Notes under the pieces: generated by a model
What the model was told of the DNA's origin: nothing
The model's database searches: none
The model's input: the letters and a program-made list of their open reading frames with translations, nothing else
Program-made: the position numbers and the translations under genes
From: a virus
Length of the DNA: 41,679 nucleotides
Direction: 5' to 3' (one strand)
IMG/VR virus record: IMGVR_UViG_3300025138_000093
Location: 1 to 41,679 of that record
Shown here: piece after piece, positions 1 to 41,679 of the stretch
Layout of the letters: each line of letters begins with the position of its first letter
How positions within the stretch are numbered: the first letter of the stretch is position 1

Positions 1-74
1 CTTTCGTAAGTCTCAGTTTGGGGGCCTTGCTCATGGATATTATCCAGAAGCTTAAATAGTTCTTTCTGTTTCAT
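1..74 (-). CDS. 5' end of an unidentified gene, cut by the left edge
   Basis: An open frame starts with ATG at 74 and runs off the window without a stop. It gives 24 codons beginning MKQKELFKLLDNIHEQ. It follows uvsX by about 50 bases and is separated from it by a strong hairpin. T4-like phages often place replication or recombination genes after uvsX, but 24 residues are too few to identify the family. No Shine-Dalgarno is visible upstream of the ATG. The fragment is mostly charged and looks like normal phage coding sequence. Confidence 0.5.
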   Translation of the reverse strand, partial: MKQKELFKLLDNIHEQGPQTETYE

Positions 75-88
75 ATGTTAGTTTTATG

Positions 89-115
89 CCCGGAATATAC
101 GAAAGATATTCCGGG
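89..115 (-). other. Strong hairpin between uvsX and the next gene
   Basis: A perfect 10-bp inverted repeat (89-98 with 106-115) surrounds a 7-base loop, CTTTCGT on the minus strand. The stem contains CCCGG, which is unusually GC-rich for this genome. It lies 9 bases after the uvsX stop and ends 14 bases before the next ATG. There is no U-tract after it on either strand, so it is a poor canonical terminator. It may instead protect the uvsX mRNA end, mark a processing site, or control the downstream start. Confidence 0.6.
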
Positions 116-124
116 TATCAAAGT

Positions 125-1198
125 TTATTGTGGTTCTTCTCCGAAGGATGTTATATCGGTATATGCTTGGTCTTCTTCAACTACTCTAAAATCGCCACCC
201 CCTAATATAGCAGCCCAATCATCTTTTCTTGCATCTTTATAACCTTTTAATTCTCTGTCATTATCATTAATAAAACCATGAGGAGTCATTACAATTTTAC
301 CTCTAGTAGTAACACCATTAATATGATTTTTATCAATTTGAATATTTACTCGTTTAGCAAATTCAACTTGTTTACCATCTTTAATAGCTTTAATCTTAGA
401 AGTTCCAGCTGACATAACATTACCAAATGTAACTACAAATGTAGAATCAAACCACATTGCATAACCACCTTTATTCATTAATTTAGGTTGTCCCATTGGA
501 GATTCCGCTTTTAACGTCCAAACTTTATTAATACACACAAGCGTATTAGTATATGGAGATGATTCCTTACGTGACAATGTAATACGTTGATTTACGCTAT
601 TACCAAATTGAGTTGACATAGCACCTGCATTCCATTCGTTATTATTTTTGTTTGATTTAATTGACATTTCACAAGGTACAGATCCAATTGAATCCCATAA
701 GAATAATAGATCATAAGGTAAATTACCTTTCTTTTGTTCATCCATTAAATCTAAAATAAATCCAGCTACATCCTCAATAGAATTAATTGTTTCTCTATCT
801 ACATAAATAAAGTTACCATCATAATTAGTAATTTCACCTGTTTTTTTATCAACAACTTCATTTACTTCCATACCCATCATTTTAGCATGATCCCAAGACC
901 ACTTCATTTCTGTAATAATAAATACAGGCATTATACCTCGTTTTTGAGCTGCAACAGCAGCTTCTAAAAGTGCTGTTGTTTTACCCGTATCAGAGTGTCC
1001 TCTTAAAAGTACAATATGTCCCATAGGGATACCAGGAATAGATGTTACATCTTGAAATGCCTTTGATAAAGGAATCCATTCCTGATCTTTAAATTTAACA
1101 TTCTGCTTTAGTCCTTTTTTATCTTTAAAGGCATTTAAATCAAATTTTGATCTAAGTTCTTTGGAGGCAGCCTCCGTGAGTGATTTTCTTTTTGACAT
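125..1198 (-). CDS. uvsX: UvsX, RecA-like recombinase
   Basis: This is the phage RecA-family strand-exchange ATPase, which pairs single-stranded DNA coated by gp32 with homologous duplex DNA in recombination-dependent replication and repair. The 357-residue length fits T4 UvsX (about 390). A Walker A motif GHSDTGKT lies at residues 67-74, and a Walker B strand ending in LLFLWDS lies around 164-170 with Asp169. The acidic C-terminus is also typical of RecA proteins. The gene starts 2 bases after the gp32 stop codon, so the two are probably co-transcribed and translationally coupled, as expected for proteins that share a filament. A strong hairpin follows the stop. Confidence 0.93.
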   Translation of the reverse strand: MSKRKSLTEAASKELRSKFDLNAFKDKKGLKQNVKFKDQEWIPLSKAFQDVTSIPGIPMGHIVLLRGHSDTGKTTALLEAAVAAQKRGIMPVFIITEMKWSWDHAKMMGMEVNEVVDKKTGEITNYDGNFIYVDRETINSIEDVAGFILDLMDEQKKGNLPYDLLFLWDSIGSVPCEMSIKSNKNNNEWNAGAMSTQFGNSVNQRITLSRKESSPYTNTLVCINKVWTLKAESPMGQPKLMNKGGYAMWFDSTFVVTFGNVMSAGTSKIKAIKDGKQVEFAKRVNIQIDKNHINGVTTRGKIVMTPHGFINDNDRELKGYKDARKDDWAAILGGGDFRVVEEDQAYTDITSFGEEPQ

Positions 1199-1200
1199 AT

Positions 1201-2025
1201 TTAAAATGGTAAATCATCAGATTTACTATCTTTACCATCAAATAAAGCATCAAATTTATCTGATTTAGATGTTGTATCTTTACCTTCAAGTGAATAATTG
1301 TCTTTTTTATCACCGTCAAATGCAACTGATGGTTCTGAAGATATTGAACCTTCTTCTTCTCCTTCTGGTTGTAAAAATAATTGTAGATTTGCTTTTACTT
1401 CATCAAAAGTAAGTCTTTTAAATACATTTTTAGGATCTGGTTGGTCATCTAATATTTTAGAAACTAAAGCTGGGTCTGTACTAATTGGTGAAGTACTCAT
1501 TGATGGAGAAATTGTTGTTTTATTATAAGGTGTTCCTGTTACTTCAGGTCCTACTGTAGTTAATTTAATATCTCTACCTGCTGATGGTTCAGTATAATCT
1601 CCAACTTCTGCATCTGCTGCTAAATTTAAAAATGCTTGATAAACTTCTTTACCAAATTGCCATAATTTTACACCTTCAGCTTCTTCACCTCTTACAACTA
1701 CAGGAGCAAAAATACGAGTTTTAGCATCTAATTTTTTAGCTAAATACCAATTATCTTTATCTCCACTTTCACGTAATTGTTTTGTAAATTCTTGAATTGG
1801 ATCTTTTTCACCCCAATTTATTGGTGATGGCATTACTCTTTGACCAATACCATAATAAAACATCATTTCAGTAAATGGAAATGATTTATTATATTTATTA
1901 GGAACAATTCTTACTTGTTGTTTACCTATTGATGGTTTCCAAAATAATGATTTACCTCCCCCTTTATTTGAGCTTGTTTGTGTCTGAAGTGACTCTAACT
2001 TTTGTTTGATTTGATTTAAATCCAT
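1201..2025 (-). CDS. 32: gp32-like single-stranded DNA-binding protein
   Basis: The protein is the presumed replication SSB, which coats single-stranded DNA and organises UvsX and the polymerase. A basic N-terminal region (about residues 1-40) is followed by a core with the gp32-like segment RIFAPVVVRGEEAEG and a KLWQFGKEVY strand. The last 50 residues are very acidic and end in DDLPF, like the protein-interaction tail of T4 gp32. The length, 274 residues, is close to T4 gp32 (301). There is no cysteine anywhere, so the structural zinc site of T4 gp32 is absent. It lies directly before uvsX. A TATAAATA box in the gene's sense, matching the T4 late-promoter core, lies at 2042-2049, 16 bases before the ATG. 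Confidence 0.82.
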   Translation of the reverse strand: MDLNQIKQKLESLQTQTSSNKGGGKSLFWKPSIGKQQVRIVPNKYNKSFPFTEMMFYYGIGQRVMPSPINWGEKDPIQEFTKQLRESGDKDNWYLAKKLDAKTRIFAPVVVRGEEAEGVKLWQFGKEVYQAFLNLAADAEVGDYTEPSAGRDIKLTTVGPEVTGTPYNKTTISPSMSTSPISTDPALVSKILDDQPDPKNVFKRLTFDEVKANLQLFLQPEGEEEGSISSEPSVAFDGDKKDNYSLEGKDTTSKSDKFDALFDGKDSKSDDLPF

Positions 2026-2041
2026 AATAACTTTTTTATTT

Positions 2042-2049
2042 TATTTATA
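2042..2049 (-). promoter_or_regulatory. T4-late-like TATAAATA box before gp32
   Basis: Read on the minus strand, this is TATAAATA followed by AAATAAAAAAG and the gp32 ATG 16 bases downstream. TATAAATA is the T4 late-promoter core recognised by gp55. It is the only gene-proximal copy in this orientation without an opposite-orientation partner; the other gene starts carry the reverse arrangement TATTTATA. It may be a chance match in A+T-rich DNA. Confidence 0.3.
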
Positions 2050-2088
2050 ACTGTGATTAATATACGACTAACTCTTAAAACAACCAAA

Positions 2089-2562
2089 CTATAGTTCAAT
2101 TATTTTATGAATTTTTGTTTTTAACTGTTTTAACTCATCATGTTGAGTTAAAAGTACTGAATTTTTGTAATGTTCCCAAGTTATAGGAAACTTAGTATCA
2201 ACTACACCACCATTTAATTTTTTTATTAATTCATTTAAAGCATTAATAGTATAAAGTGTATTTGTTTCTTTTTTTCTGTGGACTAAAATAGTATTTTCTG
2301 GTAGATCTGATATGTTACCTTGATCAATATTATAAGTGCAAACATATTCATCATTTGACTTAATATACAAAACAAATATTTTATTATACATAATATTATA
2401 TTTATCTGTAATGGATTTTAGAAGTAATTCTAAATTTTCTAAAGTCGTAAATGTGCAAAATAACTTGTTATTCAAATCTCCTAAGTTTTGATTAGTAATG
2501 TCCGAAAAATCGTCCATTGTATACATATTAGGTGTTTTATTTAAAATTGTAGTCGCTTCCAT
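2089..2562 (-). CDS. Unidentified protein coupled to the polymerase-like gene
   Basis: I do not recognise this 157-residue protein. It has no cysteine-rich, membrane or nucleotide-binding motif; it is mixed alpha/beta in appearance, with a lysine-rich C-terminus ending KTKIHKIIEL. Its start overlaps the end of the polymerase-like gene by 26 bases, so translation of the two is probably coupled. It sits between that polymerase and gp32, so a replication-accessory role is plausible but only inferred from position. The ATG at 2562 was kept because the MEATTILNKT start gives an uninterrupted frame inside the upstream gene's tail. Confidence 0.7.
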   Translation of the reverse strand: MEATTILNKTPNMYTMDDFSDITNQNLGDLNNKLFCTFTTLENLELLLKSITDKYNIMYNKIFVLYIKSNDEYVCTYNIDQGNISDLPENTILVHRKKETNTLYTINALNELIKKLNGGVVDTKFPITWEHYKNSVLLTQHDELKQLKTKIHKIIEL

Positions 2563-3796
2563 GGCATGTTTTTATTTGTAGTTTATTTTTATTAAATAAT
2601 TCTTTTATTTCACCCAACACATCTTCTTCTTCTTTATCTAAATCAAATAAAAACGAATCATAGGTATATAAAACTATCTTTGTTTTTTTATTTCGTAATA
2701 ACTTTATTATTTCCCACAATATATGAACATTCATTGCGGTCTCCAAATTTTGTAGCAAATAATTCAATAGCTTTTGAGGTTTCATGTCACTAAGCTTATC
2801 TTTTTCAAACCTATGTTTTGAAATAGGACATTCAATCCAGCCTTTTTCATTAAATTCTTCCCATAAATTATCAGTATATACTTGTACTTTTTGAAAAAAT
2901 TCTAAGTGTTTGTATTGATCAAATACTCCCCCATATAGTTGTTTAAATGTTAATTCTTTTGCTTTTTTATACTCAACGCCATACATTTCCGCAAAGGCAG
3001 AATGAATATCCTTATTACCAAAATCATAACCCACCAACTTAGCCAACAAAGTAGGATGATAAGCCCCAATATCAAACTCAACAAAAATATCATTACGGGG
3101 TATAAAACTTTCTCTACTACTATTTTCTTTATTAAGTGCCGCATAATTTACTCCTTTAAATTTATTGCTTGGTCTTCCTGTAAGGGTTTTAAAGTTGTAT
3201 TGAGTGTAGATAAATTCTCCATCGACATCATGAAAATGCGATTGGAATTTTTCTCTATTAATTCGTATACCACTTCTTTCAATGGAGTTGAAGACCATTG
3301 AAGATTTATTATTGTAGAATTCATTGATTTTTCCATTTATTTTTTCTTTAAGGTTATTATATATTTCTTCACAATATTCATAATGTTTAACTATTGGTAC
3401 AATTTTATTTACATCTGTTTTATTTGGATATCTTTTATTAAATATGTGGTGGGTTTGTAGTAGTTCTGGTATATATGGAGGATTTTGTTGGTTAATGTCA
3501 AAGAGACCTTTTAAAGGTAAATAATGTAAAAATTCTTTTTTATCTCGTACATATATGCTGTCAAATTTATGTAACATCATGTTTACATCCGTTATATTTA
3601 CATTTAAAGTTTCACTATGGTGGAGTGGCACAATAAATCCTTTAGTTGATTCTAACGGTCTAATATACACAGCACAAATACTATTTTGTGAAGGGTGTAT
3701 TAAATAACTATTTGGAATTAATTCTATAAAAACCTTTTTCCAATTAGCATTTGAAAATTGTTCAAATTGAACTTTACTTTCAACTAACCAAAACAT
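2537..3796 (-). CDS. Short, divergent family A DNA polymerase-like protein
   Basis: The C-terminal half carries the palm and fingers motifs of family A (Pol I/T7-type) DNA polymerases. There is a TLTGRPSNKFKGVN segment near 214-227, motif A FDIGAYHPTL at 241-250 with catalytic Asp242, motif B KELTFKQLYG at 280-289 (Lys280, Phe284, Tyr288), and motif C LYTYDSFLFD at 386-395 with Asp390. Two usual residues differ: the motif A glutamate is His247 and the HDE of motif C reads YDS. At 419 residues it is far shorter than T7 (704) or E. coli Pol I, and I see no 3'-5' exonuclease motifs in the first 150 residues. T4 itself uses a family B enzyme. It may be the replicase, a specialised repair polymerase, or a terminal-function derivative. 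Confidence 0.75.
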   Translation of the reverse strand: MFWLVESKVQFEQFSNANWKKVFIELIPNSYLIHPSQNSICAVYIRPLESTKGFIVPLHHSETLNVNITDVNMMLHKFDSIYVRDKKEFLHYLPLKGLFDINQQNPPYIPELLQTHHIFNKRYPNKTDVNKIVPIVKHYEYCEEIYNNLKEKINGKINEFYNNKSSMVFNSIERSGIRINREKFQSHFHDVDGEFIYTQYNFKTLTGRPSNKFKGVNYAALNKENSSRESFIPRNDIFVEFDIGAYHPTLLAKLVGYDFGNKDIHSAFAEMYGVEYKKAKELTFKQLYGGVFDQYKHLEFFQKVQVYTDNLWEEFNEKGWIECPISKHRFEKDKLSDMKPQKLLNYLLQNLETAMNVHILWEIIKLLRNKKTKIVLYTYDSFLFDLDKEEEDVLGEIKELFNKNKLQIKTCHGSDYNFK

Positions 3797-3828
3797 AACT
3801 TTTTATTTGTAATATATAAAAATTTTAT

Positions 3829-4764
3829 CTAATATCCACCCCCAGTTGAAGGAGTTGTATTCATTTGAGATGGAGTATCATATTCTACTGTTAAATCATT
3901 TGTAAACTCTATTCTTTGTGTTTCTCCTGTTTCAATAACACCTTCTTGATTTAATACATCAACAGTTTCACCTCTATAAAATCTTTTATAAAACAATTTA
4001 GTATGAGCTCCTTGTATATGAGTAGATCCTTCCATAGGACCTTGTATTTTATTTATATGATATGGACCTACATAATCTAACCCAAAAGGAGTTAAAAATT
4101 CATTTCCTAAGGTTGTTAAATTATCAGCTTCAGGATATTCAAAATATTCTAAATATTGTTTTTCTAAATATTCTTCTAATCCTTTTCTTTCTATTGATTG
4201 TTCTTTTACAAATATTGATCCTTTATTACTTTTAAATATTGTGTCAATGTTTCCTTTTATATACCATTTTAAAGTAAAGGGTATATAATCTTCCCACATC
4301 CATACTTCATTTTTAGTTTCTATATTATTATAAGTATCTTTATTAACTTCTAAAAATATAGGTTGATTTACTTTTACTAAAAAATATCGAGTAAACATTC
4401 CTTTTTCGTAATCTTCAGGAGAAGGTATAGTGTAAGATAATTGAGGTAATGATCTTTCTAAATTATAATCAGTATCAACTAATATACCATAAATTTTTAA
4501 ATTTCTACTTCTACCAGCACTTGCATATTTTACTGTTTGAGTTTCTCCTAATAAAGGATAATCTTTTTGTTGGGAAGAAACAACTGCTGTTTTTTGATAT
4601 ATTTTTTCACTGGGCTTATCATTAGGTGTTGCACCTGTAAATGCCCCACCATTAGATAATGTGTAATAAAAACCAGTATATGATAAATTATTTCTAACAT
4701 AATACCATTCACCCCCTGAAGTGAATTGGTTTTCTTTAATTTGTGATTTAGGAATATATACCAT
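3829..4764 (-). CDS. Putative baseplate or virion structural protein
   Basis: The function is not recognised with certainty. The 311-residue protein begins MVYIPKSQIKENQFTSGGEW and has a Tyr/Gly-rich N-terminal 90 residues, a central region with many aromatic residues, and a Gly/Thr-rich C-terminus. It follows the hub-lysozyme gene by 3 bases, so it probably belongs to the same transcription unit and to the baseplate. No signal peptide, membrane segment or catalytic motif is visible. It is the last structural-type gene before the replication genes. Confidence 0.7.
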   Translation of the reverse strand: MVYIPKSQIKENQFTSGGEWYYVRNNLSYTGFYYTLSNGGAFTGATPNDKPSEKIYQKTAVVSSQQKDYPLLGETQTVKYASAGRSRNLKIYGILVDTDYNLERSLPQLSYTIPSPEDYEKGMFTRYFLVKVNQPIFLEVNKDTYNNIETKNEVWMWEDYIPFTLKWYIKGNIDTIFKSNKGSIFVKEQSIERKGLEEYLEKQYLEYFEYPEADNLTTLGNEFLTPFGLDYVGPYHINKIQGPMEGSTHIQGAHTKLFYKRFYRGETVDVLNQEGVIETGETQRIEFTNDLTVEYDTPSQMNTTPSTGGGY

Positions 4765-4767
4765 AAT

Positions 4768-7700
4768 TTAAGATAAAAATAAGTCTCTTTCGTGTGCTCT
4801 TCTTTTTGATAAACCTGCTAAAACTATACCACCTGATTTATTCCATCTTAAAAGTTCATCTGCTGCATTATTGTAATTTCCTTTATTTAATTCTTTTAAT
4901 AATGTTGAACTTGTAAAATTTCCAGATCCTACATTATAAATAAATGAAACTAAAGCATCAAATTCATTTTGTGTTAAATCTACTTTTACTCTACCATAAA
5001 TATACCCCTGAATATTATCTTGTACATGAGTTAGTAATAATTCAGTAGCTTTAGCTTCAGTAATAGGTTGTGATTTTAAAAGATCTTCCCAATCATCATC
5101 ATCATCTAAACTTCTAGCTGTAGTACCATAACCTATTGTTAATACAGGCGGATTTGCATTATCATAATATTCATTTGCTCTAAAAGCTTCACTTCTTTTA
5201 ATATCTTCTATTCCATTAGTACTAATAGTTAATTCTCTTGGATTAACACGTGGTGATCTATCCTCACCAACTGCATCTTCTAATTCTTTTTGTTTATCAT
5301 TTTTAGCTACTTCTTCTTTATCAGCTTGTGGTTTTTCTGATATTAAAGTTCTAGGAACTGATAAAGTATCAAGTGTGGTTGTCCAGGAATTTACATCAAC
5401 ATTGTGGTTAATACCTTTAACTATAATATCAACACTATCCTTTTCATATGATGGGGGAAGTACATCATCTGTTATTCTAAATTTTTGGAAAAGTTTTATT
5501 CCTGAAATGCCATCCATTTCAAGATTTAAATTAAAAGGAAGGAAAAATGGAGAAGGAACTTTATTTTTTTCTGCTGCTATACCTTGTACTAATTTAATAT
5601 AAGCTGTATAATTTTCTTCAAAAAGAGATACTGTACCTTCTGTAAAATCATAAGCTTTATCATCACTTCCTGCTACATCTCCTTCATAATAATACATGGC
5701 AGAAAAAGGTGAGATTTTATCATTATTTCCAAATGCTTCTTTTGAGTAATATAATTTTTGTTGATATATATTTTTAGCTTGTATAACTCTATTTACCTTT
5801 TTTTCTTTATCTTGCACATAATCATTTTTTTCAGGTAAAATTCTATCTTTTAATCCTCTATTATAATTTGAAAATGATAAAGCATTACCTTGAAGATTAT
5901 TTCCAGTATATTGAGCACCAATGGATATCATAGTAGCAAAATTAGAGGGTATTTCAGCATTCAATCCTATATTAGTAATAAATGATCCAGTAACATTAGA
6001 TTGATTTAAGAAAAAAGAGTTATTTTCAGTTTCTTCTCCTCTTTTCATACCAAAGATATTAAATTTAGTAAATTCACTATCATTAGCTTCTTCATCTAAT
6101 CCTGGTTTAGGTGATTCATCATAAATTTTAACATAACCCGTACTATCATCATATGTTATCATAAAATTATTAATACTACCTAAAGATGTATTTATTCCGT
6201 TTAAGATTGTTTGTAAATAATCTAAAACAGATACAGAACCATCATCATCTTTAGGAGCATTAGCTAAAGATTCTGCTAAAAATGATATGTTTAACATTAC
6301 ACTACCTAATCTTCCAATAAATTTATTATTATCTACTAAAAAATTTGTTTTAAGAAGTACTTTATTCATCATATTTCCTGTTGGTAAATCATTATCATAA
6401 TAAAGATTATCATTATCTTCACCTATTGATCCTTCAAAAGCTTTTACAAATTTTTTATCATATACTTTTGAATAATCTAAATCAAGTTCTGGAATTGAAG
6501 CTTTAGTCCAAGGTACTACACATACATTAGGATTTGCTGATAGGTTTGGAGGCATAATTAACATATAATTATCATCGTTTTCATTTCCAAATGCAAAATC
6601 AAAATTCATTAATTTTCTACCATTTGGTAAAAATAAATTACAAGTTTTTTCAATAATGCTTAATAAAGAAGAAAATTTCATATAAACACTTTTATATCTT
6701 TTGCCTGTTTCACCTCCAAAATTCATATCACCTCTAAAAGTACGATTTATTTGCATTAAACCATGTGGAACACCATAATAACTTTTTTTTATTGTAGAAA
6801 ATTTAGAATTACTATTTTTAAAAAGTTGATAAGCTGAGTAGAATTCTTTGTTTAATTTAGTTTTTTGTTTATTAGATAAAATAGCATCATTTTTTTCATT
6901 ATCTGCTTGCCAATCAGATTTATCTTGAGCTAATTTATTTTGAGCATCATATTTAATTTGGGTCCATGCTATTATATCTTCTTTTCTACTAGTTCTATTA
7001 AATTCATTTTTACTTTTATTCTTAATTTCAGCATTTAAAGCTTTTGGAAATTCCATTGTAGGAAATTTTTGGGTTGAATCTTGAAAATGTTCGTCATTAA
7101 TTCTTTTCCATAAATTATCACCCCAGAATCCTTCACCATATTCCTGAAATGTAGATGATGGTACTATATCTGGGTTAGTGTTAGATTGGTTATTATTAAA
7201 AGGATCAACTACATTTAATTTTAAAGATTGTAAAATATCTCCCATCCCAACTAAATCAATACTAATATCATAGGATCCATCACTATTAAAATTCCATTGA
7301 AAATTAGTTACTTTACCATAAACACCTTCATAATTCCCCCCATGTAATTCTCTTTCATTTTGAATTTTTCTGTACATTGTATTCTGGTCAACAGTAACTC
7401 CTTCTCCAACAGAATCAGGATTTAATAAAAAATCTAAGGGATAAGTTGTAAAAGATGGAAATGGTGTTACACCAAGATTTGTTAAATATTGGGACCATCC
7501 AAATTCTAATAAAAGAGTATATCCAGGTCTTAAATATAAAACATCTATTAATGTAAATTGAGCTTTACTCCAACATTTTAGTTTAACTGTTGCTTTGCTT
7601 AAAGCTCCATTATTATAATAAGTAGTTTGAGCACTAGTAATGCCAGGCATAGGAACATAACCTCTTTCATCAATCCCTCCCCAACCATAACTTCCTTGAA

Positions 7701-8115
7701 GTGGTTTATCTGCTGAGTTGTAATTTATTTGTCTTCTAGCATTTCCCTGATATTTTGATGTAATAAATGATGTTTCTTTACCATCTTCTCCTGTTTCTTT
7801 TTGAGTTTTTTTGTCTATTGCTTTTGTAACTCCACTAAAAAGAATTAAATTCTTTGCTAAATTATCTCCATATACATCTTTTGGGCTATATCCTTTAGCT
7901 ATTAATTTTTGGTAGATAGTATCCATTATAGTTTCATCTCCAGCTTTAAGATCATTTACGTTAACAGAACTTGCTAATCTTAAAAAGGGTGTTTTAGAAG
8001 AATAATACTTCATACTATCAGCATCAATATTAGAATACTGTCCTAAGGATGTTTGTCTTAAATCTACTTGGCTTTTAACAAAAGGAGCAAATGGTTCACC
8101 TATTAAATTACTCAT
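4768..8115 (-). CDS. Baseplate hub protein fused to a C-terminal GH24 lysozyme
   Basis: This 1115-residue protein probably forms the baseplate hub and carries the tail lysozyme that opens peptidoglycan during infection. The last 150 residues match T4-type lysozymes (GH24): Glu976 in RSEAFRA, Asp985 nine residues later (the same spacing as T4 Glu11-Asp20), Thr993 in LTIGYGT, and a conserved FIYNVGSGNF segment. The rest is a large beta-rich region with a gp27-like position in the gene order; that match is weaker. In T4 the hub (gp27) and lysozyme (gp5) are separate and gp5 ends in a beta-helix needle, which is absent here. The gene is 4 bases from the LysM-like gene upstream and 3 bases from the next gene. 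Confidence 0.8.
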   Translation of the reverse strand: MSNLIGEPFAPFVKSQVDLRQTSLGQYSNIDADSMKYYSSKTPFLRLASSVNVNDLKAGDETIMDTIYQKLIAKGYSPKDVYGDNLAKNLILFSGVTKAIDKKTQKETGEDGKETSFITSKYQGNARRQINYNSADKPLQGSYGWGGIDERGYVPMPGITSAQTTYYNNGALSKATVKLKCWSKAQFTLIDVLYLRPGYTLLLEFGWSQYLTNLGVTPFPSFTTYPLDFLLNPDSVGEGVTVDQNTMYRKIQNERELHGGNYEGVYGKVTNFQWNFNSDGSYDISIDLVGMGDILQSLKLNVVDPFNNNQSNTNPDIVPSSTFQEYGEGFWGDNLWKRINDEHFQDSTQKFPTMEFPKALNAEIKNKSKNEFNRTSRKEDIIAWTQIKYDAQNKLAQDKSDWQADNEKNDAILSNKQKTKLNKEFYSAYQLFKNSNSKFSTIKKSYYGVPHGLMQINRTFRGDMNFGGETGKRYKSVYMKFSSLLSIIEKTCNLFLPNGRKLMNFDFAFGNENDDNYMLIMPPNLSANPNVCVVPWTKASIPELDLDYSKVYDKKFVKAFEGSIGEDNDNLYYDNDLPTGNMMNKVLLKTNFLVDNNKFIGRLGSVMLNISFLAESLANAPKDDDGSVSVLDYLQTILNGINTSLGSINNFMITYDDSTGYVKIYDESPKPGLDEEANDSEFTKFNIFGMKRGEETENNSFFLNQSNVTGSFITNIGLNAEIPSNFATMISIGAQYTGNNLQGNALSFSNYNRGLKDRILPEKNDYVQDKEKKVNRVIQAKNIYQQKLYYSKEAFGNNDKISPFSAMYYYEGDVAGSDDKAYDFTEGTVSLFEENYTAYIKLVQGIAAEKNKVPSPFFLPFNLNLEMDGISGIKLFQKFRITDDVLPPSYEKDSVDIIVKGINHNVDVNSWTTTLDTLSVPRTLISEKPQADKEEVAKNDKQKELEDAVGEDRSPRVNPRELTISTNGIEDIKRSEAFRANEYYDNANPPVLTIGYGTTARSLDDDDDWEDLLKSQPITEAKATELLLTHVQDNIQGYIYGRVKVDLTQNEFDALVSFIYNVGSGNFTSSTLLKELNKGNYNNAADELLRWNKSGGIVLAGLSKRRAHERDLFLS

Positions 8116-8119
8116 AACT

Positions 8120-8440
8120 TTATCTATTTAATGCATTATAACTATCAACTATAGCTCCTATATTTTGGGGTATTCTCATTTCAGTTCCAATAGGAATAAA
8201 TATAGAAGAAAAATCTACTATGTCTGGGTTTGCTGCAGATATTATCCACCATAAAGTAATATCTCCATAAAATTGATATGCCAAATTATCAAATCTATCA
8301 CCCCACCCTGTTCTAACATATATATCGTTATTACTTTGGGAAATTAGAGGATATTTAGGAGGAGAAGTATATAAAGTTCCCCTAGTTCTTATATTATTAG
8401 TAACAGTTCTTAATAATGGAGATATTGAGTACCTATTCAT
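8120..8440 (-). CDS. LysM-like baseplate protein (gp53-like)
   Basis: This small 106-residue protein has the pattern of tail LysM proteins: a segment at about 45-91 with WGDRFDNLAYQFYGD, then TLWWIISAANPDI, then IPIGTEMRIP. T4 gp53 (baseplate wedge) and the P2/Mu gpX-type tail proteins carry such a domain and help link hub and wedges. The gene overlaps the upstream baseplate gene by 8 bases and is 4 bases from the hub-lysozyme gene, consistent with co-assembly. The exact equivalence to gp53 rather than a gpX-like hub connector is uncertain. Confidence 0.7.
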   Translation of the reverse strand: MNRYSISPLLRTVTNNIRTRGTLYTSPPKYPLISQSNNDIYVRTGWGDRFDNLAYQFYGDITLWWIISAANPDIVDFSSIFIPIGTEMRIPQNIGAIVDSYNALNR

Positions 8441-10484
8441 TATTTTGAGATTTTACTTGTTGGGTATATCTTCCTATACCATTGTCCCCACTATATCCAC
8501 TATTTGCCATTCCACTTTTATTATTTAAACTTATAAAACGTTGATTTCCAGTTCCTGTTAATACCCCATCATCATTATATATTAATTTTTGTCGTGAAGG
8601 TAAGAAATCTTCTATTGGAGAAAAAGCTAAACTAACCTCTATCCTATGAGGTAATTCATACACAGAATCATCTCTTAACCCATCAACATCAATTCCTATT
8701 TCCCATGTTGTATCATCTGGTATAGTATATGTTAAAGATGATAGTACTCCGGGTACTTCATATAAATACCCACCTACAGTCATTCTAATAATATTTCCCA
8801 TCATAAATCCACCACTACTATATTCAGGTGCTAATGTTGATGCTAAAAAATTTAATTTTGTAAACATAGGTATTAATTCTGCTTTTGAAGTAGCCATTAT
8901 AGTAAAACCCATAGATATGTCTCTATTAAATCCTCCATAACTCTTAAATTTATTACCTCTACCTACATATTGAACATCATTCCATGTAGCAGAATAATTA
9001 TCAGTAAAACCATTTATATATGCTCTAAAATGAAGATAATCAGCATTTCTTCCTTCAGATGATTGGTTTTTAATTACTGCTATTTTAAATTTTATTAAAT
9101 CATTATCTGGTAATTCAGGAGAAGCATCCTGACCTGTTGATTTATAAATTTTCATAGCTGTTATTTTATCTAATGCTTGCATATCTTTAGCAGCAATACC
9201 ATAATTAAATACATTTCTTGTTAAAGCTGCTTGTGGGGTTGCTTTATAAGTAGCATGTTGTCCTGGGTCTCCTAAATTTGTTCTTATTGCTTTATTTTGA
9301 AGTTTATAATCAGGAGATAGAGAAATAATTTTTGATTCTTGAAACGCTCTAGGGAAAGATTTTATTACTGAATTAGAAAAACTTTCAGGAAATTTACCCC
9401 CAACATTTAATAATCCATTTTCATCAGCATAACTTGTAAGATTTACACCAGTTAGTAAAGGTGATATTCTTCCATTTTCTCCAAATGAAGCTCCTGAAAA
9501 TAAAAGATTTGCTTCAGGACCCGTTGTTAAATTATCATAATTTCTTATTACATTATATGTAGGTTGTTCTCTAAATATAAGAGTTTTACCTACACCTAAT
9601 ATAGAACCGGGACCCCCACCATAAGAATATAATACTGGAGTTTTTTGATCGTTTTCTGCTCTAGGATTATAAGTAAACCTTGCACCATTATTTTTAAGTG
9701 CTCTTTGAATACCACTTAAACCTCCTCCTTCACTGTTTGTAGCTGAATTTTTTTGGAAATTTTTATTTACTTCTCTAGATTTACCCTTTGCTCCAGTTTC
9801 TGTAAAATATTGAAGATTAGTTAATCTATTAATTGCTTCATCTTGATCATTTTTTACAACAGCTGAGTATAAGTTTAATGCACCCCCTCCAACTCCAACT
9901 TGATTTGCTGCGTCTGATTTTAAGGGATTGTCTATACCCCTAATCATACCTGCAGGACCACCTAAAGCACCAATAGGATTTATTCCATTTTTATTTAAAT
10001 GAGCTCCAATCCAACCAAACCCTGCTTGAAGTAAGGTACCAATAGGTAAATAAGCACCTTGATTCATAACTCCTGCAAAATAACCTAAACCAAAAGATGA
10101 TTGGGTTTTTACACTTGCTCTTGATAATAAATTTTCTTTTAAAATAAATTGTAATCCTCTAGGAGACTTAGTATCAGTAAACATTTTAACTAACCTACTT
10201 ACATCTTTAAGTGCATTTAAAGGAGCTAATAAACCACCTCTTAATAAAAAATCAGGACCTGATTTAGGGGGTAATGCTCCTTTTAAAAATTGAACTGATG
10301 AATCTAGGGCACCACCTATTCCACCTGATTCATTATCTAATACTTGACCTGGGATAGGTTCTACCATATAAGGTTGATTACTAGTACCAGAATCAGGCCT
10401 ATCTCCCCCAAATCTTAAACTTTTAAGATTTGTTTTTAGATTAATTAGCCTACCCTGAGACTCAGGTGTTAATGTATTAGACAT
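8433..10484 (-). CDS. Baseplate protein with tube-like C-terminal domain (gp48/gp54-like role)
   Basis: The 683-residue protein is Gly/Asn-rich over its first 450 residues. The C-terminal part, roughly 470-650, has the pattern of tail-tube-related baseplate proteins: RAYINGFTDNYSATW, then RDISMGFTIMATSKAEL, then a segment with KLNFLAS and APEYS. Similar domains cap the baseplate and start tube polymerisation in many myophages (T4 gp48 and gp54 do this job). This identification is inferred from pattern and position, between the tape measure and the LysM-like gene. It overlaps the next gene by 8 bases. Confidence 0.65.
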   Translation of the reverse strand: MSNTLTPESQGRLINLKTNLKSLRFGGDRPDSGTSNQPYMVEPIPGQVLDNESGGIGGALDSSVQFLKGALPPKSGPDFLLRGGLLAPLNALKDVSRLVKMFTDTKSPRGLQFILKENLLSRASVKTQSSFGLGYFAGVMNQGAYLPIGTLLQAGFGWIGAHLNKNGINPIGALGGPAGMIRGIDNPLKSDAANQVGVGGGALNLYSAVVKNDQDEAINRLTNLQYFTETGAKGKSREVNKNFQKNSATNSEGGGLSGIQRALKNNGARFTYNPRAENDQKTPVLYSYGGGPGSILGVGKTLIFREQPTYNVIRNYDNLTTGPEANLLFSGASFGENGRISPLLTGVNLTSYADENGLLNVGGKFPESFSNSVIKSFPRAFQESKIISLSPDYKLQNKAIRTNLGDPGQHATYKATPQAALTRNVFNYGIAAKDMQALDKITAMKIYKSTGQDASPELPDNDLIKFKIAVIKNQSSEGRNADYLHFRAYINGFTDNYSATWNDVQYVGRGNKFKSYGGFNRDISMGFTIMATSKAELIPMFTKLNFLASTLAPEYSSGGFMMGNIIRMTVGGYLYEVPGVLSSLTYTIPDDTTWEIGIDVDGLRDDSVYELPHRIEVSLAFSPIEDFLPSRQKLIYNDDGVLTGTGNQRFISLNNKSGMANSGYSGDNGIGRYTQQVKSQNNE

Positions 10485-10495
10485 ATTTTAATTAT

Positions 10496-10798
10496 TTATA
10501 CTCCTCCTACAGCTCCATCAGGCATATTATTTGCATACCTGTTTGTTGGTTCTTGTTGTCCAAAAGATTGTTCACCTAATTGTGATGTAGATGGTGTTGT
10601 ATAAGCTATTGCTGATGCCCCAAAGTTAGTATAAGCTGGTGGTGTTGTTTCTGGTGTACCAATATTAGAATATTCATTATGTAATAATGAATTACCTACA
10701 ACACTTACATTGTCGGGTGTTGATGGACTTGCATTTGGAGAAACAGGTACTGCTAGAGTTGAACCATTTGTTTCAAATTGTTGTTTTAAATCTGCCAT
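10496..10798 (-). CDS. Small Pro/Thr/Asn-rich protein after the tape measure
   Basis: The family is not recognised. The 100-residue protein is low in charge and rich in Pro, Ser, Thr, Asn and Gly, so it is probably largely disordered. It starts MADLKQQFETNGST and ends GAVGGV. It follows the tape measure and precedes the tube-cap-like baseplate gene by 11 bases, and it has its own upstream TATTTATA element at 10829-10836. A minor virion or assembly role is likely from position only. Confidence 0.6.
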   Translation of the reverse strand: MADLKQQFETNGSTLAVPVSPNASPSTPDNVSVVGNSLLHNEYSNIGTPETTPPAYTNFGASAIAYTTPSTSQLGEQSFGQQEPTNRYANNMPDGAVGGV

Positions 10799-10828
10799 TT
10801 TTTTATTTTTTGTTAATTATTGATTTAT

Positions 10829-10836
10829 TATAAATA
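10829..10836 (-). promoter_or_regulatory. Candidate late promoter element before the 10496-10798 gene
   Basis: The minus strand reads GGGGTAATATTTATAATAAA. The TATTTATA core lies directly after the tape-measure stop codon and 30 bases before the ATG at 10798. It is one of ten copies of this element placed before gene starts. Confidence 0.4.
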
Positions 10837-13434
10837 TTACCCCATATTAGAGGTTGCAAGTGCTAAAGATTTTCCTACTTTATTTCCATCCATAAACACA
10901 TCACCTCCCTTTTTAACTTCTGATATTAATTCTTTTAGTAAAGCTATAACTTCTCCATTATTTCCTCCACCACCTAAACTAGTTCCACCAACTATAATAT
11001 CATCTTTTCTAAATTTTTGTATAGGTTGTCCAGGTCTTGAAATAAAATCTGCTGCTGTACTACCTCCTCCAGTTGCTGCTTTATAATCTTTAGCTGCTAA
11101 ACCTGCATCTATTGCTACAGACGCAGCTGTTCCTAATCCAGGAATAGTACTAGCTGCTCCTGATGCTAATTCTAATGCAGCTCCTGCAAAATCACCTTTC
11201 ATTGCTCTTTGTATACCAAACCCTACACCCGCTAATAAACCAATAACTGGTATCTTTTTAAGTAGTGATTTACCAACAGCCTTTACTCCTAATTTTGCAC
11301 CTACTTTTAATCCTGTTTTACCTGCCATTTTACCTCCTTGTTTTGCTAATTGGTCTTTTGCTGCTTTTCCTCCAAATCCTGCTGCTATTTGTTTTGTTGA
11401 AAACTTTTGTGATGCTTTTGCTAATGCATCAGGTTTTTTCTTAAAAAGACCTTTAATACCATCAAAAGTTTTAGACATAGCACCCCCTTTACCAAATACT
11501 ACATGCATAGGATTACTTGCTGAGCCCATTTTTCCTCCTATACCTAACATTTTTCCAATTCCAATTGCGGCTCCAGCTCCTAATAAAGATTTTATTGGAT
11601 TATCTTTTATCATTATAAACAATTTTTTTATCATAGGTAAAACACTTACAATCCCATCTACTACTTTACCCATTATACTTGCCATAAGTTTCATTCCACT
11701 TTGAAAGGTTTTGCTATTAACAAACTTTGCGATAGCATCTGCTACTTTAGCAGCTAGAGGTGCTAATGAATTTTGTAATACTCCTTTTGCTTGTTCTAAT
11801 GCCCTTTGAGATTTTTCAGCTGTTTTTCCCTGTTTAACTGTATCTGCTAATTCTTTTTCAACAAGAGATGCTATAGCTTCTTTTTGGGTTTTACCTTCCT
11901 TCATTAATTGATTTACCTTTTTCTCAGCTGCTTCTCTTGTAGCTGCATCCATGTCACCAAGTTTATTTTGAAGTAAACGTGTTTGATTCATTTTGTGCAT
12001 TTCCTCAACACTTATACCTAAACTATCAGCTAATGCTTTTTGTTGAATTTTATTTCCTTTAGTAGAATCATAATTTGCAGCAAGAATTCTTTCCATTTCT
12101 TTAGCTACTGTAACTTCATCTCCCCTTAAAGAAGCCGATCTAAGTGCTTCTAAATTAAGATTTTTTCCTAATAATAATTCAGCAGCCATTTCTTTTTCAA
12201 TAGAAGATTGAAAATCTAAATTTGATTCACCTGCAGCTGCAACTTGGTCTAATGTCATTCCTAATCTTTTAGCTTGAAAAGCTGCTTTTGCTAATGCCTC
12301 AGGATTAGCCCCAATATTAGCTATTGATGATGCTGAAGCTGATGAAACTTCTTCCATTACATCATTCATACTTATAGCTGAGTCAGTTGCAAAATTTAAT
12401 CCTTTTACTATTGTACCAATTTCTGTAGCTGTGTTACCAAATTCTTTTCCAGATAATGTTGATATCTTAAATAACCCCTGTGTAGCTTCTTCACTTAAAC
12501 CCAAAAAATGGGTGAATTTTTGATAGTTATTAATTTGTTCTTCAGATAACATTACTGAAGTGCCTGCTACTTTATTTAAACCTACTAATGCATTTTTAGC
12601 TTCTTCAAAATTAAGATGTAAATTAGTATCTGCCATATCTGCTAAATTATTCTTCATATTTTTAGCACCAGTATTTGCTCCCATAAATGCTTTTCCTAAA
12701 TCAGCTATTTTTTGAGCGAATTTTTGACCTAATGATAATAATGCTTGAAAACCCTTTACCATCATAGTAATCATTGCTACAGGATCTGTTATAAATCCTA
12801 TAAAACTTTTACCTAATGATCCTATAGCAGCACCTAATACTTTAAATTTACCAGTTAAACCTGATGAATTTTTAGCTACTTCTAAAGCTGCTGCATTAGC
12901 ATTATCTAAAGCAGTGCTTATACTTCCTAATCCTAATTTACCTGCTACAGTTTTAAGAGCACCTAAAGCTGCCCCTGTAAGGCCCATCTGACTAGTAATT
13001 TTAGCAGATAAATCTAATTGTTCTTGTAAACCTTTTTCAAATTCATCATTATAACCTTGAACTTTTGTTAATTCCTTTTGTAATGCTTTTTTCTGCTTTA
13101 AATCACCTCGACCCAACATTGAAATTTGGTAATTTATAGCCTGTATTTTAGCTTGTCTTTGTTGAATAAGTTTAGCAGCATCAGCTTGTTTAAAAGCTCC
13201 TTCAGCTGCTTTACTGTTAGCATTTGCTAATTCTTTTGATACCTTAGCTAGAGAATTTAATGATGATGTAATATCTTTAGCTACTGCTTTAGCTACATTA
13301 TCAGTTGAATCAAGTGCTTCTTTAAATATATCACCTACTTTATCAGCAATATTCCTTAAAGCATCTTCAACAACTATAGCTGTTTCTTTTGCACCTTTTT
13401 CTGCATCTAATTGAGATTTGCTTTTTTTAACCAT
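10837..13434 (-). CDS. Tail tape-measure protein
   Basis: This is the long ruler protein around which the tail tube is built and which is probably ejected before DNA. The evidence is its length (865 residues), the Lys/Ala-rich helical first 170 residues with coiled-coil character, hydrophobic stretches at about 590-640 and 720-800 (for example GLLAGVGFGIQRA), and a Gly-rich C-terminus. It sits directly after the tail chaperone pair, the classic position of tape measures. At about 0.15 nm per residue it would fit a tail near 130 nm, a rough family rule. It has its own TATTTATA element 13 bases before the ATG. Confidence 0.88.
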   Translation of the reverse strand: MVKKSKSQLDAEKGAKETAIVVEDALRNIADKVGDIFKEALDSTDNVAKAVAKDITSSLNSLAKVSKELANANSKAAEGAFKQADAAKLIQQRQAKIQAINYQISMLGRGDLKQKKALQKELTKVQGYNDEFEKGLQEQLDLSAKITSQMGLTGAALGALKTVAGKLGLGSISTALDNANAAALEVAKNSSGLTGKFKVLGAAIGSLGKSFIGFITDPVAMITMMVKGFQALLSLGQKFAQKIADLGKAFMGANTGAKNMKNNLADMADTNLHLNFEEAKNALVGLNKVAGTSVMLSEEQINNYQKFTHFLGLSEEATQGLFKISTLSGKEFGNTATEIGTIVKGLNFATDSAISMNDVMEEVSSASASSIANIGANPEALAKAAFQAKRLGMTLDQVAAAGESNLDFQSSIEKEMAAELLLGKNLNLEALRSASLRGDEVTVAKEMERILAANYDSTKGNKIQQKALADSLGISVEEMHKMNQTRLLQNKLGDMDAATREAAEKKVNQLMKEGKTQKEAIASLVEKELADTVKQGKTAEKSQRALEQAKGVLQNSLAPLAAKVADAIAKFVNSKTFQSGMKLMASIMGKVVDGIVSVLPMIKKLFIMIKDNPIKSLLGAGAAIGIGKMLGIGGKMGSASNPMHVVFGKGGAMSKTFDGIKGLFKKKPDALAKASQKFSTKQIAAGFGGKAAKDQLAKQGGKMAGKTGLKVGAKLGVKAVGKSLLKKIPVIGLLAGVGFGIQRAMKGDFAGAALELASGAASTIPGLGTAASVAIDAGLAAKDYKAATGGGSTAADFISRPGQPIQKFRKDDIIVGGTSLGGGGNNGEVIALLKELISEVKKGGDVFMDGNKVGKSLALATSNMG

Positions 13435-13447
13435 AGAGGTGTTTTAT

Positions 13448-13455
13448 TATAAATA
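13448..13455 (-). promoter_or_regulatory. Candidate late promoter element before the tape-measure gene
   Basis: The minus strand reads TTAATATTTATAATAAAAC. The TATTTATA core lies 13 bases before the tape-measure ATG and 10 bases after the stop of the chaperone's second frame. The flanking AATATT-AAAA-AATATT also makes a small inverted repeat. Confidence 0.4.
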
Positions 13456-13465
13456 TTAAAAAATA

Positions 13466-13756
13466 TTATTTTCTCGATGCTTTAGCAACATATGATGGGG
13501 GTGAAACAGTTCTTTTAGGAGGCATTTTAGATTTATTAGGATTAGCTAAATCTATGTCATTTTTACTTTTAGGATTATTTGCCTCTGATTGTTCTTTATA
13601 AAATTCTACTATCTTTTTAAATGTAAAATTACGAAGCCATATAGGCATATTATATATAGTATCCCAATCATATCCTCCTTTACCATTAAATACTATATCA
13701 TGGATTTGGGTAAATAAATTACTTCTATAAGTTAGTGCTTCACTAGGCGTCAGGGA
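13466..13756 (-). CDS. Second frame of the tail-assembly chaperone, reached by probable frameshift
   Basis: This is an open frame of 96 codons that has no good start. The only ATG, at 13648, comes 36 codons in and would cut through a continuous-looking sequence that contains KGGYDWDTIYN directly before MPIWLRNFTF. The frame opens just upstream of a run of nine T (13756-13764, sense) at the end of the preceding gene. Relative to that gene it is the +1 (equivalently -2) frame. Slippage would give a fusion of about 339-340 residues. The gene order (tail tube, this pair, tape measure) is exactly where dsDNA tailed phages make a G/GT-type chaperone pair. Mu-like phages use a -2 shift here. A separate 60-residue protein starting at 13648 remains possible. 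Confidence 0.72.
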   Translation of the reverse strand, partial: SLTPSEALTYRSNLFTQIHDIVFNGKGGYDWDTIYNMPIWLRNFTFKKIVEFYKEQSEANNPKSKNDIDLANPNKSKMPPKRTVSPPSYVAKASRK

Positions 13757-14486
13757 AAAAAAAATTTAAAGAAATTGGTACATCTATTTCTTCAAGCTCA
13801 TCATATTCATTAGTAATTGTGGCCTTTAATTCTATATCAGGTTGGATTTTTACTATATGATCTCGTAATGCTTTTGCATCTCTAGCTAAAAGATAATTAT
13901 CAACGAAATCTCTAATAGTTTTACCTGATGTATCTCCCTCTACTGAAGTAATTAAGTATTTCATTCTAGTAGAAATTTCAGGGGATGAGGATTTATTTAT
14001 TTTCTGAATACCTTTGATTTCAGCATCAATTTCTTTATCTAAACCATCAGTTAATAATCTAAATGTTAATTTAGTTCCTGATGAAGGTAATTCCCAATCA
14101 AATTTATTTTCACCACCTTTAAATAGTTTTTCATCAATTGGTTTATTTTCTAATAAACTTAAATCTACTATATGTTCTTGACCTTCGTATCTAATTTTAT
14201 AATCTTTACCATATCCTAAAATACGTGAAGCAATTAATATAGCGTTTTTATCACCAATTAATATGTCTTTAAGTTTTACATCAGTAATAATTAAAGCCTG
14301 TAGTAGTTTATCTAATACTATACCTTTAGCTATATAATTTTGGTTAGTTAATATATCTTCTTCTTTAGCAGTCATGTATTTCATTTCAATCTTACCAGAT
14401 TTTAATGGATGACCTTCAGGATATAAAAAACCTTTTGATGGTAATTCTACTTCTTCAGTGGGGAATTTAAATTTTGTTTCAGACAT
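13743..14486 (-). CDS. Tail-assembly chaperone / T4 gp26-like baseplate protein
   Basis: This 247-residue protein resembles the T4 baseplate-protein family (PF12322; T4 gp26/gp51 group): a start with FPTEEVELPSKGFLYPEGHP followed by GKIEMKYMTAKEEDIL is characteristic. T4 assigns these proteins to hub assembly. Here the gene lies between tail tube and tape measure, the place of the lambda G-type chaperone, and its end contains a T9 slip site leading into a second frame. A role as chaperone that keeps the tape measure soluble during tube assembly is therefore inferred. It starts after the terminator that follows the tube gene, and its leader reads AAATAAAAATT before ATG, with no Shine-Dalgarno. 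Confidence 0.8.
   Translation of the reverse strand: MSETKFKFPTEEVELPSKGFLYPEGHPLKSGKIEMKYMTAKEEDILTNQNYIAKGIVLDKLLQALIITDVKLKDILIGDKNAILIASRILGYGKDYKIRYEGQEHIVDLSLLENKPIDEKLFKGGENKFDWELPSSGTKLTFRLLTDGLDKEIDAEIKGIQKINKSSSPEISTRMKYLITSVEGDTSGKTIRDFVDNYLLARDAKALRDHIVKIQPDIELKATITNEYDELEEIDVPISLNFFFPDA
13754..13764 (-). promoter_or_regulatory. Candidate programmed frameshift site (T9 run)
   Basis: On the minus strand the sequence reads AAATTTTTTTTTCCCTGACG. The zero frame decodes AAT TTT TTT TTC CCT GAC GCC TAG and stops at 13743-13745. Slipping by +1 or -2 on the Phe codons lets the ribosome continue into the TCC CTG ACG frame, open to 13466. Phe tRNA can re-pair after either shift because the run is all T. 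Confidence 0.65.
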
Positions 14487-14538
14487 AATTTTTATTTGTT
14501 AATAACTTAATTTTGTTATACATATATAATATACAAAA

Positions 14539-14560
14539 AAGCTTGACGTATGCCAAGCTT
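14539..14560 (-). terminator. Intrinsic terminator after the tail tube gene
   Basis: The minus strand reads AAGCTTGGCATACGTCAAGC and onward, forming a 7-bp stem (AAGCTTG with CAAGCTT) that can extend by a G-U and a C-G pair around loop ATAC. It is followed by a run of T on the minus strand. It lies 26 bases after the tube stop codon and ends the sheath-tube unit, which needs far more product than the genes beyond. Confidence 0.8.
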
Positions 14561-14585
14561 AAATGTAAAATATGTTGTTTTTCTT

Positions 14586-15074
14586 TTAGAAATTTAATAC
14601 ACAATAATCCATTCCTAATGTTAATGAAATATTCATTACAGTAGTATCATCATCCCAATTCATGTCTCCAAATGAAGCATCTTTGATGAAAGCACCTTTA
14701 ATAATCCACTCAGAAACTACATCTCCTACTGGACCTAATACATCAATTGTAAGATCTTTTTTATAGAAATCAGAATAACCATCTCTACCTGTAACTGATT
14801 CATGATGTAATCTTGTCCACTCCATTACTGCTTGCGCTCCTGAAGGTGTTATAGGATCAAATAATTCCATTGTTAAATCATTCCATTTTAATTTACCTTT
14901 TACTTTTCTATAAGTGTTTATATGATTTAATACTATTTCATCCTGCGCGAACCCCATTCCACTTACTCCTTTAATTATATACGATGGTATACCATCAACA
15001 TACAATATAAATCGGTTAGCTACCTTTGGTTCAAATGCTGTGAAAAATATTTCGTTAGGATCTAATACTGCCAT
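14586..15074 (-). CDS. 19: Tail tube protein gp19
   Basis: The protein is the inner tail tube subunit that stacks as hexamers inside the sheath. Its 162 residues match T4 gp19 (163). It contains the family's typical beta-rich pattern with FEPKVANRFILYVDGIPSYI near the start, INTYRKVKGKLKWNDLTMEL in the middle, and a C-terminal FGDMNWDDDTTVMNISLTL segment. It follows the sheath gene by 45 bases, has its own upstream TATTTATA element at 15096, and is followed by a terminator. This organisation suits high-level late expression. Confidence 0.93.
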   Translation of the reverse strand: MAVLDPNEIFFTAFEPKVANRFILYVDGIPSYIIKGVSGMGFAQDEIVLNHINTYRKVKGKLKWNDLTMELFDPITPSGAQAVMEWTRLHHESVTGRDGYSDFYKKDLTIDVLGPVGDVVSEWIIKGAFIKDASFGDMNWDDDTTVMNISLTLGMDYCVLNF

Positions 15075-15095
15075 TTTTGTGTTATTTTATTTTGT

Positions 15096-15103
15096 TATAA
15101 ATA
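15096..15103 (-). promoter_or_regulatory. Candidate late promoter element before gp19
   Basis: The minus strand reads TAATATTTATAACAAAATAA, a full match to the recurrent element. The core is 21 bases before the tube ATG at 15074. Confidence 0.45.
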
Positions 15104-15119
15104 TTATTATCTTTCATTT

Positions 15120-17429
15120 TTATACCGGGAAAGTAGCTCCAGTTGGTAAAATGTTAAAGTCTAGGTAAATAAATTCAGCTGTTTTAGTTGGTTGTAAATA
15201 AACTGCACCAATTAATTCATTTCTATCAATTACATCTGGTGTATTGTTTGAATTATCCATTACAACTTTAAATGCATATAAACCTTGTCTTTGTTGAACT
15301 GATTCTAAGTAAGGATTAACTTGACTTAAAAATGTATTTCTTGTAGCTGCTGTATTTTGTTCAAATACTAATGTATCAGCGATTTGAGAAATATAATTTT
15401 TAAGAGTAATTAATAACCTTCTTACATTTACTCTATCTAAAGCACTTGCTTTAGTTTGTAGTGTTTTTTGTCCAAATACTACTATTCCTTGTCCTGGGAA
15501 TGAAGCTATTGGATTTACTTTTCCAGTATATAAAGTATCTCTATTAGTATTAGTTAATTTTCTTTCTGCTTGATTAACTGCTCCTAATCCACCTCTATTA
15601 ATACCTGCTGGTGCAAACCATGGTTCACCTGCTCTATCATTATAAGCATAAACACCTGGTATCATTGTTGAAGTTGGTACCCAAACTAATTCTCTTGAAT
15701 CTGGGTCTATTACTTGTAACCATGGCCAGTAAGTTGCAACATATGATGAATCGACTGAAGCTGCTTGACCAGTTATTTGTGTTATTGAAGAATTATAATT
15801 AACTAAATCTCCTACAAATATTGCATCTCCTCTTGTTTCACAATTTGATTGAATTGTTGTCCAACCTTGTCCTGTAGCACTATTTGCTAATATTAAACCT
15901 GGAGCTGTAATTACATTGTATCTAAAATCATCTCTATTAGCTAATAAATTAATTGCTGTAGTGTAATCTGTACCTGTTACACCTTGAGAATCTGTATTAT
16001 TAATTTCTTGATAGTATTTTGAAGGAGTTCCACTTCCAGTAATATCACCTATTCCTCCACCAAATGTTCCATTAGAAGCAATTGGAATAGAACCTGTAAA
16101 TTGTGACTTAGGACTTCCATTATTATCAAAATAATTTGGAGTTTGCATCTTTACTGATTTTACTCTTACATATCTTGAAGCATTTGGAAAAGATCCAGAT
16201 GATTGTAAATAAACATCAGTTCCTGATCCTCTTACTGTTTGTATTTGATCACCAATTACTTTTGAAACATAATTAGTTGCTAATGGATCTAATGATAAAT
16301 TTGAAAATGTTTCAACTACTGCTTTTGAAGTTGTAGTATCATTACCTTGTCTAACTACTAATGAAAACACACCTGATGAAGTACTTGGGTTTGTTATTTC
16401 CCACCTAAAATTATCTACTGTTCCATTAACTAATGTACCATTTGCTCCTGTAGCTCCTGCACTATTCATTACATTACCATCTGCTAATGTTTCCAACACA
16501 AAAGCTTCCTCATTTATCATATCATCAGCTGTTAATGTTACTACTACATCAGAAGCTGAACCTATACTACCTCCAGCAAAAGTTAAAACATCTCCTACGT
16601 TATATCCTGCTCCATCTGTAGCAACAGTAATTGATGCTAATTCTGAAAATAAATCAGCAGCAGCTAATGTAATTACTGCGTCAGTTCCAACTCCAACTGA
16701 AGCACCTGTATTTAATGATGCTGAAGGGATTGTAATTGTTTCACCAAAAACAAATCCTGAACCTGTTGAAGCTGTATTTTTAGCAGCAACGGCACTAATA
16801 GTAGTAGGATTAGTTAAGGTAAGTGTTAATGTTGCTCCTGTTCCAGAGATACTTCCAACAACGGAAACTTCATAATTTCCAGCTAAACAATCTGCAGGTT
16901 GAGTAACACTAGCTAGTAAAGAAGTATCAACTAATTTACCACTTGCAGATGATAAAGTAATAAGAGACGATCCTATTGTAGTTGGCGTTCCTCCAGTAAC
17001 TGATGGAGTTACTGTATAACCTGCTGCTACTACTGCTCCACCTTCACCTCCACCTCCTGCTGTTGATGAAAGTAAACTTTGTGGAGTAACTAAATTTCCA
17101 GTTTCAGTTGCACTTTGAATTAGTGATGAAGAAGCTGGACTAAAAGCTCCTGGAGTTACTCTAGTTACTAACAATGTACTTCCTCCGTTTTGGAAATAAT
17201 TATAAGCTGAAATAGATGTAAAATATGTAAACTGATTTGATCCACTTAAAAATGTACTACCAAAATTAGCTAAATATTCTGAGTAGCTAGTTACTAATCT
17301 AGGTATATTTTCTTGGCCTTTTACTGTTGGTCCAATAATTGCAGCTCCTGCTTGTATAGGACCTGCTGTTATTTGTGATTGGTCGTTTTCTCTTGCTAAA
17401 ACACCGGGTGATATTAATACTTCTGCCAT
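15120..17429 (-). CDS. 18: Tail sheath protein gp18, enlarged
   Basis: This is the contractile sheath subunit. The N-terminus, VLISPGVLARENDQSQI and then AGAAIIGPTVKGQ, and the C-terminal region with SFPGQGIVVFGQKTL and INVRR-like VNVRRLLITL followed by FEQNT, are family signatures. The protein has 769 residues against 659 in T4. The extra length lies at about 120-320, a Thr/Ser/Gly-rich insert with two copies of a unit: GSGFVFGETITI from 222 and GAGYNVGDVLTF from 263, each followed by a segment with DAVITLAAADL or DVVVTLTADDM. In T4 the corresponding region protrudes from the sheath, so the insert is probably surface-exposed. Confidence 0.93.
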   Translation of the reverse strand: MAEVLISPGVLARENDQSQITAGPIQAGAAIIGPTVKGQENIPRLVTSYSEYLANFGSTFLSGSNQFTYFTSISAYNYFQNGGSTLLVTRVTPGAFSPASSSLIQSATETGNLVTPQSLLSSTAGGGGEGGAVVAAGYTVTPSVTGGTPTTIGSSLITLSSASGKLVDTSLLASVTQPADCLAGNYEVSVVGSISGTGATLTLTLTNPTTISAVAAKNTASTGSGFVFGETITIPSASLNTGASVGVGTDAVITLAAADLFSELASITVATDGAGYNVGDVLTFAGGSIGSASDVVVTLTADDMINEEAFVLETLADGNVMNSAGATGANGTLVNGTVDNFRWEITNPSTSSGVFSLVVRQGNDTTTSKAVVETFSNLSLDPLATNYVSKVIGDQIQTVRGSGTDVYLQSSGSFPNASRYVRVKSVKMQTPNYFDNNGSPKSQFTGSIPIASNGTFGGGIGDITGSGTPSKYYQEINNTDSQGVTGTDYTTAINLLANRDDFRYNVITAPGLILANSATGQGWTTIQSNCETRGDAIFVGDLVNYNSSITQITGQAASVDSSYVATYWPWLQVIDPDSRELVWVPTSTMIPGVYAYNDRAGEPWFAPAGINRGGLGAVNQAERKLTNTNRDTLYTGKVNPIASFPGQGIVVFGQKTLQTKASALDRVNVRRLLITLKNYISQIADTLVFEQNTAATRNTFLSQVNPYLESVQQRQGLYAFKVVMDNSNNTPDVIDRNELIGAVYLQPTKTAEFIYLDFNILPTGATFPV

Positions 17430-17449
17430 TTTATGTTATTTTATTTTAT

Positions 17450-17457
17450 TATAAATA
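17450..17457 (-). promoter_or_regulatory. Candidate late promoter element before gp18
   Basis: The minus strand reads TAATATTTATAATAAAATAA. The core is 20 bases before the sheath ATG, nearly the same spacing as before the tube gene. Confidence 0.45.
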
Positions 17458-17476
17458 TTATATTTTTTTTTAAAAA

Positions 17477-17731
17477 CTATTCTACTGGAGTAAATTCTCC
17501 TGTTTCTAAAGAAATATTTCCTTTACCATATTTTTTTTCTAAATCTAAAGCTATCTTTGATTCTTTATTTTGAATCTCTAATAATTCTTCTTCTAAATTC
17601 TTTTTTGTTCTATTAAGATTCATCATAGTTATCTCAACATCTCCTACCTTTCCTACTAAAATTTGAAAAGATTCTCTTACTTCTTTTATATTTTCAATTT
17701 CTTTTTTAGTTAAAACTTTTACTTTTGACAT
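17477..17731 (-). CDS. Small coiled-coil protein between gp15 and gp18
   Basis: The family is not recognised. The 84 residues are very rich in Lys and Glu with heptad-like leucines and isoleucines from about 10 to 68, so a coiled coil is likely. The C-terminus ends ISLETGEFTPVE. T4 carries the terminase genes 16 and 17 at this place in the order; here only this gene is present. An assembly or tail-completion role is possible but not shown. Confidence 0.65.
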   Translation of the reverse strand: MSKVKVLTKKEIENIKEVRESFQILVGKVGDVEITMMNLNRTKKNLEEELLEIQNKESKIALDLEKKYGKGNISLETGEFTPVE

Positions 17732-17811
17732 TACTTTTATTTTTGATTAATAATTATTTTTATTTTCAATTATACATATTAGTAAATTAGTTAAAAACAA
17801 AAATTATTTTA

Positions 17812-18801
17812 TTATTCTTGTGAGGGGTTTGGGGGAATTCTATTTGTATTTATTCCTACAGAAGGTACTCGAGTTGATGGAGGATCAATATAATTTACAT
17901 TACCTGTATGTGGAATTTCAATTCTATTAGGTGGTGATTCTTCTACACTGTTTATATTACTTACCATTTCACTATTAAATGTAATTGAAGATTTAGAGTT
18001 ATATTTTTTTATTGATGATAAATCTTTTTGAAGTATATTAGGTACAATATACCCATACATTTTTATACTAAAAGTACTTTTAACTAATCTATCTTGATCA
18101 GATGGCATTTCAACATTAGTTGCTACTGAATCTATTCTTGCTCTAAATTGATATCTTTCAGGATTACCCCAATATGAATCAGATGCATAATTTATAGCTT
18201 CTACTATACCATTCATTTGTTCTACATAATAAGTAGAAACAATACAATCATAATTTAAAGTTACATAATCCGGAACAACAACTGCATACATATTTTTTGT
18301 CGGTTTTCTATTATTTAGAATATTAAATTTATCATAAGTATTTTTATTACTATAAGATTTTTCATATACTCTATAATTATTTGGAAAATTAGCATCTAAT
18401 TTATTAGTAACATTTCTATTTTTTTCAATATTAGTTCTTTTAAATGTTATTAAAGGCATCATTATTCTTCCTTTTCTATCTCTAAAATACCCATCTTTTT
18501 GTATTTGATTCCATCTTTCTGAATCAGCATAAACAACAGGAACTTCTATTCTTTTACCATTTTGGATTACTGTAGGTTTAATCACATTATTAAAATAGTA
18601 TAATATAGTTTCATCAATGTCATATAACCCAACTGTAAATGGTTTTACAGTATCTCCTTTAAATGAAGTTTGATTACTTCTATCAGTTCTTTGATAAGCA
18701 GAGTCATTAGGATTACCTATTTCCTTAGAATAAGGATTATGCATTTCTTTACTCATCTCTCTTTGAGACTTTGGTACTACTTTTCTTCCTCTATTTGACA
18801 T
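17812..18801 (-). CDS. 15: gp15-like tail sheath terminator
   Basis: The protein probably caps the upper end of the sheath and tube and connects the tail to the neck. The 329-residue sequence (T4 gp15: 272) has the family pattern: a segment DETILYYFNNVIKP, then VPVVYADSERW, then IMMPLITFKRT, followed by Val/Tyr strands and a segment FSIKMYGYIVPNIL that parallels the T4 strand before the C-terminal tail. The first 45 residues are basic and look disordered; the last 60 are Pro/Asn-rich. It overlaps the gp14-like gene by 11 bases, supporting a neck operon. Confidence 0.78.
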   Translation of the reverse strand: MSNRGRKVVPKSQREMSKEMHNPYSKEIGNPNDSAYQRTDRSNQTSFKGDTVKPFTVGLYDIDETILYYFNNVIKPTVIQNGKRIEVPVVYADSERWNQIQKDGYFRDRKGRIMMPLITFKRTNIEKNRNVTNKLDANFPNNYRVYEKSYSNKNTYDKFNILNNRKPTKNMYAVVVPDYVTLNYDCIVSTYYVEQMNGIVEAINYASDSYWGNPERYQFRARIDSVATNVEMPSDQDRLVKSTFSIKMYGYIVPNILQKDLSSIKKYNSKSSITFNSEMVSNINSVEESPPNRIEIPHTGNVNYIDPPSTRVPSVGINTNRIPPNPSQE

Positions 18802-19366
18802 GTTTTATACTTGATATTAATCTTTCTTCTGAAATTCCTACTCTATCTGCTGGTACATAATGTGCTTCTGCTATTATTGATACATCATAACCAAAATTTT
18901 CTAAATCATAATTCCCAAAAGCATTATACCCATTATCATCTTTATTAGGGTAATTTGGATCTTTACCTACAAATAATTGATTGTTAATTAAATTATAAAT
19001 TTCATAATACCCATTTTCATACCATATTATATCTCCAACTTGTGGAACTACTACTCCTATTTTACCAGACCCATTAGATACTACTCCTGCTAAATCATCC
19101 CTTAAAAATTTAAATGTACGACCTCCAGCAAAGTCAATACCTAAATCTGAGTTAGGAGAACTTTGATCTTGTCTATCAATTAAAGTATTAAGTAACATCG
19201 GGGCTTCATAGTATTTTTCTTCAGCCGCTTCACCATAAATGTTAACACTAGTTTCTTCTAATCTAAATTTATAAAGAGCACATTCTTGTACTATAACATC
19301 CCACATTAATTCTCTACTAATGCCTCTAAACATACTTATATCTCTTGCTCCTCCAAATAATGCCAT
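18791..19366 (-). CDS. 14: gp14-like neck protein
   Basis: This 191-residue protein lies between gp13- and gp15-like genes, as gp14 does in T4, and probably joins the portal-bound neck to the tail. The segments LMWDVIVQECALYKFRLEET, FKFLRDDL and VPQVGDIIWYENGYYEIYN resemble the shape of neck proteins in T4-like phages, including a sheet segment that ends in a PQxGD loop. It is shorter than T4 gp14 (256). It starts 2 bases after the stop of the gp13-like gene and overlaps the gp15-like gene, so all three are probably translated together. The assignment relies partly on gene order. Confidence 0.62.
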   Translation of the reverse strand: MALFGGARDISMFRGISRELMWDVIVQECALYKFRLEETSVNIYGEAAEEKYYEAPMLLNTLIDRQDQSSPNSDLGIDFAGGRTFKFLRDDLAGVVSNGSGKIGVVVPQVGDIIWYENGYYEIYNLINNQLFVGKDPNYPNKDDNGYNAFGNYDLENFGYDVSIIAEAHYVPADRVGISEERLISSIKHVK

Positions 19367-19367
19367 A

Positions 19368-20531
19368 TTATCCTATATAAATTGGGTAAGGTACTGCTGC
19401 TTCAATCCTAGTTAATGCTTCTGCTTCAGCTGCCTTTACTTCTAATAAATTACTTCTTGAAGTTTCATCAAAATATTCTCTTAATCTTGTAATTAATGCT
19501 AATTTCTCTGTAGTTGCGGCTGATAGTAAATCTTGTTGGTTTAATTGTGTTTCTGCTCCTGGTATTGGTACTTGTGTATACTTACCTCTAATATATCCTA
19601 ATATTTCTTTACAAATAGATAAAGTATAATCAAATATCCAACTTCTACCAATAGAATTAATTTCACAATAATCAGGATTACAATAATTAACATTTGAAAC
19701 ATTAGTTACATTATATTGTCCTTCAGGATATTTAGAAATTGGATTATTTCTTTCTGATAATTTTATATATTGTATACGTAAGCTTCCACTATGTTGTGGT
19801 ATAGGAAATATTCTTAAATTATTATTAACTAATTCAAATGAAAATTGCGATCTTCGGATTTGATCACTCATTTCTATAGCTTGAATTTTTTGTATGTCAA
19901 AACTAAGGGGCATCATTAATTCAGCAGTACCTATACCAGGTGAAAATCCTTGCCAACCAAAACTATCCATCATATTCATTAAACCTGTTCCTGTACCTGC
20001 ATAAGGATCAAAAAATCTTGAAATTGCTGGTACTGGTTCATAAAATACTCTTTTTACTTCTATAAAATCTTTATTATCTAATCCTAAGGATTCAGAAGCC
20101 CAAGTTTTTAAATCATAATCTTGTTGACCAGCAAAAGTAGGAACTGATCCTGTATACCAAGTTGTTGTTCCTCCTGTTCCTGCTTCTTCTCCATATTGTT
20201 CAGAATATCGTACTACACTAGCAAAATTAGGAGTTATCAATTCATGGTTTAAATTTGATGCTGTAGGTGATCCTTCAATAGATAAATAATTTTCTCTAAC
20301 TTTATAGGCATACAATTCATTACCATAAGTAGTTACTGCATCTTCAAATGCTGCATAGAAGTTTAAATCTTGTAATTCAACATCCATTATAGGATAGCCT
20401 AATCTTCTTGCAACATATGTTACTACTCTATCAGCATCCGTTTGAAAGTCAAATTGGTTATCATAAAATCCAAAAGGTGTATCACCAGGAAAAAAAGATG
20501 ATGAACCAGGATAAATTGGGATTACAGCCAT
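19368..20531 (-). CDS. 13: gp13-like neck protein
   Basis: The 387-residue protein heads the neck operon. The N-terminal pattern RVVTYVARRLGYPIMDVEL, then LNFYAAFEDAVTTYGNELY, resembles the helical N-terminus of gp13-type neck proteins in T4-like phages, where a LGxPxxxVEL-type segment precedes an acidic helix. T4 gp13 has 309 residues, so this version is longer; the extra part lies in a Gly/Pro/Tyr-rich middle. It is expected at the collar, binding the portal ring. The gene is preceded by a TATTTATA element 14 bases before its ATG. Confidence 0.6.
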   Translation of the reverse strand: MAVIPIYPGSSSFFPGDTPFGFYDNQFDFQTDADRVVTYVARRLGYPIMDVELQDLNFYAAFEDAVTTYGNELYAYKVRENYLSIEGSPTASNLNHELITPNFASVVRYSEQYGEEAGTGGTTTWYTGSVPTFAGQQDYDLKTWASESLGLDNKDFIEVKRVFYEPVPAISRFFDPYAGTGTGLMNMMDSFGWQGFSPGIGTAELMMPLSFDIQKIQAIEMSDQIRRSQFSFELVNNNLRIFPIPQHSGSLRIQYIKLSERNNPISKYPEGQYNVTNVSNVNYCNPDYCEINSIGRSWIFDYTLSICKEILGYIRGKYTQVPIPGAETQLNQQDLLSAATTEKLALITRLREYFDETSRSNLLEVKAAEAEALTRIEAAVPYPIYIG

Positions 20532-20545
20532 AATTTTAATTTTGT

Positions 20546-20553
20546 TATAAATA
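20546..20553 (-). promoter_or_regulatory. Candidate late promoter element before gp13-like gene
   Basis: The minus strand reads CTAATATTTATAACAAAATT. It partly overlaps a near-perfect inverted repeat at 20553-20569 (ATTAGAAA with TTTCTAAT), which could act as a weak end signal for the upstream gene. Confidence 0.42.
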
Positions 20554-20588
20554 TTAGAAAATTTCTAATAATGTGTTATTTTCTTACT

Positions 20589-21290
20589 TTAAGATATTCC
20601 TATTACTTTACTAATACTTGATTTAGGAATAGCAATTACTTTACTCATACTTGAACCAGCAATGCCAATAACGTTTTGAGTATAACCAGAAGCAGCTTGA
20701 TCAAATTGTAATTGCATATTAGTAGCACTTCCAAAATTTAAATTTAAAAAATCAAAAACTTCTTCAGCAGCAGTATCACTTCCCTCATAATCATTATTAG
20801 ATACTACTCCTATCTTAACATAACCAGTAGTAAACATAGTAGTTAATGCAGTTCCCGATAAGTCTATACTTTGTACACCAGCTGTGTTACTTACTTGTTC
20901 ACTACCATAATTTGACCCATTAAAGGTATAATTACTCCAATCACTTGTGGTTAAAGCAGTTCCTAATGTACCCCCAAAACCTGTAAAGGGTATTGCATAG
21001 AATACAGCGTTGTTAGTAGTAGTAGTAGTAGTAGTTAATCTTAATGAAACATTAGTAATAGTATCACTTGCATATGCTGTTACATTAAATCCAAAAGCTG
21101 CTCTATTAAAGAAATAAGTACTTCCTCCTCTTCCTGGGTATTTTTGAAATTGAACAGCTGTAACATTAGTGAAAGTTGATCCAGGATTTGCCCTTGCTGA
21201 AGCTGCTGATGAACGGGCTGTGTTAAAATTAGTTGACCCTGCTCCTACTAAATAACCATCTTGTGTAGGATTAACGTTTATTGTAGCCAT
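20589..21290 (-). CDS. Putative adhesin or fibre-associated protein
   Basis: The family is not recognised. The 233 residues are dominated by Thr, Ser, Asn, Gly and aromatic residues with predicted beta structure, typical of phage receptor-contact proteins. From residue 84 there is a run of seven Thr. The last 27 residues repeat a short hydrophobic unit, VIGIAGSSMSKVIAI then SSISKVIGI, which looks like a small trimerisation or anchoring element. It lies 3 bases after the methyltransferase-like gene and next to the fibre genes, so it probably contributes to host recognition. Confidence 0.62.
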   Translation of the reverse strand: MATINVNPTQDGYLVGAGSTNFNTARSSAASARANPGSTFTNVTAVQFQKYPGRGGSTYFFNRAAFGFNVTAYASDTITNVSLRLTTTTTTTNNAVFYAIPFTGFGGTLGTALTTSDWSNYTFNGSNYGSEQVSNTAGVQSIDLSGTALTTMFTTGYVKIGVVSNNDYEGSDTAAEEVFDFLNLNFGSATNMQLQFDQAASGYTQNVIGIAGSSMSKVIAIPKSSISKVIGIS

Positions 21291-21293
21291 AAT

Positions 21294-21845
21294 TTAAAAC
21301 TGTTTTTTAGGTAAAAAATATTGATTATAATTAAAATATTGGTTTATAGGTGGAGTTACATTATATACATCATATGTTACATCTGGTATATTATAAAAAT
21401 TATTTGATCCTGTTATTGAATTCCACCATGTTGCTTTTCCACCTTCTTTCATAAATGATGATAAAGATGAAGAGAAATTATTCATATTTTTATCACCATA
21501 AGTATCCATAAATAAACCATCATAAGTACTTAAAGAATCCTTTATATCATACCAACTACCTTCTATTATAGTTACATTGGATTTATCTGCCGCCCATGCT
21601 TGAGCTTTTGGAATCATATCTGGATGGTTTTCTATAATAGTATGTGAATTTATAGTATGTGATTGTATATAATTTGCTGATATCCCCATTCCGAATCCTA
21701 TTTCAAGAATATCACCACCATTTTCACATACATAAGCTGCTGATGATGACATTAAGGGATCTTCCCAATCCATCATTACGTAATTAATATCTTCAAATAC
21801 TATATTAGATTCATTAAATACTAAACTTTGAGATATATATATCAT
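21294..21845 (-). CDS. Guanidinoacetate N-methyltransferase-like SAM methyltransferase
   Basis: The 183-residue protein is a Rossmann-fold SAM methyltransferase that matches the guanidinoacetate methyltransferase / arginine methyltransferase 2 group. The markers are VMMDWEDPLM at 23-32, motif I DILEIGFGMGIS at 45-56, the acidic end of strand 2 IIENHPDM at 70-77, and the catalytic-loop segment GLFMDTYGD at 110-118. Human GAMT has the equivalent GFGM, IIE and DTY positions but is longer (236). The substrate is not proven; candidates are a free guanidino compound, an arginine side chain on a fibre, or a small molecule. It sits between a collagen-like fibre and an adhesin-like gene. Confidence 0.8.
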   Translation of the reverse strand: MIYISQSLVFNESNIVFEDINYVMMDWEDPLMSSSAAYVCENGGDILEIGFGMGISANYIQSHTINSHTIIENHPDMIPKAQAWAADKSNVTIIEGSWYDIKDSLSTYDGLFMDTYGDKNMNNFSSSLSSFMKEGGKATWWNSITGSNNFYNIPDVTYDVYNVTPPINQYFNYNQYFLPKKQF

Positions 21846-21861
21846 TTTTTTTTTTATTTTA

Positions 21862-24800
21862 TCAAAGTTCTACCCATGTCCTATCAGGAGAGAAATAAAT
21901 TTCATTTTCACCAACAGCATAACCAACAACTCTAGCCCAACCACTTGTTGGTACTGTATTTGTTATGTTACCAGGTGTAGCTGATAAGTAAAGTGGAGCA
22001 CCAATAGTAAATCCATGCGTTTCTTTATAAATAAACCCTGATAATAGCATACCATCTCCAGTTGAAGAGTTATCTAATGCATATGCTAGTAAACCAGTAG
22101 CTTGAGTAGCTGTATTATTTCTATCAGATAAAGCCCATGTTTCAGCTGAAGAATAATAATATACTTGACCTTGTGTTGTAACAGTACTTCCTCTTTTCAT
22201 TAAAATACCTGAGGAATTATTTGTAGAATTGAAACTTGAGTTAAAAGTTATACTAGAATATCTATTAAATAGCATTTCATTTCTACCAGTACCTTGACCA
22301 TCACTAGCTAGTGTTACATTAGAATTAGCAATTCCATTAGGAGCAGTTGAATTTAAAACTATAATAGCATTATCACCAGTTCCAGTTATATTAGCTGCTC
22401 CTACAGCACCTTGTGCTCCTGTAGTACCTGTATTTCCTTGATTACCTTGATTACCTTGAGTACCTGTATTTCCTTGGGCACCTGTATTTCCTTGAGCACC
22501 TGTAGTACCTGTAGCACCTTGAGCACCTACATTTCCTTGATTACCTTGAGCACCTGTATTTCCTGTATCACCTATATTTCCTTGAGCACCTTGATTTCCT
22601 GTATCACCTATATTTCCTTGATTTCCTTGAGCACCTGTAGCACCTTGAGCACCTACATTTCCTTGGTTACCCTGACCACCTGTATTACCTGCATTACCTT
22701 GTGCACCTGTAGCACCTTGAGCACCTACATTACCTTGATTACCTTGACCACCTGTATTACCTGCATTTCCTTGAGCTCCTGTAGCACCTTGGGCACCTGT
22801 ACCTCCTGTATTACCTGCATTACCTTGTGCACCTGTATTTCCTTGTGCTCCTGTAGCACCTTGAGCTCCTGTACCACCGGTACCACCTGTAGTACCTGTA
22901 GCTCCTTGGTTACCTTGATTACCTTGACCACCTGTATTACCTGCATTACCTTGGTTACCTTGAGCTCCTGTAGCACCTTGTGCTCCTGTTGTACCTGTAT
23001 TTCCTTGAGCACCTGTATTTCCTTGAGCACCTGTAGTACCAGTTGCACCCTGTGCACCTGTTGTACCTTGATTACCTTGTGCACCTGTATTTCCTTGATT
23101 ACCTTGAGCACCTGTAGCACCTTGAGCACCTACATTTCCTTGAGAACCTGTAGAACCTGTAGCACCTTGATTTCCTTGATTTCCTTGATTTCCTTGGTTT
23201 CCTTGATTACCTTGAGCACCTGTTGCACCCTGTGCACCTGTTGTACCTTGATTACCTTGTGCACCTGTATTTCCTTGATTACCCTGAGCACCTGTAGCAC
23301 CTTGAGCACCTACATTTCCTTGAGAACCTGTAGAACCTGTAGCACCTTGTGCACCTGTAGTTCCTGTATTACCTTGGTTTCCTTGGTTACCTTGAGCTCC
23401 TGTATTTCCTTGAGCACCTGTTGCACCTTGTGCACCTGTTGTACCTTGATTACCTTGATTACCTTGTGCACCTGTATTTCCTTGTGCACCTGTATTTCCT
23501 TGTGCACCTACATTTCCTTGAGCACCTGTAGAACCTGTAGCACCTTGTGCACCTGTAGTTCCTGTATTACCTTGGTTTCCTTGATTACCTTGAGCTCCTG
23601 TATTTCCTTGAGCACCTGTTGCACCTTGAGCACCTGTAGTACCTTGATTACCTTGATTACCTTGTGCACCTGTATTTCCTTGAGCACCTGTAGCACCTTG
23701 AGCACCTGTATCTCCTTTATCACCTACTAATGCAAAAGATACAAGAATTTCTTCATTAGAACTAAATGGAGAGGTTGCTGAAGAAGCTTGTTCATTTATA
23801 CTTAATTTCCACCATCCCCCATTATCGACTAAATCAGAAATTGAAAATAAAATAAATTGTGTTGAATCTAATTGATTAGAGATTCTCATATGTCCCTTTA
23901 CTGCTGATTGTGCAGCATCTATAGATTCTAGAAATTCTTCTATATCAGTTCCATCTTGAGTTGTTTGACTAATTGCTGAAAATATTGCAGAATTTTGATT
24001 TGTAGACGCTAATCTTAAAAATCCAGTACCAGGATTAGCCATAGTGGTACTAGTACCAAATTGATATTCAAAAGTAGCACCACCAAAATTACCATCTGTT
24101 CCTTGTGTACCTGTAGTACCTTGATTACCTTGATTTCCTTGGTTACCTTGAGCTCCTGTTGCACCTTGAGCACCTACATTTCCTTGTGCCCCTGTATTTC
24201 CTTGATTACCCTGTGCCCCTGTAGCACCTTGAGCACCTGTATTTCCTTGATTTCCTTGATTACCTTGAGCACCTGTAGTACCAGTTGCACCTTGTGCTCC
24301 TGTTGTACCTTGATTACCTTGTGCACCTGTATTTCCTTGATTTCCTTGAGCACCTGTAGCACCTTGAGCACCTACATTTCCTTGAGCACCTGTATTTCCT
24401 TGGTTACCTTGAGCTCCTGTAGCACCTTGTGCTCCTGTTGTACCTGTATTTCCTTGAGCACCTGTATTTCCTTGTGCTCCTGTAGCACCTTGTGCACCTG
24501 TTGTACCCTGATTACCTTGTGCACCAGTATTACCTATATTACCTTGAGCACCTGTAGCACCTTGAGCACCTGTATTACCTTGAGCTCCTGTATTTCCTTG
24601 AGCACCTGTAGCACCTTGAGCACCTACATTTCCTTGAGCACCTGTATTTCCTTGAGCACCTGTAGTACCTGTTGCACCTTGTGCACCTGTTGTACCTTGA
24701 TTACCTTGTGCCCCTGTATTTCCTTGATTACCTTGTGCTCCTGTAGCACCTTGAGCACCTACATTCCCTTGAGCACCTGTAGTACCTGTAGCACCTTGTG

Positions 24801-25761
24801 CACCTGTTGTACCTTGATTACCTTGTGCACCTGTATTACCTTGATTTCCTTGTGCACCAGTAGCACCTTGTGCACCTATATTTCCTTGAGCACCAGTAGC
24901 ACCTTGTGCTCCTGTGGTACCTTGGTTACCTTGATTACCCTGAGCACCTGTATTTCCTTGAGCACCTGTAGCACCTTTAGGAATTGTAAAATTAAATTCT
25001 GCTGCTGTAGCTGTTCCAGAATTATCTACTGCTGCTGCTGTGTTTGGTAGACCTGTTGTAGTAGTTCCAACTGCTACTGTAGGATTTACACCAACTGTAC
25101 CTTGATTTCCTTGTGCACCGGTATTACCTTGATTTCCTTGGGCACCAGTAGCACCTTGTGCACCTGTTGTACCTTGATTACCTTGAGCACCTGTATTTCC
25201 TTGAGCACCTGTAGTACCTGTAGCACCTTGTGCACCTGTTGTACCTTGATTACCTTGAGCACCTGTATTCCCTTGAGCACCTGTAGCGCCTTGGGCTCCT
25301 GTAGTACCTTGTAAGGATAAATTACTTCTATATTTTATACGTCCAACTGCATCTGTAACTAGTACTCGTGTTTCTGAAGTTCCTATAGGAGTATTACTTG
25401 CTGTAATTGCGTTTATAAATAAATTCCCTGTAGCTTGTACGTTACCTATTACATCTAGTTTTTCTCCGGGTGTTGACGTTCCTATGCCGACATATGCATC
25501 CTCTGCTTTTACAAATAATGTATTTGCATCTCCTTCACCTTCTACTCTAAAATTAACATTTTCACCATCCTCATTAAATACTGTTTGTGTGGGAGCATAT
25601 CGTATTACATTAGTATCTCCTATATTTATTTTTATTAGGTCACCAGCTTCAAACCCAAAGTAGGTATTTGAATCACCATTATGAATGATGTAATCGTCTA
25701 GGTATATGTTGGGTAAACTAGCGTCTGATCCGCTAATTATTACTTTTTTCCAATTTGGCAT
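21862..25761 (-). CDS. Giant collagen-like tail fibre 1
   Basis: The 1299-residue protein is a trimeric fibre built from Gly-x-y triplets of the [12 protein letters not shown] type, likely a rigid collagen-like shaft. Order of parts: a globular N-terminal region (1-149) beginning [14 protein letters not shown], a short collagen stretch (150-221), a linker with NFTIPKG (222-262), collagen (263-553), an inserted globular domain (553-682), collagen (682-1121), and a C-terminal domain (1122-1299). The N-terminal motif recurs in the 26266-28182 fibre and the inserted domain recurs in the 28257-31937 fibre. A long, structured leader lies upstream of the ATG. Confidence 0.88.
22398..25313 (-). repeat. 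Collagen-coding repeats of fibre 1
   Basis: Three tracts, about 22398-23716, 24100-24974 and 25097-25313, consist of near-identical 9- to 18-base units encoding Gly-Ala-Gln, Gly-Asn-Gln, Gly-Asn-Thr and Gly-Thr-Thr. Long blocks recur with few changes, for example around 23060-23130 and 23225-23345. The pattern implies expansion by slippage or recombination. Long open frames on the other strand here are only shadows of the repeat. Confidence 0.9.
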
Positions 25762-25779
25762 CTTTTTTCTTTATTATGG

Positions 25780-25817
25780 TTGGCTACTATTATAAGTCCA
25801 CTTCCCTTTCGGGCCAA
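25780..25817 (-). other. Structured 5' leader of fibre 1
   Basis: On the minus strand TTGGC (25817-25813) can pair with GCCAA (25784-25780). Nested inside is a CCC-GAAA-GGG hairpin with a GNRA tetraloop; the two helices compete for one base. The leader from the promoter-like element to the ATG is 65 bases, far longer than for other genes in the window (9-30). A translational control role is possible; this is inference from pairing only. Confidence 0.35.
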
Positions 25818-25826
25818 TAATCTTAT

Positions 25827-25834
25827 TATAAATA
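25827..25834 (-). promoter_or_regulatory. Candidate late promoter element before fibre 1
   Basis: The minus strand reads ACCATATTTATAATAAGATT. The core is 65 bases before the ATG at 25761, the longest spacing in the set. Confidence 0.38.
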
Positions 25835-25849
25835 TGGTAAAGAAAATTA

Positions 25850-26026
25850 TTATTTACTAGACTTCATAGCTTTTTCTAAGTCTTTTTCACTTTTAGTAAT
25901 TGCTTTTTGAAGTTCTTGTTCTACCTTAATTTGTAAAGAAGCTAATCCTTTAGCATCCTTACCTTTAATATTAATTTCATCTAGTGATTGACGTATAAAC
26001 GTCCATTCTTCGGGTATAAAAGTCAT
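25850..26026 (-). CDS. Small charged protein, 58 residues
   Basis: This short frame, MTFIPEEWTFIRQSLDEI and onward, ends with a Lys/Glu-rich helix ending KAMKSSK. The family is not recognised. It lies between two tiny fibre-module genes; its ATG is 2 bases from the stop of the upstream gene, supporting real, coupled translation. The amphipathic composition suggests a small chaperone or adaptor, but nothing in the sequence proves it. Confidence 0.6.
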   Translation of the reverse strand: MTFIPEEWTFIRQSLDEINIKGKDAKGLASLQIKVEQELQKAITKSEKDLEKAMKSSK

Positions 26027-26028
26027 AA

Positions 26029-26223
26029 TTATTTATTTAGTTTATTATGTAACACTTGTAATTTATATGTTACGTTATAAACCTTTTCAATCATATCCCC
26101 ACTAAAATTAGAAGCTTTTATTAATTGTAAAATCATTTCAATTTCTCCTTGATTTAATTCTAAAGTATTATCAATTCTTTTAGGAGTATTTTCTTCTTTT
26201 TTTATATTTCCTCTAAATGCCAT
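26029..26223 (-). CDS. Small helical protein, 64 residues
   Basis: I place the start at the ATG at 26223 (MAFRGNIKKEENTP) rather than the TTG at 26247, because the ATG is preceded by the A-rich leader (AATAAAAAAAGTT) seen at other starts here. The protein has a basic N-terminus and two helices, GEIEMILQLIKAS and MIEKVYNVTYKLQVL. The family is not recognised. It is nearly contiguous with the 58-residue gene downstream. Confidence 0.6.
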   Translation of the reverse strand: MAFRGNIKKEENTPKRIDNTLELNQGEIEMILQLIKASNFSGDMIEKVYNVTYKLQVLHNKLNK

Positions 26224-26265
26224 AACTTTTTTTATTAATTTTAACAACTTTTTTATTTTTATTCA

Positions 26266-28182
26266 TTAAACATAAATATAAATATCTTCAAGATTTGTAT
26301 CTATATGTATATTTCCAAATCCACTAGTTCCACCATAAGTTGGAGCTGCTGTTGGTGCTGCAGTTGAAGACCCTGCTGTTACCATTTGATCTACACTAAC
26401 AATTGCACCTGCACTATTATTTTGACTTCCAGTTATACCCCATCTACCTCTACCACCTGCTTGAGCATTAAACCCAAAAGCTTCACCTATTTGAGTACCA
26501 CCTGCTGCTGGACCTGTTGCAATAATAATACCACCATCTAATCTTGTTGTTGAACCTGATGCTAATGTAATGAATTTATCAGCAATATCCAAATTATCTG
26601 AGTGAGTAAATGAAGCAGTTCCTGAAACTGTTAAATCACCTGAAATTATTGCGTTATTAGCAACTGTTAAATTGTTTGTAATCGTTACATTATCTGGTAA
26701 ACCAACTGTAACTGATCCACCACCACCAACTGTAGTAAATGTGTTTGTTGATAATTCAATTTCATTTGTAGTTCCTAAAAATGAAACTACTGTATCACCT
26801 TCAGCAGCTGTATTAGCTGAGTTACCATAATCTACTGCAATTACAGCATTAGTTGCTGTTAAACCAGTACCTGCAAATAAAGTTGCTACGTCATCAATTG
26901 ATTCTTTTTTCGTTGGATCACTTGCTGCTGATTCATCTGAAAATGCAATAAAATCTCCTGTAGTTATAGATGCTGCAGATAAATTATTAATATCCATTGC
27001 TATTGTAACATCTGGACCTGATCCATTTGTTACTTCCATACCACCATTAGTAGCATTAGCAACTGATTCAACATCTCCTGTTGTTGCACTTAAAACACCA
27101 TTAGTAGCTGTTATACCAGTTCCTGCCATTGCTGTAGCTAAGTCAGCAATTGATTCTTTTTTAGTTGCATTAGAATCATTAGCATCAATAATTGCAATTG
27201 AATCTGCTGCTACATCAACTGCTGCTGCTGATAAATTATTAAAATTTAATTTTAATGTAACATCTGGGCCTGTACCACTTCCAACAGTTAAACCACCATT
27301 TGTAGTATTAGAAACTGAAGTGATATCACCTTCATCATTATTGATCCATTCTACAATACCACCAGATGAAACTGCTAATATTTGTCCTGATGTACCTATT
27401 CCTAATTTAGCTAATGCTGTACCACTTGAAGCATATAAAATATCTCCAGTAGTATAAGATGAAATATTTGTACCACCATTGGCAATTGGTAATATACCAG
27501 ATACACCTGTTGTTAGTGGTAAACTTGTTGCATCTTGTAAATTAAAAGCAGGAGTAGCATCTGTTCCACCTAATGATAAAGAAACACCACCATAAGAAAC
27601 TGTAGAATTTGATAATTGAGCATTTGTAACGTCTGCTAAAGCACCACCTAATGTAATAACAGGTACTGTTGCTGATGAATTATCCGCAGTTAATGTTAAA
27701 CCATTTTCAGTACCTGTTGCTGATACTGATGTTACTGTACCACCACCAACGGCAGAAGTTAATTGGGAAATTGTTACGTAATTTAAAGTACCTGAAGCAT
27801 CTGATTGATCTGAAAGTAAAACTCTATCAGTACTTGCAACTGTTAAACCTGTACCATTAGTTTGGGCATTAATAAAGTTACCAGTACCAACTGTAACTGG
27901 TGAAAGTGATAATGATCCAGCACCTACATCAATTTGTAAACCTAAAGTAGTACCAAGAGTTGCTGCTACTGGAGCTGCTCCTGTTGAACCTACTATTAAT
28001 TGACCATTAGTTAAAGCACCAACAGCATTAACACCAGCTGTTGCATTACCTAATATTACTTGATTTTCAGGTAATGTTGTTCTTCCTGTTCCCCCTTCTG
28101 CTACTGCTAATTGTGTATCTAGAGTAAGAGAAGCTAAGTCAGCTGCTGATCCCGATACAATTACTTTTTTCCAAGTTGCCAT
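26266..28182 (-). CDS. Tail fibre with tandem beta repeats
   Basis: The 638-residue protein begins TWKKVIVSGSAADLASLTLD, the same N-terminal motif as fibre 1, so both may dock to the same virion site. The body is Gly/Thr/Ser/Asn-rich and beta-predicted. Residues 285-366 and 369-450 are a tandem duplication (GDITSVSNTTNGG and GDVESVANATNGG, each ending near KKESI and GTG-TATN). Near 560-600 the segment DIADKFITLASGST resembles C-terminal fibre domains of other aquatic phages. It has an upstream TATTTATA element. It probably forms a shorter fibre or distal sensor. Confidence 0.8.
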   Translation of the reverse strand: MATWKKVIVSGSAADLASLTLDTQLAVAEGGTGRTTLPENQVILGNATAGVNAVGALTNGQLIVGSTGAAPVAATLGTTLGLQIDVGAGSLSLSPVTVGTGNFINAQTNGTGLTVASTDRVLLSDQSDASGTLNYVTISQLTSAVGGGTVTSVSATGTENGLTLTADNSSATVPVITLGGALADVTNAQLSNSTVSYGGVSLSLGGTDATPAFNLQDATSLPLTTGVSGILPIANGGTNISSYTTGDILYASSGTALAKLGIGTSGQILAVSSGGIVEWINNDEGDITSVSNTTNGGLTVGSGTGPDVTLKLNFNNLSAAAVDVAADSIAIIDANDSNATKKESIADLATAMAGTGITATNGVLSATTGDVESVANATNGGMEVTNGSGPDVTIAMDINNLSAASITTGDFIAFSDESAASDPTKKESIDDVATLFAGTGLTATNAVIAVDYGNSANTAAEGDTVVSFLGTTNEIELSTNTFTTVGGGGSVTVGLPDNVTITNNLTVANNAIISGDLTVSGTASFTHSDNLDIADKFITLASGSTTRLDGGIIIATGPAAGGTQIGEAFGFNAQAGGRGRWGITGSQNNSAGAIVSVDQMVTAGSSTAAPTAAPTYGGTSGFGNIHIDTNLEDIYIYV

Positions 28183-28208
28183 GTTTTTTTTGTTTTATTT
28201 TATTTTGT

Positions 28209-28216
28209 TATAAATA
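28209..28216 (-). promoter_or_regulatory. Candidate late promoter element before 26266-28182 fibre
   Basis: The minus strand reads TATATATTTATAACAAAATA, 26 bases before the ATG. A TATAAATA in the opposite orientation lies just upstream at 28223-28230. Confidence 0.42.
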
Positions 28217-28256
28217 TATAATTATTTATAAAGATTTATGTTTTAATTTATTTATT

Positions 28257-31200
28257 TTAATCTAATCCCATGTAAAAATTACTTGCAGAATATACTAACC
28301 CACCTGTTATAGGTGTTGGTAAAGTATTTAATGCTCCAAATTGTACTACTCCACTACTACTTACGCTAAATTTTTCATCTTGACCATTACCATCTTTAAT
28401 TTTAATAATAAAAGGATAAAGTGATGTTGTTTCAAAAGTATCAATTAATATACCTGTAGAAGCTGTAAATTGGGCTCCTATTATTGTATTACTTGAACTT
28501 ATATTTCCAGAACTAGTAAAATTACCAAAGATTTGTTGACTACCCGAAACAACTAAGGCATCTGAAGTATTAATATTAGCAGATCCACTACCTATTACAA
28601 CAAAATCTCTTAATTTTAATCTATTGGTATCAGCTTGAGCAAATAATGCCATAGTATTATCCTCATAGAAAATTTTAGTACTAATATTAGTTGCAGCTGC
28701 ATTTAATATTATTTGGTCATCTTCTATAGATATCGTTTCTAAACCATTGATAAAAATATCAATATTATCTTCTCTAAGTTTTAAAAAGTCATTACCAGTT
28801 GTTCCACTTTTAATTTCTAATGTGTCCGGAGCTATTATTTCAGAAGCAGAAGCATTAAATGTTAAACTTTGACTCAATATTAAATCACCACTTGAACTAA
28901 AATTAGATGCAGTTATGTGTGTAAAAGTTGCATTTTGTGCAAAAATATCTCCACTAGCACTAAAATTACCTGATGATGTAATATTACCTGATGAACCTGA
29001 CATTATAATAGAGTAAGGACCCATATAAATGTTTTCAGTTCTAATATTTCTAGCAGCCAAACTTGCTTTTGCTGGATTGTATTGAAGATCACTTAATGTA
29101 GAATCTCTTCCTAAAATTGCTGCTTGAGTTGTTGGATCTACATCAGTAATAAAATTTAAGGCATATTCAGTATTAGCATCATTGGTTTCTATTATAATAT
29201 TTGTATTAGTACCTTGTGTACCTGTTGTACCTTGTATACCTCTTATACCTTGTACGCCTTGAATTCCTTGTATACCTGTTATACCTTGAATACCTGTTAT
29301 TCCTTGAGTACCTTGAATTCCCTGTGTTCCTTGAATACCTTGAATTCCTTGAATACCTGTTATTCCTTGTATTCCTTGAGTACCTTGAATACCTTGAGTA
29401 CCTTGAATTCCTTGAATACCTTGAGTACCTTGAATACCTTGAATACCTGTTATTCCTTGTATTCCTTGAGTACCTTGAATACCTTGAGTACCTGTTATTC
29501 CTTGTATACCTTGTATACCTGTTATTCCTTGTATTCCTTGAGTACCTTGAATACCTTGAGTACCTTGAATACCTTGAATTCCTTGTATACCTGTTATTCC
29601 TTGTATACCTTGTGTACCTTGAATTCCTTGTATACCTGTTATACCTTGAATTCCTTGAGTACCTTGTATACCTATTATACCTTGTATTCCTTGAATACCT
29701 GTTATGCCTTGAATTCCTTGTATACCTTGTGTGCCTTGTATTCCTTGTATACCTGTTATACCTTGAATTCCTTGTATACCTGTTATACCTTGAATTCCTT
29801 GAATTCCTTGAGTACCTTGAATACCTTGTGTACCTTGAATACCCTGTATACCTGTTATACCTTGAATTCCTTGAATACCTTGAGTACCTTGAATACCTTG
29901 TGTACCTTGAATTCCTTGTATACCTGTTATACCTTGAATTCCTTGAGTACCTTGAATTCCTTGTGTACCTTGAATACCTTGAATACCTTGTATTCCTTGA
30001 ATACCTGTTATACCTTGAATTCCTTGAATTCCTTGAGTACCTTGAATACCTTGTGTACCTTGTATTCCTTGTATTCCTTGAATACCTGTTATACCTTGAA
30101 TTCCTTGAGTACCTTGAATACCTTGTGTACCTTGTATTCCTTGTATTCCTTGAATACCTGTTATACCTTGAATTCCTTGAGTACCTTGAATACCTTGTGT
30201 ACCTTGAATACCTTGAATACCTTGTATTCCTTGAATACCTGTTATACCTTGAATTCCTTGAATTCCTTGAGTACCTTGAATACCTTGTGTACCCTGAATA
30301 CCCTGTATACCTGTTATACCTTGTATACCTGTTATACCTTGAGTACCTTGAATACCTTGAGTACCTTGAATACCTTGTATACCTGTTATACCTTGTATAC
30401 CTGTTATACCTTGTATACCTTGTGTACCTTGAACACCTTGATCTCCTTTTTCACCTGTTGTTACAAAACAAACAAGTACATCTTCTAAATTTATAAAAGG
30501 ATCTGTTGCTGATGATGCTTGAGCTCCTATATCTATTGTCCACCACCCTGTATTGTCAGTTAAATCTGAAATTGAAAATAATAAAAATTGGGTTGCATCT
30601 TGTTTATTAGAAATTTTAACATGACCCTTAACTGCAGATGTATTTGCATCAATTGCTGATAAGAAATTTTGAATAGAAGTACCATCATCATCAGTAATAT
30701 CAATATAAATTTTATCAGAAGTAGATTGGGTTCCACCAATATTATTTAATCTTACTTTTCCAGTTCCTGGGTCTGCTGATATTGTTGAAGAATCAAATGT
30801 ATAATCAAAACAAGCTCCACCAAAATTACCTTCTATACCTTGAGTACCTTGAATACCTTGTATTCCTTGAGTACCTTGAGTACCTTGAATACCTTGAATA
30901 CCTTGTATTCCTTGAATTCCTTGAATACCTGTTATACCTTGAATACCTGTTATTCCTTGAGTACCTTGAATTCCCTGTATTCCTTGAATACCTTGAATTC
31001 CTTGAATACCTGTTATACCTTGAATTCCCTGTATTCCTTGAGTACCTTGTATTCCTTGAATACCTTGAATTCCTTGAATACCTGTTATACCTTGAATACC
31101 CTGAATACCTTGAGTACCTTGAATTCCTTGTGTGCCTTGAATTCCTTGTATACCTGTTATACCTTGAATACCCTGAATACCTTGAGTACCTTGAATTCCT

Positions 31201-31937
31201 TGTGTACCTTGAATTCCTTGTATACCTGTTATACCTTGAATACCCTGAATACCTTGAGTACCTTGAATTCCTTGTGTACCTTGAATACCCTGTATACCTG
31301 TTATACCTTGAGTACCCTGAATACCTTGAGTACCTTGAATTCCTTGTGTACCTTGAATACCCTGTATACCTGTTATACCTTGAGTACCTTGAATACCTTG
31401 AGTACCCTGAATACCTTGAATACCTTGAATACCTTGTATTCCTTGAGTACCTTGAATTCCTTGAATTCCTTGAATTCCTTGAGTACCTTGAATACCTTGT
31501 GTACCTTGTATTCCTTGTATTCCTTGAATACCTTGTATACCTGTTATACCTTGAGTACCTTGAGTACCTGCACCTGTAATTCCTTGAATTCCTTGAATAC
31601 CTTGAATACCTTGTATTCCTTGAGCACCTTGAGTACCTGCACCTGTAATTCCTTGAATTCCTTGAGTACCTTGAGTACCTTGAATGCCCTGTATACCTTG
31701 TATACCTTGTATACCTTGTGTACCCTGTATACCTGTTATTCCTTGTATACCTTGAATACCTTGTGTACCTATTATTCCTTGTATACCTTGAGTACCTTGA
31801 GTACCTTGTGTACCTCTAGGACCAGGATGGTTTACTTCAACTACTTTAGTATTACATACTTCTATATTTACTTCAGTACAATTAGTATTGATTTGTAGAG
31901 ATTTACAATTTTTCTTACCACAATTATTACAAGCCAT
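28257..31937 (-). CDS. Giant collagen-like tail fibre 2
   Basis: The 1226-residue fibre has a Cys-rich head (MACNNCGKKNC, then two more Cys within 30 residues) and collagen tracts at about 38-367 and 499-909, made of GIQGIQGTQG and GITGIQGIQ units. Between the tracts is a globular domain (368-498) that clearly matches the insert of fibre 1 (shared ISDLTDNTGWW and FGGA-type segments). The C-terminal 316 residues (910-1226) are a Ser/Asn-rich beta region with repeated SSGNI-, SSGDI-like units, typical of fibre tips. The triplets Ile-Gln and Thr-Gln differ from the Ala-Gln and Asn-Gln triplets of fibre 1. Confidence 0.88.
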   Translation of the reverse strand: MACNNCGKKNCKSLQINTNCTEVNIEVCNTKVVEVNHPGPRGTQGTQGTQGIQGIIGTQGIQGIQGITGIQGTQGIQGIQGIQGIQGTQGTQGIQGITGAGTQGAQGIQGIQGIQGIQGITGAGTQGTQGITGIQGIQGIQGIQGTQGIQGTQGIQGIQGIQGTQGIQGIQGIQGIQGTQGIQGTQGITGIQGIQGTQGIQGTQGIQGTQGITGIQGIQGTQGIQGTQGIQGIQGITGIQGIQGTQGIQGTQGIQGIQGITGIQGIQGTQGIQGTQGIQGIQGITGIQGIQGIQGIQGTQGIQGIQGITGIQGIQGIQGIQGIQGTQGITGIQGITGIQGIQGIQGIQGIQGTQGTQGIQGIQGTQGIEGNFGGACFDYTFDSSTISADPGTGKVRLNNIGGTQSTSDKIYIDITDDDGTSIQNFLSAIDANTSAVKGHVKISNKQDATQFLLFSISDLTDNTGWWTIDIGAQASSATDPFINLEDVLVCFVTTGEKGDQGVQGTQGIQGITGIQGITGIQGIQGTQGIQGTQGITGIQGITGIQGIQGTQGIQGTQGIQGIQGITGIQGIQGIQGIQGTQGIQGTQGIQGITGIQGIQGIQGTQGIQGTQGIQGITGIQGIQGIQGTQGIQGTQGIQGIQGITGIQGIQGIQGIQGTQGIQGTQGIQGITGIQGIQGTQGIQGTQGIQGIQGITGIQGIQGTQGIQGTQGIQGIQGITGIQGIQGITGIQGIQGTQGIQGIQGITGIQGIQGIIGIQGTQGIQGITGIQGIQGTQGIQGITGIQGIQGIQGTQGIQGTQGIQGITGIQGIQGITGTQGIQGTQGIQGITGIQGIQGTQGIQGIQGTQGIQGTQGIQGITGIQGIQGIQGTQGIQGTQGITGIQGITGIQGIQGVQGIRGIQGTTGTQGTNTNIIIETNDANTEYALNFITDVDPTTQAAILGRDSTLSDLQYNPAKASLAARNIRTENIYMGPYSIIMSGSSGNITSSGNFSASGDIFAQNATFTHITASNFSSSGDLILSQSLTFNASASEIIAPDTLEIKSGTTGNDFLKLREDNIDIFINGLETISIEDDQIILNAAATNISTKIFYEDNTMALFAQADTNRLKLRDFVVIGSGSANINTSDALVVSGSQQIFGNFTSSGNISSSNTIIGAQFTASTGILIDTFETTSLYPFIIKIKDGNGQDEKFSVSSSGVVQFGALNTLPTPITGGLVYSASNFYMGLD
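29210..31825 (-). repeat. Collagen-coding repeats of fibre 2
   Basis: Two tracts, about 29210-30445 and 30832-31825, are built of 9-base units encoding Gly-Ile-Gln, Gly-Thr-Gln and Gly-Ile-Thr. Longer blocks of about 54-90 bases recur almost exactly, for example near 30060-30180 and 31150-31390. The antisense open frames of more than 250 codons are produced by this periodicity and are not genes. Confidence 0.9.
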
Positions 31938-31952
31938 TATTATTATTTTATT

Positions 31953-32381
31953 TTAAAATGAACCAATTGTTACTTCATTTGATAGCTTTATAGCTCCCAT
32001 AAGCAATCTTGTTACAGTAGTACAATTAACTCCATTATCTAGACTAGAAGACATTAATTCTAAATCATAAAATCCTTCATTAAATGTTAATAGTGATGAT
32101 GAAGCTGCTGATATATAAATTCCTATAGAACCTGAAGTTAGAGGTTTTGGATAACCAGCTGCTGCTTGAGAACCACTTAAATTTATACCTGTACCACATG
32201 GGCCTAAACTACTACTTAAAGTAATATATAATTGACTTGATGAGAGTTGAGATTGTCTAATAGACATTCTTGCAGTATATCCATCTAAATCTATAGGAAT
32301 ACCATCATCACCTTTATAAAGTACTTCAAAATCAGTAGTTGCACCTTGCTCTATAACAAAAGAATATCGACCTGCTGCCAT
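31953..32381 (-). CDS. Small virion structural protein upstream of the fibres
   Basis: The 142-residue protein begins MAAGRYSFVIEQGATTDFEV, followed by PIDLDGYTARMSIRQSQLSS and a Ser-rich middle. The N-terminal part resembles small proteins found next to fibre genes in aquatic T4-like phages and has an Ig- or BppU-like beta pattern. It is probably a baseplate or fibre-attachment component. It starts the fibre module and is preceded by a TATTTATA element only 9 bases before the ATG. Confidence 0.68.
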   Translation of the reverse strand: MAAGRYSFVIEQGATTDFEVLYKGDDGIPIDLDGYTARMSIRQSQLSSSQLYITLSSSLGPCGTGINLSGSQAAAGYPKPLTSGSIGIYISAASSSLLTFNEGFYDLELMSSSLDNGVNCTTVTRLLMGAIKLSNEVTIGSF

Positions 32382-32390
32382 AATTTTTGT

Positions 32391-32398
32391 TATAAATA
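32391..32398 (-). promoter_or_regulatory. Candidate late promoter element before the fibre module
   Basis: The minus strand reads TATAATATTTATAACAAAAA. The core is 9 bases before the ATG at 32381, the tightest spacing in the set. It separates PhoH from the fibre module. Confidence 0.4.
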
Positions 32399-32416
32399 TT
32401 ATAAAAAGAAACCAAA

Positions 32417-33082
32417 TTAATGATATCCATTCAATAATTCTAATAAATCATCAATAGCGTCATGTCTGTGATTATCTTGTAAAACACATTTGTGAACATA
32501 TTTAGAATTTATTAACTTAGCCATGTCATGATATGCTGAATAGTTTTTATCTTTTAAGTCCATTTGATATGAATCTCCACAAAATAACATTTTAGAATCT
32601 TTACCTAATCTACCTATAGCCATTGCTAGTTGTGAACGTGTTAAATTCTGGAATTCATCTACAATAACAATTGCATTATCAAATGTTCTTCCCCTAAAAT
32701 GAGCTAAAGAAACTAATTCAATTGTTTCATCTTTTTCCATTTTTTCTAATATCGTAGGTTTATTGTAAATTTTTCTCATATTAGAACGAATAGGTACTAA
32801 CCAGGGCTCCATTTTTTCTCTTTCTGACCCCGGAAGAAAACCATTATCTTCTGTAGATATAGTAGGTCTTGTAATTATTATTTTATTACATTGTCTTTTA
32901 AAAAATTGATCTAATGCAATTTGTACAGCTAATAGGGTTTTACCTGAGCCTGCTTTCCCAACTATAAAATTAAAGGGATGATTTAATATTTCTGTTTTTG
33001 CATTTTTTTGTTCTTCAGATAAACTTAAAGAAAATCTTACAGATCCTTTAGGTGGTGTTTTTGATATATTAGTTTTTGGCAT
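32417..33082 (-). CDS. phoH: PhoH-like ATPase
   Basis: This is a P-loop ATPase of the PhoH family, common in marine phages and linked to phosphate stress or RNA metabolism; its role in phages is unsettled. Walker A is GKAGSGKT at 42-49 and Walker B is NAIVIVDEFQN at 136-146 with Asp142 and Glu143. Two further family segments are IIITRPTIST near 68-77 and MLFCGDSYQMD near 165-175. The 221-residue length fits the single-domain form. It overlaps the phosphatidylserine decarboxylase-like gene by 14 bases, so the two are translated from one mRNA. Confidence 0.92.
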   Translation of the reverse strand: MPKTNISKTPPKGSVRFSLSLSEEQKNAKTEILNHPFNFIVGKAGSGKTLLAVQIALDQFFKRQCNKIIITRPTISTEDNGFLPGSEREKMEPWLVPIRSNMRKIYNKPTILEKMEKDETIELVSLAHFRGRTFDNAIVIVDEFQNLTRSQLAMAIGRLGKDSKMLFCGDSYQMDLKDKNYSAYHDMAKLINSKYVHKCVLQDNHRHDAIDDLLELLNGYH

Positions 33083-33800
33083 AATTTATTTTAATTAATT
33101 TGTCTAATCCCGCATTTATATGCATTGTTTCTTTTAATAATAACTCAAATTGGTATCTATTATCTATAGGTAAAACTAAATCTACTTGAGATCCCCATCT
33201 TATTAAACTAAATCTTTCATTTTGAGTACATAAATCTCCTTGTTGTTTAAAAGGTGCTATAACATTTACATCTTCATCTGCAATTTGTACTATATAATAA
33301 GTATAATCTAAAGATGAATTATAAATGGTATTAAGTACTCTTTCATTATATTTTAAATAATCCATATTATTAGGATTAATTACATTATTTAGAATATCTT
33401 TTTCTACAGCTAACATAGGTTTATTAGTAGATTCAATAGGTTCTAAACGATTATATTTAATGGTACCACTATATGGAATTCTATTTATATGTACATCATA
33501 AAACGACATAAAAATTCCTATAACTAATGAAGGTTTATTATAATCTTTATCACCCATTACATCTTGTAATGTATAATTTTTACCTTTTATTTCAATAACT
33601 TGTTCACAACATGGTGTTCCGGGTAGTACTACTTTTTGGTATAGTATAGTTCCATCAGCAGGACTATAAAAATAATTATTATCTATATAAGTAGGTCTTA
33701 ATGGATCTCTAAAGAAAAATGTATTACTAAGTTCACCAATAGAAAATTTTTGTAATTCAGCAACTTCTCCATTTAACCAATCTTCTAACTCTTCAGCCAT
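33069..33800 (-). CDS. Phosphatidylserine decarboxylase-like enzyme, pyruvoyl type
   Basis: The 243-residue protein matches small bacterial phosphatidylserine decarboxylases, which convert phosphatidylserine to phosphatidylethanolamine using a pyruvoyl group made by self-cleavage. Markers in order: FFRDP at 29-33, YSPADGTI at 45-52 with Asp49, SFYDVHINRIPYSG at 99-112 with His104, and the cleavage region RFSLIRWGSQVDLVLP at 196-211, where Gly203-Ser204 corresponds to the GS of the LGST motif. The second His of the E. coli enzyme is Arg here, as in many short-form enzymes (DVHVNR type). There is no membrane segment. Start and stop overlap its neighbours (TAATG with the amidinotransferase gene, 14 bases with phoH). 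Confidence 0.88.
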   Translation of the reverse strand: MAEELEDWLNGEVAELQKFSIGELSNTFFFRDPLRPTYIDNNYFYSPADGTILYQKVVLPGTPCCEQVIEIKGKNYTLQDVMGDKDYNKPSLVIGIFMSFYDVHINRIPYSGTIKYNRLEPIESTNKPMLAVEKDILNNVINPNNMDYLKYNERVLNTIYNSSLDYTYYIVQIADEDVNVIAPFKQQGDLCTQNERFSLIRWGSQVDLVLPIDNRYQFELLLKETMHINAGLDKLIKINYAKN

Positions 33801-34714
33801 TAAAGAAGTGTTTTAAAATGATCTACTCTATTTAAGTGCATTACCATACAACTTAACATGGCTCCAGATTTCATATATTCTGATAGGTTAAAAATTATAG
33901 GTTCCATACCTTCATTAGAACATATTTTTTCTAATGATTCAATTTTATGTTTTTCACCTTCATAAAATTCATCTCCTCTTTTCATTTCTGATATGTTAGA
34001 GGCACATAAAACCATATTTCCTAATCTAACTGAATTTGCTATCCCATAAGTTGAATCATCTGCATTTACATCAATTATATTTGTATAGCGTGATATATGT
34101 GATAATTCTTTTTGGTCATATAACTCAGTACAAACTATTGAGTTATTATTATTTAACGGGAATATACTGCAGTCTAGGTGATACATATATTCGTCGGTCA
34201 TACGAACTTTAATAATTTCCATATTAAAATTTTCTTCCATCCATTCATAAGTTTTAATGTCAGATCTTATACCATACCCCCCAATATAAACATTATCTTT
34301 TAAATATTTTATATCAGCTTCACCCTCCCATTTATGGGGTGATATATGAGTTTTATAACCCATTTGGTTGAAAAATTTTTCACCAACATATTCTTCACCT
34401 TGTCTTGGAAGGGATGTATAATTAGATAATAATATATGATTTTCTTCACAAATGTGGGGTAAATGTAATCCTAAATTAGCAACATATACTAAATCTTGAA
34501 AATTTCCTTCAGCTGGGAGAAGATGTACTAACGATTGGCCTGCCATAAAGTTATAAAGATCCATAAATTGTTTGTAAGCTTTCGGACGATTTATAGATAA
34601 TTCTTCTTTTGACATTTCTTTCATCCAAACATTATTAGGATCATTTGTTGAAAATGTAAAAGGGAAATTCATTAAATAACTTTGAATAGGTAACTGTGAT
34701 GGTGTTTCTTTCAT
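33800..34714 (-). CDS. COG1834-type amidinotransferase / dimethylarginine hydrolase-like enzyme
   Basis: The 304-residue protein belongs to the pentein superfamily of guanidine-modifying enzymes, which use a Cys nucleophile and a His base to break a C-N bond of a guanidino group. Matches: WEGEADIKYL at 129-138 (the substrate-binding E-x-x-x-D), YIGGYGIRSD at 143-152, YHLDCSIFPL at 168-177 with His169 and Asp171, and LSEYMKSGAMLSCMVMHL at 277-294 with Cys289. The family includes dimethylarginine dimethylaminohydrolases and amidinotransferases, and the sequence alone does not tell hydrolase from transferase. It starts the three-gene cassette after gp23's terminator, with its own TATTTATA element upstream. 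Confidence 0.85.
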   Translation of the reverse strand: MKETPSQLPIQSYLMNFPFTFSTNDPNNVWMKEMSKEELSINRPKAYKQFMDLYNFMAGQSLVHLLPAEGNFQDLVYVANLGLHLPHICEENHILLSNYTSLPRQGEEYVGEKFFNQMGYKTHISPHKWEGEADIKYLKDNVYIGGYGIRSDIKTYEWMEENFNMEIIKVRMTDEYMYHLDCSIFPLNNNNSIVCTELYDQKELSHISRYTNIIDVNADDSTYGIANSVRLGNMVLCASNISEMKRGDEFYEGEKHKIESLEKICSNEGMEPIIFNLSEYMKSGAMLSCMVMHLNRVDHFKTLL

Positions 34715-34739
34715 ATTAAAACTTTATTATTATTCGTGG

Positions 34740-34747
34740 TATAAATA
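34740..34747 (-). promoter_or_regulatory. Candidate promoter element for the metabolic cassette
   Basis: The minus strand reads TTGTATATTTATACCACGAA. The core is 25 bases before the amidinotransferase-like ATG and 38 bases past the gp23 terminator, so the three-gene cassette can be expressed on its own. The downstream A-rich block of the consensus is weaker here. Confidence 0.38.
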
Positions 34748-34785
34748 TACAATTAATTTATTTAATAAACAAATAATAATAAAAA

Positions 34786-34807
34786 AAGCCCCGCTAATGC
34801 GGGGCTT
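34786..34807 (-). terminator. Intrinsic terminator after major capsid gene
   Basis: The minus strand reads AAGCCCCGC-ATTA-GCGGGGCTT followed by a T-run. The stem is 9 bp with seven G-C pairs, in strong contrast with the A+T-rich surroundings. It lies 24 bases after the gp23 stop and would separate the highly expressed capsid gene from the cassette downstream. Confidence 0.93.
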
Positions 34808-34831
34808 CTTTAAATATATATTAGACTACTA

Positions 34832-36484
34832 TTAAATAGTTTCTAATCCAGATACTTTGATTAAACCATAGTATTCTGGTCTTAACATTTTCTTAGCGTA
34901 TCTAGTCAATAGACCTTTACGTGGAGTAAATGTTTCTGGATCATATACCATTGGAGTCATAATTAATGGAATGTATGGAGCAAATACTGCACCAGCTTCT
35001 AAAAATTGTGTTCCTCTGTATCCAAGTAAGATTTGATTTTCAGTCATATAAGGATTCTTATATACTTGATATCTACCATTTAACTGACCAACTTTCTGTA
35101 CACCAAATGCGTAAGAACCTTTAGCAGCATCACCATCAGAAGTAGAAGCAAATCCTGGGATTGATTCTAATACAGTTCCAATTGTTGGAGAACAAACTAG
35201 GAAACTAGCACCTCCTCTAAGAGTTTTCTGGTGAATAATGTTAGATATCTTTTGGATTTTAGTTCCTAAAGTTTGGAACCACTGTCCTTGAGAATTATAG
35301 AAACCTAAATCACTTGCAGTACCTGCAGCATCTTGAGCAATTGCTTGATTGTTCTTAGCTGACCAAGTTTCTGTTGCTGCATTAGCAGACTCAATTAACA
35401 TATCAAGAATTTCTAAGTCAATTTCTAATGAAATGTACTCACTCATAATTGAAGTTAATTCAGCTTCTGCATCTAAAGAATGATAAGCATTTAAATCTTG
35501 AGCAAACTCAGGAGTCCAAACAGCTTTTAATTTTTTAGTTTTAGCAACAATAGCTTCACTTGACATTTGAACATTAACTTGAGGAATAGTAATTGGCGTA
35601 TTCTCATTATTCAATGCATTGTTACCATCTTCAAAATCACCTCTATCAGAATCAGTTGTTTGTAAAGATTGAGTAACAGAACCTGCAAATGTTGTTTGTC
35701 CAGCTCCTGCTGCTCCAATACTTGCAGCTGTAACTAAGAAGTCTAAATCAGTACCTCTAACTTTAGTATAAGCTGGTAAAGTAATATCAACACCAGCAGC
35801 TGTAGTTAATCTAAATGATCTAACAGCTTCTGTATCATAATTAGGATCTAGTGTATTTAAAGCAATTGAAACTACTCTATAAGCATTAGTAGCACTAGCA
35901 GCTGATAATGAAGAAGATAATGCTCCATCATAATTAGATGAACTCCAAGATGCAGTTATTACATTTGCTGCATTAGCTGCTGCAACTGAAGCAGTTAAAT
36001 TAGTAGAGTATGCAAATCTACCAGCACCATAAAGACCACCTGTGTTTGTATTACCAAACGTACCAGCTGGGTCTGTAGTACCATACATAGAATTTCCAGC
36101 AGTAAAGGCACCTTTTGTAGTTCCATATTGGAAGTCTAAGTAAAATACTAGACCTGAAGGAAGGTTCATTGGTTGAACCGAAACAAATTCTTTTGCTGCG
36201 ATTTGACCAAATACCTTTCTAACTAATGGAAGAGCAACGCCCGCCCACTGTGCTCCTGTTCCAGGAGTAAAATTACCAGCAGCTGAACCTCCACCTGTAT
36301 TGGAAGTTTCAGTTACTAATTGTTTAGCCTGATTTTCAAGTAACATTGACATATTGTTACTATCATTATCAGATAAACCTTCAAGTAAGCCTGTTTTAGC
36401 CCACTTGGACGATAATCTTGCAGCATCACTTTGTAGTGATTTGTAAGGATTAGCGCTTTCTAATAAGTTGTTTAATTGTGACAT
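34832..36484 (-). CDS. 23: Major capsid protein gp23
   Basis: The protein forms the hexamers of the head shell. The 550-residue length suits T4 gp23 (521). The N-terminus has the conserved set TGAQWAGVALPLVRKVFG (76-93) and FVSVQPMNLPSGLVFYLDF (about 99-117), and the C-terminus contains YQVYKNPYMTENQILLGYRG and PLIMTPMVYDPETFTPRKG, all hallmark segments. Residues 1-65 are a likely pro-region removed by gp21; Leu-Leu-Glu at 48-50 fits the (L/I)xE consensus as one candidate site. The gene follows gp22 by 36 bases and is followed by a strong terminator. Confidence 0.97.
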   Translation of the reverse strand: MSQLNNLLESANPYKSLQSDAARLSSKWAKTGLLEGLSDNDSNNMSMLLENQAKQLVTETSNTGGGSAAGNFTPGTGAQWAGVALPLVRKVFGQIAAKEFVSVQPMNLPSGLVFYLDFQYGTTKGAFTAGNSMYGTTDPAGTFGNTNTGGLYGAGRFAYSTNLTASVAAANAANVITASWSSSNYDGALSSSLSAASATNAYRVVSIALNTLDPNYDTEAVRSFRLTTAAGVDITLPAYTKVRGTDLDFLVTAASIGAAGAGQTTFAGSVTQSLQTTDSDRGDFEDGNNALNNENTPITIPQVNVQMSSEAIVAKTKKLKAVWTPEFAQDLNAYHSLDAEAELTSIMSEYISLEIDLEILDMLIESANAATETWSAKNNQAIAQDAAGTASDLGFYNSQGQWFQTLGTKIQKISNIIHQKTLRGGASFLVCSPTIGTVLESIPGFASTSDGDAAKGSYAFGVQKVGQLNGRYQVYKNPYMTENQILLGYRGTQFLEAGAVFAPYIPLIMTPMVYDPETFTPRKGLLTRYAKKMLRPEYYGLIKVSGLETI

Positions 36485-36520
36485 TTTAATTTTTTTAGTC
36501 GTTATTAATTAATTTTGTTT

Positions 36521-37747
36521 TTAAATTATACCAGCAAGTTTTTTAAATCTATCTACCATAAGGTTAGATTCAACAATTGGTTTAGAATCAACTTTCTTTG
36601 GACCCATACCTACAGATTTAGAAGCCATTCCTATACTTTCATTAACTGATCTTTTAGCTTTTTTCTCAGCTAATCCATCTTTTAATGTTTCGTATATTAA
36701 TTTTGCTTCTTTAACCGTGTCAGCTTTGTCAAAAGAAGTTAAAACTTTAACTTTGTTGTTCTCACTTAAGTTTTTAGATTTGAAAATTTTATTAGTATAC
36801 AATAATTTTGCATTAAGTAAATTAATTTCATTTAACTCATTTTTAAGAGTATTAACAGCAGCATAAGCTTCTTTTAATTCCTCATCTTTTTCTTCAAGTT
36901 TAATATCATCAATTTCCTTTTTAGCATCCGCTTTAGCGTCTTTGATACCATCTTTGTATCCTTTTTCTTCAGCGTCAGTTCTTGCGTCTTCATCAATGGT
37001 TATGTCTTCGTCTATTTCAACTTCAACTTCATCATCCATTTCAACGTCATCTTCTTCCTCAAATTCTTCGCCTGCTTCTAATTCTCCAGCAGCGACCATA
37101 TCTGAGATTACGTCTTCGATAAAAGATTTTAGATCATCATCTGTCATGTCTTCAAGATCAATTTCTTCATCGTCTTTATCATCTTTCTCGTCCTCCATAC
37201 CATCAAGATATCCTTCTTCTTCGGCATCAGTACGTTCATCTTCTTCTAAATCGATTTTTTTAATCTTTTTTTCCATGTCATCCTTAGCGTCTTCGATACC
37301 ATCTTCGTATCCTTCTTCTTCGGTTTTTGTTCTTTTATCTTCATCTAATTCGTTTTTTAATTCTGCTAAAACTTCATCCAAGTCTGAATCATCTTCCTCA
37401 TCGATTTTACGCATTTTTTCGGTTTTTGTTTCCGCTTTATTATCTTCATCACGGTCATCACCTTCGCGTTTTTCCTTTTTGGTCATGTATTCTTTCTCTT
37501 CTTTCATTTTATCAGAATCTTTTGCTTCTTCTACTTTATCTTCTTCTCTCATAGTATCATCCTCTTCTCTCATGGTATCATCTTCTTCTCTCATGGAATC
37601 TTTTTCCATTTCTTCAAGTTTAGCTGATAGCATAGTTTTAAGGTGAGGTGTGAAAGATTCTTCTAAAGCAGCTTTAGCATTTGCAATTGCAGTTTCTTTA
37701 ACAGCTTTTGCATCGGCGATAGCCTCTTTTAAAAATTCTCTGTTCAT
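36521..37747 (-). CDS. 22: Prohead core scaffold gp22
   Basis: This is the internal scaffold on which gp23 assembles and which gp21 later cleaves. The 408-residue protein is extremely acidic and helical, as gp22 is, and ends with FKKLAGII, a C-terminus seen in T4-like scaffolds. A 7-residue unit MREEDDT is repeated three times at 52-70. A longer unit with the core RT-x-x-EE-x-GY-x-DG-x-x-DA-K-x-D occurs at about 139, 172 and 256. T4 gp22 has 269 residues, so this core is considerably longer. The leader has AGGA 5 bases before ATG, one of the few Shine-Dalgarno-like sites in the window. Confidence 0.88.
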   Translation of the reverse strand: MNREFLKEAIADAKAVKETAIANAKAALEESFTPHLKTMLSAKLEEMEKDSMREEDDTMREEDDTMREEDKVEEAKDSDKMKEEKEYMTKKEKREGDDRDEDNKAETKTEKMRKIDEEDDSDLDEVLAELKNELDEDKRTKTEEEGYEDGIEDAKDDMEKKIKKIDLEEDERTDAEEEGYLDGMEDEKDDKDDEEIDLEDMTDDDLKSFIEDVISDMVAAGELEAGEEFEEEDDVEMDDEVEVEIDEDITIDEDARTDAEEKGYKDGIKDAKADAKKEIDDIKLEEKDEELKEAYAAVNTLKNELNEINLLNAKLLYTNKIFKSKNLSENNKVKVLTSFDKADTVKEAKLIYETLKDGLAEKKAKRSVNESIGMASKSVGMGPKKVDSKPIVESNLMVDRFKKLAGII

Positions 37748-37876
37748 TTTTCCTAAAATTTTGTTTGGGAAGTACGTTTATTAAGAAACGTAATAGTAAT
37801 TAATACGAGTTTTAATGCTATATAGATTGTTGAGATAGCATATTTACGATTATACGTATATTGGGATTAGGTAAAA
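37748..37876 (-). other. Intergenic region between gp21 and gp22
   Basis: This 129-base gap is the longest in the head module. It contains a 7-bp hairpin (37773-37779 with 37786-37792, loop ATTAAG) 25 bases upstream of the gp22 ATG, and the palindrome ATACGTAT near 37853-37860. I see no clear copy of the TATTTATA element. It may hold the gp22 promoter. Confidence 0.4.
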
Positions 37877-38476
37877 TTACCAAATAGGACAGTTTCCTTT
37901 AGAGCAAAGTATTTCTGTTATTATAGAATTTACCTTTTTATATGTGTTTGTTAAATCTACATTAAGTCCTTCTTTAACTAAATGCATAAATGATCCAGGA
38001 TTAGAGGGAGTAGAAACGAAATCCCAACATAATAATTGAAAATCATCTTGTACTTCTTGTACTTCACCCATTGGTTTAAGTGAACCCATTCCACGAGAAG
38101 ATACACCAACTGTAATTCCATTTTCAATTAATGCTTTTAATATATTTCCAGAGGGTGTAGGTAATATTTCTATTTTTCCCATTACATTATCTCCATCCCA
38201 CCAATAATCTGTAATATTATGAGATACATTTTTTAAATTTACTACTGAATCTTCAGGATGGTCTAATTCTCCCATTGCTCTATTTTCATCAATTAAATTT
38301 TTATAGGCTTCCATTTCTCTTTCCCATAACTCTCTAGAATAATAACGACCATTACCATTTTTGACTTCACAAGTTGCTAATATACCTTCAACTATAGGAA
38401 GTCCTCTTTTTGATTTTAAACCTTCTGTAAAGGATTGTGGTTTAAATAGAGAAGTTTCAATTAGTACTTGTTTCAT
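37877..38476 (-). CDS. 21: Prohead protease gp21
   Basis: The serine protease processes the prohead proteins (scaffold and capsid pro-regions) during head maturation. The 199-residue sequence carries the catalytic pattern of the T4 gp21/U9 (herpes-like) family: His73 in MGELDHPED, Ser126/127 in GVSSRGMGSL, and Asp142 in CWDFVSTPSNPGS. T4 gp21 has 212 residues. The start is supported by AAAGGA 8 bases before ATG. It lies immediately before gp22 and gp23, as in T4. The C-terminus ends with two cysteines (CSKGNCPIW), which is unusual. Confidence 0.94.
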   Translation of the reverse strand: MKQVLIETSLFKPQSFTEGLKSKRGLPIVEGILATCEVKNGNGRYYSRELWEREMEAYKNLIDENRAMGELDHPEDSVVNLKNVSHNITDYWWDGDNVMGKIEILPTPSGNILKALIENGITVGVSSRGMGSLKPMGEVQEVQDDFQLLCWDFVSTPSNPGSFMHLVKEGLNVDLTNTYKKVNSIITEILCSKGNCPIW

Positions 38477-38479
38477 AAT

Positions 38480-39115
38480 TTAGTCCTTTAATAAATCATT
38501 AAATGACAATTTTGATTCTTTAACCTCTATATATTCATCATTTGCTTCCTTTTTAGTAGCATCACCATAACCACTAGATTTTTCTTTTCCTTTTATTTCT
38601 GTTGGTTTTAAACCTGGTGTATCTTCTGTGTAACCTATTCCTTCTTGGCCAAATTGAGCATTTTCAACATAATATAAAGGATTTGATGATAAATTTTTGG
38701 CAACTGTTTTTCTAGCTTTATCTAAATATTCTCCCATATTTGCGCTAGTAAGTAATTCTGCTACTTTAGACATTTCAAAATTAACACCTAATCTAAATTC
38801 TTCACCATTAAGATTATTTACATTTTTAGTATCTTCATAATTATAGCTATTTTTATTTAAATCATCTTTTTTAGCTTCATTCATATTTTCATCAAATATG
38901 CTAAACCAATCTGGTTTTTTACCTAAATTACTAGCTACACCACCTAATATATGTTCGTTAATAATAGAACGTTGTTTTAAAATTGTAGTTGTTTGTTCAT
39001 AAGTTAGAACATTGCTAATCATATTAGGATAACGTGATTTAGCTTCTTTAAGAAATACATCTTTATGTCCTTTACCTTCTTTAATTAGGTTATATTGTTC
39101 TTGTAATGTTTTCAT
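38480..39115 (-). CDS. Unidentified head-module protein
   Basis: The 211-residue protein is not recognised. It is Lys/Glu/Asn-rich, with MKTLQEQYNLIKEGKGHKDV at the start and a helical N-terminal 70 residues. The central part holds NGEEFRLGVNFEMSKVAELL, and the C-terminus is charged. Its ATG overlaps the stop of the upstream gene (TAATG at 39113-39117), and it ends 3 bases before the gp21 start. In T4 this interval holds prohead-core genes 67 and 68, so a core role is inferred from position. Confidence 0.7.
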   Translation of the reverse strand: MKTLQEQYNLIKEGKGHKDVFLKEAKSRYPNMISNVLTYEQTTTILKQRSIINEHILGGVASNLGKKPDWFSIFDENMNEAKKDDLNKNSYNYEDTKNVNNLNGEEFRLGVNFEMSKVAELLTSANMGEYLDKARKTVAKNLSSNPLYYVENAQFGQEGIGYTEDTPGLKPTEIKGKEKSSGYGDATKKEANDEYIEVKESKLSFNDLLKD

Positions 39116-40161
39116 TATTCTTTTTTTAATAATTTTTTTATATCTTCTAAATAATCCCCAATTAAATCTGTAGGTTTAACTACTTTAAATGAATCTGGAT
39201 TATTTTTATAATATTTTATTGTTTCGTTTTTAGCATTGGATATCATGGTATAAATATTATTTAATTTTTCTTCAACACTATCAAATGCTTCTATTCTTTT
39301 TGCTTGGAAGTTTTTTTTTTCTTCTTTATCTTCTTCAAATAATTGCTTTACTATCATACCTGATCCTTTTATCTTTTTAGGTACTAATTTATACGCAAAT
39401 TGTTTTACATAAGTATTATCTTTAACCCCATCAGAACCAGCTTTAGGACCTGGTCCTAAATCTGCACCTACTCCTTCTTCTATTGATTCCCCAAATAATT
39501 CTTTATCAGTAATTTTTCTACCTAATGCTTTTTCAAACGCTTTAATCATATCTATTTCGGTAGAAGCACCTCGTTTAAGCTGTTTAAGAACTCTTACTAA
39601 TTCTTTTTCAGAAAAGTCATGATCAACTTTAATTTCATTAACTTCTTTATATCCTAATTCTTTATAAGCTTTATCATTTGCTTTTTGTCCTTTTTTCCTA
39701 AATGCAAATGGTGTAGCATATTGACCTCCTGTTCCTGATGAAAATGAGGCAGCACCTGCTCCTCCTCCTGTTGTAGACATTTCATCTAAGTCACCCTCAT
39801 TCATTTTCATTGTTATCCTTCTATATTCTTCAGGATATTCATTTCTAATGTGTGTACGAATTTTATTTCTTAACACACGAGCTTCATCATATATTAATCT
39901 TAGTTTATTATCTGATTTTGCTTTAGTATAAACACCTTTAGCTATATTAACTAAGTCTGTTGCACCATCAAATAATTCATCAAAATTAGGTAAATAATCT
40001 ATATCCCAACTAATTCTTCCAGTTTGACTATCTATATCAGTAATTGTAGATTTAACACCATCTTCAGATTTAGAATCTCCTACCTTAAATTTACCCTTTT
40101 TATCAACTTTAGGTAAATTATCTTCTGGTGCTTCTTTTAATTTATACTTGTACTGGCCCAT
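39115..40161 (-). CDS. Unidentified charged head-module protein
   Basis: The 348-residue protein is not recognised. It is highly charged with a Lys/Asp-rich N-terminus, a helix-rich stretch RVLRNKIRTHIRNEYPEEYR near 93-115, a small Gly/Ser/Ala patch TTGGGAGAASFSSGTGG, and a Lys/Glu-rich C-terminal helix ending DYLEDIKKLLKKE. It overlaps the upstream gene by 20 bases and the downstream gene by one base, so the three genes between portal and protease are likely translated together. Confidence 0.68.
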   Translation of the reverse strand: MGQYKYKLKEAPEDNLPKVDKKGKFKVGDSKSEDGVKSTITDIDSQTGRISWDIDYLPNFDELFDGATDLVNIAKGVYTKAKSDNKLRLIYDEARVLRNKIRTHIRNEYPEEYRRITMKMNEGDLDEMSTTGGGAGAASFSSGTGGQYATPFAFRKKGQKANDKAYKELGYKEVNEIKVDHDFSEKELVRVLKQLKRGASTEIDMIKAFEKALGRKITDKELFGESIEEGVGADLGPGPKAGSDGVKDNTYVKQFAYKLVPKKIKGSGMIVKQLFEEDKEEKKNFQAKRIEAFDSVEEKLNNIYTMISNAKNETIKYYKNNPDSFKVVKPTDLIGDYLEDIKKLLKKE

Positions 40162-41011
40162 GTGATGTTTTTAATTCTTCTAAAAGATTACAATATTGTA
40201 ATAAATCAACTAAATTATCATTATTAATTTTTTTATTTTTACCTATTTCAACAATAAACTTATTTATCTCTATTAATTTAATTTTAGTAGCATCATCTTT
40301 TACAGATTTTATTTCAGAAGATAAACTTTTTTTAATTTCCTGGATTTTTAGATTATAAAATTCTTTTAATTTACTAGTACTATCAATATGTTCAATAAAT
40401 TCTCTTAATATTAATTTTTGGGTATCGGATAAATGAGAATATTTATCATTAAAGTTTTCTAATATTATTCTATATGTAAGAAGTCTTACATCTTTATTTT
40501 CAGATTTAAATTCTTCTAATAAAGTATCTTTGATATTATTTTTATCTATCTTATTTAAAGACATTTGTTCTAATAAAACTAACTTATTATCTACAATTTG
40601 ATTAGGATTAGTAATATCCGTTGTATTATATACTTCAAATAATGTATACAAAGCAGCTAAAGATTTATAATTAGAAATATTAGTTTTAAACAAATCTTCA
40701 ACATTATAATGTTCTCTTAATTCTTTTACAAGATTATATTTTTCTCTTTTAAGAGATTTTCTATTTAGCTTTTTAGATGATTCTAAAATTGTAGCTAAAA
40801 TAGCATTAGCTTTTCCTTCTGAAAGGTTTGTTGATTTAGAAAGAGTTTCATATAATTTATATTCTTTTCCTAATTCTGTATTTACAAAATATTTTTTTAA
40901 TATATTTACAGATGGTGAATCATTACCTGCTAATGTATCAGCAGTTATCTTTCTTACTAGTAATTCAAATAGGATACCAGTATTTTTAAATTTTGAATGT
41001 TTTATATACAT
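40142..41011 (-). CDS. Unidentified helical protein downstream of the portal gene
   Basis: I use the ATG at 41011; the TTG one codon earlier is less likely. The 289-residue protein begins MYIKHSKFKNTGILFELLVR and is helical, rich in Leu, Lys and Glu throughout. I do not recognise a family with a known function, although similar proteins appear in other aquatic T4-like genomes near the portal. No motif suggests catalysis. An assembly role, perhaps as portal or prohead-core partner, follows from position only. Confidence 0.7.
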   Translation of the reverse strand: MYIKHSKFKNTGILFELLVRKITADTLAGNDSPSVNILKKYFVNTELGKEYKLYETLSKSTNLSEGKANAILATILESSKKLNRKSLKREKYNLVKELREHYNVEDLFKTNISNYKSLAALYTLFEVYNTTDITNPNQIVDNKLVLLEQMSLNKIDKNNIKDTLLEEFKSENKDVRLLTYRIILENFNDKYSHLSDTQKLILREFIEHIDSTSKLKEFYNLKIQEIKKSLSSEIKSVKDDATKIKLIEINKFIVEIGKNKKINNDNLVDLLQYCNLLEELKTSHGPVQV

Positions 41012-41026
41012 CAATACTTATTTTAT

Positions 41027-41034
41027 TATAAATA
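41027..41034 (-). promoter_or_regulatory. Candidate late promoter element downstream of the portal gene
   Basis: The minus strand reads AACGTATTTATAATAAAATA, 15 bases before the ATG at 41011 and 2 bases past the portal stop. It would drive the group of three unidentified genes that precedes gp21. Confidence 0.42.
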
Positions 41035-41036
41035 CG

Positions 41037-41679
41037 TTAAGATTTGTTATTATTACCATTAATTATGTTTCCTTTAATCTTTTTATTAACTTTATCTTCA
41101 GATAATAATACATTTTTATTAATTGGTATATCTTTTAACATATCCTCATATTTAGACAATATTTTATTAGATTCTAATTCTGATAAGGGAGATGAAGTAT
41201 CATTATAATCATTTTTCATTCCTTTTCTACCTAATCTATCTTTACCAAAATTACCTTCTTGTTTATCTCTATTAGTGGGTTGTTCAGTTGGTCTTCCTAA
41301 TGGTTCTTTATCAGTAGTTTCTTCATCATATCCATCAGGTAAATTAGAAGGATCAGAATACATTCTTCCTTTACCATATAATGCAGCTAAATCATGAGGT
41401 GTACCATACGATTTTCCTGATGATAAAGGATCATTTCCTTCTGCTTCAATTTGAGATAATCTAAACCCACGTTTAGTATCTTGATTAACTAAATCTCTAT
41501 ATTCTTCATATTGATCTTGACTAAAATGGAATATATTTTCGTAAATCCAATCAGTTGGTATTAATTTACTATCTAACATAGATTGTGCTAATGTCATTTT
41601 TTCAGTCATTAAAGCTACTTTTTCTTGCTCATATATTATAGATGGAGTAGACAGTGAAATTTCAAAATTTGTTAAATCA
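41037..41679 (-). CDS. 20: Portal protein gp20, C-terminal part
   Basis: The frame is open to the right edge. The first complete segment, DLTNFEISLSTPSIIYEQEK, followed by VALMTEKMTLAQSM, DWIYENIFHFSQDQYEE and RGFRLSQIEAEGND, matches the C-terminal region of T4-like portal proteins (an NPS/TPS-IYEQEK start, then a helix ending in an IEEE-like segment). The portal is the dodecameric ring through which DNA enters and leaves the head. The last 120 residues are charged and low in hydrophobics. The internal ATG at 41609 is only a later methionine and is not the start. Confidence 0.85.
   Translation of the reverse strand, partial: DLTNFEISLSTPSIIYEQEKVALMTEKMTLAQSMLDSKLIPTDWIYENIFHFSQDQYEEYRDLVNQDTKRGFRLSQIEAEGNDPLSSGKSYGTPHDLAALYGKGRMYSDPSNLPDGYDEETTDKEPLGRPTEQPTNRDKQEGNFGKDRLGRKGMKNDYNDTSSPLSELESNKILSKYEDMLKDIPINKNVLLSEDKVNKKIKGNIINGNNNKS

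Follow-up and report, generated by a model that had tools for sequence, protein, structure and literature searches.

A PSD-superfamily decarboxylase gene and its arginine-dihydrolase-like partner in T4-like phages: a possible arginine-to-putrescine module

The window analysed here is the whole of the IMG/VR record IMGVR_UViG_3300025138_000093 (41,679 bases). It carries genes typical of T4-like phages (gp23, gp21 protease, a gp32-like gene, and phage lysozyme). The locus of interest lies on the minus strand and is ordered, in the direction of transcription, gp23, terminator (34811-34782), TATTTATA motif (34747-34740), arginine enzyme, decarboxylase, and phoH:

34832..36484, minus strand: gene of the major capsid protein gp23 (T4-like), upstream neighbour
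34782..34811, minus strand: intrinsic terminator after gp23, with a 13-pair GC-rich stem and a T run
34740..34747, minus strand: promoter-like motif TATTTATA, 33 nt upstream of the arginine enzyme gene
33800..34714, minus strand: arginine-dihydrolase-like (ArgZ/AgrE type) gene, 304 aa
33798..33802, minus strand: TAATG, overlap of the arginine enzyme stop and the decarboxylase start, one shared base
33069..33800, minus strand: PSD-superfamily pyruvoyl decarboxylase gene, ATG to TAA, 243 aa
32417..33082, minus strand: phoH-like ATPase gene, downstream neighbour, 14-nt overlap with the decarboxylase gene

An earlier note on this DNA had placed the decarboxylase in a structural-gene neighbourhood, and the nearby major capsid gene and phoH bear this out. 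The TAATG overlap is also present in 89 of about 106 distinct relatives. The TATTTATA motif lies 5′ of the arginine enzyme gene in 51/106 relatives and 5′ of the decarboxylase gene in 1; in the window, it was not found directly before the decarboxylase gene, which suggests that the arginine enzyme and the decarboxylase are probably encoded on a single transcript. The predicted terminator sets gp23 apart from this unit. The note had also proposed translational coupling of the decarboxylase gene to phoH and to the upstream gene: the overlaps (14 nt and 1 nt) are real, and the coupling itself is predicted from them. The phoH-like gene is outside the inferred arginine-to-putrescine pathway discussed below.

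The host is likely a marine Bacteroidota, judging from contig binning: the closest cellular match, and the sole find of one genome scan, is a contig of phage origin that was binned with a Flavobacteriales MAG. Elsewhere on the minus strand of the window, a guanidinoacetate-N-methyltransferase-like protein (21294-21845; E 7e-15 versus solved GAMT) is encoded next to tail-fibre-like genes, and two very long collagen-like proteins with GxQGxxG and GIQGTQG repeats (21862-25761 and 28257-31937) are probably tail fibres.

The short-form decarboxylase motifs FFRDP, SPADG, DVHINRIP, and IRWGSQVDL are all found in the 243-aa product, with Gly203-Ser204 as the cleavage pair, in agreement with the earlier note. 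The HMM search and the structural model that the note had suggested as checks point in the same direction. The only Pfam match is PF02666 (E=3.3e-27; 95.9 bits versus a cut-off of 22), and hhalign against bacterial short forms gave a probability of 99.5%. The AlphaFold model has a mean pLDDT of 83 and a pTM of 0.86, with low confidence in region 127-146, and its top three Foldseek matches among viral models are giant-virus phosphatidylserine decarboxylases (PSDs; probability 1.00). Among the 50 best matches listed from the PDB there was no PSD, including that of E. coli, perhaps because the solved PSD chains are cleaved. D49, H104, Gly203, and Ser204 are invariant in 118/118 distinct phage relatives, and D49 and H104 complete a D-H-S processing triad with Ser204. 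Indeed, the Ser-containing cleavage site is intact, as the note had suspected, and a degenerate or inactive enzyme is unlikely given this invariance. Judged by its sequence, the protein is a PSD-superfamily member with an intact pyruvoyl-forming site. The narrower identification as phosphatidylserine decarboxylase did not hold to the same extent: superfamily and pyruvoyl-forming site stand, but all 14 NCBIfam models for PSD or archaetidylserine decarboxylase scored below their cut-offs (best, 85 versus 183 bits). In PHROGs, the protein falls in phrog_12670, there of unknown function. In the phylogeny, a long stem separates the bacterial short forms from the phage decarboxylases, which group in a single clade (support 96), and recent acquisition from a host was rejected on these grounds. 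In one relative (PV052266.1, L045:5001-5780), the decarboxylase is annotated as two ORFs, probably owing to a frameshift by sequencing error.

The phage decarboxylase resembles bacterial short-form PSDs (PF02666; PRK05305 subgroups, NCBIfam) in fold family, in the motifs FFRDPxR, PADG, and DVHxNRxP, and in the Gly-Ser and Asp-His-Ser residues. With E. coli PSD (7CNW, 6L06), it has in common a KGxNYxL segment and D49, D102, H104, G203, and S204 (D90, D142, H144, G253, and S254 in E. coli). Unlike the short forms, it lacks the N-terminal membrane hairpin, has lost the Arg-Arg of the ARRI motif, has an acidic stretch at positions 175-177 in place of Gly-hydrophobic, and carries an insert around 122-146; unlike the E. 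coli enzyme, it has no helices H1-H3, and F63 and T204 are replaced by S25 and E176.

A strongly hydrophobic segment precedes FFRDP in 27/27 bacterial short forms (19-aa hydropathy maximum, 2.0 to 3.05), whereas the phage decarboxylases have no hydrophobic N-terminal segment (19-aa maximum, 0.27 here and -0.5 to 0.5 across relatives). In E. coli PSD, membrane binding is a task of the N-terminal helices, which also promote cleavage; V37, F41, F63, F67, L252, L13, L18, and T204 touch the acyl chains, and the enzyme does not act on substrates that lack such chains (PMC7952604). By alignment, F63 corresponds to S25 in the phage protein (Ser in 113/118), and the A203-T204-I205 surface corresponds to D175-E176-D177, with E176 at the position of T204. 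L13 and L18 are missing and L252 is replaced by Trp, as read from the alignment only. Positions 175-177, which were placed by sequence alignment and not from a ligand structure, hold two to three acidic residues in 26/26 phage sequences and none in 31 cellular sequences (27 short and 4 long forms). The phage family also shows no variation at E133, N126, Y148, and Q193. Some lipid-side features are retained in the sequence, i.e., F67 and F97, both as in bacterial short forms. The phosphate contacts S166 and Y137 of the E. coli enzyme are uninformative, since S166 is absent from the bacterial short forms as well and Y137 is replaced by Phe there. Taken at the level of sequence, the substrate-side changes would suit a small, positively charged substrate more than a phospholipid.

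The 304-aa product of the upstream gene matched no Pfam family above cut-off and belongs to phrog_12759, which PHROGs lists as of unknown function. NCBIfam returned arginine dihydrolase and dimethylargininase, both below cut-off (86 of 450 bits for the equivalog-domain model NF052232). A profile of the protein retrieved only ArgZ and AgrE chains from the PDB sequences. Its structure model (pTM 0.89) matched AgrE/ArgZ at E 7e-20 in a Foldseek search of the PDB, followed by DDAH at 1e-11 and by glycine amidinotransferase and agmatine deiminase at about 2e-9 to 3e-9. The protein has the same fold and the same conserved Asn and Cys residues as cyanobacterial ArgZ/AgrE: N28, N80, and C289, which correspond to N22, N71, and C264 of ArgZ, are invariant in 109/109 phage sequences. 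PDB titles of ArgZ structures list N71S and C264S mutants, and the residue roles assumed here for ArgZ, with C264 as the catalytic cysteine, follow in part from these titles. Unlike ArgZ/AgrE, to which it is about 22% identical, the phage protein lacks the ornithine cyclodeaminase domain, and its expected product, judged by the likeness to ArgZ/AgrE without this second domain, is ornithine. The earlier note had described an amidinotransferase-like neighbour; with AgrE/ArgZ as the best matches of its guanidine-modifying fold, the enzyme is better described as arginine-dihydrolase-like. Suitable annotations for phrog_12670 and phrog_12759 are, respectively, PSD-fold pyruvoyl decarboxylase and arginine-dihydrolase-like enzyme.

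The two genes occur together far beyond the window. The decarboxylase, which the note had called rare in phages, was indeed found in only 45 of 50,697 phage records (39 Campylobacter, 6 Bacteroides). The arginine enzyme was found in 47 of the 50,697, including all 45 with the decarboxylase; the two extra records are a distant Xanthomonas phage DDAH and a partial match in one Campylobacter phage record. The Campylobacter Fletchervirus and Bacteroides DAC phage homologues are true relatives of both genes (decarboxylase, 36-42% identical). The pair is adjacent in the Bacteroides phages and tens of kb apart in the Campylobacter phages, for example at 29 kb and 122.5 kb of the 132.7-kb genome of phage CPX; in Fletchervirus, the unlinked genes are annotated separately as phosphatidylserine decarboxylase and amidinotransferase. 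When IMG/VR was searched for the decarboxylase first, the arginine enzyme was adjacent at 112/117 and 71/74 loci, and the other loci were accounted for by contig ends, GIY-YIG endonuclease-like insertions (L030, L175), and a local rearrangement (L174). The insertions are GIY-YIG homing endonuclease-like ORFs, identified by eye, between the arginine enzyme and the decarboxylase (L030:1904-2660 and L175:9457-9994). Starting from the arginine enzyme, 147/152 loci had the decarboxylase adjacent, 2 had it close by, and 3 ended within 85 nt. Hence, in both search directions, the pair was adjacent or close by at every evaluable viral locus. These counts are not independent, as the locus sets overlap in contigs and the phages represent few lineages (45 records are not 45 events). 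Furthermore, the distance matrices of the two proteins correlate (r=0.91; 0/500 permutations as high). The two genes have stayed together after separation, interruption, or inversion, and we consider it very likely that the decarboxylase is functionally coupled to the arginine enzyme, whatever its substrate. At the sensitivity used, a bacterial-type PSD turned up in a single phage record, MT836180.1 (8058-8579), an unannotated 15.6-kb sequence from human faeces that is possibly a bacterial contig.

Our preferred model is a two-gene arginine-to-putrescine module of T4-like phages that employs a PSD-fold pyruvoyl decarboxylase, and we regard the case for it as evenly balanced. The upstream arginine-dihydrolase-like enzyme would convert arginine to ornithine, ammonia, and CO2. 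The PSD-fold proenzyme would cut itself at Gly203-Ser204 to form the pyruvoyl group and, having given up membrane attachment and part of the acyl-chain surface, would act as a soluble enzyme that most likely converts ornithine to putrescine. This activity is inferred from the partner gene and the residue changes only; the acidic cluster D175-E176-D177 and the invariant E133 may help to hold the basic side chain. Putrescine could then feed spermidine synthesis of the host and help to neutralise the phage DNA. A complete polyamine pathway of the phage was rejected: neither spermidine synthase, AdoMetDC, nor deoxyhypusine/homospermidine synthase was found in seven relatives (five long marine contigs, CPX, and DAC19), and therefore, the phage would have to use putrescine as such or draw on enzymes of the host. 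In two culturable host species, B. thetaiotaomicron and C. jejuni, putrescine synthesis is described as proceeding via agmatine/N-carbamoylputrescine, and the putrescine step of B. thetaiotaomicron is inhibited by agmatine and spermidine (PMC10135574). If the model is true, the phage ornithine route would bypass this feedback-controlled host route.

According to the main competing explanation, the protein is a genuine phosphatidylserine decarboxylase by which phosphatidylethanolamine increases in the course of infection, the arginine enzyme being a separate nitrogen scavenger linked by chance. Membership in PF02666, the intact D-H-S site, and the retention of F67 and other family positions speak for it, as do the deposited annotation of the Campylobacter phage genes and the annotation of the closest folds, the giant-virus proteins, as phosphatidylserine decarboxylases. 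However, the missing membrane segment, the altered acyl contacts, and the acidic cluster are difficult to reconcile with a phospholipid substrate, and the protein stays below every NCBIfam equivalog cut-off. Since the E. coli enzyme does not act on acyl-free substrates, and both its cleavage and its attachment to the membrane involve the N-terminal helices, activity kept without such helices would be unusual (PMC7952604). Seven long or complete relatives yielded no gene for a PssA-type CDP-alcohol phosphatidyltransferase, and a phage phospholipid pathway was rejected on this basis. Moreover, a PSD of their own is encoded by 118/118 Bacteroidota genomes sampled, and the obligate partner of the phage gene degrades arginine and is not a lipid gene, a pairing that this explanation leaves unaccounted for. 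The shift of the host membrane towards phosphatidylethanolamine that the earlier note had envisaged thus finds no backing in membrane segment, acyl contacts, or gene content, and a role in membrane lipids, which we consider unlikely, is a less likely reading than the arginine-to-putrescine module. Some of the Bacteroidota genomes (G070, G011, G094, and others) encode a second, longer PF02666 protein, in frames of about 250 to 600 aa.

The other alternatives leave the gene pair in amine or guanidine metabolism. In the reverse order, the decarboxylase would convert arginine to agmatine and the guanidine-modifying enzyme agmatine to putrescine; this would explain the pairing equally, and arginine decarboxylases do exist among the phage AdoMetDC-fold enzymes (PMC9992855). 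The nearest relatives of the upstream enzyme are arginine dihydrolases, though, with agmatine deiminase far weaker, and its upstream position fits, without proving, that it acts first, so that we hold the reverse order to be quite improbable. It is imaginable that the two enzymes provide the amine with which phage DNA is hypermodified or that the decarboxylase acts on a DNA-attached amino acid: Campylobacter phages of the broad group carry modified DNA (PMC6884629), and serine O-linked to a base would look like the head group of phosphatidylserine. Yet the modification reported for Campylobacter phages is 7-deazaguanine (dADG), for which, as far as is known, neither enzyme is needed, and we see very little chance for this proposal. 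Hardly credible is creatine-like or other guanidine chemistry, in which the upstream protein would act as amidinotransferase together with the guanidinoacetate-methyltransferase-like gene at 21294-21845. The latter does match guanidinoacetate N-methyltransferase structures (E 7e-15), but it occurs in only 3/7 relatives tested and in neither cultured lineage; a creatine-type pathway was rejected because this gene is not conserved alongside the pair. Furthermore, the arginine enzyme fits dihydrolases far better than glycine amidinotransferase, and the decarboxylase would be left unexplained.

Pyruvoyl enzymes offer two precedents for the arginine-to-putrescine module. Phage-encoded ornithine/arginine decarboxylases of the AdoMetDC fold were shown to make polyamine precursors (PMC9992855, PMC10407285); they resemble the enzyme described here in being phage-encoded and self-processing (here predicted) but differ from it in fold and, at 117-122 aa, are about half as long. 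No match to PF02675 (AdoMet_dc) was obtained in any of seven relatives or in the window decarboxylase. No arginase was recorded from phages in the survey of PMC9992855, whose text is silent on PSD-like enzymes and on phages of Campylobacter or Bacteroides. The fungal tryptophan decarboxylase PsiD is a PSD-like pyruvoyl enzyme turned free amino-acid decarboxylase and, therefore, a precedent for the substrate change (PMC6121855), although it differs from the phage enzyme in its fungal origin, its substrate, and its GGSS motif. As PSD-annotated Campylobacter phage genes are already deposited, the novelty is confined to the pairing and the changed substrate side. With no more than even confidence, we propose that in T4-like phages of Campylobacter and Bacteroidota the PSD fold has become a soluble pyruvoyl ornithine (or arginine) decarboxylase that forms, with a phage arginine dihydrolase, a two-step route from arginine to putrescine, so far masked by the lipid-enzyme annotation. 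If this is true, the "membrane-lipid" gene of Campylobacter phages encodes one of the two steps of a route to polyamines, the PSD fold must be counted among the known folds of ornithine decarboxylases, and the pair allows one to ask directly whether host arginine is spent by phages to gain capacity for DNA packaging or translation. A global-ocean survey of viral metabolic genes treats viral psd as phospholipid synthesis (PMC11360552); if the proposal is true, PF02666 matches in viral metagenomes should not be equated with lipid metabolism.

The promoter-like motif upstream of the arginine enzyme gene recurs in the window. A AATATTTATAAYAAAAT-like motif lies 17-73 nt upstream of 10/33 gene starts, all on the minus strand (10798, 13434, 15074, 17429, 20531, 25761, 28182, 32381, 34714, and 41014), and 10/16 coding-strand copies of TATTTATA fall within 6% of the window. 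The TATTTATA/AATATTTATAAYAAAAT-like motif is a candidate late promoter of this T4-like phage group.

Follow-up and report, generated by a model that had tools for sequence, protein, structure and literature searches.

The 41,679-nt window, the whole stretch analysed (positions 1 to 41,679 of the viral record IMGVR_UViG_3300025138_000093), carries a predicted guanidine-modifying enzyme of the pentein type next to a gene that resembles phosphatidylserine decarboxylase (PSD), and the question is what reaction the first enzyme would catalyse and what the second would do with the product. An initial annotation had coupled the pentein to both the PSD-like gene and a PhoH gene. Three consecutive genes are concerned:

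33800..34714, minus strand: pentein, a predicted arginine dihydrolase-like hydrolase of 304 aa (reading frame, profile, fold and residue conservation).
33069..33800, minus strand: PSD-family protein of 243 aa, a predicted soluble pyruvoyl-dependent amino-acid (perhaps ornithine) decarboxylase (PF02666, motifs, fold and linkage).
32417..33082, minus strand: PhoH-like ATPase, third gene of the run (PF02562, 6e-49).

The PSD-like gene overlaps the pentein gene by 1 nt and is itself overlapped by the PhoH gene by 14 nt. Our analysis gives an even chance to a two-enzyme polyamine cassette in which the pentein would convert arginine to ornithine and the PSD-like decarboxylase would convert ornithine to putrescine.

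The pentein reading frame is intact over 304 codons on the minus strand, as first annotated, and its aligned part is free of stops in the 80 viral loci checked. It has no match in Pfam at E 0.1 and matches PHROG_12759 at E 3e-59; judged from sequence by this match, by 103 distinct viral genes and by the lack of stops, the gene is more than a chance ORF. Its mapped site residues are N28, D74, N80, R104, E130, D134, R150, H179, D181 and C289, whose counterparts in the arginine dihydrolases AgrE and ArgZ are, in order, N22, D65, N71, R90, E118, D122, R139, H168, D170 and C264 (numbers counted on the phmmer alignment, that of C264 being taken from PDB titles), and these ten ArgZ-equivalent residues show no variation in 80/80 viral loci. 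E130, D134 and C289 had all been recognised by the initial annotation and are present; the H169-L-D171 motif that it also named is absent, the actual motif being H179-L-D181. With E130, D134, H179, D181 and C289 found in each of the 80 loci, the idea of a catalytically complete pentein is upheld. What had been read directly from the DNA (the ORF, E130/D134/C289, the three-gene cassette and the gp23 terminator, in the form of a hairpin described below) stands, apart from the misplaced histidine motif.

The AlphaFold model of the pentein (pLDDT 93.8) is closest to ArgZ (6jv0; Z 35.0, 1.8 Å over 264 residues) and AgrE (Z 34.9), followed by AstB, also a dihydrolase (Z 27.7), DDAH (Z 27.1), arginine deiminase (Z 26.6), the amidinotransferase structures (Z 22.8-24.4) and agmatine deiminase (Z 20.8, the lowest among the named pentein activities listed). 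The 50 fold matches listed span 241-278 residues and are nearly all named penteins. The modelled fold, together with the Cys-His-Glu/Asp site, places the 304-aa protein in the pentein (guanidine-modifying) superfamily; a position far outside it, the outcome by which the initial annotation would have had itself judged, is not what the fold comparison gave. Among PDB sequences, only AgrE/ArgZ matched (phmmer E 1; profile E 0.01). In NCBIfam the protein fails both the arginine dihydrolase family NF052232 (86 bits vs a cut-off of 450) and the dimethylargininase family DDAH-Mtb NF045659 (81 bits vs 300). Eight reference proteins were scanned in the same way: five pass the DDAH-Mtb cut-off, with scores of 340-410, and three pass neither this nor the dihydrolase cut-off. 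A phylogeny with characterised relatives, which had been suggested as a check, parted a 35-row clade containing the window pentein from 13 ArgZ and DDAH-like rows with support 100/100 (computed without four duplicate reference rows and without loci L193, L224, L225 and L231, whose ORF escaped the filter). By score and tree, the pentein is a separate clade outside ArgZ membership. The Asn71 criterion for arginine dihydrolases was also considered: N80 and the nine other site residues align. N80 was dropped as a dihydrolase marker, this Asn being present in all rows of the group formed by the eight reference proteins; since it also occurs in rows above the DDAH-Mtb cut-off, Asn80 is undecisive for the reaction type.

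These comparisons bear on the activities first suggested for the pentein, namely arginine nitrogen recovery, a DDAH acting on methylarginine or amidino transfer, with the PSD-like gene separate in function, a set of readings that we consider distinctly unlikely. The near equality of the DDAH-Mtb and dihydrolase scores (81 and 86 bits) speaks for DDAH, and many Campylobacter phage records bear an amidinotransferase label; DDAH and amidinotransferase folds nonetheless rank below ArgZ, and if the two genes had unrelated tasks, there would be no explanation for why they are almost always found together (see below). Amidino transfer is not supported, given amidinotransferase Z values of 22.8-24.4 against 35 for ArgZ/AgrE, and no amidinotransferase family of Pfam or NCBIfam matches the protein at E 0.1. 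The DDAH option keeps its profile score and loses on fold (Z 27) and on the decarboxylases that neighbour its relatives, for which it does not account. Given a decarboxylase as constant partner, the release of nitrogen (two ammonia per arginine) is better seen as a by-product than as the best reading of the locus.

The coupling of pentein and PSD-like gene is stronger than a single sequence could suggest. Among the fetched loci, a PSD-like gene lies at most 1.5 kb downstream of the pentein in 101/103 distinct viral genes, and the contigs of the other two end within 85 nt downstream; the scans took the best 80 of 126, 209 and 222 relatives, so that the 103 genes lean to close relatives. At one locus (L176) the pentein and the PSD-like gene are each broken up between reading frames. 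The pentein is present in every one of the 45 phage records that have a PSD-like gene, as judged by comparing the two record lists by eye, the records (n=45 and n=47) including RefSeq/GenBank duplicates and near-identical Campylobacter phages. The pair occurs in marine T4-like, Bacteroides and Campylobacter phages, and in Campylobacter phage NCTC12673 both genes are present some 42 kb apart. A scan with the Bacteroides phage protein found no relative on viral contigs.

What does the partner decarboxylate? It matches PF02666 at 3.3e-27 (95.9 bits vs a gathering score of 22) and retains D49, H104 and a candidate self-cleavage site G203-S204; D49 is found in 77/77 viral loci, H104 in 76/77 and S204 in 74/77, the remainder having no aligned residue there. 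A true phosphatidylserine decarboxylase remodelling host lipids, linked to the pentein for other reasons, would fit this above-threshold match and the retained catalytic residues, and the G-S cleavage site of PSDs is itself a point against our pathway. We regard this reading as very unlikely all the same because (i), the N-terminal hydrophobic segment is missing: for the 21 PSD-like proteins that could be read, the N-terminal maximum of 19-residue hydrophobicity ranges from -0.91 to 0.45, and for the 12 ordinary PSDs that could be read, from 1.09 to 3.04 (L224, a partial PSD-like protein, and the ordinary L212, L258 and L263 being left aside for want of a readable motif); (ii), the PSD-like clade is split from ordinary PSDs at 100/100, with the exception of one long-branch row, the ordinary PSD L258 (branch 3.16), which fell beside a PSD-like row and which we take for long-branch attraction; (iii), a separate, better-scoring ordinary PSD exists in 6/6 of the PSD-like bacterial genomes tested (of 9) and, (iv), the gene is swapped for amino-acid decarboxylases in bacterial loci. 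In NCBIfam the protein obtains 85 bits vs 183 for the best PSD equivalog. By N-terminal membrane segment and equivalog score, it does not look like a phospholipid-acting PSD, and the gene is probably misnamed. The structural model (pLDDT 78.3) gave modest fold matches: glucose EIIA at Z 11.1, the best PSD at Z 10.2 with an rmsd of 6.6 Å, PsiD at Z 9.2 and the Aspergillus oryzae arginine decarboxylase 9jf5 at Z 8.8, E. coli PSD also being among them.

Bacterial relatives are informative about the substrate. Of 22 bacterial pentein loci, 10 have an adjacent PSD-like gene, in reversed order relative to the phages, 6 have an unrelated decarboxylase of the basic-amino-acid or polyamine type and 6 have neither, no decarboxylase being recognised within about 6 kb at these last loci, all alphaproteobacterial. 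The PSD-like protein was found in 9/20 pentein-bearing genomes, the same nine where it is adjacent. A MatE-type exporter gene lies near the pair in seven bacterial loci. The six unrelated decarboxylases comprise one kind in four cyanobacteria, an OKR_DC_1 protein in Spirulina and a carboxynorspermidine-decarboxylase-like fragment in one myxobacterium. The cyanobacterial partner was assigned to Pfam Orn_Arg_deC_N by scan at two loci (L168, L170) and by 62-65% identity at two others (L165, L167); its nearest PDB entries are lysine/ornithine and ornithine decarboxylases, with the NDG and TCD motifs aligned. The best NCBIfam families were diaminopimelate decarboxylase for the cyanobacterial partner (135 of 297.9 bits; 36.9 of 700 as ornithine/lysine DokD), arginine decarboxylase for that of Spirulina (120 of 1167) and carboxynorspermidine decarboxylase for that of the myxobacterium (209 of 409). 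These names are mixed and all below cut-off, so they do not prove ornithine to be the common substrate. A true ArgZ is also present in 5/5 pentein-bearing cyanobacteria tested. In Streptoalloteichus, three pentein copies have no catalytic cysteine and the PSD-like gene is kept, which suggests that the pentein may also act as a non-catalytic partner.

The genes with their motifs and folds, their linkage and the swap of the partner for other decarboxylases are observed; from these we infer the reactions, their order, their product and its use. The pentein would hydrolyse both guanidine C-N bonds of free L-arginine through a covalent intermediate on Cys289, assisted by His179, Glu130, Asp134 and Asn80, and would yield L-ornithine, CO2 and two NH3, like ArgZ/AgrE. 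R104 and R150, the counterparts of ArgZ R90 and R139, are residues that we take to hold the substrate carboxylate, so an amino acid is favoured over agmatine as the substrate. The PSD-like protein would cleave itself at Gly203-Ser204 to form a pyruvoyl cofactor and, having no membrane segment, would decarboxylate the soluble product of the pentein, most likely ornithine, to putrescine. It is its exchange for other decarboxylases in bacteria that points to an ornithine decarboxylase. Putrescine would thus be obtained from arginine without PLP and without passing through agmatine. A search of 9 phage records, which are possibly incomplete, gave no spermidine synthase family, so putrescine would be the end product or feed the host. 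Polyamines occur in phage heads, and the putrescine would probably serve DNA charge neutralisation and packaging, or late translation.

The same enzymes could be ordered otherwise. The PSD-like protein may be an arginine decarboxylase producing agmatine, from which the pentein would form putrescine or N-carbamoylputrescine, or the two may act on arginine in parallel. We hold this to be rather improbable. In its favour are the solved structure of an arginine decarboxylase with the PSD fold (A. oryzae, 9jf5/9jer) and the family with the best score for the Spirulina partner, arginine decarboxylase, although that score is below cut-off. Against it, agmatine deiminases are the lowest of the named pentein activities (Z 20.8), the presumed carboxylate binders R104 and R150 are invariant in 80/80 viral loci when agmatine has no carboxylate, and the nearest PDB structures to the cyanobacterial partner are ornithine and lysine/ornithine enzymes. 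A deiminase forming citrulline, which the PSD-like enzyme would convert to N-carbamoylputrescine and a host amidohydrolase to putrescine, seems unlikely. The residues alone do not reveal whether the second hydrolysis, as in a dihydrolase, takes place, and arginine deiminases share the fold (Z 26.6); they are outranked, however, by two dihydrolases, ArgZ and AstB, and the ornithine-type structural neighbours of the cyanobacterial partner imply ornithine rather than citrulline. Finally, phage DNA or some other macromolecule might be modified with the ornithine or putrescine, for which the putrescinyl-thymine of phage phiW-14 is a precedent. The putrescinyl groups of phiW-14 DNA are labelled from ornithine and not from arginine according to the available part of PMC5977210. 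The first half of that observation suits such a use and the second does not, and the exporter gene near the bacterial pair points to a free amine, making attachment extremely unlikely.

Returning to the arginine-to-putrescine cassette, its borders in the window may be drawn from three further features:

34782..34811, minus strand: terminator-like hairpin of 13 pairs, 7 of them G-C, with a T-rich tail; upstream border of the cassette.
34740..34747, minus strand: TATTTATA element (coding strand), lying 25 nt upstream of the start codon of the pentein gene.
32391..32398, minus strand: second TATTTATA element, before the gene at 31953-32381 that follows PhoH.

The hairpin (34811-34782) sits after gp23, between that gene and the cassette, where a gp23 terminator had been predicted to isolate the cassette; one hairpin was found vs a shuffle mean of 1.2, so that its position and not the count is the evidence. 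The TATTTATA element, found after looking, is common to 8/31 gene starts and may be a candidate promoter or leader element; its second copy suggests that the next unit begins at gene 31953-32381. No T4-type late promoter (TATAAATA, coding strand) was found before the pentein, the match there being on the opposite strand. PhoH comes next at 85/85 distinct genes of the marine group that leave over 2 kb of space. It had no match at E 1e-3 in 22 bacterial loci or at E 1e-5 in two annotated phage loci, and its similarity in most loci is 41-50% vs about 70-90% for its pentein and PSD-like neighbours. PhoH was rejected as a module member, being a marine-only neighbour, less similar in most loci and without a match beside the bacterial copies: its coupling to the pentein is real as constant neighbourhood in the marine group and falls outside the shared module. 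The initial interpretation is thus retained for a complete pentein coupled to a PSD-like gene, without amidino transfer and without PhoH in the module.

If this is correct, phage genes labelled phosphatidylserine decarboxylase and amidinotransferase together encode a polyamine pathway, virus surveys that interpret these genes in terms of lipids need checking, a further protein family joins the putrescine-making enzymes, and one metabolic module is common to marine, gut-commensal and Campylobacter phages. No report of a PSD-family ornithine decarboxylase or of the pentein/PSD-like pair was found in the literature covered, most subscription journals being outside its scope. That a stand-alone arginine dihydrolase and a soluble PSD-family pyruvoyl ornithine decarboxylase form a new pathway in Actinomycetota, Verrucomicrobiota and several phage groups, the pentein possibly being the physical partner of the decarboxylase, has in our estimate slightly less than an even chance.

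Among known systems, the cyanobacterial arginine dihydrolases ArgZ (Sll1336) and AgrE (Alr4995) resemble the phage pentein in fold and mapped active-site residues; the phage protein differs in having no ornithine cyclodeaminase domain and a decarboxylase as partner. The Campylobacter phage 'amidinotransferase' (e.g. Fletchervirus NCTC12673) and the hypothetical protein of Bacteroides phages DAC/SJC are about 38% identical to the pentein across 94-95% of its length and have the same active site, with a PSD-like gene in the same genome, the two genes of NCTC12673 being unlinked; in our view, its labels amidinotransferase and phosphatidylserine decarboxylase are both misleading. Putative glycine amidinotransferases are mentioned in phages CP220 and CPt10 in the available part of PMC2853527. 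PsiD (tryptophan) and the A. oryzae arginine decarboxylase are PSD-like in fold and named for a free amino acid, but they are fungal, have longer chains and use another substrate, and the phage PSD-like profile does not match them at E 10. Phages are also described, in the available parts of PMC9992855 and PMC10407285, as encoding SpeD-derived pyruvoyl ornithine/arginine decarboxylases for polyamines; the main text of the former, as far as available, contains none of the terms phosphatidylserine, dihydrolase, amidinotransferase, Campylobacter, arginine deiminase or Bacteroides. As those sources present them, the SpeD-derived enzymes are pyruvoyl-dependent, as predicted for the partner described here, but belong to a different protein family.

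The pentein gene of the window lies among the following features.

34811-34782: hairpin with a T-rich tail, between gp23 and the pentein ORF
33800-34714, minus strand: pentein ORF, ATG start, 304 codons
33069-33800, minus strand: PSD-like gene (PF02666 family), overlapping the pentein ORF by 1 nt
32417-33082, minus strand: PhoH gene, overlapping the PSD-like gene by 14 nt
28257-31937, minus strand: gene for a 1226-residue protein, collagen-like G-T/I-Q-G repeats with non-repeat islands
25 nt 5' of the pentein start codon: TATTTATA element
10798, 13434, 15074, 17429, 20531, 28182, 32381 and 34714: gene starts bearing TATTTATA

The ORF that the initial annotation had placed here is intact, and the terminator-like hairpin fits the gp23 terminator that it had named at this border. 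E130, D134 and C289 are indeed all among the catalytic residues (E130, D134, H179, D181, C289); its H169 and D171 were numbered ten too low and correspond to H179 and D181. The TATTTATA element may serve phages of this group as a promoter or leader motif. It occurs within 45 nt of 8 of the 31 gene starts compiled in the window, against 1.5% of random 45-mers, the pattern having been spotted post hoc; at these starts it stands 9-30 nt 5' of the start codon and an A-rich run mostly comes next. Across the viral loci L004-L083, PhoH identity reaches 92-97% in a few close relatives and falls to about 41-50% in most others, where its two neighbours stay about 70-90% identical; this divergence between similar neighbours suggests that PhoH was replaced. 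The 1226-residue protein is probably a fibre, and its collagen-like repeats explain the long spurious ORFs on the opposite strand.

The pentein has no Pfam match at E 0.1 and matches an uncharacterised PHROGs family (3e-59). Its first two NCBIfam names, arginine dihydrolase (2e-24, 86 bits) and mycobacterial-type DDAH (dimethylargininase; 6e-23, 81 bits), are both far under cut-off; among eight DDAH-like reference proteins scanned, five score above the DDAH-Mtb cut-off and three above none. AgrE and ArgZ, the cyanobacterial arginine dihydrolases, are the only PDB sequences matched, in a search with the single sequence (E 1) as well as with a profile of 13 rows (E 0.01). They also rank best (Z about 35, 1.8 Å, about 264 residues) against an AlphaFold2 model from 31 sequences (mean pLDDT 93.8), followed by AstB, another dihydrolase (27.7), DDAH (27.1), arginine deiminase (26.6), the amidinotransferases (22.8-24.4) and agmatine deiminase (20.8). 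Ten residues aligned to the AgrE/ArgZ site are unchanged in 80/80 viral loci. In the tree, 35 rows from phages and bacteria, the window among them, form a clade that separates from 13 ArgZ and DDAH-like rows with 100/100 support; inside it, support is no more than 89/92 for the grouping of marine phages with bacterial PSD-linked rows, and the rows of Campylobacter and Bacteroides phages have long branches. A true ArgZ is co-resident in 5/5 tested cyanobacteria carrying a protein of the clade. Neither score nor tree makes the pentein a member of the arginine dihydrolase family itself. Judged by predicted fold and site, the pentein probably acts like an arginine dihydrolase; with its low score and separate clade, it is therefore dihydrolase-like and outside that family.

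In phages, the PSD-like gene stands directly 3' of the pentein in 78 of 80 viral loci (the best 80 of 126), the contig stopping there in the other two. Of 225 locus records, in which a single contig is often represented more than once, 218 show the PSD-like gene no more than 400 nt away; of the other seven, six contigs stop within 85 nt and one viral contig has a homing-endonuclease-like ORF between the two genes (L313:5628-6629), which by eye we take to be of the GIY-YIG kind. Counted as distinct viral pentein genes, 101 of 103 have a PSD-like gene within 1.5 kb (scans: best 80 of 126, 209 and 222). Among 50,697 phage records searched, 45 match the PSD-like protein, all 45 also matching the pentein, which has 47 matches; of the two without PSD, PP921807 carries the gene in fragments and the other is a Xanthomonas phage whose DDAH is 20% identical. 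In Campylobacter phage NCTC12673 about 42 kb separates the two genes, so their co-occurrence goes beyond mere adjacency. The phage records are mostly close relatives and thus represent few independent cases, namely marine, Bacteroides and Campylobacter groups.

A locus binned as a Flavobacteriales MAG (L160, NZWA01000018.1) has the pentein and PSD-like genes together with gp21 and gp23, all 68-86% identical to those of the window; it is a phage contig inside that assembly, and its binning gives a weak hint of the phage host. A 28% G+C contig from a Verrucomicrobiales sample (L231; G948:C341, 83000-96000), with the pair in phage order beside an ORF that is dUTPase-like by eye, is probably a phage contig.

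A single pattern scan, run over 84,980 genomes, gave 23 loci, L160 and 22 bacterial ones. The PSD-like gene adjoins the pentein in 10/22 bacterial loci, with PSD ahead of the pentein, the reverse of the phage order; a different decarboxylase does so in 6/22; and the remaining 6/22, all of them from alphaproteobacteria, showed no recognisable decarboxylase within about 6 kb. Four cyanobacteria have one kind of decarboxylase there, with Pfam Orn_Arg_deC_N in both scanned (L168, L170) and the other two assigned by 62-65% identity; its closest PDB entries are lysine/ornithine and ornithine decarboxylases, with NDG and TCD motifs aligning, and its best NCBIfam name, under cut-off, is diaminopimelate decarboxylase. 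In Spirulina the neighbour is an OKR_DC_1 enzyme (best NCBIfam name, also under cut-off, arginine decarboxylase), and in a myxobacterium it is a carboxynorspermidine-decarboxylase-like fragment lying where the contig ends. Of the 20 genomes behind the bacterial loci, nine have the PSD-like protein, and these are the nine with the adjacency. In a 396-genome sample around and including G006, the pentein clade occurs in three genomes and the PSD-like clade in two, both among these three; in G134, which has the pentein without the PSD-like clade, a short in-frame stretch before the pentein resembles the PSD-like C-terminus and is read as a putative remnant of that gene. More adjacent pairs occur in genomes G018, G198, G753, G783 and G948. 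A MatE-type exporter gene, which would fit amine export, lies near the pair in seven loci (L161, L162, L164, L176, L224, L225, L226), as called by Pfam scan of L162 alone and by similarity to L162 elsewhere. In three cyanobacterial loci (L165, L167, L168), a further pentein, of agmatine deiminase type (PAD_porph by a scan of L168, by similarity in the other two), lies near the pentein and decarboxylase genes, and ORFs that are transporter-like by eye come next.

A role as a lipid enzyme is improbable for the PSD-like protein. Of the nine bacterial genomes that have it, six were tested, and all six also have an ordinary PSD that scores higher. Ordinary PSDs have an N-terminal hydrophobic segment (maximum 1.09 to 3.04, 12/12 readable) that the PSD-like proteins lack (-0.91 to 0.45, 21/21 readable), and the PSD-like clade is separate in the tree at 100/100, save one very long ordinary-PSD branch. 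A model from 15 sequences (pLDDT 78.3) gives modest fold scores: glucose EIIA (Z 11.1), E. coli PSD (Z 10.2, rmsd 6.6 Å) and two amino-acid enzymes, PsiD (Z 9.2) and the Aspergillus oryzae arginine decarboxylase (Z 8.8). The last two establish that such a fold occurs in free-amino-acid decarboxylases.

We thus propose that the pentein would convert arginine to ornithine and that the PSD-like decarboxylase would then convert ornithine to putrescine. This pathway is pointed to because the decarboxylase is a constant partner, exchanged for basic-amino-acid or polyamine decarboxylases, and because the pentein site is dihydrolase-like and the PSD-like protein is without a membrane segment; from this observed sequence, fold, linkage and exchange we infer which reactions occur, in what order, and what the product is used for. 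The order may be reversed, via agmatine, or the route may pass via citrulline, and either would likewise end in polyamine. A search of nine phage records gave no match to a spermidine synthase family. Counting against the arginine-ornithine-putrescine pathway, three Streptoalloteichus pentein copies beside PSD-like genes (L180, L182 (near 6001-6894), L193 (2238-3194)) have S or R for the catalytic cysteine and have lost Asn80; these are possibly pseudoenzyme partners. The six bacterial loci without a decarboxylase, the mixed partner names and the low pentein family scores also count against it.

The literature searched yielded no description of a PSD-family ornithine decarboxylase, nor of the pentein and PSD-like pair. 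Published work already covers polyamine enzymes encoded by phages, as well as pyruvoyl decarboxylases of ornithine and arginine that derive from SpeD (PMC9992855, PMC10407285). An ocean virus survey treats both pssA and psd as genes for phospholipids, and it reports a methyltransferase of the creatine pathway in viruses (PMC11360552). The PSD-like model modestly resembles both PsiD, a tryptophan decarboxylase, and the A. oryzae arginine decarboxylase. The pentein shares the predicted fold and the aligned site residues of ArgZ/AgrE and differs from them in clade and family score.
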